Assembly: GCF_000236685.1 (NCBI RefSeq)
Contig: NC_016633.1
Location: 1,426,001 to 1,490,000 of the forward strand
Direction: 5' to 3'
Origin: Sphaerochaeta pleomorpha str. Grapes
GTDB lineage: Bacteria; Spirochaetota; Spirochaetia; Sphaerochaetales; Sphaerochaetaceae
Length of the DNA stretch: 64,000 nt
Position numbers and translations under genes: made by a program. This document shows positions 1-64,000 of this stretch, piece after piece; position 1 is the stretch's first letter, and each line of letters opens with the position of its first letter. The notes beneath the pieces were generated by a model. It was not told where the DNA came from and did not search any database. It saw only the letters and a program-made list of their open reading frames with translations.

Positions 1-460
1 TATTGTCCTTTGAAAATGAAATACCGGTAAACTGCGGAATGTTGTAGACGATGACCCCTAGGTCGATTGCGTTGACTACGTCCTCATAATACCCGGCCAC
101 TTCCTTCTGGCTGTAGTGATAATAAATGGGGGGAATCAACGAGACCGCGGCTGCCCCACACTTCTGGGCATGCTGGGAGAGGGCAATTGCCTCTTTCGTA
201 CCCAATGATCCTGTATGGACGATCAAGGGAACAGTGCCCCCGATTTCGCTTGCAACGGTTTCCACGATTGCCACGCGCTCACTCTGGTCGAGCAGCAGGC
301 CCTCGCCTGAGGAACCACAACAATAAAACCCTTCCACACCCTGATTCATTTCAAATCGAACCAGCTGCTTCAATTTCAAAAGGTCGAGTTCCCCTTTGTC
401 GGTAAAGGGGGTGAACAGGGCGGAATACACCCCGTTCTCCCTAAAGGGTTTTTCTACCAT
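1..460 (-). CDS. NanA/DapA-family aldolase (N-acetylneuraminate lyase-like), partial
   Basis: Reading leftwards from an ATG at 458-460, the frame stays open to the window edge, giving about 153 N-terminal residues. The start GVYSALFTPF, the GSSGEG motif near residue 50 and YNIPQFTG near residue 140 are those of the class I aldolase family of N-acetylneuraminate lyase and dihydrodipicolinate synthase. GSSGEG binds the keto-acid carboxylate and the tyrosine of YNIP is catalytic. The pattern resembles sialic acid lyase more than DapA. The Schiff-base lysine lies beyond the edge. The start overlaps the end of the upstream SDR gene by a few bases, so the two are translationally coupled. With the TRAP transporter next to it, the likely role is cleavage of an imported keto-acid sugar; sialic acid is one option, 2-keto-3-deoxy acids another. 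Confidence 0.85.
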   Translation of the reverse strand, partial: MVEKPFRENGVYSALFTPFTDKGELDLLKLKQLVRFEMNQGVEGFYCCGSSGEGLLLDQSERVAIVETVASEIGGTVPLIVHTGSLGTKEAIALSQHAQKCGAAAVSLIPPIYYHYSQKEVAGYYEDVVNAIDLGVIVYNIPQFTGISFSKDN

Positions 461-1284
461 GCTGTCCATCCCCCGTCCACAACAAGGTTTGATCCTGTCA
501 TGTACTTTGAGGCATCTGAAGCAAGGAAAATCATGGAACCATTGTACTCATCGGCCTGGGCCATGCGCCCAATGGGCATTCTTGCACAGTAATTCTTCTG
601 GAAGGTCTCGTCCTGGGTTTCACGCCATACGCCGGATGGGGTGAAGGTGTTGACCCTGATACCGGCCTTGCCCCAGTAGGTGGCACAGTAACGGGTAAGG
701 TTGTAGATTCCCGATTTTGCCGCACAGTAGGCAACCGGCTTGATAAAGGCTACGCCGGTCTGTTCTTTCTTGTAGGCATAGATGTCCTGCACAGGGCTCA
801 CCATTCCGTAGATTGAACCGATATTGATGATAGAACCACCCTTGTTGGCCTCTACCATCATGGCACCCACACTCTGGGTCATCAAAAAGGTTCCGATAAG
901 GTTGGTATCTACGACTTCACGGAATACTTCCTCGGGAAAAAGCTCAAAGGGACCGGAAACTTCCGGGGGTGCACTCGGCTGCGTGTCGATCCCGGCATTA
1001 TTTATAAGTACATCTGGCGCACCCCAGAGTTTCGCGATTGATTGCAAGGCTTCATTGATAGAAGCCTTCTTGGTAATATTGACAGAGAAAAGGGCAATGG
1101 TATCACTCGATACCAATTCCTTGCCCAAGGCCTTTTCGGCTTTTTCCTGGGTGGCAGACCTGGAAAGGACCGCGACTTTCGAGCCCCTGCTATGGAACTC
1201 CTTTACAAACTCAGCCCCTATCTGGCCCAAGCCTCCGGTGATGACAACTACCTTGCCAGAAACATCAAATAACGTATCTTTCAT
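454..1284 (-). CDS. SDR-family oxidoreductase
   Basis: This 276-residue classical short-chain dehydrogenase has a Rossmann nucleotide site TGGLGQIG near residue 17, NNAG near residue 95 and the catalytic YCAAK (Y-x-x-x-K) near residue 186. The C-terminus NLVVDGGWTAW is typical of the gluconate 5-dehydrogenase / 3-oxoacyl reductase branch. An AAGGGG ribosome site precedes the ATG. It lies between the TRAP permease and the aldolase in one minus-strand operon, so it probably oxidises or reduces a sugar acid in that catabolic route. The substrate cannot be read from the sequence. Confidence 0.9.
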   Translation of the reverse strand: MKDTLFDVSGKVVVITGGLGQIGAEFVKEFHSRGSKVAVLSRSATQEKAEKALGKELVSSDTIALFSVNITKKASINEALQSIAKLWGAPDVLINNAGIDTQPSAPPEVSGPFELFPEEVFREVVDTNLIGTFLMTQSVGAMMVEANKGGSIINIGSIYGMVSPVQDIYAYKKEQTGVAFIKPVAYCAAKSGIYNLTRYCATYWGKAGIRVNTFTPSGVWRETQDETFQKNYCARMPIGRMAQADEYNGSMIFLASDASKYMTGSNLVVDGGWTAW

Positions 1285-1359
1285 GAGTAACCCCTTGCAA
1301 CTAGTATTTATAGAGAACAGGAACGAAACTTACCGTACTCGAGTCCTTACGTAAACAAA

Positions 1360-2631
1360 TCAAGCACCCAACAGTTTACCAGGCAACCAGGTTACCAGCG
1401 ATGGGATGAACGTACACATCATAAGAACGACCAACAAAGGGCCAATGAACGGGAGAATGGATTTGTACATACGGTTCAATTCAATTTTGGCAACATCGGA
1501 AATGATAAAGAGACAGACCCCAAACGGAGGGGTAACCTGGCCGATCATCAGGTTGAGGACCATAACCACACCGAACTGGACAAGATCAATTCCAAGGCTA
1601 TGTACGATGGGAAGTAAAACAGGAATCATGAGGGTAAGGATTGCACCCGGTTCCATGAACATTCCCAAGATCAGCAGGATGATGTTGATCACCAGCAGGA
1701 TGAGATTCGGGTTATCGCTTATCCCCAGGATGAAATTGGCAATTTCTGTTGAAATGCCTTCTTTCACCATTACATAGGAGAACAGCAGGGAGGTGCCGAT
1801 GATGAACAAGGTGTTAGCCGATGTAAGTGCAGACTCCAGCAAGCATTTCTTGAAGGTTTTCCAATCCATGGTGTGGTAAACCGCAATGGCAATCAGCAAG
1901 GCGTACGCAACGGCAACGCTGGAGGCTTCTGTAGGGGTAAACCAGCCAGCGGTGAATCCGCTGAGGATAATCAAAGGGGTAATGATTGAGAGAATCGATG
2001 CAATGAACTGTTTCCCCAGCTCCTTGAGGCTGAACGGAAACCTGGGATACCCTCGCTTGATAGCAAAGAAAAAGACCATGACCATCAGGGCCACACTCAT
2101 TAGCAACCCAGGTATAACTCCACCGATAAACAGTTCGGAAACGCTCACACTGGCAACCGACCCATAAATAATGAGCGGGATACTGGGAGGAAAGATTGGA
2201 CCGATGACCGAGGAGGCTGCGGTAACGGCAGCAGAAAAATCTTCATCATAGCCGTTGGTGGTCATAGCTTCCATCTCAATGGTACCCAATCCGCCGGCAT
2301 CGGCTGCGGCACTGCCGCTCATGCCTGCAAAGATCAAGCTGGCAACGACATTGGCATGACCAAGGCCTCCGGGAATCCATCCGACCAACCGTTTGGCAAA
2401 ATCGAATATTTTTTCTGTTATTTTACCCGCATTCATCAAATTCCCGGCAAGGATGAATAAGGGAATGGCGATAAGGAGAAAAGAGTCGATACCGGAAACC
2501 ATTTTCTGTCCGATAACCATCAAAGGATACCCCAAGCGGATACAGCCGAGGATGGCACTGGCCCCGATAGAAATGCTGATAGGCACGCCTACCAACAGCA
2601 TGACGACAAAGGCTACAAAAAATAAAATCAT
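1360..2631 (-). CDS. dctM: TRAP transporter large permease DctM
   Basis: This 423-residue, very hydrophobic protein has about 12 predicted membrane spans, the usual length for the TRAP large subunit. It carries the DctM signature GMSGSAAADAGGLGTIE near residues 104-120, IGPIFPPSIPLIIYG near 143-157 and GQVTPPFGVCLF near 365. DctM is the sodium-coupled channel-forming part of the tripartite importer in the inner membrane. Its ATG overlaps the dctQ stop codon by 4 bases (ATGA), so the two subunits are translationally coupled. Confidence 0.95.
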   Translation of the reverse strand: MILFFVAFVVMLLVGVPISISIGASAILGCIRLGYPLMVIGQKMVSGIDSFLLIAIPLFILAGNLMNAGKITEKIFDFAKRLVGWIPGGLGHANVVASLIFAGMSGSAAADAGGLGTIEMEAMTTNGYDEDFSAAVTAASSVIGPIFPPSIPLIIYGSVASVSVSELFIGGVIPGLLMSVALMVMVFFFAIKRGYPRFPFSLKELGKQFIASILSIITPLIILSGFTAGWFTPTEASSVAVAYALLIAIAVYHTMDWKTFKKCLLESALTSANTLFIIGTSLLFSYVMVKEGISTEIANFILGISDNPNLILLVINIILLILGMFMEPGAILTLMIPVLLPIVHSLGIDLVQFGVVMVLNLMIGQVTPPFGVCLFIISDVAKIELNRMYKSILPFIGPLLVVLMMCTFIPSLVTWLPGKLLGA

Positions 2632-3140
2632 TTGGCCACCTCAAGTACAGGTTGTTCGGGATTTCTGAGGGTACGAATCTTTTCGATAATTTCATACACA
2701 GATTTGATACAGAGGAATCCTCCGGCTATTGCCAGTGGCAGATATTGCCATACTTTGGCAAAATGAGGCATGGAGGAAAAGTACTCGGTGCTCACATATG
2801 GATAGAGCCCTACAAAGGAGGCTACCATGATTACCCCGAGACACAAGGCAATGACCTTGTGGAGAAACCAGAAAATGGTCGTCACCGGTTCTTTGGTCCG
2901 GACATAGATCATATCCAGCGAAATCAACCGATTCTGGTCATACAATACGATTATGCCGAGAAAGGCCATCCACAGGAACATAAAGCCTGCAAGCTCGGTC
3001 ATGCCACGAAATGACTTGTCCAGGAAATTCCTGAGAAACAATTCGTTTAGCATTAACAAAACAATGCCCGCAACGAGGCACATCAGCGAGACTGATACGG
3101 CTTTGACAAAACCGTCCAGTATTTTTTTTACGACTTTCAT
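2628..3140 (-). CDS. dctQ: TRAP transporter small permease DctQ
   Basis: This 170-residue protein has four membrane spans, and its LAGFMFLWMAFLGIIVLYDQNR segment fits the DctQ family. I chose the ATG at 3138-3140 (MKVVKK) because AAAGGACC lies just upstream. A longer frame upstream reads through the dctP-dctQ hairpin and adds a poly-Phe stretch with no sense. DctQ pairs with DctM to form the membrane part of the importer. It is separated from dctP by a hairpin and overlaps dctM. Confidence 0.93.
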   Translation of the reverse strand: MKVVKKILDGFVKAVSVSLMCLVAGIVLLMLNELFLRNFLDKSFRGMTELAGFMFLWMAFLGIIVLYDQNRLISLDMIYVRTKEPVTTIFWFLHKVIALCLGVIMVASFVGLYPYVSTEYFSSMPHFAKVWQYLPLAIAGGFLCIKSVYEIIEKIRTLRNPEQPVLEVAK

Positions 3141-3165
3141 GTGAATGGTCCTTTTCAATGGATTG

Positions 3166-3212
3166 AAAAAAAAGAAAAACCCTAGGGAGGCGGAGTGATT
3201 GCTCACCCCGCC
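3166..3212 (-). terminator. Attenuating hairpin between dctP and dctQ
   Basis: On the minus strand GGCGGGGTGA and TCACTCCGCC form a 10-bp stem (one G-U pair) around a GCAA tetraloop, followed by T-rich GGGTTTTTCTTTTTTTTC. It follows the dctP stop directly and precedes dctQ. This is the usual arrangement for making more binding protein than permease, by partial termination or 3' end protection. Confidence 0.8.
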
Positions 3213-3220
3213 CTTTCGGA

Positions 3221-4237
3221 TTATTTTGCAAGAATAGCATCAATGATTGACTGATTATACCAGCTTTCCTGAGCATATTGCTTATAGTAGGCACTTCCAC
3301 CCAATTTGTCTTTGAAACTCTGGATATCGACATTAGCGTCAAACTGTACTCCAGCTGCCTTCAAGGTTGCTTCAGCAGTCTCGTTATCAGTCTGAATGGT
3401 ATCGAAGGAGTATTTGGCAGCAGCAATTGCCTGATCCTTAAGGATTTTCTGCTGGTCGGCAGTCAAACCCTTCCAGGATTTTGCATTCATGGCCATCGTA
3501 CAACCCATCCACATATAGTTTGTATAGCTGTAGTATTTGATGTCGTCATACGTAGCGTTTGCTACGAGGTGATAAGTTGCATTGTCCTGGGCTTCTGCAG
3601 TGCCATTGGAAAGGGCAATAGCCAATTCGTTCAAGGCAAGGGCGACAGGGGTGGCACCAAGAGCACTCCAGACATCGAGGTACATCTTGCTGGTTGGGAC
3701 ACGGATCTTCAAGCCTTTGACGTCAGCAACAGAATGGACGGGCTTTTTGGTGGTTGCAATATGACGCATACCATTGTCGCCTTCCGAGAGATACACAAGA
3801 CCTACAGATGCCATGTCAGCAAAAATCTGTTCGCCGATTTCGCTATTGACAATTTCATAAGCCTGGTTTGCATTCTTGAACAAGAACGGCAAATCAAGGA
3901 TCTTTGCCTTGTCATAGAAACTGGTAAAACCTGAAGTACCTGCAAAGATTACGTCGATGGTTCCCATACGGGTCGACTGCAAAGCCTCTGCATCGTTCCC
4001 AAGTTCGCCAGAATGGTGAGCTTCAAGGAGAATCTGTCCATTGGAAGCTTTTTCGACCAATTCTTTGTACTTGAGGATTGTCTTGGTAGGAACTGAGTTC
4101 GCGTTACCAGGAGAATATACTGTCAATGTTATTGGTTTTACACTTTCTGCTACAGATGCTGTTTCTGTTTTACCCTGTGCAAATACCATGGTTGTGCAAA
4201 CAACAAGCACAGCCAATACCGATAGAATCTTTTTCAT
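3221..4237 (-). CDS. dctP: TRAP transporter substrate-binding protein DctP
   Basis: This 338-residue protein has a clear Sec signal (MKKILSVLAVLVVCTTMVFA, then QGK). The mature part matches the DctP family: LKIRVPTSKMYLDVWSALGATPVAL near residues 172-196, with the arginine that normally salt-bridges the substrate carboxylate, and the GTAEAQDN segment. It should bind an organic or sugar acid in the periplasm and pass it to DctQM. A strong GGAGGTT site precedes the ATG. It is the first gene of the operon, facing the FadR-type regulator. Whether the ligand is sialic acid or another acid sugar cannot be told from the sequence. Confidence 0.93.
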   Translation of the reverse strand: MKKILSVLAVLVVCTTMVFAQGKTETASVAESVKPITLTVYSPGNANSVPTKTILKYKELVEKASNGQILLEAHHSGELGNDAEALQSTRMGTIDVIFAGTSGFTSFYDKAKILDLPFLFKNANQAYEIVNSEIGEQIFADMASVGLVYLSEGDNGMRHIATTKKPVHSVADVKGLKIRVPTSKMYLDVWSALGATPVALALNELAIALSNGTAEAQDNATYHLVANATYDDIKYYSYTNYMWMGCTMAMNAKSWKGLTADQQKILKDQAIAAAKYSFDTIQTDNETAEATLKAAGVQFDANVDIQSFKDKLGGSAYYKQYAQESWYNQSIIDAILAK

Positions 4238-4267
4238 GACTAACCTCCATAATTGTATGATGCCAGA

Positions 4268-4278
4268 TTGTCTGACAA
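4268..4278. promoter_or_regulatory. Putative FadR/GntR-type operator
   Basis: TTGTCTGACAA is a perfect inverted repeat (TTGTC-T-GACAA) between dctP and the divergent GntR/FCD regulator. It fits the xTGGTCxGACCAx type of site known for FadR-subfamily regulators (FadR, PdhR, LldR). It lies 31 bases upstream of the dctP start, a good place for repression by the adjacent regulator. Confidence 0.65.
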
Positions 4279-4394
4279 CCTAGATCAATATAGTTGAGAA
4301 TATCATAGATTTTTCTCTTGTCAACCGAATTCTTTGGTAAAATTCGAGTTTGACGCTAAGAAGTATTCGTGTTAGTCTGTCATCGGACAAAAAT

Positions 4395-5096
4395 ATGAAA
4401 GAAATAAAAAGAGTATCGGTAACAACACAAGTCGTTGATTCAATCAGGGAATCGATTATCAATGGACAATTCAAAATCCATGAAAAACTTCCCTCTGAAC
4501 TGAAACTCTGTGAACTGCTCAATGTTAGTCGCTCGACCGTTCGGGAAGCAATGAGATCCCTGCAAGCCGAAGGATATATCGAACAGATTGCAGGCAGGGG
4601 TTCTTTTGTCAGGGACAACCAGAAACACGATTATAACACCATCCGTAACTGGTTCATCGAATCCGCCCCGAACCTCAGGGACTCCACGGAAGTCCGCGAG
4701 GCCTTCGAGCCCTTACAGGCAAGAATGGCAATCCAGCGGGGCACTGTGGAAGAACTGGAAGAACTCAAACGTATCCATCGTGAATTCATACGGGCAAACA
4801 AAGAGAACAATGTCTCCGCACTTGCCTCCTTGGACGAACAATTCCATACACAGATCTGCATCATGGCACACAACGCCCTGTTAGAGAAAATAAACATGCT
4901 CTCCATAATGGAACTGAGAAAATACAGGCTCCTGTCCATCTCGGTAAAAAAGAGCTCGGAGAATACCATTATCGAGCATGGCCTTATCCTCAAGGCGATA
5001 GAGGAAAAAGATACCAACCGGGTGACAACCGCTATGCTTGCCCATCTGGGGAGTTCCATGGCCGACATCAATAAGGTGCTGATCGGACAGAGCTGA
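4395..5096 (+). CDS. GntR-family (FadR subfamily, FCD domain) regulator
   Basis: This 233-residue protein has an N-terminal winged helix (QVVDSIRESIINGQF, LPSELKLCELLNVSRSTVREAMRSLQAEG, RGSFV) and an all-helical FCD effector domain. The ATG at 4395 (MKEIKRVS) is preferred over a TTG 45 bases upstream because it fits the family N-terminus; neither has a strong ribosome site. It is divergent from the TRAP/aldolase operon with a palindromic operator between, so it is probably the repressor of that operon, responding to a sugar acid or pathway intermediate. A terminator follows at 5152. Confidence 0.9.
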   Translation: MKEIKRVSVTTQVVDSIRESIINGQFKIHEKLPSELKLCELLNVSRSTVREAMRSLQAEGYIEQIAGRGSFVRDNQKHDYNTIRNWFIESAPNLRDSTEVREAFEPLQARMAIQRGTVEELEELKRIHREFIRANKENNVSALASLDEQFHTQICIMAHNALLEKINMLSIMELRKYRLLSISVKKSSENTIIEHGLILKAIEEKDTNRVTTAMLAHLGSSMADINKVLIGQS

Positions 5097-5151
5097 GGGT
5101 TCAAAAAGTCATTGTGGCCTGTTTGACGTTTTAAGTACAAAGAGCTAGAGA

Positions 5152-5181
5152 GCCTTTTCCCATACGGATAAGGCCTTTTTT
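5152..5181 (+). terminator. Rho-independent terminator of the GntR regulator gene
   Basis: GCCTTTTCC-catac-GGATAAGGC forms a 9-bp stem with one mismatch and runs into CTTTTTT. Confidence 0.8.
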
Positions 5182-5525
5182 AAAATAACCGAAATTGCTC
5201 GGAGTAAACGAAAACGCAAACTATTATTCTTATCCTATCTGGCATTGCCTGCCTTGAAGATATCTGGCAGCAGTGCGGTGCCCTCAGTCTCCCACTAACA
5301 GATAGGGGCAACGGTAGGTGATAGCCTATTGTTACAACAAGAAAAACCTCCAAAATTACTTCTCCTTACTGTTTTGCCTGACTACAAGGTGATTTTTACA
5401 TTTCTAACACCTGCAAATAGTACTATTATTTTTTATTTTTCATAGCAAGTTGATTAGACTTCTGTACTGATAGGTTCTATCCTTATCTGGTTATTTTCTA
5501 TATCTACATAAGGAGAAGGTTTGGT
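5182..5525. other. Intergenic stretch without a recognised gene
   Basis: I see no convincing coding frame, RNA gene or repeat in this AT-rich stretch between the GntR terminator and the lipoprotein gene. It probably holds the promoter of the lipoprotein. Only the ribosome site AAGGAGAAGG at its right end is clear. Confidence 0.5.
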
Positions 5526-6065
5526 ATGAAAAAGAAAATCGCACTCGTTATGATCGTGGTGATGATGGTATTATTCTTCACAGGATGTGAACAGCAGATA
5601 CCTATAACGGAAATACTCTCTACCGTCAAAGGGTATAGCGAAGAAATCCTCGCAATGGTTGCAAGCGAAGTAGAAACTTCCCTACCCGACTCATTCACTG
5701 ATGATACCTTGATTGCCATTGATACGGGTATTTCCTGCAGAGTGTCCAACACGTACACTAATGAGCTTATTTTGGATATTACCCTGAATAATTGGGTCGC
5801 CAGCGACGGGACGGTAATAAGTGGATCCATCGAAATGGATTTGGTATATGACGCTGATAGTACTTATATATATAGTATCCAGTCCATAGTACTTATGAAC
5901 TACGACCTTACCTCAGTGTATTTTGGCGAAGAAGTTTTTGACAACACCCCTGAAACTGCAGCATTTACCTTTGATAATGCCACCTTCCAATGCCTAGCTC
6001 TCTCAGTCGATGGAAAACCCCTTATCTCAAATCAATTGTGGCTTTCACTCCTTACCAGGAAATAA
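5526..6065 (+). CDS. Small putative lipoprotein, function unknown
   Basis: This 179-residue protein starts with a type II signal: a KKK charged start, a hydrophobic run, then the lipobox FTGC with the acylated Cys near residue 22 followed by EQQ. The mature part has alternating hydrophobic and polar residues (LILDITLNNWVASDG, GSIEMDLVYDADSTYIYSIQS) and looks beta-rich. I do not recognise the family. An AAGGAGAAGG ribosome site precedes the ATG. It stands alone, between a terminator and a shared convergent terminator with pheT. Confidence 0.75.
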   Translation: MKKKIALVMIVVMMVLFFTGCEQQIPITEILSTVKGYSEEILAMVASEVETSLPDSFTDDTLIAIDTGISCRVSNTYTNELILDITLNNWVASDGTVISGSIEMDLVYDADSTYIYSIQSIVLMNYDLTSVYFGEEVFDNTPETAAFTFDNATFQCLALSVDGKPLISNQLWLSLLTRK

Positions 6066-6090
6066 GTTCCATTCATTTTTCCATTATATA

Positions 6091-6118
6091 CAAAAGCTGC
6101 GGTTTCCCGCAGCTTTTG
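6091..6118. terminator. Bidirectional terminator (lipoprotein gene / pheT)
   Basis: CAAAAGCTGCGG-tttc-CCGCAGCTTTTG is a perfect stem of about 11 bp between two convergent genes. Because the arms begin and end in A/T runs it can serve both strands. Confidence 0.85.
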
Positions 6119-6164
6119 TTATAGGTACGATACTTGCTTCGAAACGATCAGAAACCAAAGTTCT

Positions 6165-7862
6165 CTACTCGCCGAGAATCACATCAATGTCTATCTCACA
6201 GGCAACGGTAGGCATACTGCAACCCCAGCTTTCCAAAACCGCTGGATGGATTTCCCCGAAAACACCGACCTTTTTCCCATCGACCAGGATAACGGCACAG
6301 CGTCCTTCGATGAAACGGGTATCACCTTCCAAGACAGCAAGGGTGTACTCTTTATTGATAAAGTACATGATGGTGTTCACATAGGAGGCAACTTCATTGA
6401 ATCCCATGACGCTGTTCGAGGCAAGGAAACCAAGGTAATTGCGTGTAGTCGTTCCGCTGTTTTCTTCCGGGCACAGGAAAGCGACTTTCCCGATCTCGAA
6501 GATATTATGCGGGAACGGGGCATGACCGCTTACACTCTCGCTTTCAAGCAGGGAGGGGATGACTGAAGGGCGTACAACCTCAAAGTTCTCACTCATGGGG
6601 TTGGAAATATAAATATAGTCCTTCCCATCCACATGCATGTTCTCAACATATTCCTTTCTTGACCCAAGATAGTTATATACCATCTCCTGATACCCGAGGC
6701 CTACCATGATGTCCTTGAGCTTGCGGCTGAATTCCTCGACTGCGGAAATACGACCAAGGGTAAAATCGTTAGGCATCTCAGGCTTGAAGTTGCCCAAGCC
6801 ATAACCGATCATCACATCCTCGACCAAGTCTGCGGGATGCAAGAAATCATTGCGGTACTCAGGGACGTTGGCATATAGCACATCATCACTGCAGATGGCA
6901 TAGATGCCCATCTTCTTTAAGGAAGCAACTGCCTGCTCACCGGTCATATGATCCCCCAGTGTCTTGTGCACCTGCGCAAGGGCACAGGAAACAGGTTCTT
7001 GGAAATAGTAGGGAACCGTAAGCTCGGTGCCGAATTCAGTCTCTTCAGGGAAGATTACTTTCACCGGCAAAATCTCAAACCCGAGGTCTGCCATATCGCA
7101 AGCCATTATCGAGGAGGCAAGCAGAAGATCCTTGAGATTAGGTCCGGAGAACTCTACAAAGAGCCCTTCGTCACCGACTTGCACAGAACCGATACGGTTG
7201 CTGTTGATAACCGGTGGGAAGGAAAGGGCATCGCCGTTGTCATCATGCAGGTAGGGGAACACTTTCTTATCAGACACAATGTACCCATAGTCCTTCCCCT
7301 TCGGGTGATCGCTGCACATCTGCCTGAGTGTCATGTTCTCTGTCATCCCAAGCGGTACAAAACTCGTTGTATCGGGATCTGCACCTTCATAATGCACAGG
7401 GTATTTGATGAGGTCTGAGCGATAGATTCCCATGGCAATCGTCTTTCGCTTACGACCGAAATTCTGACAGAGTTTCTCCTGGCTCTGGATAAGGGCAACC
7501 AAGTCCTCATCACTCACCACATGGCCCTTGACAGCAAACCCGATCGAATACGGACGAACCTCTGCAACGGATGTATCCACGATAAGGCAACGTCCCTCAT
7601 TGTCGAAGGTCTCGTCCTTAGTGGAGAAAAAGTCATAGACAGTATCTTCAGCTCCCCAATAGGACCTCAGTTGTCGGGCGATACCCGCTGCAGACCAGAG
7701 GTCAGGCCTATTGGTGTCATTCAGTTCAATCTTGATGATATCACCTTCGTGGCCATCCAGCTCAGCTTTGGCAACGGGGAAAATATCTTCCATCTCGCTA
7801 TCGGTAAGCGTTCTTCCCAGCAAACTGTAAAACAGTTTACCTGAGGTTTCAATCTTTGGCAT
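6165..7862 (-). CDS. pheT: Phenylalanyl-tRNA synthetase beta subunit (archaeal/spirochaetal type)
   Basis: This 565-residue protein starts MPKIETSGKLFYSLLGR. It is far shorter than the roughly 800-residue bacterial PheT, because it lacks the N-terminal EMAP-like tRNA-binding and C-terminal FDX-ACB domains, as in archaea, eukaryotes and spirochaetes. It carries B3/B4-type segments (NSNRIGSVQVGDEGLFVEFSG), a B5 domain (GLGNFKPEMPNDFTLGR region) and a C-terminal catalytic-like core (NPMSENFEVVRPSVIPSLL, EIGKVAF, GEIHPAVLESWG). It pairs with PheS to charge tRNA-Phe. Its ATG overlaps the pheS stop by one base (TAATG), which links production of the two subunits. Confidence 0.97.
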   Translation of the reverse strand: MPKIETSGKLFYSLLGRTLTDSEMEDIFPVAKAELDGHEGDIIKIELNDTNRPDLWSAAGIARQLRSYWGAEDTVYDFFSTKDETFDNEGRCLIVDTSVAEVRPYSIGFAVKGHVVSDEDLVALIQSQEKLCQNFGRKRKTIAMGIYRSDLIKYPVHYEGADPDTTSFVPLGMTENMTLRQMCSDHPKGKDYGYIVSDKKVFPYLHDDNGDALSFPPVINSNRIGSVQVGDEGLFVEFSGPNLKDLLLASSIMACDMADLGFEILPVKVIFPEETEFGTELTVPYYFQEPVSCALAQVHKTLGDHMTGEQAVASLKKMGIYAICSDDVLYANVPEYRNDFLHPADLVEDVMIGYGLGNFKPEMPNDFTLGRISAVEEFSRKLKDIMVGLGYQEMVYNYLGSRKEYVENMHVDGKDYIYISNPMSENFEVVRPSVIPSLLESESVSGHAPFPHNIFEIGKVAFLCPEENSGTTTRNYLGFLASNSVMGFNEVASYVNTIMYFINKEYTLAVLEGDTRFIEGRCAVILVDGKKVGVFGEIHPAVLESWGCSMPTVACEIDIDVILGE

Positions 7863-9400
7863 TAGTTTCCCCTCCTTGTGCGAACCGACTCAATATTGGG
7901 AGTAAACAATTCACGCAGATCATTGAGCCCGAGATGCATCAAAGCCATCCTGTCAATCCCCAGTCCCCAGGCCAGAACCGGCACATCGATGCCGAGGGGC
8001 TTGGTGACCTCAGGCCGGAAAATACCGGCTCCGCCAAGTTCAAACCAACCTAGCACAGGGTGCTTGATATGGACTTCGATAGAAGGCTCGGTGAAGGTGA
8101 AATAGCCAGGAACGTACTTTACTTCCTCGGCTCCCGCAATCTCCTCGGCAAACATCTTCAAAAGGCCAAGCAAGGTTTTCAAATTGACATCATTGCCCAA
8201 TACGATACCTTCGGTCTGGTAGAAGTCGGCACCATGGGTGGCATCTACCTGGTCATACCGGAAACACCGGGCAACGCCGAAATATTTTCCGGGAATCTTT
8301 GCCTTGGTCATCTGGTGTGCAGACAAAACCGTCCCCTGGCTCCGAAGGACCTGGCGGCGTGTAAATTCATGGTCAAAGGAATATCCCCAGCCACGGCTAC
8401 CGGTTTTCCAACCATTCTCGTGGGTCTGGGCAACCTGGCTGAGCCAAGGTTCCTCGATCTCTTTGCAATGTACGGGGTCTTTTACGTAATAGACATCGTG
8501 GATATCCCTTGCACTATGAAACTGGGGCATGAAAAGGGCATCGCCATTCCAGAATTCATTTTCTACAAGCGGTCCGTCAAACTCTTCGAACCCAAGGGCT
8601 GCAAGTTTGTCTTTGACCCACTGTAGATAATTCCCGTAGGGATTGTGCCTGCCAGGAATAAGGCGGGAAGTGGGGGCATTCAACCCGTAAGGCCGGAAAG
8701 TCCCTGTTTTCCAACTTCCGCTTGCAAGCATCTCAGAAGTCACGGAGCCGAATTCGTCTCCGGTAATGTTTGCAGCGATCACTGCCTTTTTGGCAGCATC
8801 GCCAGACTCTGTCAGTGCATACACAAGGTCTTCGCGCTCGATAACCTTGAAGGGAGACCCAGCGGCCCCACGCTTTTTGGCAATCTTGGACATAACCGTC
8901 TTTTCCAGCGGAGAAAGGGTGCTCTCTTCGATTTCACCGTCAAGGCCCTTCTGTAAAAGGGTCGCAACACAAAGCACTTCCTCGGGCAACTCGTCTTTCT
9001 TGGTCTCTGCCTTGTTTTCGCTATTCAAAGCAGTCACCCCAGATTTGGAAAGCTGGCCAAAGGCCGAACCAACTTCGCTTTTCTCAAGGGAAAGGGCCTC
9101 TGCAAGCTCAGGAAGGGTGTGAGCCCCGTTGCTTTGGAGGAATGTAAATATGCGCTGGGCAGGGGTTCCCTTCTGCTGCTGCTCTCTTCCGAGATCTGTC
9201 AGTTCATAGAGAACACGGTTTGTGCGGCTCTTTTCGACCAGGTATCCCTTTGCGCACAACCAACTAAAGGCTTGGTTGCACTGCCCCACTTTATAGTCCA
9301 ACTCCCCGATGATGCACTCGGCGGTAATACTTTCCCCGATAGCGACATGCCTGAGCAGACGGACTTCCAGCGGATGCAAGTTCTTTACATCGATATCCAT
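7862..9400 (-). CDS. pheS: Phenylalanyl-tRNA synthetase alpha subunit (archaeal/spirochaetal type)
   Basis: This 512-residue protein is longer than the roughly 330-residue bacterial PheS. Its first 200 residues are winged-helix-like modules (NQAFSWLCAKGYLVEKS, LSKSGVTAL) as in archaeal and eukaryotic PheS. The class II core follows: GPLVENEFWNGDALFMPQFH near residue 280, motif 2 FRYDQVDATHGADFYQ near 382, and motif 3 GLGIDRMAL near 477. It adenylates phenylalanine and transfers it to tRNA-Phe as an (alpha-beta)2 enzyme with PheT. An ACAGGAG ribosome site and a GC-rich hairpin lie just upstream. Confidence 0.97.
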   Translation of the reverse strand: MDIDVKNLHPLEVRLLRHVAIGESITAECIIGELDYKVGQCNQAFSWLCAKGYLVEKSRTNRVLYELTDLGREQQQKGTPAQRIFTFLQSNGAHTLPELAEALSLEKSEVGSAFGQLSKSGVTALNSENKAETKKDELPEEVLCVATLLQKGLDGEIEESTLSPLEKTVMSKIAKKRGAAGSPFKVIEREDLVYALTESGDAAKKAVIAANITGDEFGSVTSEMLASGSWKTGTFRPYGLNAPTSRLIPGRHNPYGNYLQWVKDKLAALGFEEFDGPLVENEFWNGDALFMPQFHSARDIHDVYYVKDPVHCKEIEEPWLSQVAQTHENGWKTGSRGWGYSFDHEFTRRQVLRSQGTVLSAHQMTKAKIPGKYFGVARCFRYDQVDATHGADFYQTEGIVLGNDVNLKTLLGLLKMFAEEIAGAEEVKYVPGYFTFTEPSIEVHIKHPVLGWFELGGAGIFRPEVTKPLGIDVPVLAWGLGIDRMALMHLGLNDLRELFTPNIESVRTRRGN

Positions 9401-9422
9401 TCTGTTTTACTCCTGTAAGTCA

Positions 9423-9445
9423 GCGCCGCGGAATTACCGCGGCGC
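9423..9445. promoter_or_regulatory. GC-rich hairpin in the pheS leader
   Basis: GCGCCGCGG-aatta-CCGCGGCGC is a perfect 9-bp stem directly upstream of the pheS ribosome site. There is no T tract on either side, so it is not a classic terminator. It could be a translational control or mRNA-protecting element. I see no T-box features. Confidence 0.5.
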
Positions 9446-9473
9446 AGGTGGTGTCTATTCTATAGGTTACGCT

Positions 9474-9498
9474 TAAAAAAGGAAAGTCTCTTTCCTTT
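9474..9498 (-). terminator. Terminator at the end of the E1 dehydrogenase gene
   Basis: On the minus strand AAAGGAAAG-aga-CTTTCCTTT is followed by TTT. The stem overlaps the stop codon of the fused E1 gene. It separates that gene from pheS. Confidence 0.7.
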
Positions 9499-11476
9499 AG
9501 AAAAGCCTTCTCACAGCTGAGACTATCTCTTCTTTTGTAGGAATAACCTGTTTTTCAAGCTCCGGGGAGAAGGGAATCGGGGATTCTTTCCCGCAAATCC
9601 TTACCACAGGAGCCTCAAGGCTGGTAAAACAGACCGGGTCGGAACCAATAATGGCTGCAACTTCCGCCCCATATCCCCCGAATTCGGGACTATCGTGGAC
9701 AATGACAACCCGTCCGGTTTTTTTCACCGAGGTGAGTATGGCATCCTTGTCCATAGGCTTGAGCGTGGCAAGGTCAAGGACCTCTGCCTCAATCTCATCC
9801 TGTGCAGAAAGGATTGCCGCAGCCTCCAGGCAAGTCATGACCGCATGGCTGTAACAGACCAGCGTTACATCATTCCCTTTCTTTTTGGTAATGGCTTTTC
9901 CCAAAGGCAACACATAGTTGCTGTCACCTACCGGACCAAGATTATCGTAGAGCATCTTGTGCTCGAAAAAAAGAACCGGGTTGTTATCCCTGATGGCACT
10001 CTTCAACAAAGCCTTGGCATCGCCGGGACAGGAAGGGGAAACGACGATCAAGCCAGGAATATTGGCAAACATCGACTCAAGGCTCTGGGTATGCTGGGCC
10101 CCGTGCCCGGTCCCACTTCCCATAGGGGTACGGACTACCATCGGACAGGAAAGTTGCCCTCCGCTCATAAACCTGAGTTTGGCAGCATGGTTTACCATTG
10201 GGTCGCTTACCAGAGTCGAAAAATCGCCATACATTATCTCAACGACTGGCCGGATGCCAAGCATTGAGGCCCCGACGGCAAGTCCGGTAAAGGCTTCTTC
10301 ACTTACCGGGGTCTCAAGCACCTGGGCAGGGAAAGTCTCGCTTAAGTTGCCGGTGACCTTGAAACACCCGCCATATAGGCCTATATCCTCGCCTATCAAT
10401 ACTACAGACGGGTCGAGATCCATCTCCTCAGCCAAGGCCTCGCGTACGGCCTCTCGGTAGCTGATCCTGCTGTTTTTCATACACAGGCCAAAGGTTGTAT
10501 CATCAAGATTGGGAGAAAAAAGATACCCCATAGCTTCTTCAAGTGTAATATGTTCGCTTTTGACCGTCTCTGCATCCAATGCAGCCTGGTCAACCTGACG
10601 CTTTGCTTCCAAAATAATCGACTGTACCTCGGAGTCTGTAAAAAGACCGCTTAAAACCATGTTGCGGGAAAAAGACTCGATAGGATCCTTATCTTTCCAA
10701 CCCAGTTCTTCCTCTCGGGTACGGTAGACGCAGCTATCGCTCTTGGAATGTCCACAGGACCGGTAGGTCTTCACTTCAAGGAAATAGGGTTTCGAATTCT
10801 CACGTATATAGGCAACTGCTGCCAGGGCAGCCGCATATACAGCCTGCACGTCATTACCGTCGGCTACGGCATATTCTATGCCATACCCCTTGGAACGGGA
10901 TGCGATAGAATCGGTGGATACAACCGATTGGGTGGGAGCACTCATCCCATAGCCATTGTTCTCACAGAAAAACAAGACCGGGAGGTCCCACACGGAGGCT
11001 AGGTTCATGCTTTCGTGGATGCTTCCCCGGCTTGAAGCTCCATCCCCAAAGATGGCAACACCGATATTTTCTGTCCCTTTACGCTTGAGTGCAAATCCCA
11101 GGCCAATGGCGAGGGGAACCCCACTGCCGACAACAGCCGAGGCTCCTGCATTCCAGTGCTCGGTATCGGTCATATGCATAGAGCCGCCTAGCCCTTTGCA
11201 AATACCATCGGAGGAACCGAACATCTCGCTAAACATCTTGCGTTCGGAAGTTCCCCTTGCAAGGGTATGGCCGTGACAACGGTGGGTGGGGACTATCCAA
11301 TCCCCATCCTTGAGAGCCAAGGCCAAGCCAGCCTGGGTCGCTTCCTGCCCAATGGAAAGATGGGTAGTACCATGCATCTGTTTGTGTTTAAAAAATTCAT
11401 CGACCCGTTCTTCGAAATACCGTGACCGTACCATGATAGAAAGGGCTTGTATCGCCTGTTCTTTTGAAAAATTCAT
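9497..11476 (-). CDS. Fused thiamine-diphosphate E1 component (alpha-beta) of a 2-oxoacid/acetoin dehydrogenase
   Basis: This 659-residue protein joins two subunits that are usually separate. Residues 1 to about 335 are the E1 alpha part, with the ThDP motif GDGASSRGSIHESMNLASVW...ENNGYG. From MKNSRISYREAVREAL onward is the E1 beta part (VVLIGEDIGLYGG, TPVSEEAFTGLAVGASMLGIRPVVEIMYGDF, PMGSGTGHGAQHTQS). It decarboxylates pyruvate, acetoin or a branched-chain oxoacid and passes the acyl group to a lipoyl E2. I chose the ATG at 11476 (MNFSKEQA) because GGGAGCAACA precedes it. No E2, E3 or lipoate gene lies nearby, so its partners must be elsewhere. Which substrate it uses is not clear. Confidence 0.9.
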   Translation of the reverse strand: MNFSKEQAIQALSIMVRSRYFEERVDEFFKHKQMHGTTHLSIGQEATQAGLALALKDGDWIVPTHRCHGHTLARGTSERKMFSEMFGSSDGICKGLGGSMHMTDTEHWNAGASAVVGSGVPLAIGLGFALKRKGTENIGVAIFGDGASSRGSIHESMNLASVWDLPVLFFCENNGYGMSAPTQSVVSTDSIASRSKGYGIEYAVADGNDVQAVYAAALAAVAYIRENSKPYFLEVKTYRSCGHSKSDSCVYRTREEELGWKDKDPIESFSRNMVLSGLFTDSEVQSIILEAKRQVDQAALDAETVKSEHITLEEAMGYLFSPNLDDTTFGLCMKNSRISYREAVREALAEEMDLDPSVVLIGEDIGLYGGCFKVTGNLSETFPAQVLETPVSEEAFTGLAVGASMLGIRPVVEIMYGDFSTLVSDPMVNHAAKLRFMSGGQLSCPMVVRTPMGSGTGHGAQHTQSLESMFANIPGLIVVSPSCPGDAKALLKSAIRDNNPVLFFEHKMLYDNLGPVGDSNYVLPLGKAITKKKGNDVTLVCYSHAVMTCLEAAAILSAQDEIEAEVLDLATLKPMDKDAILTSVKKTGRVVIVHDSPEFGGYGAEVAAIIGSDPVCFTSLEAPVVRICGKESPIPFSPELEKQVIPTKEEIVSAVRRLF

Positions 11477-11553
11477 TGTTGCTCCCAAAAGGAGATATGC
11501 AGTCTCCTTGCTTAAAGCCAAAACAGATAAGTGTTTTGTTTGTGTCTGTCAGA

Positions 11554-12069
11554 CTACTGGTTCATAAGGATAGTGTCAATAAAACCGATATATACCGTAT
11601 GATAATCGCCACCGCGATAATGATTCTGTATTTCAGGCAATACAAACTGTTTTTTCTCGATTTCCATAACCGAGGCCTTCGTACAGGAAAATACCATTTT
11701 TGCCTGTTTGAAGGTAATGCGGTCAACACCATCAGGGGAGGGAATCGGCACCGGCTTCAGCCCAGAATCGAACACTTTGTCACTCTCTCTTCCGCTGTGC
11801 TGCCCACACCATAGGAGGGCTTCTTTCATTTCCGGCCCGAAAAATGAGCAGGTAAAGCCTTTTACCTTATCCAGGAACTGGTGGGTATAGCGGCTTTTTC
11901 GAACATAGGCTACAATAACGTTCCTTCCCCACAGAACACCCATCGTCCCCCAGGATGCCGTCATGGTGTTATAATTGTCCGTAGTTCCTGCTGTAAGGAG
12001 AAACCCATCGTTTCCTATTGCCGAGAAAGGATTGAATTCGAGAACGTCTGCCGATACTTCTGCAAACAT
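11554..12069 (-). CDS. Flavin reductase-like / flavoredoxin family protein
   Basis: This 171-residue protein has the split-barrel FMN-binding pattern of the flavin reductase-like domain: NPFSAIGNDGFLLTAGT near residues 12-28, NTMTASWGTMGVLWG near 33-47, and VRKSRYTH near 56. These proteins bind FMN and act as flavoredoxins or small flavin reductases in anaerobes. GGAGGCCAAT precedes the ATG. It lies 77 bases upstream of the E1 gene on the same strand and might be cotranscribed. Its electron partner is unknown. Confidence 0.85.
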   Translation of the reverse strand: MFAEVSADVLEFNPFSAIGNDGFLLTAGTTDNYNTMTASWGTMGVLWGRNVIVAYVRKSRYTHQFLDKVKGFTCSFFGPEMKEALLWCGQHSGRESDKVFDSGLKPVPIPSPDGVDRITFKQAKMVFSCTKASVMEIEKKQFVLPEIQNHYRGGDYHTVYIGFIDTILMNQ

Positions 12070-12238
12070 ATTGGCCTCCTAATATTGGCTTATAGTGTAA
12101 CTATCGCAAAAAGTGTGGTCAAGTAGTCAATTTCATTCAGTACCATTGTACAGGTAATCCTTGGTTCTGCAACATTTGACGACATTGACACAGCCCTGTT
12201 TTTCTAGTATTCCTAAACAATACAGACATCATCGCCAA

Positions 12239-12253
12239 CAGCCGGAAAGGCTG
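12239..12253 (+). promoter_or_regulatory. Short leader hairpin before hpt
   Basis: CAGCC-ggaaa-GGCTG forms a 5-bp stem just upstream of the GAGGAGGA ribosome site of hpt. A possible -35 (TTGACA, 12185-12190) lies further upstream, but its -10 is weak. The hairpin could space or mildly mask translation. Confidence 0.35.
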
Positions 12254-12268
12254 CGTTGAGGAGGACCA

Positions 12269-12826
12269 ATGAAAGATTCCCTCGCGATCCCTGCTTTGAC
12301 AGAGGATCTCGTACGTGTTCTGATTGATGCAGACACGATTAACCGGAGGGTCGACGAGCTTGCCCGCCAGATTAGCGCAGATTATGCTACAAGTGGAGGC
12401 AACCTCTTAGTCGTTGGAGTACTGAAAGGCTCCTTCATTTTCACTGCCGACCTGACCAGAAGGCTTTCGGTCGACCATGTTGTCGACTTTATCGCCCTGT
12501 CTTCCTATAAAGGGGACACGAGCGGAAATGTAAGGCTCCTTATGGACACCAGGGAAAATATGGAGGGCAGGAATGTCTTGATCATCGAGGATATACTCGA
12601 TAGCGGCAACACGCTTGATTACCTCATCAGGAATTTCAAAACCCGCAACCCCGCCTCCGTAAAGACAGCAGTATTGCTCGACAAACCTGACAGACATGTG
12701 GTCCCTGTTGAAATCGATTATATCGGTTTCACCATTCCTGATGTCTGGGTTGTCGGATATGGCCTCGATTATGCTGAGAAACACAGGACACTACCTTATA
12801 TAGCAGAAATGTATCCACAAGCCTAA
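12269..12826 (+). CDS. hpt: Hypoxanthine phosphoribosyltransferase
   Basis: This 185-residue type I phosphoribosyltransferase has the PRPP loop VLIIEDILDSGNTL near residues 104-117, the VVGVLKGSFIFTADL segment near 48 and the C-terminal DVWVVGYGLDYAEKHRTLPYI. All are typical of bacterial HPRT, which salvages hypoxanthine (and often guanine) to the nucleotide in the cytoplasm. A strong GAGGAGGA site precedes the ATG. It is followed 15 bases later by a second PRTase and then purA, a purine salvage/interconversion operon. Confidence 0.95.
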   Translation: MKDSLAIPALTEDLVRVLIDADTINRRVDELARQISADYATSGGNLLVVGVLKGSFIFTADLTRRLSVDHVVDFIALSSYKGDTSGNVRLLMDTRENMEGRNVLIIEDILDSGNTLDYLIRNFKTRNPASVKTAVLLDKPDRHVVPVEIDYIGFTIPDVWVVGYGLDYAEKHRTLPYIAEMYPQA

Positions 12827-12841
12827 GAGGGAGCAAAACAC

Positions 12842-13402
12842 ATGGACAACGATAAACTGTACGTAAGTTACAATTCGGTGCACAAACTGGTAAAGAACCT
12901 CAGCGAGCAGCTAACTGCTTCTGGCTATGACCCGGATGTAATCGTTGCTATCGGAAGTGGCGGGTTCATTCCAGCCAGAATCATCAAGACGTTTATCAAT
13001 CGGCCCATCTACGCTGTTGGTATTTCCTATTATGGTGTCGACAAGACCCATAAGGACCACCCTACAAAAATCCAATGGATTGACGAAGTACAGTCCCAGC
13101 TCAGGGGTAAGAAGGTATTGCTAATCGACGAAGTCGATGATACCAGGGCTACCCTAGCCTATTGTGTGGGAGAATTGTTGAAGTACGAACCTTCTGAAAT
13201 TGCAGTTCTGGTGCTCCATAACAAGCTCAAGGAAAAGGATGTAGAATTCCCTGTCGAAATCAAACGATATTTTGCAGGTTTGGAAATCGGAGATATCTGG
13301 ATTAAATATCCCTGGGATGCCATCGATATCGAAGAGCATACCGAATTGGAAAAAGAAATGCTCGAAGAAATGAAAAAGCAAGGCAAGGAGCTGTATAAAT
13401 GA
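12842..13402 (+). CDS. Second purine-type phosphoribosyltransferase (xanthine/hypoxanthine PRTase-like)
   Basis: This 186-residue protein has a PRPP-binding loop VLLIDEVDDTRATL near residues 90-103 and IVAIGSGGFIPARIIKTFI near 36-54. The ending DIWIKYPWDA resembles the yeast Xpt1/Hpt1 and archaeal PRTase group rather than bacterial Hpt or Xpt. It likely converts xanthine or hypoxanthine to the monophosphate. AGAGGGAGCAAAACAC lies upstream of the ATG. Its stop overlaps the purA start by 4 bases (ATGA). The base specificity is an inference. Confidence 0.85.
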   Translation: MDNDKLYVSYNSVHKLVKNLSEQLTASGYDPDVIVAIGSGGFIPARIIKTFINRPIYAVGISYYGVDKTHKDHPTKIQWIDEVQSQLRGKKVLLIDEVDDTRATLAYCVGELLKYEPSEIAVLVLHNKLKEKDVEFPVEIKRYFAGLEIGDIWIKYPWDAIDIEEHTELEKEMLEEMKKQGKELYK

Positions 13403-14670
13403 ACAACGTAACATCAATTGTAGGCGCTCAGTGGGGAGATGAAGGCAAGGGACGCATTGTTGACTATCTTGCAGTCAATTCCGATATGGTTATCCGCTAC
13501 CAAGGCGGCGACAATGCCGGGCATACAGTCATCAATGACAAGGGCAAGTTCGCCCTCCATATCATCCCTTCAGGTATCTTCAATCCCGATACCATCAATA
13601 TCGTCGGGGCTGGAACCGTGGTCAATTTCGAGACCATGGCCAGCGAACTCGATTCCATTGCCGCAAAGGGTGTACAAGTGCAGAACCTGTTTATTGACAA
13701 ACGGGCCCATATCATCATGCCCTACCACTGCATGCTTGACGGTGCAGAGGAAAACTCAAAAAGCAAAAACTGGCAGATCGGAACAACCAAACGTGGTATC
13801 GGTCCATGCTATAGCGACAAGGCAGCACGTTCGGGAATCAGGGCTGTCGACCTGCTCGACCCTGAACGCCTTGAAAAAAGACTGCTCATGGCCCTTCCCA
13901 GGAAAAACCGTGAGCTTGCCTACTACGGGCTTCCCGAAGTAACCGTCGAAGAGATGCTTGCTCTCTGTGGCAAATGGACAGAACGTTTCGGTGACAAAAT
14001 CATCGACACCGTCCCTGTCGTTCGCCAGGCCTATGAAGATGGAAAGAAAATTCTACTTGAAGGCCAGCTGGGAATCATGAGAGACCTCGACTGGGGCATT
14101 TACCCCTATACAACCAGCAGCAGCCCGACCTCAGGCGGTGCTACCGTCGGCGCTGGCCTTGCCCCGAGCAGGATCAGCGAAGTAATCGGCGTAGCCAAGG
14201 TCTATTCGACAAGCGTTGGCGGCGGTCCGTACATGACAGAGCTGTTCGACGAGACCGGAGAGAAACTGAGAGCAATCGGGAACGAATTCGGTGCAACAAC
14301 AGGAAGGCCCAGAAGAACAGGATGGTTTGACGGCGTTGCAGCCGACTACTCCTGCTGGATCAATGGGTTTACCGGTGTTGCCCTTACAAAACTCGACATT
14401 CTCGACTCGTTCGAGAAGCTCAAAGTCTGCGTAGCCTACAGGGTCAATGGTGAGATTATCAAATACTTGCCCGAGACAGCCCTGCAGGAAATTGCAGAAC
14501 CCATCTACGAAGAATATGATGGCTGGATGTCCGACACGAGCAAGGCTCGCAAATGGGAAGACCTTCCCGAGAACGCCCAGGTGTACTGCAAGCGACTCGC
14601 CGAGTTGATCGGGGCTCCGATCAAATACATTTCCGTAGGACCGGAACGTGACCAGATCATCATTATGTAG
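13399..14670 (+). CDS. purA: Adenylosuccinate synthetase
   Basis: This 423-residue protein begins with the family P-loop GAQWGDEGKGRIVDYLA, with the catalytic Asp and Lys. It continues with RYQGGDNAGHTV near residue 34 (catalytic His) and TTGRPRRTGWFD near residue 300, which fits the usual length. It makes adenylosuccinate from IMP, aspartate and GTP, the first step to AMP. It is translationally coupled to the PRTase before it. purB, the next enzyme in the path, is also in this window at 42.6 kb but in another unit. Confidence 0.97.
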   Translation: MNNVTSIVGAQWGDEGKGRIVDYLAVNSDMVIRYQGGDNAGHTVINDKGKFALHIIPSGIFNPDTINIVGAGTVVNFETMASELDSIAAKGVQVQNLFIDKRAHIIMPYHCMLDGAEENSKSKNWQIGTTKRGIGPCYSDKAARSGIRAVDLLDPERLEKRLLMALPRKNRELAYYGLPEVTVEEMLALCGKWTERFGDKIIDTVPVVRQAYEDGKKILLEGQLGIMRDLDWGIYPYTTSSSPTSGGATVGAGLAPSRISEVIGVAKVYSTSVGGGPYMTELFDETGEKLRAIGNEFGATTGRPRRTGWFDGVAADYSCWINGFTGVALTKLDILDSFEKLKVCVAYRVNGEIIKYLPETALQEIAEPIYEEYDGWMSDTSKARKWEDLPENAQVYCKRLAELIGAPIKYISVGPERDQIIIM

Positions 14671-14698
14671 TTGAGGCGAAAAGCCTAATCAAGGTATT

Positions 14699-14748
14699 GA
14701 AAAAAGCTGTCGCACTGTCTTGAAAAAGACAAAGACGACAGCTTTTTT
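14699..14748. terminator. Terminator after purA
   Basis: AAAAAGCTGTCG and CGACAGCTTTTTT form a long stem, with a second small stem TGTCTT-gaaa-AAGACA inside. Runs of A and T on both sides allow it to work for purA and, on the other strand, for the amino acid transporter operon. Confidence 0.85.
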
Positions 14749-14846
14749 CTTGTTTCCATGTTTGCTTCTTTTCTTGTTTCCCTGCCTCTGCGTTCATCTT
14801 TCATGCAAAAAGAACGGGGAGAAGCCCTTTCAGAGCACTCTGGTTT

Positions 14847-15584
14847 TTATTTGCCGGTAAAACGGGTAAGGAATTCCTTGGTCCGGGGATTCTTCGGATG
14901 ACCGAAGATTTGCTCTGGGGGCCCTTCCTCTGCAATCTTACCTTCATCCATAAAGACAACATGGGTGGAGATATCACGGGCAAACGACATCTCATGGGTT
15001 ACCACAAGCATCGTCATCCCTTCCTCGGCCAAGGCCTTCATGACATCGAGAACTTCCCCTACCATCTCCGGGTCAAGGGCTGAGGTAGGCTCGTCAAAAA
15101 GCAAAATCTCCGGCTCCATCGCCAAGGCCCTGGCTATGGCGACCCGTTGCTTCTGTCCGCCGGAAAGTTGCTGGGGTTTTGCATTGATAAAAGTATCCAT
15201 CCCCACTTTATGCAGGTAAAACAAGGCTGCTTTCTCAGCCTCGTCTGCCTTCTTTTTCAGAACCTTCATCTGACCAAGCATACAATTACTTAAAACCGTA
15301 TGATTGTTGAACAAATTGAATGACTGGAAAACCATTCCTACTTTGGAACGATATTCGGCTTCATCGACAGTACCGTCAACCACATCCTTAGCATGGAAGA
15401 GTATTTTCCCGGAGGTAGGGTCTTCCAGAAGGTTGATGCATCTCAACAAAGTGGATTTGCCGGAACCGGAAGCTCCGATAATCGAGGTAACATCCTTCGG
15501 CTTCACCGAAAAATCGATATCCCTGAGCACGACGTTGGTTCCAAAGGTTTTCGATAGATGCTGAATCTGTAATATCTCTGCCAT
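14847..15584 (-). CDS. Polar amino acid ABC transporter ATPase (GlnQ/HisP type)
   Basis: This 245-residue protein has a Walker [10 protein letters not shown] near residue 37, signature LSGGQKQR near 141, Walker [16 protein letters not shown] near 160 and the H-loop [10 protein letters not shown]. It matches the GlnQ/ArtP/HisP group that powers polar amino acid uptake from the cytoplasmic face. Its ATG overlaps the permease stop by one base (TAATG). It is the last gene of a binding protein-permease-ATPase operon. Confidence 0.95.
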
Positions 15585-16384
15585 TATAGGTTGCCTCTCG
15601 TTCTTGGGATGTAGGAATTCATGCCACTGGTAAAGGCCAGGGTGTCAGCCGTCGCAAGGTCATAGGTCGCGGGACCATCCATCTTGTTTTCCAGATGGCG
15701 CAAAATCCTGGAGCAAGAGAAAGTCAGGATGAAATAGATAATCAAGGTGACCGTGGCTGCCTCAAAATAAGTATATAAAGCCCCTGAGATACTCTTGAAG
15801 GTGAAAAAGAGTTCTACAGTCCCGATAATGGAAAGTACGCAGGTATCTTTGATATTGATAATAAGGTTATTGCCTATCTGTGGCATGATATTACGCAAGG
15901 CCTGCGGAAGAATCACATGTAGCATTGTCTGGAAATGGTTCATGCCAATAGCCTTTGCACCCTCACTCTGTCCGATATCGACAGAAAGGATGCCACCCCT
16001 CACGGTTTCGGCCATGTAGGCACCGGTATTGATGGAGACAATAAGGATTGCCGCCTGCCACATACCCATATTTATATTGAAAAGCTGGCTGGCACCATAA
16101 AAGATAAAAGCAGCCTGCAACATCATGGGTGTTCCCCGGAAGAACTCAACATAGATGGCAAGGAGGATCTTCACGAATTTCAAGAGCCCCTTTTTTACGG
16201 GGCTGCTTTTTTTACGTGGGGTGATAGTCTGGACAATTCCAACCGCAAAACCGATAAGGCAGCCTAGGGCTGTACATATCAGGGCGATGGCCATAGTAGT
16301 AGCAGCCCCCTTTATCAGGGAGCCACTATATTTTTCCACTATAAATACCATACGCTCGAAAAAATTCATTTCAGATATGGACAT
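15584..16384 (-). CDS. Polar amino acid ABC transporter permease
   Basis: This 266-residue membrane protein has about five spans and the HisMQ/GlnP signature: [21 protein letters not shown] near residue 96, and the EAA loop [25 protein letters not shown] near 150-175, where the ATPase docks. It forms the translocation path, probably as a homodimer because only one permease gene is present. It starts 12 bases after the binding-protein stop. Confidence 0.93.
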
Positions 16385-16396
16385 ACAGTTTCCTTA

Positions 16397-17242
16397 TTAG
16401 TTATTCGACAAAGGCTGTACTGAGATAGCTTCATCCATCATTGCGTTGAAATCGGCAACGGTCAGTGTTGCGAGAACCCCATTGATAGCTTTGGTAAGTT
16501 CAGGGGTTTTCTTGGAAACCGACACACCGATGTTGATTTCTTCCTGGCTTACCTGGAAATCATCGTCCGTGGAGGAAAAATCGAGGATTCTCATATTCGG
16601 ATAGGCAACAATTGCAGCCTGGGCAGTTGGCATATCGGTACAGATATAATCGACTCTCTTACTGTTGAGGGCAACCAGCATTGCTGGGGCAGATTCCTGT
16701 GCAGGAAGAATCTTTGCATCCTTGATCTGGGGAAGGCAAGTATCATACCAGATGGTTCCCAGCTGGCTGGTACAGGTTCCTCCGCTCAGATCAGAAAGAC
16801 CCTTGGCCGAGGCATATTTGCTATCTTTGGTAGTCAGGCTAACAATGGAAGCATAGTAGTAGGGGGTCGTGAAGTCTACCATCTCAAGACGCGGGGTAGT
16901 GATGGACTGTCCTGCAATGACACAATCGACAGAACCGGACTGAACGGCAGGAACCAAGGAATCCCAGTCCAATTTGACAATCTGCAGTTCATACCCCAGT
17001 TTCTCTGCAATGAGTTTTGCCATCATGACATCATACCCATAGGCATAATCCTTAGAGCCGACAATGGGAACGGCTCCGTTGGAATCATCAGTCTGAGTCC
17101 AGTTATAGGGGGCATACCCACACTCCATTGCTACGCGCAAGGTCTTTGCAGAAGTAGTGGCAGTTTTTTCACTGTTTCCCTGTGCAAAGGAAACCCCGGC
17201 AACCAAAACGATCATCAATGCTAAAGCAACAATTCTTCTCAT
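16397..17242 (-). CDS. Amino acid ABC transporter substrate-binding protein
   Basis: This 281-residue protein has a Sec signal (MRRIVALALMIVLVAGVSFAQG). The mature part is of the SBP_bac_3 family: LRVAMECGYAPYNWTQ near residue 35, GYDVMMAKLIAEKLGYELQIV near 68, and SVDCVIAGQSITTPR near 108. This family takes polar amino acids or opines to the permease. Upstream of its ATG is GGAAGGAAAAC. It leads the operon. No hairpin separates it from the permease gene, unlike the other binding-protein operons in this window. Confidence 0.93.
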   Translation of the reverse strand: MRRIVALALMIVLVAGVSFAQGNSEKTATTSAKTLRVAMECGYAPYNWTQTDDSNGAVPIVGSKDYAYGYDVMMAKLIAEKLGYELQIVKLDWDSLVPAVQSGSVDCVIAGQSITTPRLEMVDFTTPYYYASIVSLTTKDSKYASAKGLSDLSGGTCTSQLGTIWYDTCLPQIKDAKILPAQESAPAMLVALNSKRVDYICTDMPTAQAAIVAYPNMRILDFSSTDDDFQVSQEEINIGVSVSKKTPELTKAINGVLATLTVADFNAMMDEAISVQPLSNN

Positions 17243-17710
17243 TTGTTTTCCTTCCTTACAATGTTTCTCAAAACCTTTAAAACCAATGCATCAAGATGGC
17301 ATCTTGCCTCAAGACCCTTCAAATACCAAGAAAACCCTTGGGCCCCTCGATACTTTTATACGGGACTTGTCCTGTGATTAACTACCAGGCAGAGTCGGAT
17401 GGCCAAAGGTAAGGTACCTTGCTTCAAGAGTTTTACTTCCCATTAGCATACATGCATGTTATTTTTTTTTCAAGTTGTTAGTAAAATAAATATAATGTTA
17501 TTATAATAACACCTTTTCGTAGTGTTTTCATTATTGCTACTTTGCTCCCTTGCCAGAGCCAAATCCTTCATTGCCTGTTGTGCAAAAGAAATTCCCCGGA
17601 CCCTCTGAACCCATCAGGGGATTTATACAGAGGTTAACGGGGAATACTAAGTAAGCTTGGCTGACAAACATAAAAAGGACAGGGCATTGTAATGGGGAAA
17701 AAGATGAAAG
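17243..17710. other. Intergenic region with a 16-bp AT palindrome
   Basis: No gene is seen in these 468 bases. The amino acid transporter promoter should lie here on the minus strand. The notable element is a perfect palindrome, TGTTATTATAATAACA, at 17496-17511, which contains a TATAAT-like -10 on the minus strand. It could be an operator over the promoter. No clear -35 accompanies it. Confidence 0.5.
17496..17511. promoter_or_regulatory. Perfect 16-bp palindrome, possible operator
   Basis: TGTTATTATAATAACA reads the same on both strands and lies about 255 bases upstream of the amino acid binding-protein start. Its AT-rich symmetric form suits a regulator site, but the regulator is unknown. 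Confidence 0.4.
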
Positions 17711-18418
17711 CTACTCGCTATAAATTTGTCTTGAACCGTTGATAATGGCCTGGAAGTACTGCTCGACCCAGGCCTTTGCCTCATGTGCCTTCCTCTCCTT
17801 CACCAGGGTGTAGGTTTTCAAGGTACTTTTATAGACATTTTCACAGCCATAGAGCCTGCAATACCGTTCCCAAAGAGCGGTAATAGGAATGGAAAAAGAA
17901 GAATAGATTAGAGGCAGCAGGGTATTCTCGGTAATAATGCTAAATTCATGATGAAAGTCGAAAAGAGCCTTCGCACAGGCGGAGGGGTTTTCCGCCTCCT
18001 TCAGCTTTTCCAGATACGGCAGGACAGATTCGATATCATCATCACTGGCCTTTTCAATGATGGTATCTATTGAAAGCAGGTCAAATGCCTTTCTAATTTC
18101 CAGAATCGAACGTATCTCAGCTCGTCTGAGCGACCCGCCGTTGTAATTCATGATGGAGAGGATGGCCCCGGCTTTTCCCTGCCGCCTGAAATCATTGACA
18201 AAGACACCTATCCTCGGGCGAATTTCCAGAAAGCCTTTGCCTGCCATTTCCGCTATGCCGGAATGCACGATGGTCCTGCTGACATTCATCTGTTCCGCAA
18301 GATCCCTCTCGGGCGGCAGTTGTGTCCCGATCTCGAGTTTTCCCGAGAGGATCATATCCTCCACCTGCCTGACAAACAAGTCTTTCAAGGATGGTGCATA
18401 TATTTTTGAGAATTCCAT
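17711..18418 (-). CDS. GntR-family (FCD domain) regulator
   Basis: This 235-residue protein has an N-terminal winged helix (QVEDMILSGKLEIG, LPPERDLAEQMNVSRTIVHSGIAEMAGKGFLEI) and a helical FCD domain. AGGGAGC precedes the ATG. It is divergent from the hypB-containing operon, and two copies of TGGTATTACCA lie between the genes. It probably represses itself and that operon in response to a small metabolite. Control of the downstream amino acid transporter is possible but less supported. Confidence 0.88.
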   Translation of the reverse strand: MEFSKIYAPSLKDLFVRQVEDMILSGKLEIGTQLPPERDLAEQMNVSRTIVHSGIAEMAGKGFLEIRPRIGVFVNDFRRQGKAGAILSIMNYNGGSLRRAEIRSILEIRKAFDLLSIDTIIEKASDDDIESVLPYLEKLKEAENPSACAKALFDFHHEFSIITENTLLPLIYSSFSIPITALWERYCRLYGCENVYKSTLKTYTLVKERKAHEAKAWVEQYFQAIINGSRQIYSE

Positions 18419-18447
18419 TGTTTGCTCCCTATTTCATATATTGGTCT

Positions 18448-18460
18448 CTGGTATTACCAG
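18448..18460. promoter_or_regulatory. Putative GntR operator, copy 1
   Basis: CTGGTATTACCAG is a perfect inverted repeat (CTGGTA-T-TACCAG), 30 bases upstream of the GntR start. The same core TGGTATTACCA recurs at 18579-18589 near the divergent operon. Confidence 0.7.
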
Positions 18461-18578
18461 AAAAAGTATACTACATATTTTTAGATATTTCAGTAAAATA
18501 ATCTCTAGAATGATAAATTTTAGGTTTTTATAGATATTTTTTTATTGGTATATGAAAGATTCTATGTTAGGATTGCTG

Positions 18579-18589
18579 TGGTATTACCA
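18579..18589. promoter_or_regulatory. Putative GntR operator, copy 2
   Basis: TGGTATTACCA repeats the core of the site at 18448 and lies about 70 bases upstream of the membrane-protein gene that heads the hypB operon. A further half site TTGGTA occurs at 18545. Confidence 0.7.
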
Positions 18590-18657
18590 ATAAACACAAA
18601 ACGCCACCCTCTAGGCACATTTGCAAAGGGTGGCGTGAAACGGAAGGAGGGAAAGAA

Positions 18658-19584
18658 ATGTTTCTTTTCCAAGCACAACCCTGGTACAACTATCTCATGT
18701 TACTGGCAATCTTCGGTCTTCTGATTCTTTTGAATGAAATCAGTCGTCGTTCCCAGAAGGGAGGATTCATCCTTTTCATTATCCTTCCTCTTGTCCTTTC
18801 CCTGTTTGTCTGGCCAAAGACTGCCAAGGGGACGAGCGTTGATGATTGGTTCCACTTTGCCAAAGTCTATTCTTCCCTTGCAGGTTGCATAGGGTTCTGG
18901 GCGATCAGGAATTTCAAGAACCTGAACAAAAACAAATGGGCCCTCTGCTTTCCTCCCTTGATCCTCGCGGTCAACATATTGGAAGCAGTTGTCAGAGACT
19001 TCCAAATCGGTGGCCTTGGCTTGGTGAACCAAGTGTTCGACGGCATGGCAACTACCAGTGGAGTCTGGAACTACATGAACGGCATCGCCGGTATTCTCAA
19101 CATCATCACCATTACCGGCTGGGTGGGCATCTGCATCAGCAGCGGAAAGAGCAAGGACATGCTCTGGCCCGATATGTGCTGGTTCTGGATTGTTGCCTAT
19201 GATATCTGGAACTTCGCCTATACCTACAACTGCCTTGCCGACCATGCCTGGTATTGCGGGATAGCCTTGTTGCTTGCCCCTACCTTTGTAGCCTTCACCC
19301 TGAAAAAAGGCGCCTGGCTTCAGCACCGTGCCCATACGCTGGCACTCTGGTGCATGTTCGCAATGACAGTCCCCTCCTTCATCGACGGTTCAAAATTCGC
19401 TGTCAAGTCGAGCCAGAATCCAAAAGCTCTCTTTCTGGTCAGTTTCCTTGCCCTTGCAGCAAATGTGGCAGTAGCAGTCTATATGGTCTACAAGATTGCC
19501 AGAACCCATAGAAATCCCTATACATCAGAGCTCTACTCAGATTTAGCTTGCTATAAAACCGTAAAGGCAGAAGCTGCCAGGTAA
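18658..19584 (+). CDS. Multi-span membrane protein of unknown function (possibly DUF5692)
   Basis: This 308-residue protein has roughly eight or nine hydrophobic spans and is rich in Trp, Tyr and Cys in its loops (WPDMCWFWIVAYDIWNFAYTYNCLADHAWYCG near residues 169-200). I think it belongs to the family labelled DUF5692, but this is from memory of its general appearance. Its function is unknown. AAGGAGGGAAAG precedes the ATG. It is the first gene of the unit with hypB, a flavoprotein, hypA and a methyltransferase, so it may be a transporter or membrane anchor for the same process. The His/Cys/Trp-rich loop could bind metal. Confidence 0.75.
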   Translation: MFLFQAQPWYNYLMLLAIFGLLILLNEISRRSQKGGFILFIILPLVLSLFVWPKTAKGTSVDDWFHFAKVYSSLAGCIGFWAIRNFKNLNKNKWALCFPPLILAVNILEAVVRDFQIGGLGLVNQVFDGMATTSGVWNYMNGIAGILNIITITGWVGICISSGKSKDMLWPDMCWFWIVAYDIWNFAYTYNCLADHAWYCGIALLLAPTFVAFTLKKGAWLQHRAHTLALWCMFAMTVPSFIDGSKFAVKSSQNPKALFLVSFLALAANVAVAVYMVYKIARTHRNPYTSELYSDLACYKTVKAEAAR

Positions 19585-19604
19585 CTTTCAAGGAGGTTTT
19601 TTCC

Positions 19605-20273
19605 GTGAATACATTCAAAATATTGGAAATCAAGAAAAGCGTTTTCGAGAACAACGACGAACAGGCTGAATTATTGCGCAAGGATCTGAAGGAAAAACAA
19701 CGGTTCCTTCTCAATCTCATGTCTTCTCCAGGTTCGGGGAAAACCACAACCTTGAAAAGAACCATCTCAGCCTTGGAAGAGGAAATGCACATCGGCGTCA
19801 TGGAAGCTGATATTGATTCCGATGTAGATGCAATAGCCATTTCTGAGACCGGGGCAAAGGTAATCCAGTTGCATACCGGAGGAATGTGCCACTTGGATGC
19901 AGAGATGACAAGCCAAGGTCTTGCAGGCCTCGAGACAGAGGGACTGGACCTTATTATCCTGGAAAACGTCGGAAACCTTGTATGTCCTGCCGAATTCGAT
20001 ACGGGGGCGGTAAAGAACGCCATGATCCTCAGCATTCCCGAAGGCGATGACAAACCTTTGAAATATCCCTTGATGTTTTCAATCTGTGATGTGCTTCTGA
20101 TCAACAAGATCGATGCCTTGGATTATTTCGACTTTGATATCGAAGCGTGCACCCAGCGGGCCAAGGCTTTGAACCCAACTATCAAGGTAATCCCCATTTC
20201 TGCGAGGACAGGCGAAGGGATGGCGGACTGGATACAGTGGTTGCGCGAACAAGTAGCGGCTTGGAAAGTCTGA
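19605..20273 (+). CDS. hypB: HypB-type nickel-insertion GTPase
   Basis: This 222-residue SIMIBI GTPase has a P-loop SPGSGKTT near residue 41, EADIDSDVDA near 66, HTGGMCHLDAEMT near 90 (the metal-site Cys-His of HypB) and INKIDALDYFDFD near 165. HypB delivers nickel with HypA to NiFe hydrogenase. It lacks the His-rich N-terminus of some HypBs. The start is GTG, with a strong AAGGAGG site. No hydrogenase subunit or hypCDEF gene is in this window, so the client enzyme is not known. Confidence 0.92.
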   Translation: MNTFKILEIKKSVFENNDEQAELLRKDLKEKQRFLLNLMSSPGSGKTTTLKRTISALEEEMHIGVMEADIDSDVDAIAISETGAKVIQLHTGGMCHLDAEMTSQGLAGLETEGLDLIILENVGNLVCPAEFDTGAVKNAMILSIPEGDDKPLKYPLMFSICDVLLINKIDALDYFDFDIEACTQRAKALNPTIKVIPISARTGEGMADWIQWLREQVAAWKV

Positions 20274-20283
20274 GGAGCATAGG

Positions 20284-22968
20284 ATGGAAGAGATAAACTA
20301 TAAAGTCTTGGAATTTGCGAACAAGGTCAGCAGAAAGAAAAAAGGTGCCAAGGATGAACTCGATGCCCAGGGACCGGAATACAGGATCCTATCATCGGTG
20401 GTAACCGAGGAAATGGCAGAGGTCGCCCTCGCCTTGGAATTCAGGAAACCCCAGAGTGTCAGACAAGTGTCTGCTATCTGCAACAAAAGCGAAGAGAAAA
20501 CCCGCGAACTGCTGGAGCAACTGGCCACCGATGGCGTCTGCTTTGTGAACAACAAACAAGGCGTTGATACCTACTGGTATGACACCTGGGTCCCCGGCAT
20601 CATGGAGATGATGGCAAACAATCTCGAAAACGTGCACAAGCATCCCGAGATTGCACAGGCTTTCAACGATTATGGCATAGTGCGCGGTTCCAAGTCTTCC
20701 GGGATGTTTCCCGTCGGCGTAGGCTTGATGCGCGTCATCCCCATCGAAACCGCAATCTCGGGAGAAACCAGAAAAGCTTCCTATGAGGAAATATCCAAGT
20801 ATCTCAATGAAAGTACTATCTTCTCTGTCTCCGATTGTGCCTGCCGGACTGTTCGGGAAGCCATGGGAGAGGGTTGCGGGCATCTCAAGGAAGATATGTG
20901 CATCCAACTGGGACATGCGGCAGAATATTATATCAGGACAAAGCGCGGCCGCGCGATCACCCGCGAAGAAGCGTTTGCAATCATCAAAAGGGCTGAGGAG
21001 AATGGGCTCATGCACCAGATCCCCAACCTGGACGGAAGTGGCAAGACCCATGCCATCTGCAACTGCTGTGGTTGTTCCTGCCTTTCGCTCCGTACGGCCG
21101 AGATGTTTCTCAATGCCGATATGGTGCGTTCCAATTACGTATCGGTAGTCGACAAGGACAAGTGTGTGGCTTGTGGAGAGTGTGTAACGAACTGCCCGAC
21201 AAATGCCCTCCACTTGGGACAGAAACTGTGCTCAACCAAGCCTATCGTAGACAAAATCGAACGAAAATATACACCCCGCAACAAGGAATGGGGCCCGGCC
21301 GACTGGAATGTTGACTATCGCACGAACCGTGAGAATGTGGTAGAAAGCGGCACCAGCCCCTGTAAGACAACCTGTCCGGCCCATATCGCCGTCCAAGGCT
21401 ATATCAAGCTTGCCTCCCAGCAACGTTATACCGAAGCCTTGGAATTGATCAGAAAGGAAAACCCGTTCCCAGCTGTCTGTGGCCGTATCTGTCCCAAAAA
21501 GTGTGAGGATGCGTGTACCCGCGGGGATATCGACGATCCCCTTGCAATCGATGATATCAAGAAGTTCATTGCAGAGCAGGACCTGGATGTAAACCGTCGT
21601 TTCATCCCGGCAAAGCGCCATGACTATGGCAAGAAAATTGCAATCGTCGGGGCCGGGCCTTCCGGGTTGTCCTGCGCCTACTATCTGGCGATCGATGGCT
21701 ATAACGTGACTGTTTTCGAAAAGCAACCGGTACTTGGGGGCATGCTGACAATGGGAATTCCCTCTTTCAGGTTGGAAAAGAACGTTGTCAATGCTGAAAT
21801 TGATATTCTTCGGGAACTTGGGGTCGAATTCAAGACCGGTATTGAAGTCGGCAAAGAAATATCCCTCAACCAATTGAGAGAACAAGGGTACAAAGCCTTT
21901 TACCTTGCCATCGGAGCACAACAGGGAAGGAAAATCGGCATTGAGGGAGAAGACGCCGAGGGTGTTGTCTCCGGCATCGAATTCTTACGCAAGGTCAACC
22001 TTGCCTCTTTTGATACACTCGAAGGGAATGTCGTAGTGATCGGAGGCGGCAATGTTGCCATAGATGTTGCCCGCACGGCATCTCGTGTCGGAGGCGAAAA
22101 GGTCTCCATGTATTGCCTGGAAAATCGTAGCGAGATGCCAGCCCTTGGTGAAGAGATTGCGGAAGCCGAAGGCGAAGCGATTGTAATCAACAATTCCTGG
22201 GGCCCGAAGCGTATTCTCACTGAGGGAGGCAAGGTTACCTCTGTAGAGTTCAAGAAATGCCTGTCTGTCTTTGACGCTGACAAAAAGTTTCATCCGGTTT
22301 ATGACGAGGAACAAACGATTATCGTTCCTGCCGATACAGTATTGCTTTCTGTCGGACAATCGATCGAATGGGGTTCTTTGCTCGAAGGCAGCAAAGTTCA
22401 GGTAAGGCCAAACAAAGCAGCGATTGCCGATTCCTTTACCCTCCAGACAGACGAAAGCGATATATTTGTCGGGGGAGATGCCTTGACCGGACCAAAATTC
22501 GCCATCGATGCCATTGCCTTGGGAAAGGAAGCCAGTATTTCAATCCATCGGTTCGTACAACCAGGGCAGAGCCTGGTCATCGGACGAGACAGGAAAAAAT
22601 ATACGGCCCTCGACAAGGAAAGCGTAATTGTTTCCGATTATGACACTACGCCAAGGCAACGGGCAATGCAGGATCATTCTGCCACACTTTCTTTTGCTGA
22701 TGAACGCGGAACCTTTACCGAGGAACAGGTCAAAAAAGAAACGGACAGGTGCCTTGGTTGCGGGGCGACGATCGTCGATGAGTTTCTATGCGTCGGTTGC
22801 GGGCAATGTACGACAAAATGCAAGTTCGAGGCCATCTCATTGAAGAGAAAGTATAATGGTGAGGGTGTGTCCTACGAGCATGTAAAACCTGCGGTTATGA
22901 AAACCGTTATCAAGCGCAAAGTCAGGATTACTGCACAAAAAGTGCAGGATGCGTTTACAGGAAAATAG
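20284..22968 (+). CDS. Large Fe-S flavoprotein oxidoreductase (ferredoxin + GltD-like domains)
   Basis: This 894-residue protein is made of several parts. Residues 1-110 look helical or winged-helix-like. Near 185-280 is a Cys-rich zone (SDCACRT, NCCGCSC). A ferredoxin motif CVACGECVTNCP lies near 293-304. From about 358 the protein matches the glutamate synthase small subunit type: PCKTTCPAH with further Cys pairs, an FAD site IVGAGPSGLSCAYYL near 452 and an NAD(P)H site VIGGGNVAIDVARTASRVGG near 583. The C-terminus has another ferredoxin-like part (CLGCG, CVGCGQCTTKC, near 822-845). It should move electrons between NAD(P)H and an Fe-S partner in the cytoplasm. It lies between hypB and hypA, 10 and 11 bases from each. 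The substrate is unknown. Confidence 0.85.
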   Translation: MEEINYKVLEFANKVSRKKKGAKDELDAQGPEYRILSSVVTEEMAEVALALEFRKPQSVRQVSAICNKSEEKTRELLEQLATDGVCFVNNKQGVDTYWYDTWVPGIMEMMANNLENVHKHPEIAQAFNDYGIVRGSKSSGMFPVGVGLMRVIPIETAISGETRKASYEEISKYLNESTIFSVSDCACRTVREAMGEGCGHLKEDMCIQLGHAAEYYIRTKRGRAITREEAFAIIKRAEENGLMHQIPNLDGSGKTHAICNCCGCSCLSLRTAEMFLNADMVRSNYVSVVDKDKCVACGECVTNCPTNALHLGQKLCSTKPIVDKIERKYTPRNKEWGPADWNVDYRTNRENVVESGTSPCKTTCPAHIAVQGYIKLASQQRYTEALELIRKENPFPAVCGRICPKKCEDACTRGDIDDPLAIDDIKKFIAEQDLDVNRRFIPAKRHDYGKKIAIVGAGPSGLSCAYYLAIDGYNVTVFEKQPVLGGMLTMGIPSFRLEKNVVNAEIDILRELGVEFKTGIEVGKEISLNQLREQGYKAFYLAIGAQQGRKIGIEGEDAEGVVSGIEFLRKVNLASFDTLEGNVVVIGGGNVAIDVARTASRVGGEKVSMYCLENRSEMPALGEEIAEAEGEAIVINNSWGPKRILTEGGKVTSVEFKKCLSVFDADKKFHPVYDEEQTIIVPADTVLLSVGQSIEWGSLLEGSKVQVRPNKAAIADSFTLQTDESDIFVGGDALTGPKFAIDAIALGKEASISIHRFVQPGQSLVIGRDRKKYTALDKESVIVSDYDTTPRQRAMQDHSATLSFADERGTFTEEQVKKETDRCLGCGATIVDEFLCVGCGQCTTKCKFEAISLKRKYNGEGVSYEHVKPAVMKTVIKRKVRITAQKVQDAFTGK

Positions 22969-22979
22969 GAGGAGTACCG

Positions 22980-23321
22980 ATGCACGAACTGGGAGTGGTC
23001 ATGGAAGTGATCAAAGTGGTTGAGAAGGCCATGAAAGACAACGACTTGCAGCAGGTGGAAAAAATTGTCCTGCAGATAGGAGAAATCTCTTCCATGATTC
23101 CCCGGTATATATTGCAATGTTTCCCTGCAGCTGTAGAGGGGACTTGTCTTGAGGACACTGAACTTGCGATTGAGATTCTCCCTGCAAATGCGCTCTGCAA
23201 AGATTGTAGAAAAGTATATCCCGCGGTTCCGACAAAGGGGGTTTGCCCTCACTGCGGAAGTGAAAACAAGGAACTGCTGGGAGGCAGGGAGTTCAATATC
23301 AAGGAGATAGTCGCATGCTAG
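22980..23321 (+). CDS. hypA: HypA-type nickel metallochaperone
   Basis: This 113-residue protein starts MHELGVV, with the His2-Glu3 nickel-binding N-terminus of HypA, and has a zinc site made of two Cys pairs (CKDC near residue 73, CPHC near 89). The length is normal. HypA binds nickel and docks to HypB. GGAGGAGTACCG precedes the ATG. It overlaps the next gene by 7 bases. The hypB/flavoprotein/hypA order is not the standard hyp operon. Confidence 0.92.
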   Translation: MHELGVVMEVIKVVEKAMKDNDLQQVEKIVLQIGEISSMIPRYILQCFPAAVEGTCLEDTELAIEILPANALCKDCRKVYPAVPTKGVCPHCGSENKELLGGREFNIKEIVAC

Positions 23322-23917
23322 CTACTGCACTCGACCAGTTGCAAGTAATCTCCTTTTTCGATTCCCAAGCCCCGAACTGGGATGCCTGTAACAAGGCTAA
23401 ACCGGAAAAGCTGGAGACAATCCTGGATTTTGCACACATTCTGCCAGGTGACAAAGTCCTTGATGTCGCCTGCGGGACAGGAATACTGTTTCCCTACTAC
23501 CTTAAAAAGGAGGTAGCGAAGGTTGTCGGGGTCGATATTTCGGAAAAGATGATTGCAAGGGCACAGGAAAACTACACGGACCGTAGAATAGAACTCCACA
23601 ACCTCGATATAGAAAAGGCAGTTTTTACATGCCAGTTCAACCAGGTAGTGGTGTTCAATGCCTTGCCTCATTTCAACTCGCCAAGCCATTTGATACCAGC
23701 GCTTGCCCGTTTTACCGAGCCGGGGGGAAGATTGACCATAGCCCATGACATGGGTAGGGCTCACCTCAACACCGTCCATTGCAGGAAGGCAATGGCTGTT
23801 TCGCTTGGGCTTATCAGTGAGACTGAGCTCTCTTCCCTGTTTTTGCCTTTCTTTACCGTCGATTGCATGATTTCAAATGAGGATTACTATGTCGTCTCGG
23901 GCTTGAAAAACCGCTAG
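23315..23917 (+). CDS. Class I SAM-dependent methyltransferase
   Basis: This 200-residue protein has the SAM-binding motif I VLDVACGTGILFPYYL near residue 48, motif II VVGVDISEKMIARAQENY near 71 and FNQVVVFNALPHF near 108. It belongs to the small Methyltransf_11/25-like group. The substrate cannot be predicted. Its start lies inside the end of hypA, so it is coupled to that gene and probably serves the same pathway. Confidence 0.88.
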   Translation: MLATALDQLQVISFFDSQAPNWDACNKAKPEKLETILDFAHILPGDKVLDVACGTGILFPYYLKKEVAKVVGVDISEKMIARAQENYTDRRIELHNLDIEKAVFTCQFNQVVVFNALPHFNSPSHLIPALARFTEPGGRLTIAHDMGRAHLNTVHCRKAMAVSLGLISETELSSLFLPFFTVDCMISNEDYYVVSGLKNR

Positions 23918-23924
23918 GACCCAA

Positions 23925-23938
23925 GCCCCAACCGGGGC
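23925..23938. terminator. Weak hairpin after the hyp operon
   Basis: GCCCC-aacc-GGGGC forms a 5-bp GC stem just after the methyltransferase stop. There is no T tract, so its role as a terminator is doubtful. Confidence 0.3.
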
Positions 23939-23979
23939 AAGGGAGAAATCTAGCTATCCGATGAAACAGGGAGACCTTC

Positions 23980-25371
23980 CTAAATGAGGGGATGAGAGGA
24001 AAACGAGTCCCCCTTCTCTTTTTGTAGTTCATACTGTTTTTGCAGATTCTCCAGTTTCCGGTAGCTCGAAAAGAAGGCAGGTATCAGAAAACAGTCGGCA
24101 AGGAGCCAAGCTGCGGGGGAAGCAAAGCAAACGGCAGAAAAACCCCACAGCGGAACTGCAATGAGGGCAACACTCATCCTTGCAACCATTTCAAGCATGC
24201 CTGAAAGCACTGCGAAGCGACTGAACCCCATCCCCTGGATCATAAACCGCACAATATTGACCAGTGCCAAGGGAAAATAGAAGGCACTGGTGATTATCAG
24301 GAATCGATGGGCGTTGGCAATAATCTGCGTTGCCTCAGGACTCAGGAAGAGCAAGCTGAGGCGAGTCCCGAAGAAATACATAATCACCCACGCAATAAGC
24401 GAATAGATCAGGCCTAAAAGGGCACTGGCTCGTACCCCTGTCTTCAACCGTTCAAAGTTCCCTGCACCGGTGTTCTGTCCGCCAAAGGTTGCCATCGTGG
24501 TTCCCAGGGCATCGAAAGGTGTACAGAAAAACATACCTATCCTCGACGCGGCAGTAACTGCGGCAACGACTCCAGACCCCAAAGAATTCACGGAAGCCTG
24601 CAAGATTACGCTTCCAATCGCAGTAATGGAATACTGCAGCCCCATGGGAATGCCCACATTACAGAGCGTTTTGAAATGTTGCCCCTTGATTTTTTTATCT
24701 TCTTCTGTGAACCGGAGAATTTCAAACTTCTTTCCCATGTATATGAGACAGGCAAGCCCTGCTATCCCCTGGGAGATTATCGTAGCAAGGGCTGCCCCTG
24801 CAACATCCAATCTGAACACCAAAATGAAGAGCAAATCCAGGCCGATATTCAAAAGGGAAGAAAGAACAAGAAAATAAACCGGGGTTTTGCTATCACCAAG
24901 GGCACGGATAATGCTGGAGACCATATTATAGAGAATAATAAGGGGAATCCCGCAGAAAATGATTCTGATATAGGAAACAGCACGGTCGATAATGTCAGCA
25001 GGGGTTTGCATCGCCACTAATATAGGACGGCAGAATACGACAGTGAGAATGGTCAGGACAATCGAAAAAAGGATGCACAGTATCCCGGCGTTGAAGGCAT
25101 ACTGACGCATGAGGCGAAAATCCTTTGCCCCGAATTTCTGGGCAAGGGGAATTGCAAAACCACTGCAAAGCCCCATACAGAAACCAATGATAAGAAAATT
25201 TACCGATCCGGTGGAACCGACGGCAGCAAGTGCTTCTACGCCAAGGATTTTGCTGACGATTACCGTATCAACGACGTTATAGAACTGTTGGAACACATAG
25301 CCCAGCAAAACGGGAATTGAGAACCCCAAAATGAGTGATAGGGGCTTCCCCTCGGTCAAATCTTTTGTCAT
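23980..25371 (-). CDS. MATE-family efflux transporter
   Basis: This 463-residue protein has about 12 membrane spans and the family opening GKPLSLILGFSIPVLLGYVFQQFYNVVDTVIVSKILGVEALAAVG. Central repeats such as SSIIRALGDSKTP and GMGFSRFAVLSGMLEMVAR are also typical. I chose the ATG at 25371 (MTKDLTEGKP) over one 15 codons upstream because AGAAGGAAAT precedes it. It exports cationic drugs or metabolites by ion exchange. It stands alone. Confidence 0.92.
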   Translation of the reverse strand: MTKDLTEGKPLSLILGFSIPVLLGYVFQQFYNVVDTVIVSKILGVEALAAVGSTGSVNFLIIGFCMGLCSGFAIPLAQKFGAKDFRLMRQYAFNAGILCILFSIVLTILTVVFCRPILVAMQTPADIIDRAVSYIRIIFCGIPLIILYNMVSSIIRALGDSKTPVYFLVLSSLLNIGLDLLFILVFRLDVAGAALATIISQGIAGLACLIYMGKKFEILRFTEEDKKIKGQHFKTLCNVGIPMGLQYSITAIGSVILQASVNSLGSGVVAAVTAASRIGMFFCTPFDALGTTMATFGGQNTGAGNFERLKTGVRASALLGLIYSLIAWVIMYFFGTRLSLLFLSPEATQIIANAHRFLIITSAFYFPLALVNIVRFMIQGMGFSRFAVLSGMLEMVARMSVALIAVPLWGFSAVCFASPAAWLLADCFLIPAFFSSYRKLENLQKQYELQKEKGDSFSSHPLI

Positions 25372-25600
25372 ATTTCCTTCTCGGGAGCTCACACTGCCCA
25401 GCGCGTATGGATTCACGCATCCGTTGCCGACACTGTTTCACAAACACGAGAAGACTGCAATACTAGTATCTAGCAATTCTTGCTGATACTCACAAGCAAT
25501 AAAAGTAGTACATCCTGAGTATTGCCTGCTAGCGAAAAGTTTCTCCTCTTGGTGCTTCATAACCATTACTTTTTAAAATTTTCAACAGAAATAGCTACTT

Positions 25601-25663
25601 AGTTATTGACATATGCCATTTATAAACGTACTGTATGAGTGTAACCGACATATGTCAATAACT
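25601..25663. promoter_or_regulatory. 15-bp inverted repeat in the promoter region of the ORP-like cluster
   Basis: AGTTATTGACATATG at 25601-25615 is repeated in perfect inverse form at 25649-25663, with 33 bases between. The left arm supplies a TTGACA -35 (25606-25611), and a weak TACTGT -10 lies 17 bases on. The right arm itself contains the palindrome GACATATGTC. This looks like a regulator binding region governing the downstream cluster; the DUF134 protein encoded there is one candidate regulator. Confidence 0.65.
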
Positions 25664-25682
25664 AATACCAGGGAGGATACAC

Positions 25683-25919
25683 ATGCCAGCAAGAGATGGA
25701 ACGGGCCCAATGGGTCTTGGACCGTATTCTGGAAAGGGATTTGGAACCTGCCCAAGGCTGTCAGGAAGAGGATTTGGACGTGGCTATGGCAGAGGCCAAG
25801 GCTATGGGTATAGAAATACCTATGGTACCGTTGCTACGAAAGAAACCCTCGAAGAACAAAGGGAAAATGTAGAACGTCAATTGAGAGATGTTCAAAACAG
25901 GATACAGAGCCTGAAATAA
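25683..25919 (+). CDS. DUF5320-like small Gly/Arg-rich protein
   Basis: This 78-residue protein begins MPARDGTGPMGLGPYSGKG, the hallmark start of the DUF5320 family. A Gly-Arg-Tyr-rich stretch follows (GRGFGRGYGRGQGYGYRN), and it ends in a predicted coiled coil (KETLEEQRENVERQLRDVQNRIQSLK). These small proteins are regularly found next to NifX-type and MinD-type genes in anaerobes; their function is unknown. AGGGAGGAT precedes the ATG. It is the first gene of the cluster. Confidence 0.85.
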   Translation: MPARDGTGPMGLGPYSGKGFGTCPRLSGRGFGRGYGRGQGYGYRNTYGTVATKETLEEQRENVERQLRDVQNRIQSLK

Positions 25920-25953
25920 GTCTGCAAGGACCGTAAAGCCAAAAGGAGCCTTT

Positions 25954-26328
25954 GTGCCAAGACCAAGAAAATGGAGAAATGTCTGTTGTTTGCCACTTAA
26001 CAATCGCTTTGGGCCGATTGGGTCTCCACTCGACCAGGACCATGCAATCTATATGACAGTCGACGAATACGAAACCATTCGATTGATCGACCTGGAAGGA
26101 TTCACCCAGGAACAGTGTGCAAACCAGATGCATGTTGCCAGGACCACTGTCCAGGGAATCTATGACATTGCCCGCCAGAAACTGGCCCAGTCTTTGGTAA
26201 ATGGGAAAGTCCTGTTTATTGAAGGGGGAGAATACCACCTCTGCGACGGGCAAGGCCCCGGTTGCACTTCCGGATATTGCCACAGACACCGGTGCAACCG
26301 CAATGTTGCAGAAACCGAAACAGAATAA
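25954..26328 (+). CDS. DUF134 family putative DNA-binding protein
   Basis: This 124-residue protein starts at GTG (PRPRKWRNVCCLP), the normal start of the DUF134 family. It contains a helix-turn-helix of sigma-70 region 4 type (YETIRLIDLEGFTQEQCANQMHVARTTVQGIYDIARQKLA near residues 38-77). The tail is rich in Cys and His (CDGQGPGCTSGYCHRHRC) and may bind metal or an Fe-S group. It is likely the local regulator, perhaps acting at the inverted repeat upstream. AAAGGAGCC precedes the start. Confidence 0.9.
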   Translation: MPRPRKWRNVCCLPLNNRFGPIGSPLDQDHAIYMTVDEYETIRLIDLEGFTQEQCANQMHVARTTVQGIYDIARQKLAQSLVNGKVLFIEGGEYHLCDGQGPGCTSGYCHRHRCNRNVAETETE

Positions 26329-26353
26329 CTGAAAACCAATGGAGGATTTTAGT

Positions 26354-26716
26354 ATGCTAATTGCAATTCCCTCAGACGGGGAAAGCCTCGACACATCCGT
26401 CTGCGTATCATTTGGACGGGCACCTTTCTATTGCCTGTACAATACAGAAACCAAAGAAAGCCGATTTCTGGCAAATAGTGCGGCCGATGCAAGCGGAGGC
26501 GCTGGTATCAAGGCAGCCCAGATCCTGGTAGACAATGCGATTGGAACGCTCATTACCATCAGGTGCGGGGAAAATGCCGCAAAGGTGTTACAAAATGCCA
26601 ATGTAGGGCTCTACAAGGCCATCGATTTGAGTGTTGCCGACAATATCGATGCGTTCCAGAATGGAAAACTTCCTGTCCTGGACAAAATCCATCCAGGTTT
26701 CCACCATGGCCACTAG
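26354..26716 (+). CDS. NifX/NifB-domain (dinitrogenase iron-molybdenum cofactor-binding-like) protein, ORP-like
   Basis: This 120-residue protein has the single PF02579-type fold: MLIAIPSDGESLDTSVCVSFGRAPFYCLYN, GGAGIKAAQILVDNAIGTLIT and NVGLYKAID. In Desulfovibrio the related orange protein ORP carries a Mo-Cu-sulphide cluster. I chose the ATG at 26354 because GGAGGATTTT lies just before it. It ends in HPGFHHGH. It may bind a metal-sulphur cluster handled by the ATPases that follow. The next gene starts inside its last codons. Confidence 0.88.
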   Translation: MLIAIPSDGESLDTSVCVSFGRAPFYCLYNTETKESRFLANSAADASGGAGIKAAQILVDNAIGTLITIRCGENAAKVLQNANVGLYKAIDLSVADNIDAFQNGKLPVLDKIHPGFHHGH

Positions 26717-27578
26717 GGAGGCAACCCTTGCCATTCTCAGTGGCAAGGGAGGTACAGGAAAAACCCTGCTTGCGGTAAACCTGGCTAGTGTAGCGCAAAA
26801 GTCTACCTATATCGACTGCGATGTAGAGGAGCCTAACGGGAATCTCTATTTCAAACCCAAAAACAGTGAGACCCTCCAGGTCACTGTCAAGAAACCGGTA
26901 GTCGATGAAAATCTTTGCAACGGATGCCATGCGTGCGTTGATTTCTGTGCTTTCAACGCGCTTGCCCTGATCGGAAAACGTTTGATGATCTTCGAAGAAA
27001 TCTGTCACTCCTGCGGTGGCTGTATGCTGGTTTGCCCACAGAAAGCCCTCAGTGAGGCCAACAAAGAAGTGGGAACCATCAAGATCGGCAACTCCGGTCC
27101 TGTCAAAACCCTGGGGGGAACGATGAACATAGGGGAAAGCTCTGGGGTCCCTATCATCAGACAGTTGCTAGGCAGTGAGACAAAAGGGACCACGTTTATC
27201 GATTGTCCCCCGGGAAGCAGTTGTCTGGTAATGGAAAGCATCAAGGATGCAGACTTCTGCCTTTTGGTCGCCGAGCCAACCACCTTTGGCGTGCACAACC
27301 TTGCCATGGTATATGAGCTGGTTACCCTTCTGGGAAAAAAGCATGCGGTTGTCCTGAATAAGTGCATGGAAGGCGAAAACCCTGCGGAGACTTTTTGCCA
27401 GGAGAAGGGAATCTTGATTGCAGGGAGAATACCCTTTGACAAGAAATTGGGGATCCTACACTCGCAAGCGATGATAGCGGCAAGAGAGGATGGCAACTTC
27501 AAGAGGCTTTTCTCATCGATTCTCGAGACTATTGGGGGAGAACTAGGAAATGAAACAGTTGCTATTGCTCAGCGGTAA
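26706..27578 (+). CDS. MinD/ParA-like ATPase with inserted 2x[4Fe-4S] ferredoxin domain (1)
   Basis: This 290-residue protein has a deviant Walker A LSGKGGTGKT near residue 10, an insertion with two Cys motifs (CNGCHACVDFC near 70 and CHSCGGCMLVC near 100), then FIDCPPGSSCLVMESIKDADF near 165 and VLNKCMEGENP. This architecture is common beside NifX-type genes in anaerobes and in the ORP loci. It may assemble or load a metal cluster using ATP. The ATG at 26706 fits the family start and overlaps the NifX gene by 11 bases. Confidence 0.92.
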   Translation: MATREATLAILSGKGGTGKTLLAVNLASVAQKSTYIDCDVEEPNGNLYFKPKNSETLQVTVKKPVVDENLCNGCHACVDFCAFNALALIGKRLMIFEEICHSCGGCMLVCPQKALSEANKEVGTIKIGNSGPVKTLGGTMNIGESSGVPIIRQLLGSETKGTTFIDCPPGSSCLVMESIKDADFCLLVAEPTTFGVHNLAMVYELVTLLGKKHAVVLNKCMEGENPAETFCQEKGILIAGRIPFDKKLGILHSQAMIAAREDGNFKRLFSSILETIGGELGNETVAIAQR

Positions 27579-28422
27579 GGGAGGGACGGGAAAAACAACC
27601 CTTGCAAGCGCCTTCATTTCCCTGTTGGACGCCAAAGCCTACGCCGACTGCGATGTCGATGCCCCAAACCTGCATCTGGTGAACAACCATTTCACTGATT
27701 TGAAAACCACTGACTACTTTAGTCTACCCAAAGCAGTTATCAACCCAGCAGCTTGCATACAGTGCGGGGAATGCATAAAACATTGCCGCTTCGACGCCAT
27801 TACGCTCGATAGTACCTATACCATCGATGAATATGCATGTGAAGGTTGCAGGGTATGTTTTCTTGTATGCCCTGCCAAGGCTATCAGTATGCAGGAATCG
27901 AAAGCCGGGGACTTGCGCCTGTTCACGAACGAGCGTTCTGTCTTTTCCACTGCTACCTTGAAGATGGGAAGCGGGACAACAGGGAAGCTGGTGACCAAGG
28001 TGAAGGAGCAACTGAAAACGAATGCGCCAAAAACCGAGGTAGCCATCATTGACGGGTCGCCAGGGATTGGGTGTCCGGTAATTGCCTCGCTTTCCGGTGT
28101 CGATCTGGTTCTTATTGTCGCAGAACCTTCAGTATCAGGGCTTTCTGATATGCTGAGGATTCTCCAGACTGCAGGGCAGTTCCAGGTGAAGGTAGCGGTT
28201 TGCATCAATAAATTCGATACAAACCCCCAGCAAAGCGCTCAGATTGAGGCTTTTTGTTGGAAACAGGGAATTGCCTATGTGGGAAAGATTCCCTTTGACA
28301 AGAAAGCGATAGAGGCGATTAACAGCGGGAAATCAATTGTAGACATTCCTTGTGAAAGCGGTTGGGCCGCAAAGTCCGTGTTCGAGCGAACCATGGAATT
28401 ACTACTAAGGAGTCAATCATGA
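27550..28422 (+). CDS. MinD/ParA-like ATPase with inserted 2x[4Fe-4S] ferredoxin domain (2)
   Basis: This 290-residue protein is a paralogue of the previous one: P-loop LSGKGGTGKTT near residue 6, DCDVDAPNLHLVNNHF near 34, Cys motifs CIQCGECIKHC and CEGCRVCFLVC near 74 and 97, then IIDGSPGIGCPVIASLSG near 163. The two ATPases probably act as a heterodimer, as neighbouring pairs of this kind do in ORP loci. It overlaps the preceding gene by 29 bases and the next by 4 (ATGA). Confidence 0.92.
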   Translation: MKQLLLLSGKGGTGKTTLASAFISLLDAKAYADCDVDAPNLHLVNNHFTDLKTTDYFSLPKAVINPAACIQCGECIKHCRFDAITLDSTYTIDEYACEGCRVCFLVCPAKAISMQESKAGDLRLFTNERSVFSTATLKMGSGTTGKLVTKVKEQLKTNAPKTEVAIIDGSPGIGCPVIASLSGVDLVLIVAEPSVSGLSDMLRILQTAGQFQVKVAVCINKFDTNPQQSAQIEAFCWKQGIAYVGKIPFDKKAIEAINSGKSIVDIPCESGWAAKSVFERTMELLLRSQS

Positions 28423-29264
28423 TTATCAAGGCACTGGTTGAAAACTCATCCTGCAACCCATCTCTGGGCGAGGAACATGGATTGAGCCTCTTCATTGAGA
28501 CAAACAGCAAGAAAATTCTCTTTGACACAGGGGCTTCTGCATTATTCAATGAAAATGCACAAAAGCTCGGAGTCGACTTGAAGCGTGTCGATCTTGCAGT
28601 AATTTCCCATGGCCATTATGACCACGGAGGGGGGCTGAAGACGTTTCTTGCCCTCAACCCGACAGCCTTGGTCTACGTCAGGGAAAATGCCTTCGGTCCC
28701 TTCTATTCTGAGCGGGCTGGAAACTCATATGAATATATCGGACTGGATAGCAGCCTTGCAAAAGAAACGCAGATTATTCCGACTAAGGAACAATTGCAAC
28801 TTACCGAGGGGATATCCCTGTTTTCTGCTGTCTGGGGAACTCAATACTTTCCTTCAGGGAACTGTAGCCTGTTTAAAAAAGAAGGGAGGGACTATGTCCC
28901 TGACGATTTCTCCCATGAGCAGAACCTGGTAATCGAAGAGGATGGAATATGCCTGCTGGTTGCCGGCTGTGCCCACCGGGGCATTGTCAACATCCTTGAG
29001 CATTTTTACCGGGAACGAGGCAACTACCCTACCCATGTAATCGGAGGATTCCACTTGTTCAACCACAGAACAGGAAAACCCGAAAGCAAGGAGACCCTTT
29101 CGGGTATTGCACACTATTTATTGAATACCGGGGCAAGGTTTTATACCTGCCACTGTACAGGGGAAGAGAGCTTCGGCTTTTTACGTTCAAAGCTGGGCGA
29201 CCATATCGAATATCTGCCAGGGGGCAAGATCTTGACCATACGGAAGAAGGAGTCAAAGAAATGA
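28419..29264 (+). CDS. Metallo-beta-lactamase fold hydrolase
   Basis: This 281-residue protein has the metal motif H-G-H-Y-D-H (ISHGHYDHGGG near residues 60-70), GCAHRGIVNI near 183 and GGFHLF near 206, ending with CHCTGEESF. It fits the MBL group annotated as dihydropterin-aminobenzene phosphate synthase-like, whose real role in these clusters is unclear. The ATG at 28419 overlaps the stop of the ATPase before it. The last 4 bases overlap the Mrp gene. Confidence 0.9.
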   Translation: MIIKALVENSSCNPSLGEEHGLSLFIETNSKKILFDTGASALFNENAQKLGVDLKRVDLAVISHGHYDHGGGLKTFLALNPTALVYVRENAFGPFYSERAGNSYEYIGLDSSLAKETQIIPTKEQLQLTEGISLFSAVWGTQYFPSGNCSLFKKEGRDYVPDDFSHEQNLVIEEDGICLLVAGCAHRGIVNILEHFYRERGNYPTHVIGGFHLFNHRTGKPESKETLSGIAHYLLNTGARFYTCHCTGEESFGFLRSKLGDHIEYLPGGKILTIRKKESKK

Positions 29265-30460
29265 GTGAAGGATGCAACGAACAATGCAGTTTTTGCAGTG
29301 AAGACTGTACAGACAGGAAAGAAGAAGAATACGATTTCCGCTCAAAGGAAAACAGCCAAAGTAACATCAAGCATGTTATCGCGGTCGTGAGCGGGAAAGG
29401 TGGCGTAGGGAAATCGATGGTAACCTCCCTGCTTGCAGTCGCTATGAACAAAAAAGGGTACAAAACCGCCATTCTTGATGCCGATGTGACAGGGCCTTCC
29501 ATTCCAAAAGCCTTTGGGATCAAAGAGAAAGCCAGCGGGACCGAGGATGGGATTTATCCGAATGAAAGCTCCCAGGGGATCAAGATCATGTCGATCAACC
29601 TTCTGCTTGAAGATGAAACGGCACCGGTGGTGTGGCGCGGTCCCATGATTGCAAATACGGTCAAACAGTTCTGGACCGATGTCATCTGGGGTGATATCGA
29701 CTATATGTTCATCGATATGCCACCGGGGACCGGCGATGTGCCCCTTACGGTTTTCCAGTCCCTGCCAGTTGAAGGAATTGTCATGGTAACGTCTCCCCAG
29801 GAGCTGGTGTCCATGATTGTCTCAAAAGCGGTGAGAATGGCCGAGATGATGAACATCCCCATAGTAGGACTAGTGGAGAATATGGCCTATTTCCTTTGTC
29901 CTGATAACAATAAAGAGTACAGGATATTCGGGGAAAGCCATATCGAAGAGATTGCACAGGCCCACACAATTCCTGTTTTGGCAAAGCTACCCATCGATCC
30001 TGAAATCTCAATGGCCTGTGATACGGGGACTATTGAACAGTATGAGAGTATCTGGTTTGAGGATATCGCAAAAAAACTACATAAAATGGAGAAACAGACT
30101 ATGATGAAAATTGCAGTTGCAAGTGACAACGGGAATGTATCGGGGCATTTTGGCCATTGTGAGAGCTTTATGCTTTTTGACTGTGAGAATGGGTCTGTCG
30201 TAAAGACGGAAACCGTCGCAAACCCTGGGCACAAGCCTGGATTCCTTCCTGTCTTTCTACATGAAAAGGGAGCCAAGGTCGTTATCTCCGGAGGAATGGG
30301 CGGTGGAGCCGTCGATATATTCAATGAAAAAGGCATTGAAGTCGTCGTGGGGGCTACCGGTCCAGCAAAAGATGCTGTACAAGCCTACCTTGGGGGAAAA
30401 CTTGAATCGACCGGTTCGGTTTGCCATGAACACCAGCATCATGATGAGTGCGGTGAGTAA
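29261..30460 (+). CDS. Mrp/NBP35-type ATPase fused to a NifX-like (ORP-like) domain
   Basis: This 399-residue protein has three parts. A Cys-rich N-terminus (CNEQCSFCSEDC, residues 5-16) resembles NBP35. A Mrp ATPase core follows, with VVSGKGGVGKS near 43 and IDMPPGTGDVPLTVFQSLP near 151. A C-terminal NifX/ORP domain starts at about 281 (MKIAVASDNGNVSGHFGHCESF) and ends in a metal-prone tail CHEHQHHDECGE. The usual Mrp CxxC is only CPDN here (near 214). Mrp proteins carry Fe-S clusters. Fusion to the NifX domain suggests the ATPase and the cluster-binding partner work as one unit. Confidence 0.92.
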   Translation: MSEGCNEQCSFCSEDCTDRKEEEYDFRSKENSQSNIKHVIAVVSGKGGVGKSMVTSLLAVAMNKKGYKTAILDADVTGPSIPKAFGIKEKASGTEDGIYPNESSQGIKIMSINLLLEDETAPVVWRGPMIANTVKQFWTDVIWGDIDYMFIDMPPGTGDVPLTVFQSLPVEGIVMVTSPQELVSMIVSKAVRMAEMMNIPIVGLVENMAYFLCPDNNKEYRIFGESHIEEIAQAHTIPVLAKLPIDPEISMACDTGTIEQYESIWFEDIAKKLHKMEKQTMMKIAVASDNGNVSGHFGHCESFMLFDCENGSVVKTETVANPGHKPGFLPVFLHEKGAKVVISGGMGGGAVDIFNEKGIEVVVGATGPAKDAVQAYLGGKLESTGSVCHEHQHHDECGE

Positions 30461-30488
30461 GTAAGACCCAACTCAACAAATTCTCTGC

Positions 30489-30520
30489 AGGGAAGGACGC
30501 AGGAAGCTGTGTCCTTCCCT
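30489..30520. terminator. Terminator between the ORP-like cluster and the PHP gene
   Basis: AGGGAAGGAC and GTCCTTCCCT form a 10-bp stem over a 12-base loop, between convergent genes. The T tract is short (GTTTACA). Confidence 0.7.
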
Positions 30521-30522
30521 GT

Positions 30523-31368
30523 TTACACAACCGATAGGTTGTATCCCCCGGTTGCTTTTCGTGCAATCTGGAAGGATGCAAAGGTTATATTGCAGCTATC
30601 TGCAAACTCCTTGCACTCTGCATACTTGTCATTCACATATTCAGGCTTGTGGGCATCGCTGTTACAGATGATTTTCACCTGTGACTTGGCTGCAAGGTCC
30701 CAGAAATTGAAAATTGGATAAGCATACCGATTGCCACTCTCAGTTTCGATTTTCTTTTTCCTCATTCCGTTTGCATTGATCTCAAGGGCTACGTTACAAC
30801 TTACCGCACATTCGATGATAGCTTTGGAGCAGGCCTCCGCTTCTTTGTCCCAAGTACGGTAATTGTAGGCAAATACATCGGGATGGGCACCAAAGACGAA
30901 TAATCCTGACTGCATGGCCTGCAGATACTGGTCGGTATAGGTAAAAAGGTCTTTTTTCCCCAGCTTGTTCCAGAACATCGAATATTCTTCGTCCTTGTCC
31001 AGGGAAAGGTCATGCACCCCGAAAAGCAGGTAATCACAATCCATTTCACCTAGGATATAGTCAGTAAAATAGGAATGGTATTGCTTGAGGTAATCGCATT
31101 CGAATCCTCGAAGCACCACAAGCTTCCCTTCATATTTGTCCCGGACTGCAAGGCAGTCCTCACTGTAGGGAGAGAGGGAAGCGTTTGGCATCCTTGTACG
31201 GGCCCAGCGGTCGTCAGGTACCGGGCAATGTTCACTGAAGCCAAGAACCTGGAGTTTTTGCTCCAAGGCTTGCTGGGCATATTCTTCGACTTCACCGAAT
31301 CCGTGACCGCAGTAATAACTATGGGTATGGAGGTTTACAACCTCTTGGGTAAATATTTGTGTATTCAT
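30523..31368 (-). CDS. PHP-domain histidinol phosphatase-like protein
   Basis: This 281-residue protein has the PHP metal motif VNLHTHSYYCGHG near residue 11 and GFSEHCP near 43. FGAHPDVFAYNYRTW (near 173) and ICNSDAHKPEYV (near 235) are further metal ligands. It fits HisK-type histidinol phosphatases and related PHP phosphoesterases. No other histidine biosynthesis gene is nearby, so the substrate is uncertain. Its ATG overlaps the stop of the TctC-like gene (ATGA), an odd pairing. Confidence 0.88.
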   Translation of the reverse strand: MNTQIFTQEVVNLHTHSYYCGHGFGEVEEYAQQALEQKLQVLGFSEHCPVPDDRWARTRMPNASLSPYSEDCLAVRDKYEGKLVVLRGFECDYLKQYHSYFTDYILGEMDCDYLLFGVHDLSLDKDEEYSMFWNKLGKKDLFTYTDQYLQAMQSGLFVFGAHPDVFAYNYRTWDKEAEACSKAIIECAVSCNVALEINANGMRKKKIETESGNRYAYPIFNFWDLAAKSQVKIICNSDAHKPEYVNDKYAECKEFADSCNITFASFQIARKATGGYNLSVV

Positions 31369-32372
31369 AATGGTAAGGTTGGGACAGTATCGGAAATATA
31401 GCGTCTTTGTTCAACAATGTAGCCTGATAATTCTTCAGGACCCATATAAAGCAGAGGAAGATCAAGGCGATTACTTTCTTCTACATTCTCAAGATCAAAC
31501 ATTGCAGCTTTAAAAGCTTCGAGAAGTGTAGCTATTATCGAAGGTGGAGTACCTTTGGGAGCAACCAAAGCCCGTGCAGAACCAAAAGTAAACGCAATGC
31601 CCTTCTCTTTCAAAGTTGGAACCTGAGGAAAGGAAGGTATCCTTTCTTCAGTAAAAGAAGCAAGGATACGATATTTATTGTCTCTGGTGCCCTGGGCAAC
31701 TTCTGAAATCTTTGCTACTACAGACTGGACATACCCTTCGTTAAGTGCTTTCAACATATCTGAGGATCCACCAAAGGGCACATGCGTTACTTGAATATTA
31801 GTCTCCTTGCAAAAATGGGCAGCAGCGATATGATTGCTTGCACCATATCCATTATTTCCAATTGTTACTGAAAACGGATTATCCCGAGCGTTCTCAATAA
31901 AATCCTCCAAAGTTACACAGGAATTCTCATAGGGTACAACGAGAACGGCAGAATCGAAAACATGATTCATTATCGGTTCAATCGAATCAATCGAGTAAAG
32001 GGTCTCTCTATCAAGCGGGAGTGAGACAAAAGTAGGTAAATTAATAAACCCAATTGTGTAACCATCAGGTTTGGAATTACTGAGTTGGGCATATCCCAGC
32101 TCCCCATCCCCCCCGCTGATATTGTTAATCACCAGATTCACGTCAAGGTACTTTTCGGCAACTGAACAAAGAACCCTTGCGCCTATGTCGGTTCCACCAC
32201 CAGCTTTGTAGGCAATAATGACGGAGATATCATGACTTGGGAATCCAGACTCACTCTGCTCATTTTTCATAGGAAGGCCCAACGCTGTTTCTTTAGCCAC
32301 CTGCTGCCTAGGAGAGCAGGAAACACATAGCAAAAGGCCTAGGCAAATTGAAATCATTTTTAACGAACGCAT
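31365..32372 (-). CDS. TctC-family (tripartite tricarboxylate) substrate-binding lipoprotein, orphan
   Basis: This 335-residue protein has a lipoprotein signal (SICLGLLLCVSC, Cys near residue 17). A Bug/TctC-type core follows: ISVIIAYKAGGGTDIGARVL, VNLVINNISGGDGELGYAQL, HVPFGGSSDMLKALNEGYV and LVAPKGTPPSIIATLLEAF. I chose the ATG at 32372 because AGAGGTT precedes it. No TctA or TctB membrane gene is present, so it may serve a distant transporter or a sensor. It is divergent from the iron-type ABC operon. Confidence 0.88.
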   Translation of the reverse strand: MRSLKMISICLGLLLCVSCSPRQQVAKETALGLPMKNEQSESGFPSHDISVIIAYKAGGGTDIGARVLCSVAEKYLDVNLVINNISGGDGELGYAQLSNSKPDGYTIGFINLPTFVSLPLDRETLYSIDSIEPIMNHVFDSAVLVVPYENSCVTLEDFIENARDNPFSVTIGNNGYGASNHIAAAHFCKETNIQVTHVPFGGSSDMLKALNEGYVQSVVAKISEVAQGTRDNKYRILASFTEERIPSFPQVPTLKEKGIAFTFGSARALVAPKGTPPSIIATLLEAFKAAMFDLENVEESNRLDLPLLYMGPEELSGYIVEQRRYISDTVPTLPL

Positions 32373-32522
32373 TGCAGTTAACCTCTGTAGTTGTAGAACA
32401 ACTGTAGCAGAGAGGACCTCTATCGTCAAAAAAAATCAGCTTTAAAACAATCGGAAAATACCAAATGTTTAAAAAACTGACTAATGTATAAATTTCTAAC
32501 TATATTATACATAAAGATTTAT

Positions 32523-32551
32523 TTGACAGTTTAAAAAACAACCCCTAGGAT
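32523..32551 (+). promoter_or_regulatory. Promoter of the iron-type ABC operon
   Basis: TTGACA at 32523-32528 and TAGGAT at 32546-32551 are 17 bases apart, with the binding-protein ATG 31 bases further on. Confidence 0.65.
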
Positions 32552-32582
32552 GATACTCACAAATTACAAGGGAGGAACCAAA

Positions 32583-33599
32583 ATGAAAAAGGTTCTTATT
32601 GCTTTAATGGTTCTCGTGTTGACTGTTCCAATGCTCTTTGCAAACGGAAGCAAGGAGACTTCTCCAAAAGGAGAAGAGAAACTTGAACTGATGGTATATA
32701 CATCAATGAAAGAAAACCTCATTGGTGGGATTCGTGACGCTTTTCTCCAAAAATACCCTAACATCAGTTTCGATTACTACAGTGCCGGGGCAGGTAAACT
32801 GATGGCAAAAATTGCCACAGAACGACAAGCCGGATCGGTAGCCTGCGATGTTCTATGGACAAGTGAAGTCCCTGATTTCATTGGATTGAAAAATGAGGGC
32901 GTTCTGTTGTCGTACAAGAGTCCTGAATCAAAAGAAGTTGTTTCTACCATTGATGATCCTGACGGGTATTTCACTGCAGCCCGCCTGGGAACCCTTGGTA
33001 TTGCATATAACACCAACTTAATCAAAACCCCACCAAAAACCTGGGATGATCTTCTAAAATCAGAATATAAGGACAATTTTGCAATTGCAAACCCTGCTCT
33101 TTCAGGGACTTCCATGGTTTCGGTCGGAATGATTGTTGAAAACCTGGGTTGGGATTTCATCCAAAAGCTTGCTGACAACGGAACCCGAATGGGCCAAGGG
33201 TCTGGACAAGTTGTTGATGATACCGCGGCAGGCGATGTAGCAGCCTGTATCGGAGTCGATTACATTACCATCGACAAAATCGTCAAGGGAGCGACTCTTG
33301 GTTTTGCCTATACGGACAAGATGCTGGTTGTTCCAAGTCCTGTTGCTATTATGGCAAACACCAAAAACGACAATGCCGCAAAGTTGTTCGTAGATTTCCT
33401 ATTATCTCCTGAAGGTCAAAAAATTATTGCCAGCTCCTATACCCTTCCTGTTCGTGAAGATGTAGCAGTACGGACCGACCTTGGTCTTATCGATCCAGCA
33501 GCAGCAAAAGCAAGGGCAATGAGCCTTGATTATGCTGCTCTCGGGACCAACAAAGCTGCCTATATCGACAAGTTTACGGCAATTATCCAGAACAAATAA
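32583..33599 (+). CDS. Iron(III)/phosphonate-type ABC transporter substrate-binding protein
   Basis: This 338-residue protein has a Sec signal (MKKVLIALMVLVLTVPMLFANG). The core belongs to the FbpA/AfuA/PhnS group: LMVYTSMKENLIGGIRDAFLQKYP near residue 36, SAGAGKLMAKIATERQAG near 66, FTAARLGTLGIAYNTNLIK near 126, and FLLSPEGQKIIA near 273. GGGAGGAACC precedes the ATG. The ligand could be ferric iron or an organophosphonate such as 2-aminoethylphosphonate; the sequence alone does not decide. It leads the ABC operon and is followed by a hairpin. Confidence 0.92.
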   Translation: MKKVLIALMVLVLTVPMLFANGSKETSPKGEEKLELMVYTSMKENLIGGIRDAFLQKYPNISFDYYSAGAGKLMAKIATERQAGSVACDVLWTSEVPDFIGLKNEGVLLSYKSPESKEVVSTIDDPDGYFTAARLGTLGIAYNTNLIKTPPKTWDDLLKSEYKDNFAIANPALSGTSMVSVGMIVENLGWDFIQKLADNGTRMGQGSGQVVDDTAAGDVAACIGVDYITIDKIVKGATLGFAYTDKMLVVPSPVAIMANTKNDNAAKLFVDFLLSPEGQKIIASSYTLPVREDVAVRTDLGLIDPAAAKARAMSLDYAALGTNKAAYIDKFTAIIQNK

Positions 33600-33616
33600 G
33601 AAATTTAGACAACTTT

Positions 33617-33645
33617 CAGGAATCTGGAATCCTTCCAGATTCCTG
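33617..33645 (+). terminator. Attenuating hairpin after the ABC binding-protein gene
   Basis: CAGGAATCTGGAA-tcc-TTCCAGATTCCTG is a perfect 13-bp stem between the binding protein and the first ATPase. It lacks a T run, so it probably protects the upstream mRNA end and lowers expression of the downstream genes. Confidence 0.75.
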
Positions 33646-33663
33646 ATGTGTAATGAGGAAACA

Positions 33664-34767
33664 ATGGCAGACATCATATTCAAAAATGTATCAAAAGCTT
33701 TTGAAGGCAAGCAAGTACTTAGTAATTTGAGCTTTACCATTAAAAGCGGGGAATGTTTTACCATTCTTGGACCTTCCGGATGTGGAAAAACGGTTATCCT
33801 TAGATTAATTGCCGGTTTTGAAATACCTGATTCCGGCCAAATAATTATTGGTGATGAAATAGTTGCTAATCCTGCAAAAGGTCTCTGTAAAGCCCCTGAG
33901 GAAAGGCATCTTGGGGTTGTGTTCCAAGACTATGCGGTTTGGCCCCACAAGACAGTAAAACAAAATGTACTCTACCCGCTTGAGATGCATAATGTAGACA
34001 AAGAAAAACGAAATGCAATGGTGAAAAATGCAATCGATATGGTCAACCTTACCGGTTATGAAGACCGTTTGCCTTATCAACTTTCAGGGGGTCAACAGCA
34101 GCGTGTTGCTCTGGCCCGAGCCTTGGTTGACAACACTGATATTCTCTTGCTTGATGAACCCCTTACCAATCTTGATGCCAATCTTCGCGAAGAGATGCGT
34201 TTTGAAATCAAGGAAATCCAACGAAAGACAGGAAGCACTGTCCTGTATGTCACCCATGACCAGGAAGTAGCCCTTGCAATAAGTGATCAGATAGCACTTA
34301 TGACTCCCGATGGCGATTTTGCACAGATTGCAGGTCCAGAGACCGTCTATGAAAAACCTAATACGTTGTTTGGTTTCAAATTCCTTGGAATTGCCAACTG
34401 CCTCCAATGCATCCAAAAAGAGGGTATAACATTGTTGAAAAAAGGGGAAAAACCTTTTGTTCCCTTGGACGATGAACATAAAGACCTTGCAAAGGAATCA
34501 AGTTTCATCGCAGGATTTCGGCCTATGGATGTAAGACTGGCACGAGAAGGGGAAGGTTTTGATGTAAAAATAACTCGTTGTACATTGCTCGGAAATATTG
34601 TCGATTATCATATAGACATTGGACAAGTATCTTTCCGTGTTGAAGCCCAGACAGAGGAAGCTATTCGCAACAACCTTATTTTCAACCCCGGGGATGACTG
34701 CAAGGCAGTCTTTGAGGAAATTCACTGGTTTAAGGAAGATTCTTCAATCTTGGAGGCCCAAAAATGA
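33664..34767 (+). CDS. ABC transporter ATPase (iron/phosphonate type), first copy
   Basis: This 367-residue protein has Walker A GPSGCGKT near residue 36, Q-loop VFQDYAVWPHKTVKQNV, signature LSGGQQQR near 140, Walker B LLLDEPLTNLD and the H-loop YVTHDQ. After residue 240 there is a TOBE-like regulatory domain. GAGGAAACA precedes the ATG at 33664. It is the first of two complete ATPases around a single permease gene, overlapping that gene by 4 bases (ATGA). Confidence 0.94.
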   Translation: MADIIFKNVSKAFEGKQVLSNLSFTIKSGECFTILGPSGCGKTVILRLIAGFEIPDSGQIIIGDEIVANPAKGLCKAPEERHLGVVFQDYAVWPHKTVKQNVLYPLEMHNVDKEKRNAMVKNAIDMVNLTGYEDRLPYQLSGGQQQRVALARALVDNTDILLLDEPLTNLDANLREEMRFEIKEIQRKTGSTVLYVTHDQEVALAISDQIALMTPDGDFAQIAGPETVYEKPNTLFGFKFLGIANCLQCIQKEGITLLKKGEKPFVPLDDEHKDLAKESSFIAGFRPMDVRLAREGEGFDVKITRCTLLGNIVDYHIDIGQVSFRVEAQTEEAIRNNLIFNPGDDCKAVFEEIHWFKEDSSILEAQK

Positions 34768-36467
34768 ACAAAACAATCAAAATTAAGAAAAAATTTGGGA
34801 TCGCAGAGGCTGTTCTGCTCTTTTCAATACTGGTCCTCGTAATTATTGTTGCCGTACCTGTATTGATGATTTTCCTCACGGCTTTCATCAAGCAGGGGCA
34901 CTTCAACCTCTCAGGTGTCATAGAAGTACTTTCCCAAAAAGATACCTATGAAGCTTTGCGAAACTCTCTGGTTATAGCAACTGGGGTTACCCTGCTTTCA
35001 ACGATAATCGGAGTGTTTTTTGCATGGCTAATAGCAAGGACAGATATACCAGGGAAAAAGGGACTGAAGGCAATGTTCCTTGTCCCATTTATGCTTCCTT
35101 CATTCATCTGCGCGATGGCTTGGAAAGTTTTGTTATCGCCCCGTTCAGGCTATGTCAATAAAATACTCATGATTATTTTTGGACTTGATAAAGCACCGAT
35201 AAATATCATGACGCTCGGAGGCATTATAGCAATCGAGACAATGTACTTGTTCCCGTTTGTGTTCCTGCAAGTATCAGGGGCATTGGAGAGAATGGACCCA
35301 ACCCTTGAGGAAAGTGCCCGTATCAGCGGGGCATCCCTTGGTACAATAACCCGAAAAATAACATTACCTTTGGTTTTACCTTCAATCGTTGCTGGTGCAC
35401 TCTTGGTATTCTTGTATTCCCTCGCGCATTTTGGCGTACCGGCAATCTTAGGCACGGAGCGGGGAATTTACAATATACCTACCAAGATTTATGAAAGGAT
35501 CTATGCTTCAGGTGGATCCTATGAAGCTATCAGGACAGGAACCATTCTTTCCACCGTGTTGGTTATTACTGCGACGCTTATCCTAAAAGCTCAGAATATA
35601 GTATTGAAGAAAGGTCGCTTTCAAATCATTGCAGGGAAAAGCATGCGCCCAACGGTCATGAAACTGCGTGGAGCCCGATGGCCTTTGTTTGCTTTCTGTG
35701 TGCTTTACCTTTTGATAACCGTAGTGCTCCCCACAGTCACAATCTTCCTGATCGGAGGACTGAAAACCTATGGATTGCCATTCGTTCCCAAAAATATGAC
35801 TTTCCTGAATTATGAAGAAATCTTTAAACTGAGAATGACTAGGAGTGCTATTTGGAACTCCCTGTATCTTTCCACCTTAACCGCATTCGTTACGATGCTT
35901 GCAGGTGTAATGATAAGCTATGTTATTGTTAAAATGAAAGTGAAGGGTAAGTTCATTCTGGAATTCCTAGGGGTTCTTCCCTATTCCCTTCCTGGAACTG
36001 TCATTGCCCTTGGATGTATCCTGACATGGTCTGGCAAATTCGGTATCAATCTCTATAATACCGCCGGAATTATCTTTGTTGCCTACATTGCACGTTACAT
36101 GGCTTTTTCAATCAAATCAAACTCAGCTGCATTGGAGCAGGTTTCTGACTCTCTTGAGGAAGCATCCAGAAGTTGTGGGGCAACTCACTGGCAGACATTG
36201 ACAAATATTGTAATCCCATTAATCCGACCAGGCATGATCAATGCATTTTTCTTGATTTTCCTTCCTGCTTTGAGAGAGTTGACTACTTCAGTCCTACTCT
36301 ATGGGCCAAACACGAGAACAATTGGTGTAGCCATCTATGCATTGAATGAAGACGGAGAAACAGTTAGGGCTGCCGCATTGGCAGGTATCGCACTGATTAT
36401 CATTTTCTTTGGCGAAACAGTCATCAAAGGGGTACTCGCCCGCTTTGACAAAACAGCAAGGAGCTAG
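34764..36467 (+). CDS. ABC transporter permease with two fused permease halves
   Basis: This 567-residue membrane protein has about 12 spans and two EAA loops (LEESARISGASLGTITRKITLPLVLPS near residue 182, and LEEASRSCGATHWQTLTNIVIPLIRP near 465), one in each half. This is the double-permease form typical of the FbpB/SfuB and AepP-like transporters. Each half should dock one ATPase. The two different ATPase genes on either side suit that asymmetric arrangement. Confidence 0.94.
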   Translation: MNKTIKIKKKFGIAEAVLLFSILVLVIIVAVPVLMIFLTAFIKQGHFNLSGVIEVLSQKDTYEALRNSLVIATGVTLLSTIIGVFFAWLIARTDIPGKKGLKAMFLVPFMLPSFICAMAWKVLLSPRSGYVNKILMIIFGLDKAPINIMTLGGIIAIETMYLFPFVFLQVSGALERMDPTLEESARISGASLGTITRKITLPLVLPSIVAGALLVFLYSLAHFGVPAILGTERGIYNIPTKIYERIYASGGSYEAIRTGTILSTVLVITATLILKAQNIVLKKGRFQIIAGKSMRPTVMKLRGARWPLFAFCVLYLLITVVLPTVTIFLIGGLKTYGLPFVPKNMTFLNYEEIFKLRMTRSAIWNSLYLSTLTAFVTMLAGVMISYVIVKMKVKGKFILEFLGVLPYSLPGTVIALGCILTWSGKFGINLYNTAGIIFVAYIARYMAFSIKSNSAALEQVSDSLEEASRSCGATHWQTLTNIVIPLIRPGMINAFFLIFLPALRELTTSVLLYGPNTRTIGVAIYALNEDGETVRAAALAGIALIIIFFGETVIKGVLARFDKTARS

Positions 36468-36470
36468 GAC

Positions 36471-37547
36471 ATGCCAGCATTAAACCTTATAAATGTTACG
36501 AAGTTATTTGGCTCGGTCAAAGCTGTCAATAAACTCAATCTGGAAATCGAACAAGGGGAATGCTTCTCATTCCTCGGACCCTCAGGTTGCGGGAAAACAA
36601 CCACATTGAGAATGATTGCCGGATTTGAAAACCTCGATGAGGGGGAATTGTACTGCGATGGGAAACTATTTTCCTCAAGTTATAAACATTTCTACCTTGC
36701 TCCGGAAAAACGTAATTTCGGTATGGTGTTCCAAGCGTTTGCTGTATGGCCCCATATGACAGTCTATGATAATGTTGCGTTTCCACTCCAGATTAAAAAA
36801 TTATCAAGAAGCGAGATTCAGTCCAGAACAGAGTTGGCTTTAAAAGCTACCAGTCTCACCAAGGAAGCCCAGCTTTTCCCAGGAAAACTTTCCGGCGGGC
36901 AACAGCAACGAATAGCCTTGGCTAGGGCTGTAGCTATAAACCCTAAGGTCATGCTGCTCGATGAACCCTTGTCCAACCTTGACCCTCACTTACGTGAGGA
37001 GATGCGATTTGAAATCAAAGAACTGCAAACGAAATTCGGCTTTACCGTAATTTATGTAACCCATGACCAAAGCGAAGCCATGGCCTTAAGTGACCGCATG
37101 CTTGTTATGAAAGAAGGGGTGGTACAACAAATTGACAACCCCCTTGAAATCTACAACAATCCTGCCAATAAATTTGTTTTTAGTTTCATAGGACTTTCAG
37201 ATTTCATTCCTGTAATGGTAAAAGATCGAAAAGTGTTTATCGAAGGAGCTATGGAGAATGGTGCGTTACAGGTTGAACTTCCAAATACTTTAAATCCTGC
37301 ACTTACCTACGATATAGCATGCCGACCAGGGGAAATTGACTTTGCCTCGACCGGTATAACAGCTTTTGTACTCAGAAGAACCTATCTTGGAGATGTTGTC
37401 GATTACCTGTTAAAAATTGGTAATACCGAGATTAGGGTCCAGAAGACCAGACGAGAAGCCATTGCAAAGGCTGGGGAAACATGTCATATAAAATTCAATC
37501 GAATTTTATGGTACGATCACAGTGAAGAGACGACATCTAAAACCTAA
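36471..37547 (+). CDS. ABC transporter ATPase (iron/phosphonate type), second copy
   Basis: This 358-residue protein has Walker [10 protein letters not shown] near residue 36, LSGGQQQR near 139, Walker [12 protein letters not shown] near 158 and the H-loop [20 protein letters not shown]-like tail follows. It is similar to the first ATPase but clearly diverged, and no catalytic motif is lost in either. It starts three bases after the permease stop. The two ATPases may form a heterodimer, or one may be swapped in under different conditions. Confidence 0.94.
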
Positions 37548-37559
37548 CAGCAATAAAAT

Positions 37560-37590
37560 GGTCTCCAGGGAACCCTGGAGGCCAATTTTT
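37560..37590 (+). terminator. Terminator after the iron-type ABC operon
   Basis: GGTCTCCAGGG-aa-CCCTGGAGGCC forms an 11-bp stem (one G-U pair), followed by AATTTTT. It may also serve the convergent gene on the minus strand. Confidence 0.85.
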
Positions 37591-37603
37591 GGTTGTGCAT
37601 CAT

Positions 37604-38623
37604 CTACTTTGTTAGGAAAATATTGTCGAAATGTATCATAAACTCATTCTTGGATATTTCGGATTCTTTTGTAACAGTCTCTTGCAGGGGTATCTTGGGG
37701 GCAAGGGGACCTCTGATGGGAGAAACACCTGCAGAGTAAAGGATTCTTTGTCCTTCATCACTTAGCATGAAATCTATAAATATTTTCGCTTCCTTCTTGT
37801 GATTTCCTTTGGCAAGAAGTGCTATTGGACTTGCCCAGGCAATAGTCGTGTCCTGTGGATATACAAAGTCAATGCTTTGCCCGAGTTGTTTGGCCATCAA
37901 AGCTACATTATCGGGTATAACCGCTAACAAAGCCTTGCCCTCACCCACCTGGTAAGCTGTTGCCCCACTTCCACTACAAAGTTGAGTTCCCCCTTGTTTC
38001 AGTTTCTCCAGATAAGACCATCCAAATTCCGGGTTCTCTACAAGCATTTTCAATGAAGTCAGGCTTGAACCAGAACTAACAGGATCGCTGAGTATCAGAC
38101 CCTTAAACCCTGGAAGCTCTGCCCACGATTGGGGAATGGCGCTTTTCTCAAGCAAATGTGTATTATAGGCAAAAACCATGACAAGCAATCGAGTTGGAGT
38201 AAGCAAATACTGCATATCCTTAAATTGTAGGGGAATATCCTCGCAATAAATACTCTTATAGGGTTCAATCATATGTTCTTCAATCAGCCTATCATAGGAA
38301 AGCGGGTCAGCAATCCAAAGCAAATCAGCTTCAAGGCTGTCACTCTGCATCTCTGCCGAGATTTTTGTAAAGATTTTACCTGACCCTGCATGGAAATAGC
38401 TCAGCTCAATATCGGGGAAAGTGTCTTCAAATTCCCTCTTGATCAAATCAAGCTGATTCTCTTGCATTGAGGTATAGAGAACAACTTTTCGCTTTTCACT
38501 CCCAGCTGAAACTGGAAGATTCTTTGTACCCAATAAAAACCAAATCAGAAAAATTGAGATCGAGAGAATAAGAAGAAACGAAAACGACAAAGCAATGATA
38601 ATCCTATATTTTCGTTTTAACAT
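37604..38623 (-). CDS. Membrane-anchored ABC-type substrate-binding protein (possible sensor subunit)
   Basis: This 339-residue protein starts with a single uncleaved-looking membrane span (IIIALSFSFLLILSISIFLIWFLL), with no cleavage site or lipobox. The rest resembles the soluble binding protein at 32583: VVLYTSMQENQLDLIKREFE, HAGSGKIFTKISAEM, FAYNTHLLEKSAIPQSW and FIDFMLSDEGQRIL. The gene overlaps the AraC-type regulator by 7 bases. This suggests that it senses the transporter's ligand in the periplasm and signals to the regulator, rather than taking part in uptake. The sensing role is an inference. Confidence 0.85.
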   Translation of the reverse strand: MLKRKYRIIIALSFSFLLILSISIFLIWFLLGTKNLPVSAGSEKRKVVLYTSMQENQLDLIKREFEDTFPDIELSYFHAGSGKIFTKISAEMQSDSLEADLLWIADPLSYDRLIEEHMIEPYKSIYCEDIPLQFKDMQYLLTPTRLLVMVFAYNTHLLEKSAIPQSWAELPGFKGLILSDPVSSGSSLTSLKMLVENPEFGWSYLEKLKQGGTQLCSGSGATAYQVGEGKALLAVIPDNVALMAKQLGQSIDFVYPQDTTIAWASPIALLAKGNHKKEAKIFIDFMLSDEGQRILYSAGVSPIRGPLAPKIPLQETVTKESEISKNEFMIHFDNIFLTK

Positions 38624-40776
38624 ATAACATCCTTAGCATGGTCTTTCTTCCATTGGCTTGGAGTCATGTTGGTAGCCTTCCTAAATAAGGTAAAAAAATA
38701 TTTACTATTTGGGAAACCTGAACAAAAAGATATCTCCTTTATAGTCAAGCTATTATCCGCCAATAAAAGCTGTTTTGCCTTTTCCAAACGGATATCATTG
38801 ATTTTATCAGCAATCGATCCCCCTGTTTGTTGCCGAAACAATTTCCCTAGGTAGACCGGGGAAAATGACAATTCATCTGCAATTTTCTGTACGCCTAGGT
38901 CCAAATCCTGATAATCCCGCTCAATAATCTGGTTTATATGCTGTATAATGTTACCCAACCTTCCTTCCTTTGATTGCAGTATATACTCGGCATGAATAGC
39001 AAAAGACTCTCTGAAAATTTCATCGATTATTGAAAAATCACGATAAGTCCAGACCGCTTGATCAAATTCTTCAAAGACTGAATTATCTAATTGTCTGGAA
39101 GGAGCCAAGGTAGCAAGATAAAGCCGTTTGAGGGAAAAACGAATATACGTCAATCTGCACATAATCAATTCTTGCCTGAATTGGAGATAAAAAGTATAGG
39201 CCTGGACAGCTCTGGATTGTGAAAGGCAAGTAAGTATCTGCGTTTCATAATTCTGTTGCCTAGGCAATTGGAGCACTTTTTCATCCAGCATCTTTTCATG
39301 ATAGACCAACTGGCGACATTCCTCAAACATCGAGTAAGACATACACTCAAGTACTCGCTCATAACTGTTTCTGATATCAGAATCCCAAGATAGGGGATTA
39401 CCTACCGAACTACAACACTGATACTGTTCGCATAGATTTTGTATTTTGGATTCATCAAGGACTCCTTGGATAAAACAGACCAAGCAGTCCTTATGGTGAA
39501 CCGCAATAGCCGTAAAGGCTATAGAAGAAGCATCCTCAAACAAAGCTTCCCCGTCCTTTGAAAAAAGGACTAAAGCAAAAGGAACGTCCAGGGCGAAGGG
39601 CACGGAATAGGTTAGGAATTCTACCTGCAGGATTTCCAGGTCATTGCAATTTCTAGTAAGCAAATCTCTCAGATATTCGGCTCTCAAATGCCGCTCATAT
39701 CCTTTTTCAACAATTTTTGCTGAATTTGAAGAAATAACTAACTTGTCAACATAATCTTCGACCGAAAGAGTTTCCTGTGACAAATGGCTTTTCCGTAATG
39801 CTCTATCGACACGTTGTAAAGGATGGAAAAACCTGAGGGCAGTAAAAAGACCTAACAAGGAAACAAGCAACAACGCTGTAAATATTGCCATATAGGTATT
39901 TGCTTCCATCTCATTGAGTTCACGGAGTAATTCATTTCGTGAAAGATGCCGCACAAAACACCAATCGGTATCACCAAAAGTACTGTAAAGATAGAGTTCA
40001 GTCTGGTTACCATTTTTTACGTCAAATCGACCGGAATCACTACTCCTCATACGAATCAAAGACTCAATTTCCTGTTGGGATTGAGCATCTATGGCATAGG
40101 TTTTTCCAATTACTCTATCTTGGTCATTGAGCAAGAGAACTTCCATCTTACCAAGAAAACTTGTAAGGACAGTATCAAGCCAATCGGCATGGACATTGAT
40201 TATCATTGCATTGTCATAGGAGTCATTCAGGTCTTCTTCGAAAAGAATATAGGTATATACCGGTTCCAATCCTCGAGCATAGGGTTTCGGAATGAAACGA
40301 AATACAGGTTTCATCCGATTTTTCGGATTTATTTGTTCCAGAAGGGAGACAGCCCCCTGATCGAAAAAATCTATGGATGCACCTTCAGGCATATTGCTTG
40401 TAGTATAAAAATATTCTGATTTTGCATTATAGATATACACGGAATAGACAGAAGAGCTATATCCTCCATAGGAATCCAGATTCCGTACGCCTTCAATTTT
40501 TTCACTGTTTGAAAGCTTTGTGGAGGTTCGCAATACAGAAACCTTTTCATCATAGAATGTCTGCATCGCACTGATATATACTACATCATTGATATAGTTG
40601 ACAATTGAATCGCTTTGGGACAAAACATCTTTATTGGTCCGTTCTAGTATATTAAGAGAAATTCGTTCAAATTGTTGATAAAGGACGAACAACAACAGCA
40701 AGCTTAAAAGAATAATAGGGATGGCAAAGCCAACCCATGTAAACCTTATCGACTGATCAGATTTTTTAACAAACAC
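38617..40776 (-). CDS. Membrane-bound AraC-family regulator with extracytoplasmic sensor (YesS/YtdP type)
   Basis: This protein of about 719 residues has a membrane span near residues 15-40 (WVGFAIPIILLSLLLLFVLYQQ), an external region of about 250 residues (dCache-like: NYINDVVYISAMQTFYDE, YSVYIYNAKSEYFYTTSN) and a second span near 292-316 (AIFTALLLVSLLGLFTAL). The C-terminal AraC DNA-binding domain reads LGKLFRQQTGGSIADKINDIRLEKAKQLL ... GFPNSKYFFTLFRKATNMTPSQWKK. The start is uncertain. I chose GTG at 40776 because GGGGTGGGGG lies upstream; ATG codons at 40803 and 40854 are alternatives. It likely controls the ABC operon or itself. Confidence 0.85.
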   Translation of the reverse strand: MFVKKSDQSIRFTWVGFAIPIILLSLLLLFVLYQQFERISLNILERTNKDVLSQSDSIVNYINDVVYISAMQTFYDEKVSVLRTSTKLSNSEKIEGVRNLDSYGGYSSSVYSVYIYNAKSEYFYTTSNMPEGASIDFFDQGAVSLLEQINPKNRMKPVFRFIPKPYARGLEPVYTYILFEEDLNDSYDNAMIINVHADWLDTVLTSFLGKMEVLLLNDQDRVIGKTYAIDAQSQQEIESLIRMRSSDSGRFDVKNGNQTELYLYSTFGDTDWCFVRHLSRNELLRELNEMEANTYMAIFTALLLVSLLGLFTALRFFHPLQRVDRALRKSHLSQETLSVEDYVDKLVISSNSAKIVEKGYERHLRAEYLRDLLTRNCNDLEILQVEFLTYSVPFALDVPFALVLFSKDGEALFEDASSIAFTAIAVHHKDCLVCFIQGVLDESKIQNLCEQYQCCSSVGNPLSWDSDIRNSYERVLECMSYSMFEECRQLVYHEKMLDEKVLQLPRQQNYETQILTCLSQSRAVQAYTFYLQFRQELIMCRLTYIRFSLKRLYLATLAPSRQLDNSVFEEFDQAVWTYRDFSIIDEIFRESFAIHAEYILQSKEGRLGNIIQHINQIIERDYQDLDLGVQKIADELSFSPVYLGKLFRQQTGGSIADKINDIRLEKAKQLLLADNSLTIKEISFCSGFPNSKYFFTLFRKATNMTPSQWKKDHAKDVIC

Positions 40777-41270
40777 GTGCCATCCCCCACCCCAAAAAAG
40801 CATTTCATGATACACCTTTTTTAGCCTCAATGCGTATATTTTTCTTATATCCATCGAAGGGTGTTTTCTTTTGATGGTTGTCTGAATTATTGCTCGCTTT
40901 TTAGAGGATTCAACAAAATGTGCTCTCAAGGCAAAAATCCCTCTATTATTTGAAGGCTTAACATTGTCGAACTGATAGAAAAATAGGGAACTATAGCTTG
41001 CAACAGAACTTGAATCCCCCCTAGCAGGGCCTTTGGGCGGCAGGCACAACCGGGCTCCCTTGGCTCCTCCTGGATAGCTGATATATTTTCTATCAGAATG
41101 AAAATTAATCAGGGAAAAATAAATATATATTTATTTACTTTATATATATTTAAACACAGTTATTCAAATTAATAAATTTTTTTTATCTTTTTTGCCGCCA
41201 AGTTATTGACTCGGGGGGTGAAATACCCAATTATGGGGCTACCAAATTTCTATCCACAAGGAGAAACGCT
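40777..41270. other. Intergenic region with AT-rich 20-bp palindrome
   Basis: No sure gene lies here. The region goes from a GC-rich patch (about 41020-41085) to very AT-rich DNA. AAATAAATATATATTTATTT at 41117-41136 is a perfect palindrome of 20 bases. I tried to match the GC-rich patch to known riboswitches and found none. A strong ribosome site AAGGAGAAACGCT lies at the right end, before the short frame at 41271. Confidence 0.45.
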
Positions 41271-41321
41271 ATGTCCAACAAATTGTCTGAATCGTATATT
41301 CTCCTTTCCATCCCAGCCTGA
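41271..41321 (+). pseudogene. Very short frame with strong ribosome site, possible remnant of a polyamine permease gene
   Basis: AAGGAGAAACGCT precedes an ATG opening a 16-codon frame MSNKLSESYILLSIPA, which then stops. This looks like the start of a PotB-type permease, where a hydrophobic segment would follow. A PotD gene begins 108 bases later, as potD does after potABC in many operons. An internal deletion of the ABC genes would explain both. It could also be a real small leader peptide. This is weak evidence. Confidence 0.3.
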
Positions 41322-41429
41322 TAACCCACGTTTCAACCTTGGTTCCAAGGTTCATTTCTATCCACCGATCCAGGGTATGGCGTATGTTGACCTGGACGGG
41401 CAGAAATCACAGGACTAGGAGGTTTTGCT

Positions 41430-42515
41430 ATGGGCAAACCTACCAGAAAACTTCATTTCGTTGCTATCGTGGCGGCTACCTTGGCCGTGCTCTTCCTCTT
41501 CGGTTGCAGTAAGGATTCCGCTTCCCAAAGCGGTAAAAGTGCCAACGGAAGCCGCAAGTTGTATATCTACAACTGGTCGTACTACACCCCTGATTCCGTA
41601 ATCGAAGCGTTCGAGAAGGAATATGATGTCGATGTAGTACTCGATTATTTTGCATCCAATGAGGAAATGTTTGCCAAACTCATGGCAAGCGGTGAAGCCG
41701 GCTATGACATCATTTTCCCCTCAGGCGACTACGTTTCCATTATGATGAACCTTGGCATGCTTGAGAAAATGGACAGAAGCAAGATGCCGAATCTCCAGTA
41801 CATCTCACCAATGGCTCTCGAGAAAGCAACCTATGACCATGCCATGGATTACTCGGTCCCCTATTTCATGGGTGCTGCCGGTGTTGCCGTGAACAAGACA
41901 ATGGTCAAGGACTATGAACGCACCTGGAACATCTTCGGCGACACAAAGCTTGCAGGGCGCATGGTCATGATGGATGATATGCGCGAAGTAATGGGTGACG
42001 CCCTCAAGTACCTTGGCTACTCGGTCAACACTACTGATCAGGCACAGCTTGAAGAGGCCCGGAGACTGGTCACTGACAAATGGAAGCCCAATCTCGTAAA
42101 GTTTGACGCCGAAGGTTTTGCCAAATCCTTTGCATCCGGTGAATACTGGGTTGCCCAAGGCTACGCAGAAGGGATTTTCGAGGAACTGCCTGAGGACAAG
42201 TGGTCCAATGTCGATTTCTTCCTCCCCGAGAACGGAGGACCCATGTATATCGACTCCATGTGTATTCCCAAGGGAGCACGTAACTACGATCTAGCCCTGG
42301 AATTCATAAACTTCATTCACAAACCGGAAAACTATGCACAGTTCCTTGATCGTTTCCACTTCCCTTCCTCTGTCAATACCGAAGCTGAGAAGTTTACCAC
42401 CACGACACCGTTCTACACGGTCGATATGTTGAAGAACTACGAGCTGAAAAATGACCTTGGGGCCAATCTGGAAACCTATAACAAGATTTGGGAGACCATC
42501 CGTTACGTTGACTAG
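41430..42515 (+). CDS. potD: Spermidine/putrescine-binding lipoprotein PotD
   Basis: This 361-residue protein has a lipoprotein signal (AVLFLFGC, Cys near residue 26). A PotD-type core follows: LYIYNWSYYTPDSVIEAFEKEY near 46, SGEAGYDIIFPSGDYVSIMMNLGMLEKMD near 90, and DSMCIPKGARNYDLALEFINFIHKPE near 270. AGGAGGTTTTGCT precedes the ATG. It delivers polyamines to a PotABC permease, but no ATPase or permease gene is next to it. It is followed by purB after 55 bases. Confidence 0.92.
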   Translation: MGKPTRKLHFVAIVAATLAVLFLFGCSKDSASQSGKSANGSRKLYIYNWSYYTPDSVIEAFEKEYDVDVVLDYFASNEEMFAKLMASGEAGYDIIFPSGDYVSIMMNLGMLEKMDRSKMPNLQYISPMALEKATYDHAMDYSVPYFMGAAGVAVNKTMVKDYERTWNIFGDTKLAGRMVMMDDMREVMGDALKYLGYSVNTTDQAQLEEARRLVTDKWKPNLVKFDAEGFAKSFASGEYWVAQGYAEGIFEELPEDKWSNVDFFLPENGGPMYIDSMCIPKGARNYDLALEFINFIHKPENYAQFLDRFHFPSSVNTEAEKFTTTTPFYTVDMLKNYELKNDLGANLETYNKIWETIRYVD

Positions 42516-42570
42516 ATTGCATTGACCCTTTCCCGCATTGCAAGGTAAAGTCTGGGTAAGCGAGGCATTT

Positions 42571-43974
42571 ATGACCGGTTATACCCACGACACGTACATC
42601 TCTACGTTTACCTGGCGGTATGGAAGCGATGCAATGCGTTCCATCTATAGCGAAGAACACAAGCGAAAATTGCTCAGACAGGTCTGGATTGCGCTGGCTA
42701 CGGCACAGCGTGATGCAGACCTTGTCACAGAAGAGCAACTTCGTGAATTAATCGCACATAAAGATGACATCGACATCGACCGCGCGAGTGAAATCGAAGC
42801 AGAAATCCACCATGACCTCATGGCTGAGATCAAGACCTATGCGGAGCAGTGCCCAAAAGGGGGAAGTATTATCCACCTGGGGGCGACAAGCATGGATATC
42901 CTGGATAACATGGATGCCATGAGGCTCAAAGAAGCTATGGCCCTTACCCTCAAGAATGTAAAAATTCTGTTGGAAGCCTTCATTGAAAAGATGGATAGCT
43001 ACGCCGAGAAAGCCTGCATGGCCTTTACCCACATCCAACCAGCTGAACCGACAACCGTCGGCTATCGGTTTGCCCAGACAACCCAGGATCTTGTAGAAGA
43101 TCTGAAAGCCTTACAGGATGTATATGGGTCTATCAGGGGAAAAGGAATGAAAGGGGCAGTAGGAACCTCTGCCAGCTATTGTGAGCTGTTGAAAGGAACC
43201 GGTATCACTCCCTTTGAGATGGAAGCAAAGGTAATGGACCAGCTCGGGCTTAAGGCCTTTACCGCAGCAACCCAGGTGTATCCCCGCAAGCAGGACTGGC
43301 GTATCGTAAGCGCTCTCAGCGGCCTTTGCTGTACTCTCTACAAGTTTTTTATCGATTTCAGGATATTGCAGAGCCCCCCTATCGGCGAATGGAGCGAACC
43401 GTTCGGGTCCAAACAGGTGGGATCCTCAGCAATGCCATTCAAGCGCAATCCCATCAACAGTGAGAAAATCGACAGCCTATGCAGGTTTGTAAGTTCCCAG
43501 AGCGAAGTCCTCTGGCAGAATGCCGCCTCCACTTTGTTGGAAAGAACCCTCGATGACAGCGCAAACCGGCGATTTGTGCTTCCAGAGTGCTTCCTTGCAA
43601 CCGATGAGATTCTCATGACTGCTACAAAAGTAATTCGCGGAATGCAGATCCATGAAACAGGAATCAAGAGAAACCTCGATACCTATGGGCTATTTGCAGC
43701 AAGCGAGCGGCTCATGATGGAGTTGGGAAGAAAGGGTGCAAACCGGCAGGAGATGCATGAATTAATTCGCAATCACAGCCTCAAGGCTTGGAGTGAGGTG
43801 CAAGAAGGACGACCCAACCCCCTTGCCGCTTCTTTGAAGACTGACCCGGTGGTTCTCAGTTTCATGACAGAAGACGAAGTGCTTGCTTCGTTGGATGCAG
43901 AAGGGTATGTCGGGGATGCGCCCAAAAGAACACGCCTGGTCATTGATGAAGCCAAGGCAGCCATCGGCAAATAA
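42571..43974 (+). CDS. purB: Adenylosuccinate lyase
   Basis: This 467-residue fumarase/aspartase-superfamily enzyme has IIHLGATSMDILDNMDAMRL near residue 95, FTHIQPAEPTTVGYRFAQTTQ near 150, and the signature SSAMPFKRNPINSEKID near 288. It cleaves adenylosuccinate to AMP and fumarate, and SAICAR in de novo purine synthesis. I chose the ATG at 42571 (MTGYTHDTYI) because GCGAGGCATTT precedes it. It is the partner of PurA at 13.4 kb. Confidence 0.95.
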   Translation: MTGYTHDTYISTFTWRYGSDAMRSIYSEEHKRKLLRQVWIALATAQRDADLVTEEQLRELIAHKDDIDIDRASEIEAEIHHDLMAEIKTYAEQCPKGGSIIHLGATSMDILDNMDAMRLKEAMALTLKNVKILLEAFIEKMDSYAEKACMAFTHIQPAEPTTVGYRFAQTTQDLVEDLKALQDVYGSIRGKGMKGAVGTSASYCELLKGTGITPFEMEAKVMDQLGLKAFTAATQVYPRKQDWRIVSALSGLCCTLYKFFIDFRILQSPPIGEWSEPFGSKQVGSSAMPFKRNPINSEKIDSLCRFVSSQSEVLWQNAASTLLERTLDDSANRRFVLPECFLATDEILMTATKVIRGMQIHETGIKRNLDTYGLFAASERLMMELGRKGANRQEMHELIRNHSLKAWSEVQEGRPNPLAASLKTDPVVLSFMTEDEVLASLDAEGYVGDAPKRTRLVIDEAKAAIGK

Positions 43975-43985
43975 CGTGTGCAAAA

Positions 43986-44048
43986 GGGAAAGCGAGCCAT
44001 CACCAAGCCAATAATGGTGGCCCGCATTCCCTGGTTGTTTCTTTTCTA
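43986..44048 (+). terminator. Imperfect large hairpin after purB
   Basis: GGGAAAGCGAGCCA and TGGCCCGCATTCCC pair with two mismatches over a loop of about 18 bases. It is followed by a T-rich but broken run (GGTTGTTTCTTTTC). A terminator is likely, not certain. Confidence 0.5.
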
Positions 44049-44100
44049 GGTAGGTTGCACCGGGTACTTTGAGGCGCATACGGTCAAAGGAGGAACGAAC

Positions 44101-44856
44101 ATCAAACCAGTTGCATTGATAACGGGAGTCAGCAGAGAAATCGGGATAGGGGCGTCGATTGCAAGGACCTTGGCCAAAGCCGGCTGGGATATTGCACTGA
44201 CGTACTGGAAACCTTATGACGCCACCATGAGTTGGGGAAGCAACAGCAAGGATATCGAGAACCTCATACAGGAACTTACTGAACTGGGGGCACACACTTT
44301 TTCCCTTGAGGTTGACCTTTCAGATGACAAGGCCGCCTCTTTACTACTACAAAAGACCATTGAGGCTTTGGGATCTGTCACCGCGCTGGTCCTTTCCCAC
44401 TGTCACTCAGTTGACAGTGATATCCAATCGACAACCCTGGAAAGTTTTGACATGCATTTCAAAGTGAACGCCAGAGCTACCTGGCTGTTGATACGGGATT
44501 TCTGCAACCAATTCTCCGCAGAATTCGGAACAGGGAGAATTATAGCCATTACAAGCGACCATGTTGCAGGCAATCTTCCCTATGGGGCAAGCAAGGGTGC
44601 AATGGACCGTATTGTATTGGCTGCAGCCGAAGAAAACAGAAAAAAGGGAATCACAGCCAACGTAATCAACCCGGGCGCAACTGATACTGGCTGGATGCAA
44701 GACGATCTCAAAGCCTTTATCCGGGATGCAACATTTCTCAACAGAATAGGAAGACCTGAAGACTGTGCAAATCTCGTTGCATTTCTTTGCAGTGAAAAAG
44801 GTGGGTGGATAAATGGCCAGCTCATCTACAGTAATGGAGGGTTCAAGCCCCAATAA
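44101..44856 (+). CDS. SDR-family oxidoreductase, apparently starting at ATC
   Basis: This protein of about 251 residues has ALITGVSREIGIGASIA near residue 5, ITSDHVAG near 141, the catalytic YGASK near 160, and WINGQLIYSNGGFKPQ at the end. The NNAG motif is SHCHS here. The start is unusual. AAAGGAGG lies 6 bases before ATC at 44101, and starting there restores the first strand (KPVALITG). There is no ATG, GTG or TTG in frame between the previous stop at 44047 and a TTG at 44116, which would cut off that strand and sits too far from the ribosome site. The substrate is unknown. Confidence 0.85.
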   Translation: MKPVALITGVSREIGIGASIARTLAKAGWDIALTYWKPYDATMSWGSNSKDIENLIQELTELGAHTFSLEVDLSDDKAASLLLQKTIEALGSVTALVLSHCHSVDSDIQSTTLESFDMHFKVNARATWLLIRDFCNQFSAEFGTGRIIAITSDHVAGNLPYGASKGAMDRIVLAAAEENRKKGITANVINPGATDTGWMQDDLKAFIRDATFLNRIGRPEDCANLVAFLCSEKGGWINGQLIYSNGGFKPQ

Positions 44857-44869
44857 CCGGTAGCGTTAT

Positions 44870-45490
44870 CTACCTGAGAATCGAGGCATAGATCAAAAAG
44901 TAGATTGACATTCTCAAAAATCGAATCTGGCAGGCTAGCAGAACCGGGATCGGTTTCAATTTGACGATACCTGCAATGCAGCAAATCGTCGAGAAGGGAA
45001 GCGGGGTCATCCCTGAGATGACAATTGCCCACATTCCGTATTTTTTGAGGATTTTCTCTGAATCACCCCCTGCCAACCGGAGTGTCAAATGCTTGATAAA
45101 GGGAATCAAACCTATCAAACGGCCAAGCAAATAGGCTGAATAGGCACCTGCCATAGAACTTGCACCCATCACAAAAATGGCAGTAAGGGGATTCCACTTG
45201 AGCACAAAAGGCCACATCATATCAGGGGAAAGCGGCAGGATGAGCATATCTACCAGATAGACAAAGAGCGCAACGCCTTTCATGCCAAAATCCGAAATAA
45301 ACTTCTGTATTGGAGCTGACTCATTGAAGGCTTGTAGGTTGGTCACTTGGATAATAAAGAAAATAATCGATAAGAACAGGACCGTTAGTACAATCGTTTT
45401 AAAAAGCAACTGCTTGAAATCGAGGGTACCATCCTCAAGCATGAGGCTTTCTTTGGAAAACATTTTTTTCAATCGCTTGAAAACATTCAT
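44870..45490 (-). CDS. DedA/SNARE-associated (VTT domain) membrane protein
   Basis: This 206-residue protein has about five hydrophobic segments and the VTT-domain pattern: PLSPDMMWPFVLKWNPLTAIFVMGASSMAGAYSAYLLGRLIG near residues 86-127 and MTPLPFSTICCIAGIVK near 159. Families of this type (DedA, YqjA, TMEM41) act in lipid scrambling or undecaprenyl-phosphate recycling. The start overlaps the alaX stop by 4 bases (ATGA). Confidence 0.85.
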   Translation of the reverse strand: MNVFKRLKKMFSKESLMLEDGTLDFKQLLFKTIVLTVLFLSIIFFIIQVTNLQAFNESAPIQKFISDFGMKGVALFVYLVDMLILPLSPDMMWPFVLKWNPLTAIFVMGASSMAGAYSAYLLGRLIGLIPFIKHLTLRLAGGDSEKILKKYGMWAIVISGMTPLPFSTICCIAGIVKLKPIPVLLACQIRFLRMSIYFLIYASILR

Positions 45491-46671
45491 TCTAAAAGTC
45501 TCCTAAAGGAATCAAGAAAGTCTGCAGCCTCCCCCATTCCCATTCCTTGCCATAAGGGAGGGCGTCCTCCCCCTTTCCCCTGGAAGGAAGTAAGCAACGC
45601 TGCACGTTCTTTGGGGAAATCGAAAAGGGAAGAAGCTTTTCCACTGAGACCTACGAGCCAAAGCAGTCTCCCTTCTTCTTCTTTTGCTGCACAGAGAGCC
45701 AAATCTGGATAAAGGGCAAACACCTGTGCTATCTGTTTGAAATCAAGATCATCGATTACTTTCCAGAGAACCACAGGAATACCTTCTATTTTCTCTGCCT
45801 TTGTTACCAAGGCCTCAAGCATTACCTCTGCAAGTCGTTGCCCTTTTCTCTGCAACAGCGATTTATCCAGAACAGCCTGACGTAAAGCAACTTCTGCCAC
45901 TGCAGCCAGGTTCTCTTTTGGAGCCGAGAAAAGCGCACTGAGTTTCATCACCACTGAGCGATTTTCCCTTATGTCTTCAAGGGCTTTTTGTCCAACGGAA
46001 AACACCAGACGTACATGCCCCCTGATTTTTTCCTGTGCAGTGTACTGGAACAACCCTACTTCCCGGGTATTTTCCGTATGGAGTCCCCCGCAGGCGATGG
46101 TGTCGATCCCTTCGATAACCACCAGCCGGATCCCGTCGCCTTTCACTTTTATTGTGCGGCGCAAAGGCAAGGCCTCAGCCTCTTTTTGGGTATGCACTTC
46201 ATAGGAAACAGGATGAGCCTCAACAACAGCCTTGTTCACGGCATCCTCAAGCTGGTAACAGAGTGTCTCATCGATATTCGCGGTGTCGGTTTCGATTGTC
46301 AGGGCTTTTTCACCTTGGTGTACACTTACCGTTCCGATCCCAAAGCGGGAAAACAGTATCCCGCTCGCAATATGCTGTGCGGTATGCATTTGCATATAAT
46401 GGTAGCGATGTTCCCAGTCAAGGTCAATGGAAACAGTATCACCAACCGAAAAGGTAGGCTCCTGGACTTTGTGGAAAATGTGTTTCTGTTCGTCCTTGAT
46501 AGTATCGAGAAGCGGACATCCCCCAATACTTCCCCTATCCCCGCTCTGTCCCCCACCTTCGGGATAACAGATGGTTCGATCCAGCACCACACCTTCTTCG
46601 GTGATGGCAAGCACTTTTGCCTCGAGGCTTTTCAGATAGGGTTGTGCATAATAGGTAGCGATGGTGTTCAT
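45487..46671 (-). CDS. alaX: Alanyl-tRNA editing protein (AlaX)
   Basis: This 394-residue protein is homologous to the editing domain of AlaRS. The zinc ligands are visible as HTAQHIASGIL (H-x-x-x-H) near residue 96 and CGGLHTENTREVG (C-x-x-x-H) near 193. The N-terminal YCYPEGGGQSGDRG-like segment (CYPEGGGQSGDRGSIGG) is also typical. The C-terminal half fits a DHHA1-like part. It removes serine (or glycine) wrongly attached to tRNA-Ala. It is coupled to the DedA-like gene downstream. Confidence 0.92.
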   Translation of the reverse strand: MNTIATYYAQPYLKSLEAKVLAITEEGVVLDRTICYPEGGGQSGDRGSIGGCPLLDTIKDEQKHIFHKVQEPTFSVGDTVSIDLDWEHRYHYMQMHTAQHIASGILFSRFGIGTVSVHQGEKALTIETDTANIDETLCYQLEDAVNKAVVEAHPVSYEVHTQKEAEALPLRRTIKVKGDGIRLVVIEGIDTIACGGLHTENTREVGLFQYTAQEKIRGHVRLVFSVGQKALEDIRENRSVVMKLSALFSAPKENLAAVAEVALRQAVLDKSLLQRKGQRLAEVMLEALVTKAEKIEGIPVVLWKVIDDLDFKQIAQVFALYPDLALCAAKEEEGRLLWLVGLSGKASSLFDFPKERAALLTSFQGKGGGRPPLWQGMGMGEAADFLDSFRRLLE

Positions 46672-46686
46672 GGGAAAATCCTTTTC

Positions 46687-47343
46687 TTAGGGGCGATGCA
46701 TGGTAAGGTAATCGTCGACCGGCAGGGCAGTCTCTGCCACAGGCAGATGGAACTTGAATTTGATGGCGATAAGCCTGATAGCCAGCACCAAAAACGTACA
46801 GGCCAGAAACTTGCCTAACAATCCGAGAGAGGTTCGTTCCAGTAGCAGATAGATAACACCCCCGATAAGGGAGGCTGTTGCATAGAAGTCGCTGGTGAGG
46901 ACCGAGGGCACCGACCTGCTCATAATATCCCGTATGACCCCACCTCCGACCGCTGAGAACACTCCACAAAGAAGCTGTCCGACTGGTCCGATGCCATACA
47001 TGGCGCCTTTGGCAACACCAAGTGCGGTAAAGACCCCCAGTCCAAGGGCATCGCAGAAGAGGATGGTCCTCCACCTTCCTACGAAGGTAGGGGCGAGAAA
47101 GAATACCGCCAAACCAACCAGGACACATACAATGATGTAGGAACTATTGGTCAATGCGGCAACGGGTGTTGCCCCGATGAGAACGTCGCGGAGCATGCCT
47201 CCCCCACATCCTACGGTGCAGGCAAACACAACTACCCCGAGGATATCCAATTTGCACCGCACCCCTTTGACCGCACCGGTTATTGCGAAGATGAGTGTCC
47301 CGAAAATATCGAATGCATAGATGATTGTCTGTTCCATTTCCAT
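46687..47343 (-). CDS. TRIC channel / UPF0126 (YicG-like) membrane protein
   Basis: This 218-residue protein has seven predicted spans arranged as two repeats, each with a Gly-rich motif: TVGCGGGMLRDVLIG near residue 42 and SAVGGGVIRDIMSR near 127. These are the hallmarks of the trimeric intracellular cation channel fold. I chose the ATG at 47343 (MEMEQTII), which gives the family length; a much longer frame upstream runs through non-homologous sequence. It lies just before alaX. Confidence 0.9.
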   Translation of the reverse strand: MEMEQTIIYAFDIFGTLIFAITGAVKGVRCKLDILGVVVFACTVGCGGGMLRDVLIGATPVAALTNSSYIIVCVLVGLAVFFLAPTFVGRWRTILFCDALGLGVFTALGVAKGAMYGIGPVGQLLCGVFSAVGGGVIRDIMSRSVPSVLTSDFYATASLIGGVIYLLLERTSLGLLGKFLACTFLVLAIRLIAIKFKFHLPVAETALPVDDYLTMHRP

Positions 47344-47425
47344 ATACAGAAGCGTATCATCAAAACCAGACTTGTCCAAGAAGGCTAATGTGGGTATCTT
47401 AAGGTAAAGTTGCAAGGAGAACGTG

Positions 47426-48025
47426 ATGGCATTCATAAAATCAGCATGGGAACTCGCTTTGGAAAAGACAGAAACGCTGCAGGTAGACCCAGAGAAAATC
47501 AAGCATGATTTGAAAGTAAAGGAAGGTCGCCAGCTAGCTGCCGCATTCCTCATGGATATCGATATCACCAAAGAAGAGACGTTGGAGAAATTCTCAGCCT
47601 ACCCGGCAGAGGAACAGAAAGCAGTAACGGAAGGCATGGCCCTGACTTTGCTTGCAAATCTCACGTTGCCAAGAACTGAAAAGTTTCAGGAGAGTTTTGC
47701 AAAAATTACAGAACTCGGAAACATTATAGCCCCTGAAAACGAAGACCTAACCAGCCTCATGGGGCAGCTTGAGGCTTTCTTTTCCCAGTATTTCAAAAAC
47801 CAGGAAGATATGATCGAGCGAATGAAACAGCAGTTTGCACCTCAGCTTGAACAAAAGCAGGCACAATTGCGCCAGCAATATGGTCCGAATTTCATGCTCC
47901 GTCCAGAACAAGACCCTGAATTCATGAAGCTTTTGGATAAAAACCTTTCCCAGCTCGATACCCAGTACAACAACATCCTCATGCAGGCCAAAAACCAGAT
48001 CAAGGGAATCCTCAATATCGAATAG
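47426..48025 (+). CDS. Conserved hypothetical cytoplasmic protein
   Basis: This 199-residue protein is helical and charged, with no signal or membrane span. It contains a coiled-coil-like run (NQEDMIERMKQQFAPQLEQKQAQLRQQYG near residues 130-158) and ends IKGILNIE. I do not recognise the family. AAGGAG precedes ATG at 47426 with 6 bases between. The gene faces away from the TRIC gene and ends in a clear terminator. Confidence 0.75.
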   Translation: MAFIKSAWELALEKTETLQVDPEKIKHDLKVKEGRQLAAAFLMDIDITKEETLEKFSAYPAEEQKAVTEGMALTLLANLTLPRTEKFQESFAKITELGNIIAPENEDLTSLMGQLEAFFSQYFKNQEDMIERMKQQFAPQLEQKQAQLRQQYGPNFMLRPEQDPEFMKLLDKNLSQLDTQYNNILMQAKNQIKGILNIE

Positions 48026-48079
48026 TAATGGAAAAAACTATTTCCCATTGGAGTCCTTGCTTTTCCAGTAATAGGATTG

Positions 48080-48114
48080 AAAGCCGCCACGATGTACATC
48101 GCAGCGGCTTTTTT
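48080..48114 (+). terminator. Terminator after the hypothetical gene
   Basis: AAGCCGC and GCGGCTT pair, with a second palindrome CGATGTACATCG in the loop, and TTTTTT follows. Confidence 0.85.
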
Positions 48115-48142
48115 CAAGTCAAAACTACTGGTTATCCCCAGG

Positions 48143-49432
48143 TTACTTCCAATACTTTTCCATTCTCTTTACCAAGGATGCGCGATAGGCTTCCCAGTCG
48201 GTGATTGGATGGAGGGCAACGCCTTCCTCGCATGCTGCCTTCGCAACTGCGACTGCTTCATATTCGATTACGCGTGGGTCGAACGGTTTTGGCACAATGT
48301 AATTGCGTCCAAAACTGAACTTTGTTCCACCGTAGGCTTTCTCAACTGAAGCGGGGACACTTTCCTTTGCCAGTTTTGCAAGGGCCAAAGCTGCAGCCAT
48401 CTTCATCCCCTCGGTAATCCTAGATGCACGTACATCCAAGGCTCCGCGGAAAATAAAGGGGAAGCCCAACACATTGTTGATCTGGTTGGGATAATCACTT
48501 CTCCCCGTTGCCATGATAAGGTCACTGCGGGTTGAAACAGCCAGTTCATAGTCAATCTCGGGATTGGGGTTGGACATGGCAAAAACAACAGGGTCCTTGG
48601 CCATGGAGAGCAACATTTCAGCTGTTACACAATCGGCAACAGAAAGACCCATGAAGAAATCTGCATCGACCATGGCTTCTGCGAGAGTTCGCACTTCCCT
48701 TTCGGTGGCAAATTCTTCTTTCTCAGGGGTCATCCCCTTCGCCCTACCCTTGTAGATGACACCTTTGCTGTCGCACATGACAATATGCTCACGCTTGACT
48801 CCGGCGGCAACGAACATCTTTGCACAGGAAATACCTGCTGCTCCTGCACCATTGACAACGACTCTGATATCGGCAAGGGTCTTCCCTACGATTTCACAGG
48901 CATTCATCATCCCAGCAGTCGCAATGATGGCAGTGCCATGCTGGTCGTCATGGAAGATTGGGATCGGGCAGATCTTGATCAATTCCTGCTCAACCTTGAA
49001 GCATTCAGGTCCTTTGATATCCTCAAGGTTGACACCACCGAAGGTGGGGCTCAAGGCTTTGACAATTTCAATCAGCTTGTCAGGGTCTTTTTCATCAACT
49101 TCAATATCAAAAACATCAATATCGGCAAATCTCTTGAACAGAACACCTTTTCCTTCCATAACAGGTTTGCTGGCCAAAGCCCCACGGTCTCCAAGACCGA
49201 GGATTGCAGTCCCGTTGGAAATGACGGCCACGAGGTTCCCCTTGGAGGTATATTTATAGGCATCCTCAGGGTTCTCTTCGATTGCCAAAACAGGCTTTGC
49301 AACACCTGGGGTATAGGCAAGTCCGAGGTCACTTGCAGTCTGACAGGGCTTCGTAGGCACTACGCTTACTTTCCCGGGAACTCCATCCAGGCAATGGTAG
49401 GCCAATGCCCTCTCTTTCAAATCGTCATTCAT
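48143..49432 (-). CDS. Malic enzyme (NAD(P)-dependent, short bacterial type)
   Basis: This 429-residue protein has the malic-enzyme N-domain (LAYTPGVAKPVLAI near residue 38, VAVISNGTAILGLGDRGALASKPVMEGK near 68, IPIFHDDQHGTAIIATAG near 156) and a Rossmann site VVVNGAGAAGISCAKMF near 190. It converts malate to pyruvate and CO2. It has no phosphotransacetylase-like tail. The next gene upstream, an LDH2-type dehydrogenase, also acts on malate or lactate, so the two may share a pathway. Confidence 0.94.
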   Translation of the reverse strand: MNDDLKERALAYHCLDGVPGKVSVVPTKPCQTASDLGLAYTPGVAKPVLAIEENPEDAYKYTSKGNLVAVISNGTAILGLGDRGALASKPVMEGKGVLFKRFADIDVFDIEVDEKDPDKLIEIVKALSPTFGGVNLEDIKGPECFKVEQELIKICPIPIFHDDQHGTAIIATAGMMNACEIVGKTLADIRVVVNGAGAAGISCAKMFVAAGVKREHIVMCDSKGVIYKGRAKGMTPEKEEFATEREVRTLAEAMVDADFFMGLSVADCVTAEMLLSMAKDPVVFAMSNPNPEIDYELAVSTRSDLIMATGRSDYPNQINNVLGFPFIFRGALDVRASRITEGMKMAAALALAKLAKESVPASVEKAYGGTKFSFGRNYIVPKPFDPRVIEYEAVAVAKAACEEGVALHPITDWEAYRASLVKRMEKYWK

Positions 49433-49458
49433 ATTGGTTGGCTCCTTAGCTTCTTATG

Positions 49459-50601
49459 TTATTTCTTCTCGAAATCCCAGTGATAATCCATCTTGTAGCG
49501 ATCACGCAGGGTAACCATTACTTTCTGGAGGGAGGGAGGAACAGGACATCCGTGTTCATTCCTGAATTTCCAGGCAAGATATTCCTTTTCCCCTGCAGTG
49601 AAGATGTAATCCTCGCCTGGTGCCTTTTCACTGGCACGCAGCTGACGGCAAATGGTACCTGCAATGCGTTTGAAGGTTTCCAATCCCATGAAATGCTCAG
49701 GATCGATCGCAATAAAGAAATGCCCGAGAGGATAAGGAATCGGCTTGTGGTTTTCGTCAAACCCGTTGAGGGCCTTCATCCAGGAACCATCCTGCAAGGC
49801 GGCACAGAGGATTTCGACGATTGTAGCATACCCATAGCCTTTATAGCCCCCGGTCATGTCTCCGATTCCCCCAAGCGGGGTAAGGGCGGCTTTACCGGTA
49901 GTCAAATCCTCGAGCACTTGCTTCGTATCGGTTCTGGTCTTCCCTTCATGGTCGATGACCCATCCTGGAGGAAGGTCTTTTCCGGCTCTCCCATAGACTT
50001 CGATCTTTCCTCTCTGGCTCACAGAAGTGGCACAGTCGAGTACAAACGGGAATTCCTCATCGGTGGGAAGGCCAAAGGTGAGGGGGTTCGTTCCAAGCAT
50101 ATTCTCTACACCAAAGGTAGGGGCGATTGAAGGACGGGCATTGGTTCCGGTAATACCGATCATCCCCGCTTCGGTAGCCATGGTGGCAAAGTAACCGGCT
50201 ATTCCATAATGGTTTGAATTACGGACAGCAACCATACCCATACCATATTTCTTGGCTTTCTCAATTGCCATTTCCATTGCTTTATGACCTACGACATGGC
50301 CCATGCCATTATGCCCGTCAAGCACTGCAGTTGCATCCTGGTCTTTGACAACCTCGATTTCTGTGACAGGATTCATGATACCGATGTCGATGCGATCAAT
50401 GTAGATTGGCTTGAGACGTCCGATGCCATGGCTATCGATGCCTCTCTTGTCACTTTCGATCAACACATCACCGATAATCTTGGCATCAGCTGCAGGTACA
50501 CCGGCATGAATCAAAGCTTCTTCCATAAACTTTTCCAGTTCCGGAAAATGAATCCAAGCACAATCTGCATAATGTTCGGCGTATTCGTCCAGAAATTTCA
50601 T
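49459..50601 (-). CDS. Malate/L-lactate dehydrogenase-family (LDH2) oxidoreductase
   Basis: This 380-residue protein belongs to the LDH2 group that uses NAD(P) with malate, lactate, sulpholactate or ureidoglycolate. It has ESDKRGIDSHGIGRL near residue 49, DGHNGMGHVVGHKAME near 94, VAVRNSNHYGIAGYFATMA near 119, and GTNPLTFGLPTDEEFPFVLDCATS near 170. It is likely cotranscribed with the DeoR gene before it and with malic enzyme after it. GGAGGCTC precedes the ATG. The substrate is inferred from context. Confidence 0.9.
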   Translation of the reverse strand: MKFLDEYAEHYADCAWIHFPELEKFMEEALIHAGVPAADAKIIGDVLIESDKRGIDSHGIGRLKPIYIDRIDIGIMNPVTEIEVVKDQDATAVLDGHNGMGHVVGHKAMEMAIEKAKKYGMGMVAVRNSNHYGIAGYFATMATEAGMIGITGTNARPSIAPTFGVENMLGTNPLTFGLPTDEEFPFVLDCATSVSQRGKIEVYGRAGKDLPPGWVIDHEGKTRTDTKQVLEDLTTGKAALTPLGGIGDMTGGYKGYGYATIVEILCAALQDGSWMKALNGFDENHKPIPYPLGHFFIAIDPEHFMGLETFKRIAGTICRQLRASEKAPGEDYIFTAGEKEYLAWKFRNEHGCPVPPSLQKVMVTLRDRYKMDYHWDFEKK

Positions 50602-50610
50602 ATGAGCCTC

Positions 50611-51396
50611 CTAGTTTTTTTCATCAGCAATCAATATCTGTAATCCCTCACGGGTTTCCATTTGTTCTATGATGTGACCACCGTTTTTATCGGTCACCAA
50701 TACATCGACCCTGTCTATCGAGACAGTCTTGAAATTCGAGACAACACCTACCTTGTTTCCGCAGGCCACTACGATGACTTTGCCCACGGTATGTTCGATC
50801 ATGGCCCTGGTAGTTTCGGCTTCCTCCAAAACGGGTGTTGAAAGCCCTGCCGTCAAGGAAAATCCATCCACCCCTATAATTGCTTTATTGGCATATACTT
50901 CCGATACTATCAAGGAAGAAAGAGAACCGGATACAGAATGGGAACGGGGACGGTAGACCCCGCCGGCCAAGATAAGCCTGATCTGTTCCTGTTCCTTGCA
51001 AAGCCAGATAGCATCGATGTTGTTTGTGACAATGGTAACTTTTTTGCCTAGATCTACAATGGCCCTGATCGCCTCAAAGGTAGTGGAACCACTGTTGATA
51101 TAGAGGGTATCCCCCTCGTCTATCAAGGTTGCGACCAAACGGCCGATAGCTTCTTTCTCACTTGGGAATTCTGAAGCTTTCTGCAGGTAATCAGGTTCAA
51201 TGGGGAGATTGCGTCTTGCAGCGGCACCACCGTGTGTTCGCTCGACAAGGCCGTTTTTGGCAAGCTGGTCCAAGTCCCGGCGGATGGTGAGTTCACTGAC
51301 TTCAAGCTCTGTGGCCAGATCAGCTACGTTTACCGTACCGTTTTTACTGATAAGGGAGAGTATATATTGGTGTCTTCCGGCAGGGATTGTTGACAT
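50611..51396 (-). CDS. DeoR-family transcriptional regulator
   Basis: This 261-residue protein has an N-terminal HTH (RHQYILSLISKNGTVNVADLATELEVSELTIRRDLDQLAKNGLVERTHGGA) and a DeoRC sugar-phosphate-sensing domain (LYINSGSTTFEAI, VTIVTNN, GVYRPRSHSVSG, GVDGFSL). It probably governs the LDH2 and malic enzyme genes downstream in the same unit. Confidence 0.92.
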   Translation of the reverse strand: MSTIPAGRHQYILSLISKNGTVNVADLATELEVSELTIRRDLDQLAKNGLVERTHGGAAARRNLPIEPDYLQKASEFPSEKEAIGRLVATLIDEGDTLYINSGSTTFEAIRAIVDLGKKVTIVTNNIDAIWLCKEQEQIRLILAGGVYRPRSHSVSGSLSSLIVSEVYANKAIIGVDGFSLTAGLSTPVLEEAETTRAMIEHTVGKVIVVACGNKVGVVSNFKTVSIDRVDVLVTDKNGGHIIEQMETREGLQILIADEKN

Positions 51397-51441
51397 ACAA
51401 GCTCCTTGAATGTTTTTGAACTTTTAAATACCGTTAAAATC

Positions 51442-51471
51442 ATATTACAATCATAAACGTTCATATGTCAA
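51442..51471 (-). promoter_or_regulatory. Promoter of the deoR-LDH2-malic enzyme unit
   Basis: On the minus strand TTGACA (51466-51471) and TAATAT (51442-51447) are 18 bases apart. The start codon lies about 45 bases beyond the -10. Confidence 0.6.
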
Positions 51472-51496
51472 TCAAAAGACACTTTTTTTACAGGAT

Positions 51497-51530
51497 GAAA
51501 AAAAACCTGCATCCGATTGGGAAGCAGGCT
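51497..51530 (-). terminator. Terminator of the outer-membrane-like protein gene
   Basis: On the minus strand GCCTGCTTCC and CGGATGCAGG pair imperfectly, and TTTTTTTT follows directly. Confidence 0.75.
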
Positions 51531-51538
51531 GGATAGAT

Positions 51539-52171
51539 TTAGAAATAAAGCACCGGGCTATACACCGAATACCGTGGGTAATATCGGGTATACCTCCAAT
51601 TGAAGGCAGAACCGAACGAAAAACCGATATAGGGTAAAATACTTCCGGACAGCCCCGAGACCCTGGTTTCGTCAACTATGTGCAGAAAGGCGAGATCTGC
51701 GAAGGTCCCAAGGATAAGGGCAAAGTCCCATATCTCATTGCCTGCAAACCGAAACCTGGCCCCCAGGTCTACGGCAGCTCCCAGCTGCTGCTCCAAGATA
51801 CTGGTAGCTGTATCTGTACCGGTGAGTGCATAAAATGGCCCTACAGATAAAAACCCTGTCACGCCACCTGCCAGAACAGAAGTGAACGTCGGACCGGTAA
51901 AGAGAAACAACCGCAGAAAGGCTGGATTTGCATCAAGCGAAAAGCTCATGGCAAACTTGGTTTCCAACCCGATATCTGAGTTACGAGGAAATGCAAACCA
52001 GGAAAAATCATACCCGATGGCATCTTCCTGTCCGCTTGAAAGAGTTAGCCCGGATTTATAGGGGATATCATAGACGAAAGACGAATTAACCCAGCTTTCC
52101 GGGGTGGTTGCAAAGAGTCCGATTGAAATAAAGACCAAAAGAAGCGTTACAGTAACTGTTTTTCTACTCAT
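51539..52171 (-). CDS. Putative outer-membrane or periplasmic beta-rich protein
   Basis: This 210-residue protein has a Sec signal (MSRKTVTVTLLLVFISIGLFA). The rest alternates polar and aromatic residues with short turns (FSWFAFPRNSDIGLETKFAMSFSL, GARFRFAGNEIWDFALILG) and ends RYSVYSPVLYF with a C-terminal Phe, as many beta-barrel proteins do. It may be a small outer-membrane barrel. I recognise no named family. Confidence 0.7.
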   Translation of the reverse strand: MSRKTVTVTLLLVFISIGLFATTPESWVNSSFVYDIPYKSGLTLSSGQEDAIGYDFSWFAFPRNSDIGLETKFAMSFSLDANPAFLRLFLFTGPTFTSVLAGGVTGFLSVGPFYALTGTDTATSILEQQLGAAVDLGARFRFAGNEIWDFALILGTFADLAFLHIVDETRVSGLSGSILPYIGFSFGSAFNWRYTRYYPRYSVYSPVLYF

Positions 52172-52268
52172 AGTATACCTCTGAAACGGAAAGAACTCTC
52201 TTATATCAATCCCATTTCCTCTTGATTATCATTTAATTATCTGCTATGGTCAACTGTACGAAAAACAT

Positions 52269-52340
52269 GGTGCCATACCCAAGCGGTAAGGGAAAGGTCT
52301 GCAAAACCTTGATGCATCGGTTCGAATCCGATTGGCACCT
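52269..52340 (+). tRNA. tRNA-Cys (GCA)
   Basis: The cloverleaf is complete: acceptor GGTGCCA / TGGCACC, D arm with AAGCGGTAA, anticodon loop CTGCAAA with GCA at 52301-52303, and T arm with GGTTCGAATCC. The discriminator base is T, as for Cys. CCA is not encoded. A terminator follows at 52356. Confidence 0.95.
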
Positions 52341-52355
52341 TTTGACAAATGAAAG

Positions 52356-52386
52356 CAACTCCTTCTCGAGGGAGTTGTTTTTTTTT
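52356..52386 (+). terminator. Terminator after tRNA-Cys
   Basis: CAACTCC and GGAGTTG form a stem over the loop TTCTCGAG, and TTTTTTTTT follows. Confidence 0.85.
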
Positions 52387-52696
52387 GCTTTTTCTAAGTT
52401 CCTCACCACCCTGGCACACTCCCCCATCCAGATCATTTCACCGGGGAAAAACCGTTACGACTACCGGCAAACAGGACCTATCCTAGCTTTCAAATGCCAA
52501 AATGCAATCCAAACACACTACACAATAAGCGACATTTCATCACTTTATAAGGATTTGTCATTCGCTCCCGAGGATATTTTTTTTGAAAAAAAAGCTCTCA
52601 GAATAAGTTATTTCAAGAAATATAACCATTAATTCTTTTACTTATAAACATATAAACAATTCTTGAAGCATCGAATAAATAGCGAAAAGTTTTGTA
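52387..52696. other. Intergenic stretch without a recognised gene
   Basis: I see no coding frame with a ribosome site, and no RNA or repeat, between the tRNA terminator and the promoter at 52697. The DNA gets more AT-rich to the right, as it does upstream of the secreted-protein cassettes at 58-64 kb. Confidence 0.5.
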
Positions 52697-52726
52697 TTGA
52701 CAGATGTATTAATCGGTGTATATTAT
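52697..52726 (+). promoter_or_regulatory. Promoter of the Cys-rich secreted protein gene
   Basis: TTGACA at 52697-52702 and TATTAT at 52721-52726 are 18 bases apart. Transcription would start near 52733, exactly at the base of a leader hairpin. Confidence 0.7.
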
Positions 52727-52732
52727 ATTGTA

Positions 52733-52753
52733 TACGTTAAGGTATTTAACGTA
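52733..52753 (+). promoter_or_regulatory. 5'-terminal leader hairpin
   Basis: TACGTTAA-ggtat-TTAACGTA forms a perfect 8-bp stem at the predicted transcript start. It may shield the 5' end from degradation. It is unrelated in sequence to the leaders at 58.9-62.7 kb but placed in the same way. Confidence 0.55.
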
Positions 52754-52780
52754 AATCCAATCTCGAAAGGAAGAAAGAAA

Positions 52781-53362
52781 ATGAAAAAAGCAACTGTCGC
52801 TCTGTTAATGGTTCTGCTTATCGCCTCATTCGGCCTTTTTGCAGACGACTTGGTCGATGAAACTTTTCATCCAGGACCCCCAACGATTCTAACTGACTGC
52901 TTGGCAGTGAAAACACTTATCCCAAGCATCAGCTGGATGTGGATTGCTCCTTGCTTCGCCCAAGGACAAGGACCAACATTGGAAAACAACTGGGACTGCG
53001 GACCTCATTGCACACAGTACTACGTAACAGGTCCTGGTGAGCAGAATGTAGGCAAGTGCCTGTATGTCCTGTCGAACAACCGTGGTGGATATAGAGTAAA
53101 CATGAAAGCCAAGGCTTTGAAGTGTGATTGGCTGGGATTCAATACCTATATCAACTATAGGGCAACCTGCGGCGACGCATCTGTAGAAACAAACAATGAT
53201 CCGTTTGTTGATGCAGCCGATCCTGTCGAGATTTTCGCCAACCTGCATATGCTGCAGATGACCTGTAACCCAATTGGTATCAATGTAAATCCATGGGAAT
53301 ACATGTTGGCAGCATCTGGCTTCTATACCGGCGTAATCTTCTTCACATTCATCGCTTGCTAA
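52781..53362 (+). CDS. Cys-rich divergent member of the small secreted protein family
   Basis: This 193-residue protein has a Sec signal (MKKATVALLMVLLIASFGLFA). Ten cysteines are spread over the mature part (among them WDCGPHCTQYY, KCLYVLSNN, LKCDW, RATCG, a final IAC). I judge it related to the array at 58.9-64 kb: KCLYVLSNNRGGYRVNMKAKAL lines up with the GTIAYLSILTNKRTGFTVTMTAEAL type of segment, and the end GFYTGVIFFTFIA with TYTGTVTFTYT. Disulphides are likely in the periplasm or outside. Function unknown. I chose the ATG at 52781 because of the signal peptide and AAAGGAAGAAAG upstream. Confidence 0.75.
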   Translation: MKKATVALLMVLLIASFGLFADDLVDETFHPGPPTILTDCLAVKTLIPSISWMWIAPCFAQGQGPTLENNWDCGPHCTQYYVTGPGEQNVGKCLYVLSNNRGGYRVNMKAKALKCDWLGFNTYINYRATCGDASVETNNDPFVDAADPVEIFANLHMLQMTCNPIGINVNPWEYMLAASGFYTGVIFFTFIAC

Positions 53363-53395
53363 GATCGATTCTGCACTCCTAGCTTGAATCTGTCC

Positions 53396-53437
53396 AAAAA
53401 GGACTGCCACAACACACTTTGTGACAGTCCTTTTCTT
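53396..53437 (+). terminator. Terminator after the Cys-rich protein gene
   Basis: AAAAGGACTG and CAGTCCTTTT pair, with CACAA/TTGTG extending the stem after one mismatch, then TTTTCTTT. Confidence 0.85.
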
Positions 53438-53492
53438 TAGGCAAATCAAAATACCCTGTTTAGGGTACTTTGTTGTTTCTATTGCCATGTGC

Positions 53493-53532
53493 AAAAAAAT
53501 ACCCTTAGACCATGTTGGCCAAGGGCATTTTT
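53493..53532 (-). terminator. Terminator of the liv operon
   Basis: On the minus strand AATGCCCTTGGCC and GGTCTAAGGGTATT pair around ACAT, and TTTTT follows. Confidence 0.8.
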
Positions 53533-53550
53533 CATATCAGGAGAAATTCT

Positions 53551-54264
53551 CTACCTGGTTTTACCTAGGTACGCGAACTTGATAGCTTCGTCTTCCAGCA
53601 GTTCTCTTCCTGGCCCTGTCATGGAAACCGTACCCGTTTCCATAACATACCCCCGGTCAGCGGTTTTGAGGGCGACGTTTGCATTCTGTTCAATGAGCAG
53701 GACGGTAACGCCGGCGTCGTTAATCTTCTTGATAATGGAAAAAATATCTTTCACCACCAAAGGAGCAAGCCCCAGTGAAGGTTCGTCCATCATGATAACC
53801 CTCGGGTTGGCCATCAAGGCACGTCCGACGGCAAGCATCTGCTGTTCTCCTCCGCTAAGCGTTCCGGCTTGCTGCCAGTGTCGCTCTTCAAGGCGGGGAA
53901 ACAATTCATAGACCTTCTTGAGGTTTGGTTCTACGGTTTTGTCATCCTGCAGGTATGCCCCGATTTTCAGGTTCTCCAGCGTGGTGAGATTCGGGAAAAC
54001 CCGGCGGCCCTCGGGAACCAGCACGATTCCTTTCTGCACGATCTTCTGGGTATCGAGGCCGTTGATTACTTCCCCGTCATAGGTAATGGTCCCCCCAGAC
54101 AAGGGGACAAGGCCCATGATGGAACGCAAGGTGGTAGATTTCCCCGCCCCGTTTGCCCCGATGAGCGTTACGATTTCGTGCTCGTTGACATCGAAAGAGA
54201 TTCCGTCGAGGGCGACAATTCCACCGTAACAGACTTTTAAATCACGTATTTCTAGCAGGCTCAT
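53551..54264 (-). CDS. livF: Branched-chain amino acid ABC transporter ATPase LivF
   Basis: This 237-residue protein has Walker A GANGAGKST near residue 34, signature LSGGEQQML near 136, Walker B RVIMMDEPSLGLAP near 153 and LLIEQNAN. Its sequence and length are those of LivF. With LivG it forms the ATPase heterodimer of the LIV-type importer. It overlaps livG by 4 bases (ATGA) and ends in a terminator. Confidence 0.95.
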   Translation of the reverse strand: MSLLEIRDLKVCYGGIVALDGISFDVNEHEIVTLIGANGAGKSTTLRSIMGLVPLSGGTITYDGEVINGLDTQKIVQKGIVLVPEGRRVFPNLTTLENLKIGAYLQDDKTVEPNLKKVYELFPRLEERHWQQAGTLSGGEQQMLAVGRALMANPRVIMMDEPSLGLAPLVVKDIFSIIKKINDAGVTVLLIEQNANVALKTADRGYVMETGTVSMTGPGRELLEDEAIKFAYLGKTR

Positions 54265-55100
54265 ACTTCTTCCACTCCCAAATAGGCTCTGATTACAGCC
54301 GGGTCGTTCTGGATTTCTTTTGGATTCCCAACGGCGATGGTCTTGCCGTAATCAAGGACATAGATCTTGTCAGAGATATCCATGACCAGATTCATGTGAT
54401 GCTCGATTAAAAAGATGGTAAGATCGAACGATTGCTTGATCTCCTGGATGAACAAGGCGAGCTCTTCTGTTTCCTTGGGGTTCATACCTGCTGCCGGTTC
54501 ATCGAGCAGCAAAAGCTTGGGGCCTGTCGCCAGAGCCCTGGCGATTTCGAGGCGTCTCTGCTTTCCATAGGGCAAGGAAGAAGCTTTCTCGTTCCGGTGT
54601 TCAATCAGTCCAACGGTCTCAAGTAACTTCTCCGACTCCTCATGCATGGTTCTCTCTTCCGTTTTGTTCAGTTTGAAGGTAGAACGAAGCATCCCTGCCT
54701 TGATATGGCAATGCTTGGCGATCAAGACATTCTCGAAGACCGTCAGCTCCTTGAACAACCTGATGTTCTGGAAGGTGCGTGCCATTCCCAGATAGGTTAT
54801 CTTGTCTGGGGTATTGATCACTTGCTTTTCAAAAAAGGTCTTGTACGTCCCGTTATAGAGTTTCTTCATCTTCGAACGGGGGTGGTTTTCCCCGATAATC
54901 CTCTTATCGAAGGATACAGCCCCGTTGGTGGGAGAATATACGCCTGTAATGACATTGAAGGCCGTAGTCTTACCAGCCCCGTTGGGTCCGATAAGGGCGA
55001 CGATTTTTCCGGTAGGAATTTCAATGTTGAGGTCATCGACGGCGACGACACCGCCGAACTGCATGGTCAGATGGTCTGTTTTCAATAGGATGTCGCTCAT
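54261..55100 (-). CDS. livG: Branched-chain amino acid ABC transporter ATPase LivG
   Basis: This 279-residue protein has Walker A GPNGAGKTT near residue 38, the LivG-type ARTFQNIRLFKELTVFENV near 108, Walker B KLLLLDEPAAGMNPKE near 194 and LIEHHMNLVMDIS. The signature is LPYGKQRRLEIARAL (near 176) in place of LSGGQ, as is usual in LivG. It overlaps livM by 4 bases. Confidence 0.95.
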   Translation of the reverse strand: MSDILLKTDHLTMQFGGVVAVDDLNIEIPTGKIVALIGPNGAGKTTAFNVITGVYSPTNGAVSFDKRIIGENHPRSKMKKLYNGTYKTFFEKQVINTPDKITYLGMARTFQNIRLFKELTVFENVLIAKHCHIKAGMLRSTFKLNKTEERTMHEESEKLLETVGLIEHRNEKASSLPYGKQRRLEIARALATGPKLLLLDEPAAGMNPKETEELALFIQEIKQSFDLTIFLIEHHMNLVMDISDKIYVLDYGKTIAVGNPKEIQNDPAVIRAYLGVEEV

Positions 55101-56230
55101 TTGGCACCCCCTTGTTTCTTTCCTCTCCTCTTAAAGAAGGCCAGTATGCGGTCCCAGCTGAATTCATTGCTGCCCATAAGGCCCCTCCGGTAGACAAGTA
55201 CTACTACCATCAAAAGAATCGAGAAAATAATCATTCTGAACCCAGTCCTGAACAAGGGCACCTGCCAACCGAAAAGATTAAGCGGCTGGTCGAAGAACCT
55301 GAGCCACCATTCTTTGGAAGCGGTAACCAAAAAGGCACTGAGGATGCTTCCGGTAACACTCCCGATTCCTCCGATTACCACGATCAAGAGGATGTCGTAG
55401 GTAAGGGGGATGGAGAAGGTCTTCGCTTCGATGGAACGCATGTACATGGCAAGCAAGCCACCGGCCAAGGCTGAGAAGAAGGAACTTACGACAAAGCTCA
55501 TTTCTTCATGTTTGAAAATGTTGATTCCCATGGCTTCGGCTGCGATCTCGTCTTCCCTGATCGCCTTGAAGGCTCTTCCGTAGGAGCTTTTTATCAAGAG
55601 CATCATAAAGGCTATGCAGATTGTCACCAGGACAAAAGGAGTTACCATGGAAGGAATCAAGCCACCGAACATCGCAGGAAAAGCTGGAATCTTGTTCAAC
55701 CCGTAGGAACCATTGGTTACCTGGTCGAGCTGGGGGGAAGAAAATATTGCCCGTACGATCTCGGACAAACCCAACGTTGCAATGGCAAGGTAATCGCTTT
55801 TCAACCTCAATACGGCCATGCCAACCAAGGCGGCCAGGAAGGCTGCAAAAAGAGCACCGATGAGCAAGGCGATGTAGGGGAAAATTTCCTGGAACCAAAC
55901 CGGTGATTCCGCTATGAAAATTTTCAGCCCCCTGATAGCTGGATGTACCCCATTCATATAGTAGACACCGTCAAGGTTCTTGACGGGAATCAACAGGATT
56001 GCGGTCGTATAGGCACCGATAGACATAAAGCCTGCCTGGCCCAGGCTGAACAACCCAGTAAAACCATTGAGCAGGTTCATGGAAACGGCTACCAGAGCCA
56101 GAATGGCACTCTTTTGCAAAATGGAGATCAACATGCCATTGCCGGCCTTATGGTAATTCAGCCAGTAGAGAAGACCAACCAAGAGCAAAACTGAAATTAT
56201 GGTGAGCAGAGAGTTTCGTTTTATCCGCAT
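55097..56230 (-). CDS. livM: Branched-chain amino acid ABC transporter permease LivM
   Basis: This 377-residue protein has about 9-10 spans and LivM motifs: LSLGQAGFMSIGAYTTAILL near residue 60, LKSDYLAIATLGLSEIVRAIF, SYGRAFKAIREDEIAAEAMGIN near 222 (ATPase-coupling loop) and VVIGGIGSVTGSILSAFL. I chose the ATG at 56230 because it fits the family start. A much longer frame upstream lies inside livH and has no homology. The gene starts 2 bases after the livH stop. Confidence 0.93.
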   Translation of the reverse strand: MRIKRNSLLTIISVLLLVGLLYWLNYHKAGNGMLISILQKSAILALVAVSMNLLNGFTGLFSLGQAGFMSIGAYTTAILLIPVKNLDGVYYMNGVHPAIRGLKIFIAESPVWFQEIFPYIALLIGALFAAFLAALVGMAVLRLKSDYLAIATLGLSEIVRAIFSSPQLDQVTNGSYGLNKIPAFPAMFGGLIPSMVTPFVLVTICIAFMMLLIKSSYGRAFKAIREDEIAAEAMGINIFKHEEMSFVVSSFFSALAGGLLAMYMRSIEAKTFSIPLTYDILLIVVIGGIGSVTGSILSAFLVTASKEWWLRFFDQPLNLFGWQVPLFRTGFRMIIFSILLMVVVLVYRRGLMGSNEFSWDRILAFFKRRGKKQGGAK

Positions 56231-56232
56231 AA

Positions 56233-57114
56233 TTATACTTTCTCCACTGTTTTTTCGCCGAACAGTCCGGTCGGTCGCACGAGAAGCATTACGATCAACA
56301 AGAGGAAGGTAAAAGCATCGGAGAATGTTGAATACCCTAAAGCGACCAGCAACGTTTCGACTATCCCAATGAAAAAGCCCCCGATGACTGCGCCTGGGAT
56401 GTTCCCGATACCACCAAAGACGGCGGCTACAAAGCATTTAAGCCCGGGCAGGGTTCCAGAAAAGGGGGTTACCGACATACGGTCGGTGAAATAGAGGATG
56501 GACCCGACGGCAGCCAGGAAGGAACCGATGGCGAAGGTTATGGAAATAACGCCATTGATGTTTATTCCCATGAGTTTCGCTGTCTCAAAGTCCTTGCTTA
56601 CTGCTCGCATTGCCATACCGGTCTTGGTTTTGTTTACCAGGATCATAAGAACGATTACCAGGACTATGGTAATAATGGGGGTGAGCAAGGTGACAAACGA
56701 GGCGCTCAGATCCCCGATATGATAAATCTTCTTGAGAAACGGGATTTCAGGATAACCGCGGGGAATTGCGGTGAACAGGTAGGTTGCCAGGTTCTGCAAC
56801 AGGTAGGAGACGCTGATGGCACTGATCATGATCGACATGCGGGGGGCACTGCGAAGCGGTTTATAAGCTATTCGTTCTATGCCTACGCCCATGAGCGTGG
56901 TTACCACCAAGGTGACTATGATGGCAATCGGCCAAGGCATACTTGCCAAGGAGAAAATCATGAAATAACCGGCCATCATGAAGATATCGCCATGGGCGAA
57001 ATTGATCAAACGGAGAATGCCATAGACTAAGGTGTAGCCAATAGCAATCAGAGCGTAGGCTCCGCCAAGTGAAATGCCTGTCAGACAATGCTGCAGGATT
57101 GTTGTCATACTCAT
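56233..57114 (-). CDS. livH: Branched-chain amino acid ABC transporter permease LivH
   Basis: This 293-residue protein has about eight spans and LivH motifs: GISLGGAYALIAIGYTLVYGILRLINFAHGDIFMMAGYF near residue 13, MRAVSKDFETAKLMGINI near 169 (coupling loop) and AVFGGIGNIPGAVIGGFFIG near 230. It pairs with LivM as the channel. A hairpin separates it from livK. Confidence 0.95.
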   Translation of the reverse strand: MSMTTILQHCLTGISLGGAYALIAIGYTLVYGILRLINFAHGDIFMMAGYFMIFSLASMPWPIAIIVTLVVTTLMGVGIERIAYKPLRSAPRMSIMISAISVSYLLQNLATYLFTAIPRGYPEIPFLKKIYHIGDLSASFVTLLTPIITIVLVIVLMILVNKTKTGMAMRAVSKDFETAKLMGININGVISITFAIGSFLAAVGSILYFTDRMSVTPFSGTLPGLKCFVAAVFGGIGNIPGAVIGGFFIGIVETLLVALGYSTFSDAFTFLLLIVMLLVRPTGLFGEKTVEKV

Positions 57115-57176
57115 CCGGAAGTCTCCATACCCGCAATTGGTGTTTTGCAGTTCACAAACCTAAAAATACAAAATAC

Positions 57177-57198
57177 CCGGGGCGGAAATTCGCCCCGG
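57177..57198 (-). terminator. Attenuating hairpin between livK and livH
   Basis: CCGGGGCG-gaaatt-CGCCCCGG forms a GC-rich 8-bp stem right after the livK stop. On the minus strand it is followed by GTATTTTGTATTTTTAG. It should reduce transcription into the permease genes. Confidence 0.75.
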
Positions 57199-57219
57199 TT
57201 AGAAAGGAAATTCTTTCAG

Positions 57220-58383
57220 TTATTTTACGCTGACCGTCTTGAGGAACTTGAACTGTCCATTCTCGACGACTTTGATAAAGGCCATGTTCTTGGCAGCATC
57301 ACCATTGGCATCGAATACGATATCTCCGGTCACACCTTCAACCTTCACACCGGTAAGGGCGTCGCGGATTGCTTTGCCTTCGGTGGAATTTGCTTTCTCG
57401 ATTGCTTTGAGGGCGACGATGTAGGCATCATAGCCAAGAGCCGAAACAGCAGGAATGATCTCGGGCTGCTTGTTCTCTACGAGGTAGGGAACAAAACCCT
57501 TGATGAAGGAAGCTGCCTCTGCGGTTGCTGGGTCTGCACCATCAAAGAAGGTTGAGAGCACGACGCCTTCTGCGCTGGCTCCGGCATTTTCGATAATGGA
57601 GGAATTTTCCCAGGTGTCACCAGCCATGATTTTGGCGGTAATTCCAAGTTCGCGGGCCTGCTTGATGATAAGCGGGGCTGTTGCGATGGAGGACGGTGCA
57701 AAGATTACTTCAGGATCTGCAGCCTTGATGTTGGTCAAGATTGACTTGAAGTCGGTGGTGTTGGTCTGGAAGCGCTGTTCACTGACAACCTGACCGCCGA
57801 GAGCTGTATAGGCTTTGCTAAAGAAGTTTCCAAGCCCTGAGGAGTAGTCATCACCAAGCTGGGTGATAATTGCTGCTTTTTTAGCACCTTCCTGCCATGC
57901 ATAGTTTGCCATGACGGTTCCCTGGAACGGATCAAGGAAGCATACGCGGAAATAATAGTCATTTCCCTGGGTTACCTGGGGGTTTGTGCAGGATGCACCG
58001 ATGGCTGGTACCATGTTGTCAGCGAAGATGTCGCCGGCTGCAATGGATACGCCAGAACCGTAGGAACCTAGAATCACAGAAGCCCCGCTGCTGATCAAGC
58101 TCTGGGCTGCGGTTACAGCTTCGGTCTTGTCTGACTTGTTGTCAGCCTCGACGAGCCTTACCTTATAGGTTTCGCCATTGATGGTCACGGTGGGGTACAC
58201 TTTGTTTGCATACCTCATGCCCAACACTTCCTGGTATCCACCACCACCGTTTTCACCGGTCTGTGGTTCAAATACCCCAATCACGACTTCTTTTTCTTTG
58301 GTCTGTTTCTCTTCGCTTCCGCCAGCAAAGAGAGCTGAGCAGGAAAGAAGCACGATCAACAAGCAAACAGTAAGTTTCTTCAT
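57220..58383 (-). CDS. livK: Branched-chain amino acid ABC transporter substrate-binding protein LivK
   Basis: This 387-residue protein has a Sec signal (MKKLTVCLLIVLLSCSALFAGG). A periplasmic binding type I fold follows: VVIGVFEPQTGENGGGGYQEVLGMRYA near residue 34, ASVILGSYGSGVSIAAGDIFADNMVPAIGASCTNP near 103, and KAAIITQLGDDYSSGLGNFF near 167. I chose the ATG at 58383 because GGAGAGG precedes it. It binds branched-chain amino acids or related compounds and starts the liv operon. Confidence 0.94.
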   Translation of the reverse strand: MKKLTVCLLIVLLSCSALFAGGSEEKQTKEKEVVIGVFEPQTGENGGGGYQEVLGMRYANKVYPTVTINGETYKVRLVEADNKSDKTEAVTAAQSLISSGASVILGSYGSGVSIAAGDIFADNMVPAIGASCTNPQVTQGNDYYFRVCFLDPFQGTVMANYAWQEGAKKAAIITQLGDDYSSGLGNFFSKAYTALGGQVVSEQRFQTNTTDFKSILTNIKAADPEVIFAPSSIATAPLIIKQARELGITAKIMAGDTWENSSIIENAGASAEGVVLSTFFDGADPATAEAASFIKGFVPYLVENKQPEIIPAVSALGYDAYIVALKAIEKANSTEGKAIRDALTGVKVEGVTGDIVFDANGDAAKNMAFIKVVENGQFKFLKTVSVK

Positions 58384-58861
58384 ACAAACCTCTCCACACA
58401 CGTAAGATGCTGTCATTATTGCCGAGTCTACTCGTTTTGCGCAACAAAAAACTGGATAGACCAGCAAAAAACTTTACAAAATATCAGCTCTTTTCTAAAA
58501 ACAGTTGCATTATCACGTTACTAATTCTGAGCTGGTTGCAATTTCTCTATACATATAGATGAAACAACAGCAGAAAGTACTTCATTAGAGAGAGCGTATA
58601 AACCAATGCCCTACAGTACACTCACTCCACCTAGACGGGCACTGCTTATTTACAACTTATCACGTATCTTGGCTCAAAGAACATATGATTCACCAAGCAA
58701 AAAACAGCAAAAATCGCTCATAACACTAACTTATACCCCAAACATGATACCTGTTGTCATATGTTCGACACTATGCCATTTTACTTATATTTATATAATA
58801 TATATATTTACATATTTTTTAAAAATATTTCTTGATTTTTTTAACTTTTTTTTATTTTGTA
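58384..58861. other. Divergent intergenic region, AT-rich to the right
   Basis: I see no real gene here; an open frame at 58606-58920 has no ribosome site and runs into the leader RNA below. The livK promoter should lie on the left part. The right 100 bases are runs of A and T just ahead of the TTGACA at 58862, like an UP element. Confidence 0.5.
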
Positions 58862-58890
58862 TTGACATAAGTCTTCTTTCACCTTACTAT
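58862..58890 (+). promoter_or_regulatory. Promoter of secreted-protein cassette A
   Basis: TTGACA (58862-58867) and TACTAT (58885-58890) are 17 bases apart, behind a long A/T tract. The first base pair of the leader hairpin is at the predicted start point. Confidence 0.8.
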
Positions 58891-58896
58891 CAAAGT

Positions 58897-58970
58897 GTGC
58901 TCAGGGAAAGAGCATCTTAATGAAATGAACTTGCACAGGAGCCTGGAGCTCCCTAAAAAGGAAGAAAGAA
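58897..58970 (+). ncRNA. Conserved structured 5' leader, copy A
   Basis: Hairpin 1 is GTGCTC-agggaaa-GAGCAT (last pair G-U). After a linker comes the conserved CTTGCACAGG, then hairpin 2 GGAGC-ctgga-GCTCC, and finally the ribosome site AAAGGAAGAAAG. The same layout occurs at 60407, 61708 and 62617. Confidence 0.75.
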
Positions 58971-59507
58971 ATGAAAAAGACAATTGCTATCTTATTGGTT
59001 ATGACAATGGCTTTGGTTGGAGTATTTGCGGCAGCGGAAACGACTACTGATAAAACTTTAAAGATCACCACCGCAGTCAGTGCAGCGTCAGGTTTTAAGG
59101 TTACTTCAAATGCTATCGGGGAAAACAATTTTGGTTATTTCAACAATAGCTTGACTACAATTGCATCACTTCCAGTAACCATTGAGAACGGGATTGGGGC
59201 AGATGCCTACCTTTCAGTCGCCAACAATAGCACTACCGCAAGCTTGCTTGTTTATATGAAAGCTGCTAACATGATAGCATCCGGCGTTGATACAACGATT
59301 GGGTATAAAGTAACTTGCAATGAAGTAGTATATGATACATTAAACGATACTGAGAACAAATTAGTCACCACAGTTTTAGGATCCTCTTCAACTGGTATAG
59401 CTATGGAAAGCGACCAAATTTCAGTAGTTCTTAATAGTGATTCATATTACGATGCAGCTCCCGGAAACTACGAAGGTATTATAACCTTTACAATTTCAGC
59501 TTCATGA
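58971..59507 (+). CDS. Small secreted protein of the array, copy A
   Basis: This 178-residue protein has a Sec signal (MKKTIAILLVMTMALVGVFA). The mature part is Ser/Thr/Asn-rich with no Cys pairs and looks beta-rich. It is the most divergent of the array: ADAYLSVANNSTTASLLVYMKAA stands in for the IAYLSILTNKRTGF-type segment, and the end YEGIITFTISAS for YTGTVTFTYT. I know no named family. A surface, fibre or periplasmic structural role is possible but unsupported. It has its own promoter, leader and terminator. Confidence 0.8.
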   Translation: MKKTIAILLVMTMALVGVFAAAETTTDKTLKITTAVSAASGFKVTSNAIGENNFGYFNNSLTTIASLPVTIENGIGADAYLSVANNSTTASLLVYMKAANMIASGVDTTIGYKVTCNEVVYDTLNDTENKLVTTVLGSSSTGIAMESDQISVVLNSDSYYDAAPGNYEGIITFTISAS

Positions 59508-59527
59508 TTGCTTTGTAGATTCAAAGG

Positions 59528-59554
59528 AAAGCTACCCGATGGGTAGCTTTTTTT
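59528..59554 (+). terminator. Terminator of cassette A
   Basis: AAGCTACCC-gat-GGGTAGCTT with TTTTT following. The core GCTACCC/GGGTAGC recurs after cassettes B and C. Confidence 0.9.
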
Positions 59555-60371
59555 TATGCTTGCTTTTGGGTTCATGGGAATTATCTGCGGGAATGAAGAA
59601 TCAGTCAAAACAGGAATCTGACCTAACATTATAGAAAATGGGCAACTCGTCTGTCAGTATTGAGTTAACCAAAAACCAAACCAACAAGGACGGACGCCCA
59701 TGCAAGAGTAGCAATCAGGTACCAGGTACAACTTCCACACTTCCCCCAGAAACGATTGAAATAGAGCATTCCTGACAGGATTTGCAGAAATCAGGAACCA
59801 GGTAGGAAATCTACAGAATCCCCAGTCCCAGGTTTTAGATATGTTTTGGATTGAAGCGCACCCAAAACATTAGCACCTGGCATCCCCCTGCTGCAGCATT
59901 TTCTCTCTTTTCAGGCCCAGAGCCTAATAGCGAGTATGCAACTCAGTTTTATCTGATTGGTCACCCCGTTTTCTCCCCTTTCCCTCAATCGCCTTAAGCA
60001 TCCACTTTATAAAGCTCTACCAATCGAGTTATAGTCCTCCACTTCCGATGCTATTCCTTGCATCAAGAGACTGCCCGGAACCATGCCTTCTTCCTACAAC
60101 CTTCAAAGGATCCTTGGCCCTGATTCTCTTGGCTTTGTTGCAAGCATTCAATCTATTCTGTTCCATACATCTGTCTTATCTCCTAATAATGTAGAATCTC
60201 TCGTCATATTTTCGGTTTTACTTTCAGAAATTTTTCTATACTTATGTAAGTTTTTCAAACCTAGTGTCATATGTATTTTAAATTCTAAAATTTATATTTA
60301 TTTATTTTATATATATTTAGTTTTACTATTAGTACCAGTTACTAATAGTACTTATTTTTGCACCCTTTCTA
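59555..60371. other. Long non-coding stretch between cassettes A and B
   Basis: I could not support a gene in these 800 bases. A frame from 60083 has no ribosome site and its second half is AT-rich promoter DNA. The middle (59640-60130) has a more even base content than the ends and could be the remains of an inserted or lost gene, but I cannot match it to an IS or to the secreted family. The last 150 bases are an A/T tract leading to the promoter at 60372. Confidence 0.5.
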
Positions 60372-60400
60372 TTGACATAAGTATTCTACATTATTATCAT
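60372..60400 (+). promoter_or_regulatory. Promoter of secreted-protein cassette B
   Basis: TTGACA (60372-60377) and TATCAT (60395-60400) are 17 bases apart. CTATTGACATAAGT is nearly identical to the sequence in cassette A. Confidence 0.8.
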
Positions 60401-60406
60401 AAAGCC

Positions 60407-60474
60407 ATGCTTAGGAAAAAAGCATACAAGACCTATTACTTGCATAGTGGCTTTAGCCCAAAAGGAAATTTTAT
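60407..60474 (+). ncRNA. Conserved structured 5' leader, copy B
   Basis: Hairpin 1 is ATGCTT-aggaaaa-AAGCAT, so three of its six pairs differ from copies A and C, with matching changes on both sides. The motif is CTTGCATAG, also changed to stay complementary to ATGC. Hairpin 2 is small (TGGC-ttta-GCCC). AAAGGAA follows. Confidence 0.75.
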
Positions 60475-61017
60475 ATGAAAAAGAACTTTATAGCTTTAGT
60501 ACTCGTAGCCCTTGTTGCTTCCTTCGGTTTGTTTGCAGCAGCCCTACCACAACCTGCAGAACTTAATCTTTCAACAACTATTTCAGGCATCAACCTGATG
60601 AAGCTAACCACTGACCAATTCAACCCGGCAACCCCGAGTCTCACTTTGTTCAACAATGCCCCAGATAATGAGACAACCGAAGTTGTATCAAGCGCAGCGG
60701 ACACCGGGACCATTGCCTACTTGAGCATACTCACAAACAAGAGAACCGGTTTCACCGTAACTATGACAGCAGAGGCTCTTGATTCCGCAACCGTTGGCAA
60801 CGACTTTCTGATTAACTATGTAGTAACCGCAGGGACTGCAACCTATGACACTTCCAATGGATCAGGAACCAACACCATTACAGTAAACTCAGGCATCGCA
60901 GGCCTTACCGCCTTCAGTTATCCTGTATCCGTAGATCTCAACGATACTGAATATGACGCAGCACTTGAGGACACCTACACAGGAACCGTAACGTTCACCT
61001 ACACAACTAACGCTTAA
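60475..61017 (+). CDS. Small secreted protein of the array, copy B
   Basis: This 180-residue protein has a Sec signal (MKKNFIALVLVALVASFGLFA). The typical family blocks are present: LNLSTTISGINLMKLT near residue 27, GTIAYLSILTNKRTGFTVTMTAEAL near 77, INYVVTAGTATYDTS near 110, and AFSYPVSVDLNDTEYDAALEDTYTGTVTFTYT at the end. The pattern suggests one beta-sandwich domain secreted to the periplasm or cell surface. Function unknown. It is very close to copies C and D and to the decayed copy next to it. Confidence 0.82.
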   Translation: MKKNFIALVLVALVASFGLFAAALPQPAELNLSTTISGINLMKLTTDQFNPATPSLTLFNNAPDNETTEVVSSAADTGTIAYLSILTNKRTGFTVTMTAEALDSATVGNDFLINYVVTAGTATYDTSNGSGTNTITVNSGIAGLTAFSYPVSVDLNDTEYDAALEDTYTGTVTFTYTTNA

Positions 61018-61052
61018 GACAAATCTCCATCTTTTTGCATGACAATCTCCAA

Positions 61053-61083
61053 TAAGGCTACCCTTTACCGGGTAGCCTTATCT
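61053..61083 (+). terminator. Terminator of cassette B
   Basis: AAGGCTACCC-tttacc-GGGTAGCCTT, followed by a weak T run (ATCTTC). Confidence 0.8.
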
Positions 61084-61091
61084 TCAACCTT

Positions 61092-61362
61092 CGTAGAAAT
61101 CCTTCTTGTTGCCCTTGTAAACCTCAGTCAGATTATTTGCTATGGCAGGCGCAAACCTCAACCTCTCCACCACCATTTCAAATAGCAACTACAAAAAACT
61201 TTCTCAGTTGGCTTTAGCCCCTTCGATAGCCAGCCTGCAGATAACAGTGCTACGTCAAATGCTACAACCGAGACGGTCAGTAACACAGAGCCCTCTGGTA
61301 CAATTGCCTGGTTGCGCATTCCTGGCCAACAGAGAACCGGTTTCACATCTGGCATCAAGTAG
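61092..61362 (+). pseudogene. Decayed copy of the secreted-protein gene
   Basis: Bases 61092-61140 resemble the signal-peptide region of copy C but have no start codon and an out-of-frame stretch. After 61141 the frame AGANLNLSTTISNSNYKKL and later DNSATSNATTETV, GTIAWLRIPGQQRTGF match the family. It then stops at 61360-61362, about 60 codons early. There is no promoter, leader or ribosome site in front. The parts lie in more than one frame, which shows small insertions or deletions. Confidence 0.8.
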
Positions 61363-61672
61363 CTTTCTTCGCTCCCCCAAACTGCACAGGAAACCTCCGC
61401 TCCAAATCCTTAATTTTTGATCTTCTCTTTTGCATACCAGCATTTTCAAGTCACTCGGAATAGATAACTAGTGTCAAACCATTTACATTTTCTTGCACTT
61501 TTTCAATTAATCCAATGCAATTTTTTACATATACAAGCACATTTCCTATTACTTTAATGCATTCTTGTCATAAGTTGAAAACTTTAAGAAATTTTCATTT
61601 TGTTTTATAGTATAGTTTTACATATTTTTTTATTATTTTTAATGCTTTAAGTATTTTTTTTTAAAGTTTCTG
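61363..61672. other. AT-rich upstream region of cassette C
   Basis: No gene is seen. From about 61480 the DNA is mostly runs of T and A, as before the other cassette promoters. It probably acts as an UP element or curved DNA. Confidence 0.5.
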
Positions 61673-61701
61673 TTGACATAAGACTCTGTTTTTTATAATA
61701 T
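61673..61701 (+). promoter_or_regulatory. Promoter of secreted-protein cassette C
   Basis: TTGACA (61673-61678) and TAATAT (61696-61701) are 17 bases apart; TATAAT at 61694 overlaps. GTTGACATAAG is shared with cassettes A and B. Confidence 0.8.
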
Positions 61702-61707
61702 ACACAT

Positions 61708-61777
61708 GTGCTCAGGGAAAGAGCACTTCTCGAAAATCTTGCACAGGGGCCTGAAAAGCCCTTAAAGGAATTTTAAA
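61708..61777 (+). ncRNA. Conserved structured 5' leader, copy C
   Basis: Hairpin 1 is GTGCTC-agggaaa-GAGCAC, perfect. CTTGCACAGG follows, then hairpin 2 AGGGGC-ctgaaaa-GCCCTT (one G-U), then AAAGGAA. Confidence 0.8.
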
Positions 61778-62308
61778 ATGAAAAAGAATATCGTAGCTCT
61801 TGTTGTTGTTGCCCTTGTAGCTTCATTCAGTTTGTTTGCTGTTGCAGATGCAAACCTTAACCTTTCAACTCATATTTCAGGCATCAACTACATGGCCTTA
61901 ACTGCAACGGAACTCACGACTTCCACTGTAGATGCATACGATACCGCTGCTGGGACAATCGTGGGGTCCAAGGAAATCACAAGCGCAACCGCTACTGGAA
62001 CCATTGCATATCTGAGCATCCTCTCCAACAACAGAAAAGGCTTCGAAGTAGCAATATCTGCCACTCCACTTGCCTCTTCCACTGATGGCAACTCGTACAA
62101 AATCAACTACGTGGTGCATGCAGGAACAGCTTCCTTTGATACTTCTGCCAATGCCACTAATACCTCCAACAAACTTACCGGTGGAGTCATTGCAGGCCTC
62201 AAGGCTTACAGCTTCCCAGTTTCAGTGGCCGTCAACGGTACCGAATATGCAGCAGCCCTTGAAGACACCTACAGAGCAACAGTCACCTTCGCCTACACTG
62301 CAAAATAA
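61778..62308 (+). CDS. Small secreted protein of the array, copy C
   Basis: This 176-residue protein has a Sec signal (MKKNIVALVVVALVASFSLFA). The family blocks are LNLSTHISGINYMALT near residue 27, GTIAYLSILSNNRKGFEVAISATPL near 72, INYVVHAGTASFDTS near 107, and AYSFPVSVAVNGTEYAAALEDTYRATVTFAYT at the end. It is closest to copy B. Function unknown. The TGTVT of the others is RATVT here. Confidence 0.82.
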   Translation: MKKNIVALVVVALVASFSLFAVADANLNLSTHISGINYMALTATELTTSTVDAYDTAAGTIVGSKEITSATATGTIAYLSILSNNRKGFEVAISATPLASSTDGNSYKINYVVHAGTASFDTSANATNTSNKLTGGVIAGLKAYSFPVSVAVNGTEYAAALEDTYRATVTFAYTAK

Positions 62309-62337
62309 TCCCGGATTCATTCCAAGCTTGTCTGTCC

Positions 62338-62369
62338 AAAAAGCTACCCCTGCACCGGGTAGCTTTTTT
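62338..62369 (+). terminator. Terminator of cassette C
   Basis: AAAAGCTACCC-ctgcacc-GGGTAGCTTTT with TTTT. The arms match the terminator of cassette A. Confidence 0.9.
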
Positions 62370-62616
62370 ATTGATGAATGCTAAAGGTTCATTACCATAT
62401 TTGCAAAACAATTGGTTCTTTCACATCACAGGGCAATACCTCTTTCCCTAGCTGTAGCAACTGATCAGGGTCTCTCTTGCATTTTATTGCCTAGGTGTCA
62501 TATAGTATGGCAATTAGTGACTATGTATCTTGATTTGTTGTTTATAGTTAATTTAGTATTATACGTTTAGCTATAGCTGTTAATAGAAGACCTTTTTCTC
62601 TTTAATGATACAACCG

Positions 62617-62682
62617 TGCTCAGGGAAAGTGCACTGTTCTAAAATCTTGCACAGGAGCCTACACTCCTAAAGGAATACTACC
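62617..62682 (+). ncRNA. Conserved structured 5' leader, copy D
   Basis: Hairpin 1 is GTGCTC-agggaaa-GTGCAC with one T-T mismatch. CTTGCACAGG follows, then hairpin 2 AGGAG-cctaca-CTCCT and AAAGGAA. The promoter in front is weaker than the others: AATGAT fits the -10 at 62605-62610, but no good TTGACA is seen 17 bases upstream. Confidence 0.75.
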
Positions 62683-63219
62683 ATGAAAAAACCCTTCATA
62701 GTTCTTATCCTGATTGCTTTAGTAACTACGGTAAGCTTGTTTGCTGGTTCTGAGACAACTGCAGATGCGAGCCTTACCCTATCTGCCGAAATCTTGGGTA
62801 TCAACATGATGAAACTGACTGCGTCTCCATTCACCCCCGAAACTCCTAGTATCGACCTATTCAATGGAGCTGCCGACAACGAAAATCTGGAAGAAATCAG
62901 CAGCGCAGAAGAAGTCGCGGACATCGCTTGGTTGAGCATCCTTACCAACAGGAGAACGGGTTTTTCAATCTATGTTTCAGCTACCCCTTTGGTAAATGCT
63001 GACAAAAACTATGAAATCGATTACAAGATTTCAATGAATGAAACCTTCACGTACGCATCAAAACCGACAAGTCTCCCCTTCGTAGAAATAAAGCCAGGAA
63101 TAACAGGCCTTTCCGCTTTCAGTTATCCGATCTCAATCGATATCAATGATGATCAATATGCAGCTGCCTTGGAAGGAACCTACACCGGAACTGTTACCTT
63201 CACCTACAAAGCAAATTAA
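62683..63219 (+). CDS. Small secreted protein of the array, copy D
   Basis: This 178-residue protein has a Sec signal (MKKPFIVLILIALVTTVSLFA). The family blocks are LTLSAEILGINMMKLT near residue 30, IAWLSILTNRRTGFSIYVSATPL near 83, and AFSYPISIDINDDQYAAALEGTYTGTVTFTYKAN at the end. It has more acidic residues (ENLEEISSAEEVAD) than copies B and C. Function unknown. Confidence 0.82.
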   Translation: MKKPFIVLILIALVTTVSLFAGSETTADASLTLSAEILGINMMKLTASPFTPETPSIDLFNGAADNENLEEISSAEEVADIAWLSILTNRRTGFSIYVSATPLVNADKNYEIDYKISMNETFTYASKPTSLPFVEIKPGITGLSAFSYPISIDINDDQYAAALEGTYTGTVTFTYKAN

Positions 63220-63242
63220 CCAGGGTAACCATTTTTACCCAG

Positions 63243-63270
63243 AAAGCTTCTCTTGAAAAGAGGAGCTTTT
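63243..63270 (+). terminator. Terminator of cassette D
   Basis: AAAGCTTCTCTT-gaa-AAGAGGAGCTTT (imperfect), followed by TCTTCTTT. It keeps the outer AAAGCT/AGCTTT but not the GCTACCC core. Confidence 0.8.
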
Positions 63271-63593
63271 CTTCTTCTTTCCTTATCAGAAGTTCATGAA
63301 AAGTAAGAACTCCGTGCAGAAATCAGGATTAATCGAAAAACCAGCAGTATTTTCAAGTTATTTACAAGAATATTAATCCATTATGCTATTTTTTTCTGAA
63401 GTTATGTAACATGTTTGTCATAACAATTTTTTTTCACTTCTTTTCACTATATAACTTTATACTTTCCTACATATTTTTTTTCTGTTTTATTCACTATTAA
63501 TATATCTTTCTATTGACATATGTTTCCAACGGTTACATTCTATATACGTATTCAAAGATAATTCGCTTGAAGCGATTACATACGGAGAAAAAA
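63271..63593. promoter_or_regulatory. AT-rich upstream region and promoter of cassette E
   Basis: TTGACA at 63513-63518 lies behind a long A/T tract (CTATTGACATATG), with a poor -10 (TACATT, 15 bases on). The leader here does not contain the CTTGCACAGG motif. Only a short hairpin TCGCT-tga-AGCGA at 63563-63575 and CGGAGAAAA before the ATG are seen. Confidence 0.6.
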
Positions 63594-64000
63594 ATGAAAA
63601 GGCTTTTTGCAATCATAGTATCGATAGCTATTCTCTGTTCACTCTCACTATTTGCCGCTGATGGAACAGCAACTACTTCTAGCGCTAAGTTAACCATTTC
63701 TGCAACAATACAAGAAGAAAGCAATATCAAGATAACCGACGCAACCCATTCAAGCATAGACAGGAAGGATTTCGATTCTGTCACGCCTTTTACCAAATAT
63801 GTAATTCTGGGATCGGGGAAAACCGGAGTAATCGCATATGTCCATGTCAAAACCAACAAACATTCAAACTTCACCATCACAATGACCGCCACCCCATTAA
63901 CCTCAGAAAACAACTCGGCAAAAATTGATTATACAGTCTACTTGGATGAAGGTACTAACGATGTCACCTTCACTACAAATGCATCATCCAACACGAACAA
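63594..64000 (+). CDS. Small secreted protein of the array, copy E (partial)
   Basis: The ATG at 63594 opens a frame of 135 codons that runs off the window. A Sec signal (MKRLFAIIVSIAILCSLSLFAA) is followed by a related domain: KLTISATIQEESNIKIT near residue 31, and GVIAYVHVKTNKHSNFTITMTATPL near 77, then IDYTVYLDEG. This confirms membership although the leader differs. The gene end is outside the window. Confidence 0.78.
   Translation, partial: MKRLFAIIVSIAILCSLSLFAADGTATTSSAKLTISATIQEESNIKITDATHSSIDRKDFDSVTPFTKYVILGSGKTGVIAYVHVKTNKHSNFTITMTATPLTSENNSAKIDYTVYLDEGTNDVTFTTNASSNTN

Follow-up and report, generated by a model that had tools for sequence, protein, structure and literature searches.

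Why do four genes for secreted proteins in Sphaerochaeta pleomorpha begin with the same structured 5' leader, and what might such a leader do for the messages that carry it? The question is raised by a 64,000-nucleotide stretch of the genome of strain Grapes (contig NC_016633.1; hereafter the window, to which all coordinates refer), in which the four leaders and their genes lie on the + strand.

Leader layout and the genes behind it

The four leaders, each recognized in the sequence and by a covariance model, share one layout: a 5' hairpin (P1) with the loop AGGRAAA, a linker, the motif CTTGCAyAG, a second hairpin (P2), the ribosome-binding sequence AAAGGA and the ATG. Between P1 and P2, ACUUGCAC is invariant in all four. 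Leader 1 (58897-58970) opens at the predicted +1 with the P1 hairpin GTGCTC-AGGGAAA-GAGCAT (58897..58915), followed by the invariant ACTTGCAC (58929..58936), the P2 hairpin GGAGC/GCTCC (58938..58952), AAAGGA (58957..58962) and an ATG at 58971. Leader 2 (60407-60474) has the P1 hairpin ATGCTT-AGGAAAA-AAGCAT (60407..60425), which differs from the P1 of leaders 1, 3 and 4 by compensatory changes, ACTTGCAT at 60438..60445 and a short P2 of only 3 bp, GGC-TTTA-GCC (60449..60458), that is read from the sequence. In leader 3 (61708-61777), P1 is GTGCTC-AGGGAAA-GAGCAC (61708..61726), CTTGCAC lies at 61738..61744 and P2 is AGGGGC/GCCCTT (61745..61763). Leader 4 (62616-62682) has one mismatch in its P1, GTGCTC-AGGGAAA-GTGCAC (62616..62634; sequence and model), then CTTGCAC (62646..62652) and the P2 hairpin AGGAG/CTCCT (62653..62668). 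P1 of leaders 1, 2 and 3 is backed by sequence, model and covariation, and the P2 hairpins of leaders 1, 3 and 4 are strong and backed by sequence and covariation. The common two-hairpin layout described in an earlier, sequence-only reading of this DNA is therefore present as claimed. Its statement that the second stem keeps pairing although its bases differ also holds, P2 being a covarying helix, with only 3 bp in leader 2. The start that it gave for leader 4 (62617) needs correction, as the hairpin begins one base earlier, at 62616.

Each leader is followed by a gene for a secreted pilin-like protein, of 178 residues after leader 1 (58971..59507), 180 after leader 2 (60475..61017), 176 after leader 3 (61778..62308) and 178 after leader 4 (62683..63219). 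A fifth family member on the same strand (63594..63998), which runs past the end of the window, has a related promoter (TTGACATATG) and no match to the leader. Judged by sequence profile and predicted fold, the encoded proteins resemble class 5 (CFA/I, CS17) fimbrial subunits. The family profile matches the CS17 fimbrial subunit at E 1.5e-6; CS1 CooA (E 0.006) and CsuE are weaker matches. The structure predicted for the 180-residue protein (mean pLDDT 85.9) gave modest Foldseek scores, with CfaB/CS17 as best matches at E 0.002 and none below 0.001. VIA against CS17 gave Z 8.2 with 3.4 Å over 118 residues, glycosidase beta-domains coming close at Z 7.5. The usher family PF00577 was found in none of 26 Sphaerochaeta genomes.

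Distribution and covariation

Searches were made with a covariance model built from the four window leaders (R1) and with a refined version of it (R2). R1 scores the window leaders at E 2e-14 to 3e-17, and neither R1 nor R2 finds a fifth copy in the whole 3.59 Mb genome. At E up to 1, R1 detects the element in 23 of the 26 Sphaerochaeta genomes; R2 also detects it in 23 of the 26, with the best copy of each at E 2e-10 or better, and the covariance model adds more than 40 copies to the four in the window. R2 also gives weaker matches in three other genera of Sphaerochaetaceae: one genome (G116) has a nearly complete layout, two (G108 and G109) apparently keep ACTTGCAC, P2 and AAAGGA with no recognizable P1, and one (G113) keeps P1 and P2 without ACTTGCAC. 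In a phylum sample of 393 genomes the remaining matches were only marginal (E 0.008-0.1), those inspected lacked the layout, and no copy outside Sphaerochaetaceae was credible. When 84,980 species were scanned for the promoter with CTTGCAC behind it, 33 places came up, 16 of which R2 supports, all in Sphaerochaeta or Spirochaetales records; the non-spirochaete places have no R2 support, and matches on viral contigs likewise lack support from the model. By these searches the leader appears to be limited to a single spirochaete family and a single surface-protein family.

The gene context is exclusive. In 49 of 51 copies the leader directly precedes an ORF of one secreted family of about 180 residues, and the other two precede broken ORFs. 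Every credible copy has one promoter type upstream and the same secreted family downstream, a few of the genes being broken. Two further copies look decayed or displaced, one lying about 150 bases from its gene (L103) and one having lost P2 (L104). About nine close family members in Sphaerochaeta carry no leader.

The two helices were assessed in an alignment of the 51 copies (A5). Standard pairs occupy 93.6% of paired positions, against 80.4% after shuffling, both sides have changed at 11 of 12 base pairs, the covariation score reaches 0.488 (shuffles 0.255), and RNAalifold predicts the same two helices. Because shuffles ignore relatedness, changes were also counted on a FastTree tree of the leaders. 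About 20 independent double compensatory changes were found across the two helices. Controls gave 0-2 when the partner column was shifted by 1-3, and random partners gave 1.3 on average and 7 at most. Such counts are biased toward structure, the alignment having been fitted to it, but the margin is large. The pairing is thus far beyond chance. The expectations of the sequence-only reading, that further copies would occur in spirochaete genomes, always upstream of this protein family and with significant covariation, are borne out, and the copies reach far beyond recent duplicates.

The P1 loop carries a GNRA-like tetranucleotide, with GGGA in 34 copies, GGAA in 14, GUGA in 1 and others in 2, so that most loops, being GGGA or GGAA, fit the GNRA pattern. 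The linker contains ACTTGCAC or CTTGCAC in 45 of the 51 copies. Structure prediction pairs CUU, from ACUUGCAC, with AAG at the ribosome site. Two other pairings were considered and rejected. In one, GUGC of P1 would pair with GCAC of ACUUGCAC; the P1 arms become AAGC, GAGC or GUAC, and GCAC stays unchanged. The other is a pseudoknot between the loop and P2; changes in P2 follow the opposite P2 arm, and no consistent loop partner was found by eye.

Predicted transcript start and the favoured role

The leader keeps a fixed position relative to both promoter and start codon. TTGACA starts exactly 28 bases upstream of the model start in 48 of the 51 copies. Given this spacing, and if the start lies 7 nucleotides beyond the −10 box, P1 should begin at about +1. 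The earlier placement of a hairpin at the predicted transcript start agrees with this spacing, which puts the presumed start at P1 and not inside or downstream of the hairpins. The first four nucleotides have a predicted probability of 0.14 of being unpaired, against 0.69 in shuffled leaders. Among family genes with other leaders, at least five have an unrelated hairpin near the predicted +1 (L141, L142, L063, L144 and the window gene at 52781, a distant family member with ACGTTAA-GGTAT-TTAACGT at 52734..52752 on the + strand), and therefore a paired 5' end seems to be selected independently of its sequence; three relatives without the leader (L140, L145 and L147) have no such 5' hairpin.

The leader is real, and we infer its function: it probably governs the stability or translation of the pilin-like messages. 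We lean, tentatively, towards a new class of cis-acting leader RNA that forms the constant 5' head of Sphaerochaetaceae pilin-like genes. A strong TTGACATAAG/TATAGT promoter would start transcription at the first base of P1 and yield an mRNA with a base-paired end. P1 would most likely shield this end from pyrophosphate removal and 5'-end-dependent decay, P2 would set the structure beside the ribosome site, and ACUUGCAC would tune expression, either through a protein or RNA that acts in trans and reads it or through a tertiary contact. This stabilizing, expression-setting role with a recognition sequence is favoured because P1 lies at the predicted +1, because P2 flanks the ribosome site, and because a review on 5' structure explains stabilization by the requirement of RppH and RNase E for single-stranded 5' ends (PMC3997798). 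The review adds that RNase Y has a preference in vitro for monophosphorylated RNA.

None of the 26 Sphaerochaeta genomes yielded RNase E/G, nor was full-length RNase J found in Sphaerochaeta, where the matches were weak, partial and all below cut-off. The simplest protection model is therefore weakened, as Sphaerochaeta seems to lack the classical enzymes that a 5' hairpin would block. A pure stabilizer does not account for the GGRA loop or for ACUUGCAC; we infer a stabilizing role for P1 together with a partner for ACUUGCAC. Masking of the ribosome site is not claimed, despite the predicted CUU pairing, because overall predicted access to the site is the same as in shuffled leaders (unpaired 0.50 against 0.53). 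Predicted pairing between leader and CDS was 0.24 against 0.32 in shuffled leaders, and neither value supports masking or insulation of the site.

In E. coli the mRNAs of ompA and of papA, which encodes a pilin, the P pilus major subunit, have a 5'-terminal stem-loop, and RNase E is the enzyme involved. Like these, the Sphaerochaeta leader is predicted to place a hairpin at the very 5' end of an abundant surface-protein mRNA, and the pilin encoded by papA has its counterpart in the resemblance of the leader proteins to class 5 pilins. The Sphaerochaeta leader differs in having no demonstrated sequence relation to the papA/ompA stem-loop, in adding an invariant ACUUGCAC, a GNRA-like loop and a second covarying hairpin, and in occurring in bacteria in which RNase E was not found. 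The papA stem-loop has been reported to be stabilizing in work cited by the review (PMC3997798). Likened by its description, the vacA mRNA of Helicobacter pylori also has a 5' UTR stem-loop, reported to influence the expression of a secreted-protein gene, but a single potential one, before one gene and in unrelated bacteria (PMC4843948).

Other readings and the apparently exchanged coding regions

That a trans-acting small RNA or RNA-binding protein recognizes ACUUGCAC, with the hairpins merely presenting it, is possible, though we think it rather unlikely. In its favour, 7-8 unpaired bases hardly vary among the copies, in contrast to flanks and stems, and L083 and L084, from another genus, seem to retain ACUUGCAC, P2 and AAAGGA without P1; against this, L085, also in another genus, keeps P1 and P2 with no ACUUGCAC, and CsrA is absent from Sphaerochaeta. 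Like leaders bound by CsrA, which carry GGA both in the loop of a hairpin and at the ribosome site, nearly all copies have GGA or GGGA in the P1 loop and nearly all have GGA at the ribosome site. With PF02599 in 0 of 26 Sphaerochaeta genomes and controls positive, CsrA control is excluded for Sphaerochaeta, barring an unrecognized analogue of CsrA, and we give it next to no credence. The leader offers a practical way into gene control in bacteria that seemingly lack CsrA, RNase E/G and classical RNase J. A riboswitch for a metabolite or second messenger, one option among several and a decidedly unlikely one, would have the P1 loop dock on P2 or on an internal loop of ACUUGCAC, with the ligand controlling access to AAAGGA. 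Regulation of surface and pilus genes by c-di-GMP riboswitches is known, and in GEMM a GNRA loop is docked. The compact covarying fold, the invariant unpaired ACUUGCAC, the position at the ribosome site, the GNRA-like loops and the predicted CUU pairing are consistent with such a device, but the leader precedes one structural protein family only and never metabolic genes, no alternative structure is evident, and predicted masking of the site is not above control. Nor does any Rfam riboswitch family match in cmscan, run on the window at the gathering threshold and on four related loci at E up to 10; the sole overlap with a leader is a sub-threshold match to the lncRNA model TCL6_2 (21.7 bits, cut-off 45). 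The c-di-GMP-I (GEMM), preQ1 and guanidine riboswitches are likewise small structured leaders, but their consensus and architecture differ and they give no match even at the relaxed threshold, in line with the earlier opinion that none of them fits and that no known riboswitch class has this pattern. A literature search on Sphaerochaeta and riboswitch gave no paper. The leader is apparently a structured RNA family undescribed so far, with strong covariation, in one spirochaete family and before one surface-protein family. Whether it forms a new ligand- or factor-sensing class, in which a GNRA-capped 5' hairpin, the ACUUGCAC element and a ribosome-site hairpin are dedicated to the interchangeable pilin-like genes of Sphaerochaeta, we judge doubtful, if worth keeping in view.

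Two further readings place the conserved feature in DNA, and both are very improbable. P1, an inverted repeat at the predicted start with another DNA element, TGTCAyA, upstream, might be an operator palindrome for a transcription factor. At many positions, however, the two arms have changed in concert, and G-U pairs persist in many copies (at one pair 12 of 47 have UG, at another 8). RNA should show such a pattern, a palindrome bound by a protein should not, and P2 covaries too. Alternatively, the leader might be conserved solely as shared DNA through which alleles of the mature protein recombine, a reading that draws on the pattern of identity between species. Homology for recombination, however, needs neither compensatory base changes nor a fixed distance from the promoter.

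That pattern was unexpected. In comparisons of related species, identity is mostly 85-100% over promoter, leader and signal sequence and about 50% over the mature coding part. It changes within the signal peptide and at the stop codon, and at one locus 80-100% identity resumes downstream of the stop codon. Just a few gene fragments lie beside the loci, and a store of silent copies is therefore not evident. From these comparisons it looks as though alleles are replaced behind a constant expression head of promoter, leader and signal peptide. The leader would then mark genes in which the mature part is swapped among species, and so provide a clear landmark for surface variation in Sphaerochaeta.

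Probable allele replacement at class B loci

The promoter, leader and signal sequence are highly identical among the class B loci compared in four Sphaerochaeta species (related loci L068, 6341-6960; L070, 3845-4452; L071; and L049), as is the stretch 3' of the stop codon, and identity in the mature coding part falls to ∼50% between some of the species. This distribution of identity along the aligned sequences points to sharp allele replacement inside conserved flanks.

Upstream element and RNA-handling proteins

The DNA element TGTCAyA is found in the window at ∼58755, ∼60265, ∼61566 and ∼62496. It lies at ∼−135 relative to the leader start, as well as at −149 and −242, and is also carried by many related loci. 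Its orientation is opposite to that of TTGACATA at the −35 box, and the two may constitute an operator pair. Searches of 26 Sphaerochaeta genomes gave no match to CsrA or to RNase E/G in any genome, and nothing over the cut-off for RNase J.

Divergent and degraded pilin-like genes

A distant, cysteine-rich member of the pilin-like family is encoded at 52781-53359 and has its own 5' hairpin, which sits at the predicted transcript start. A degraded pilin-like gene copy (61084-61353), which is 5'-truncated and contains an internal stop, is flanked by two intact genes, both with a leader.
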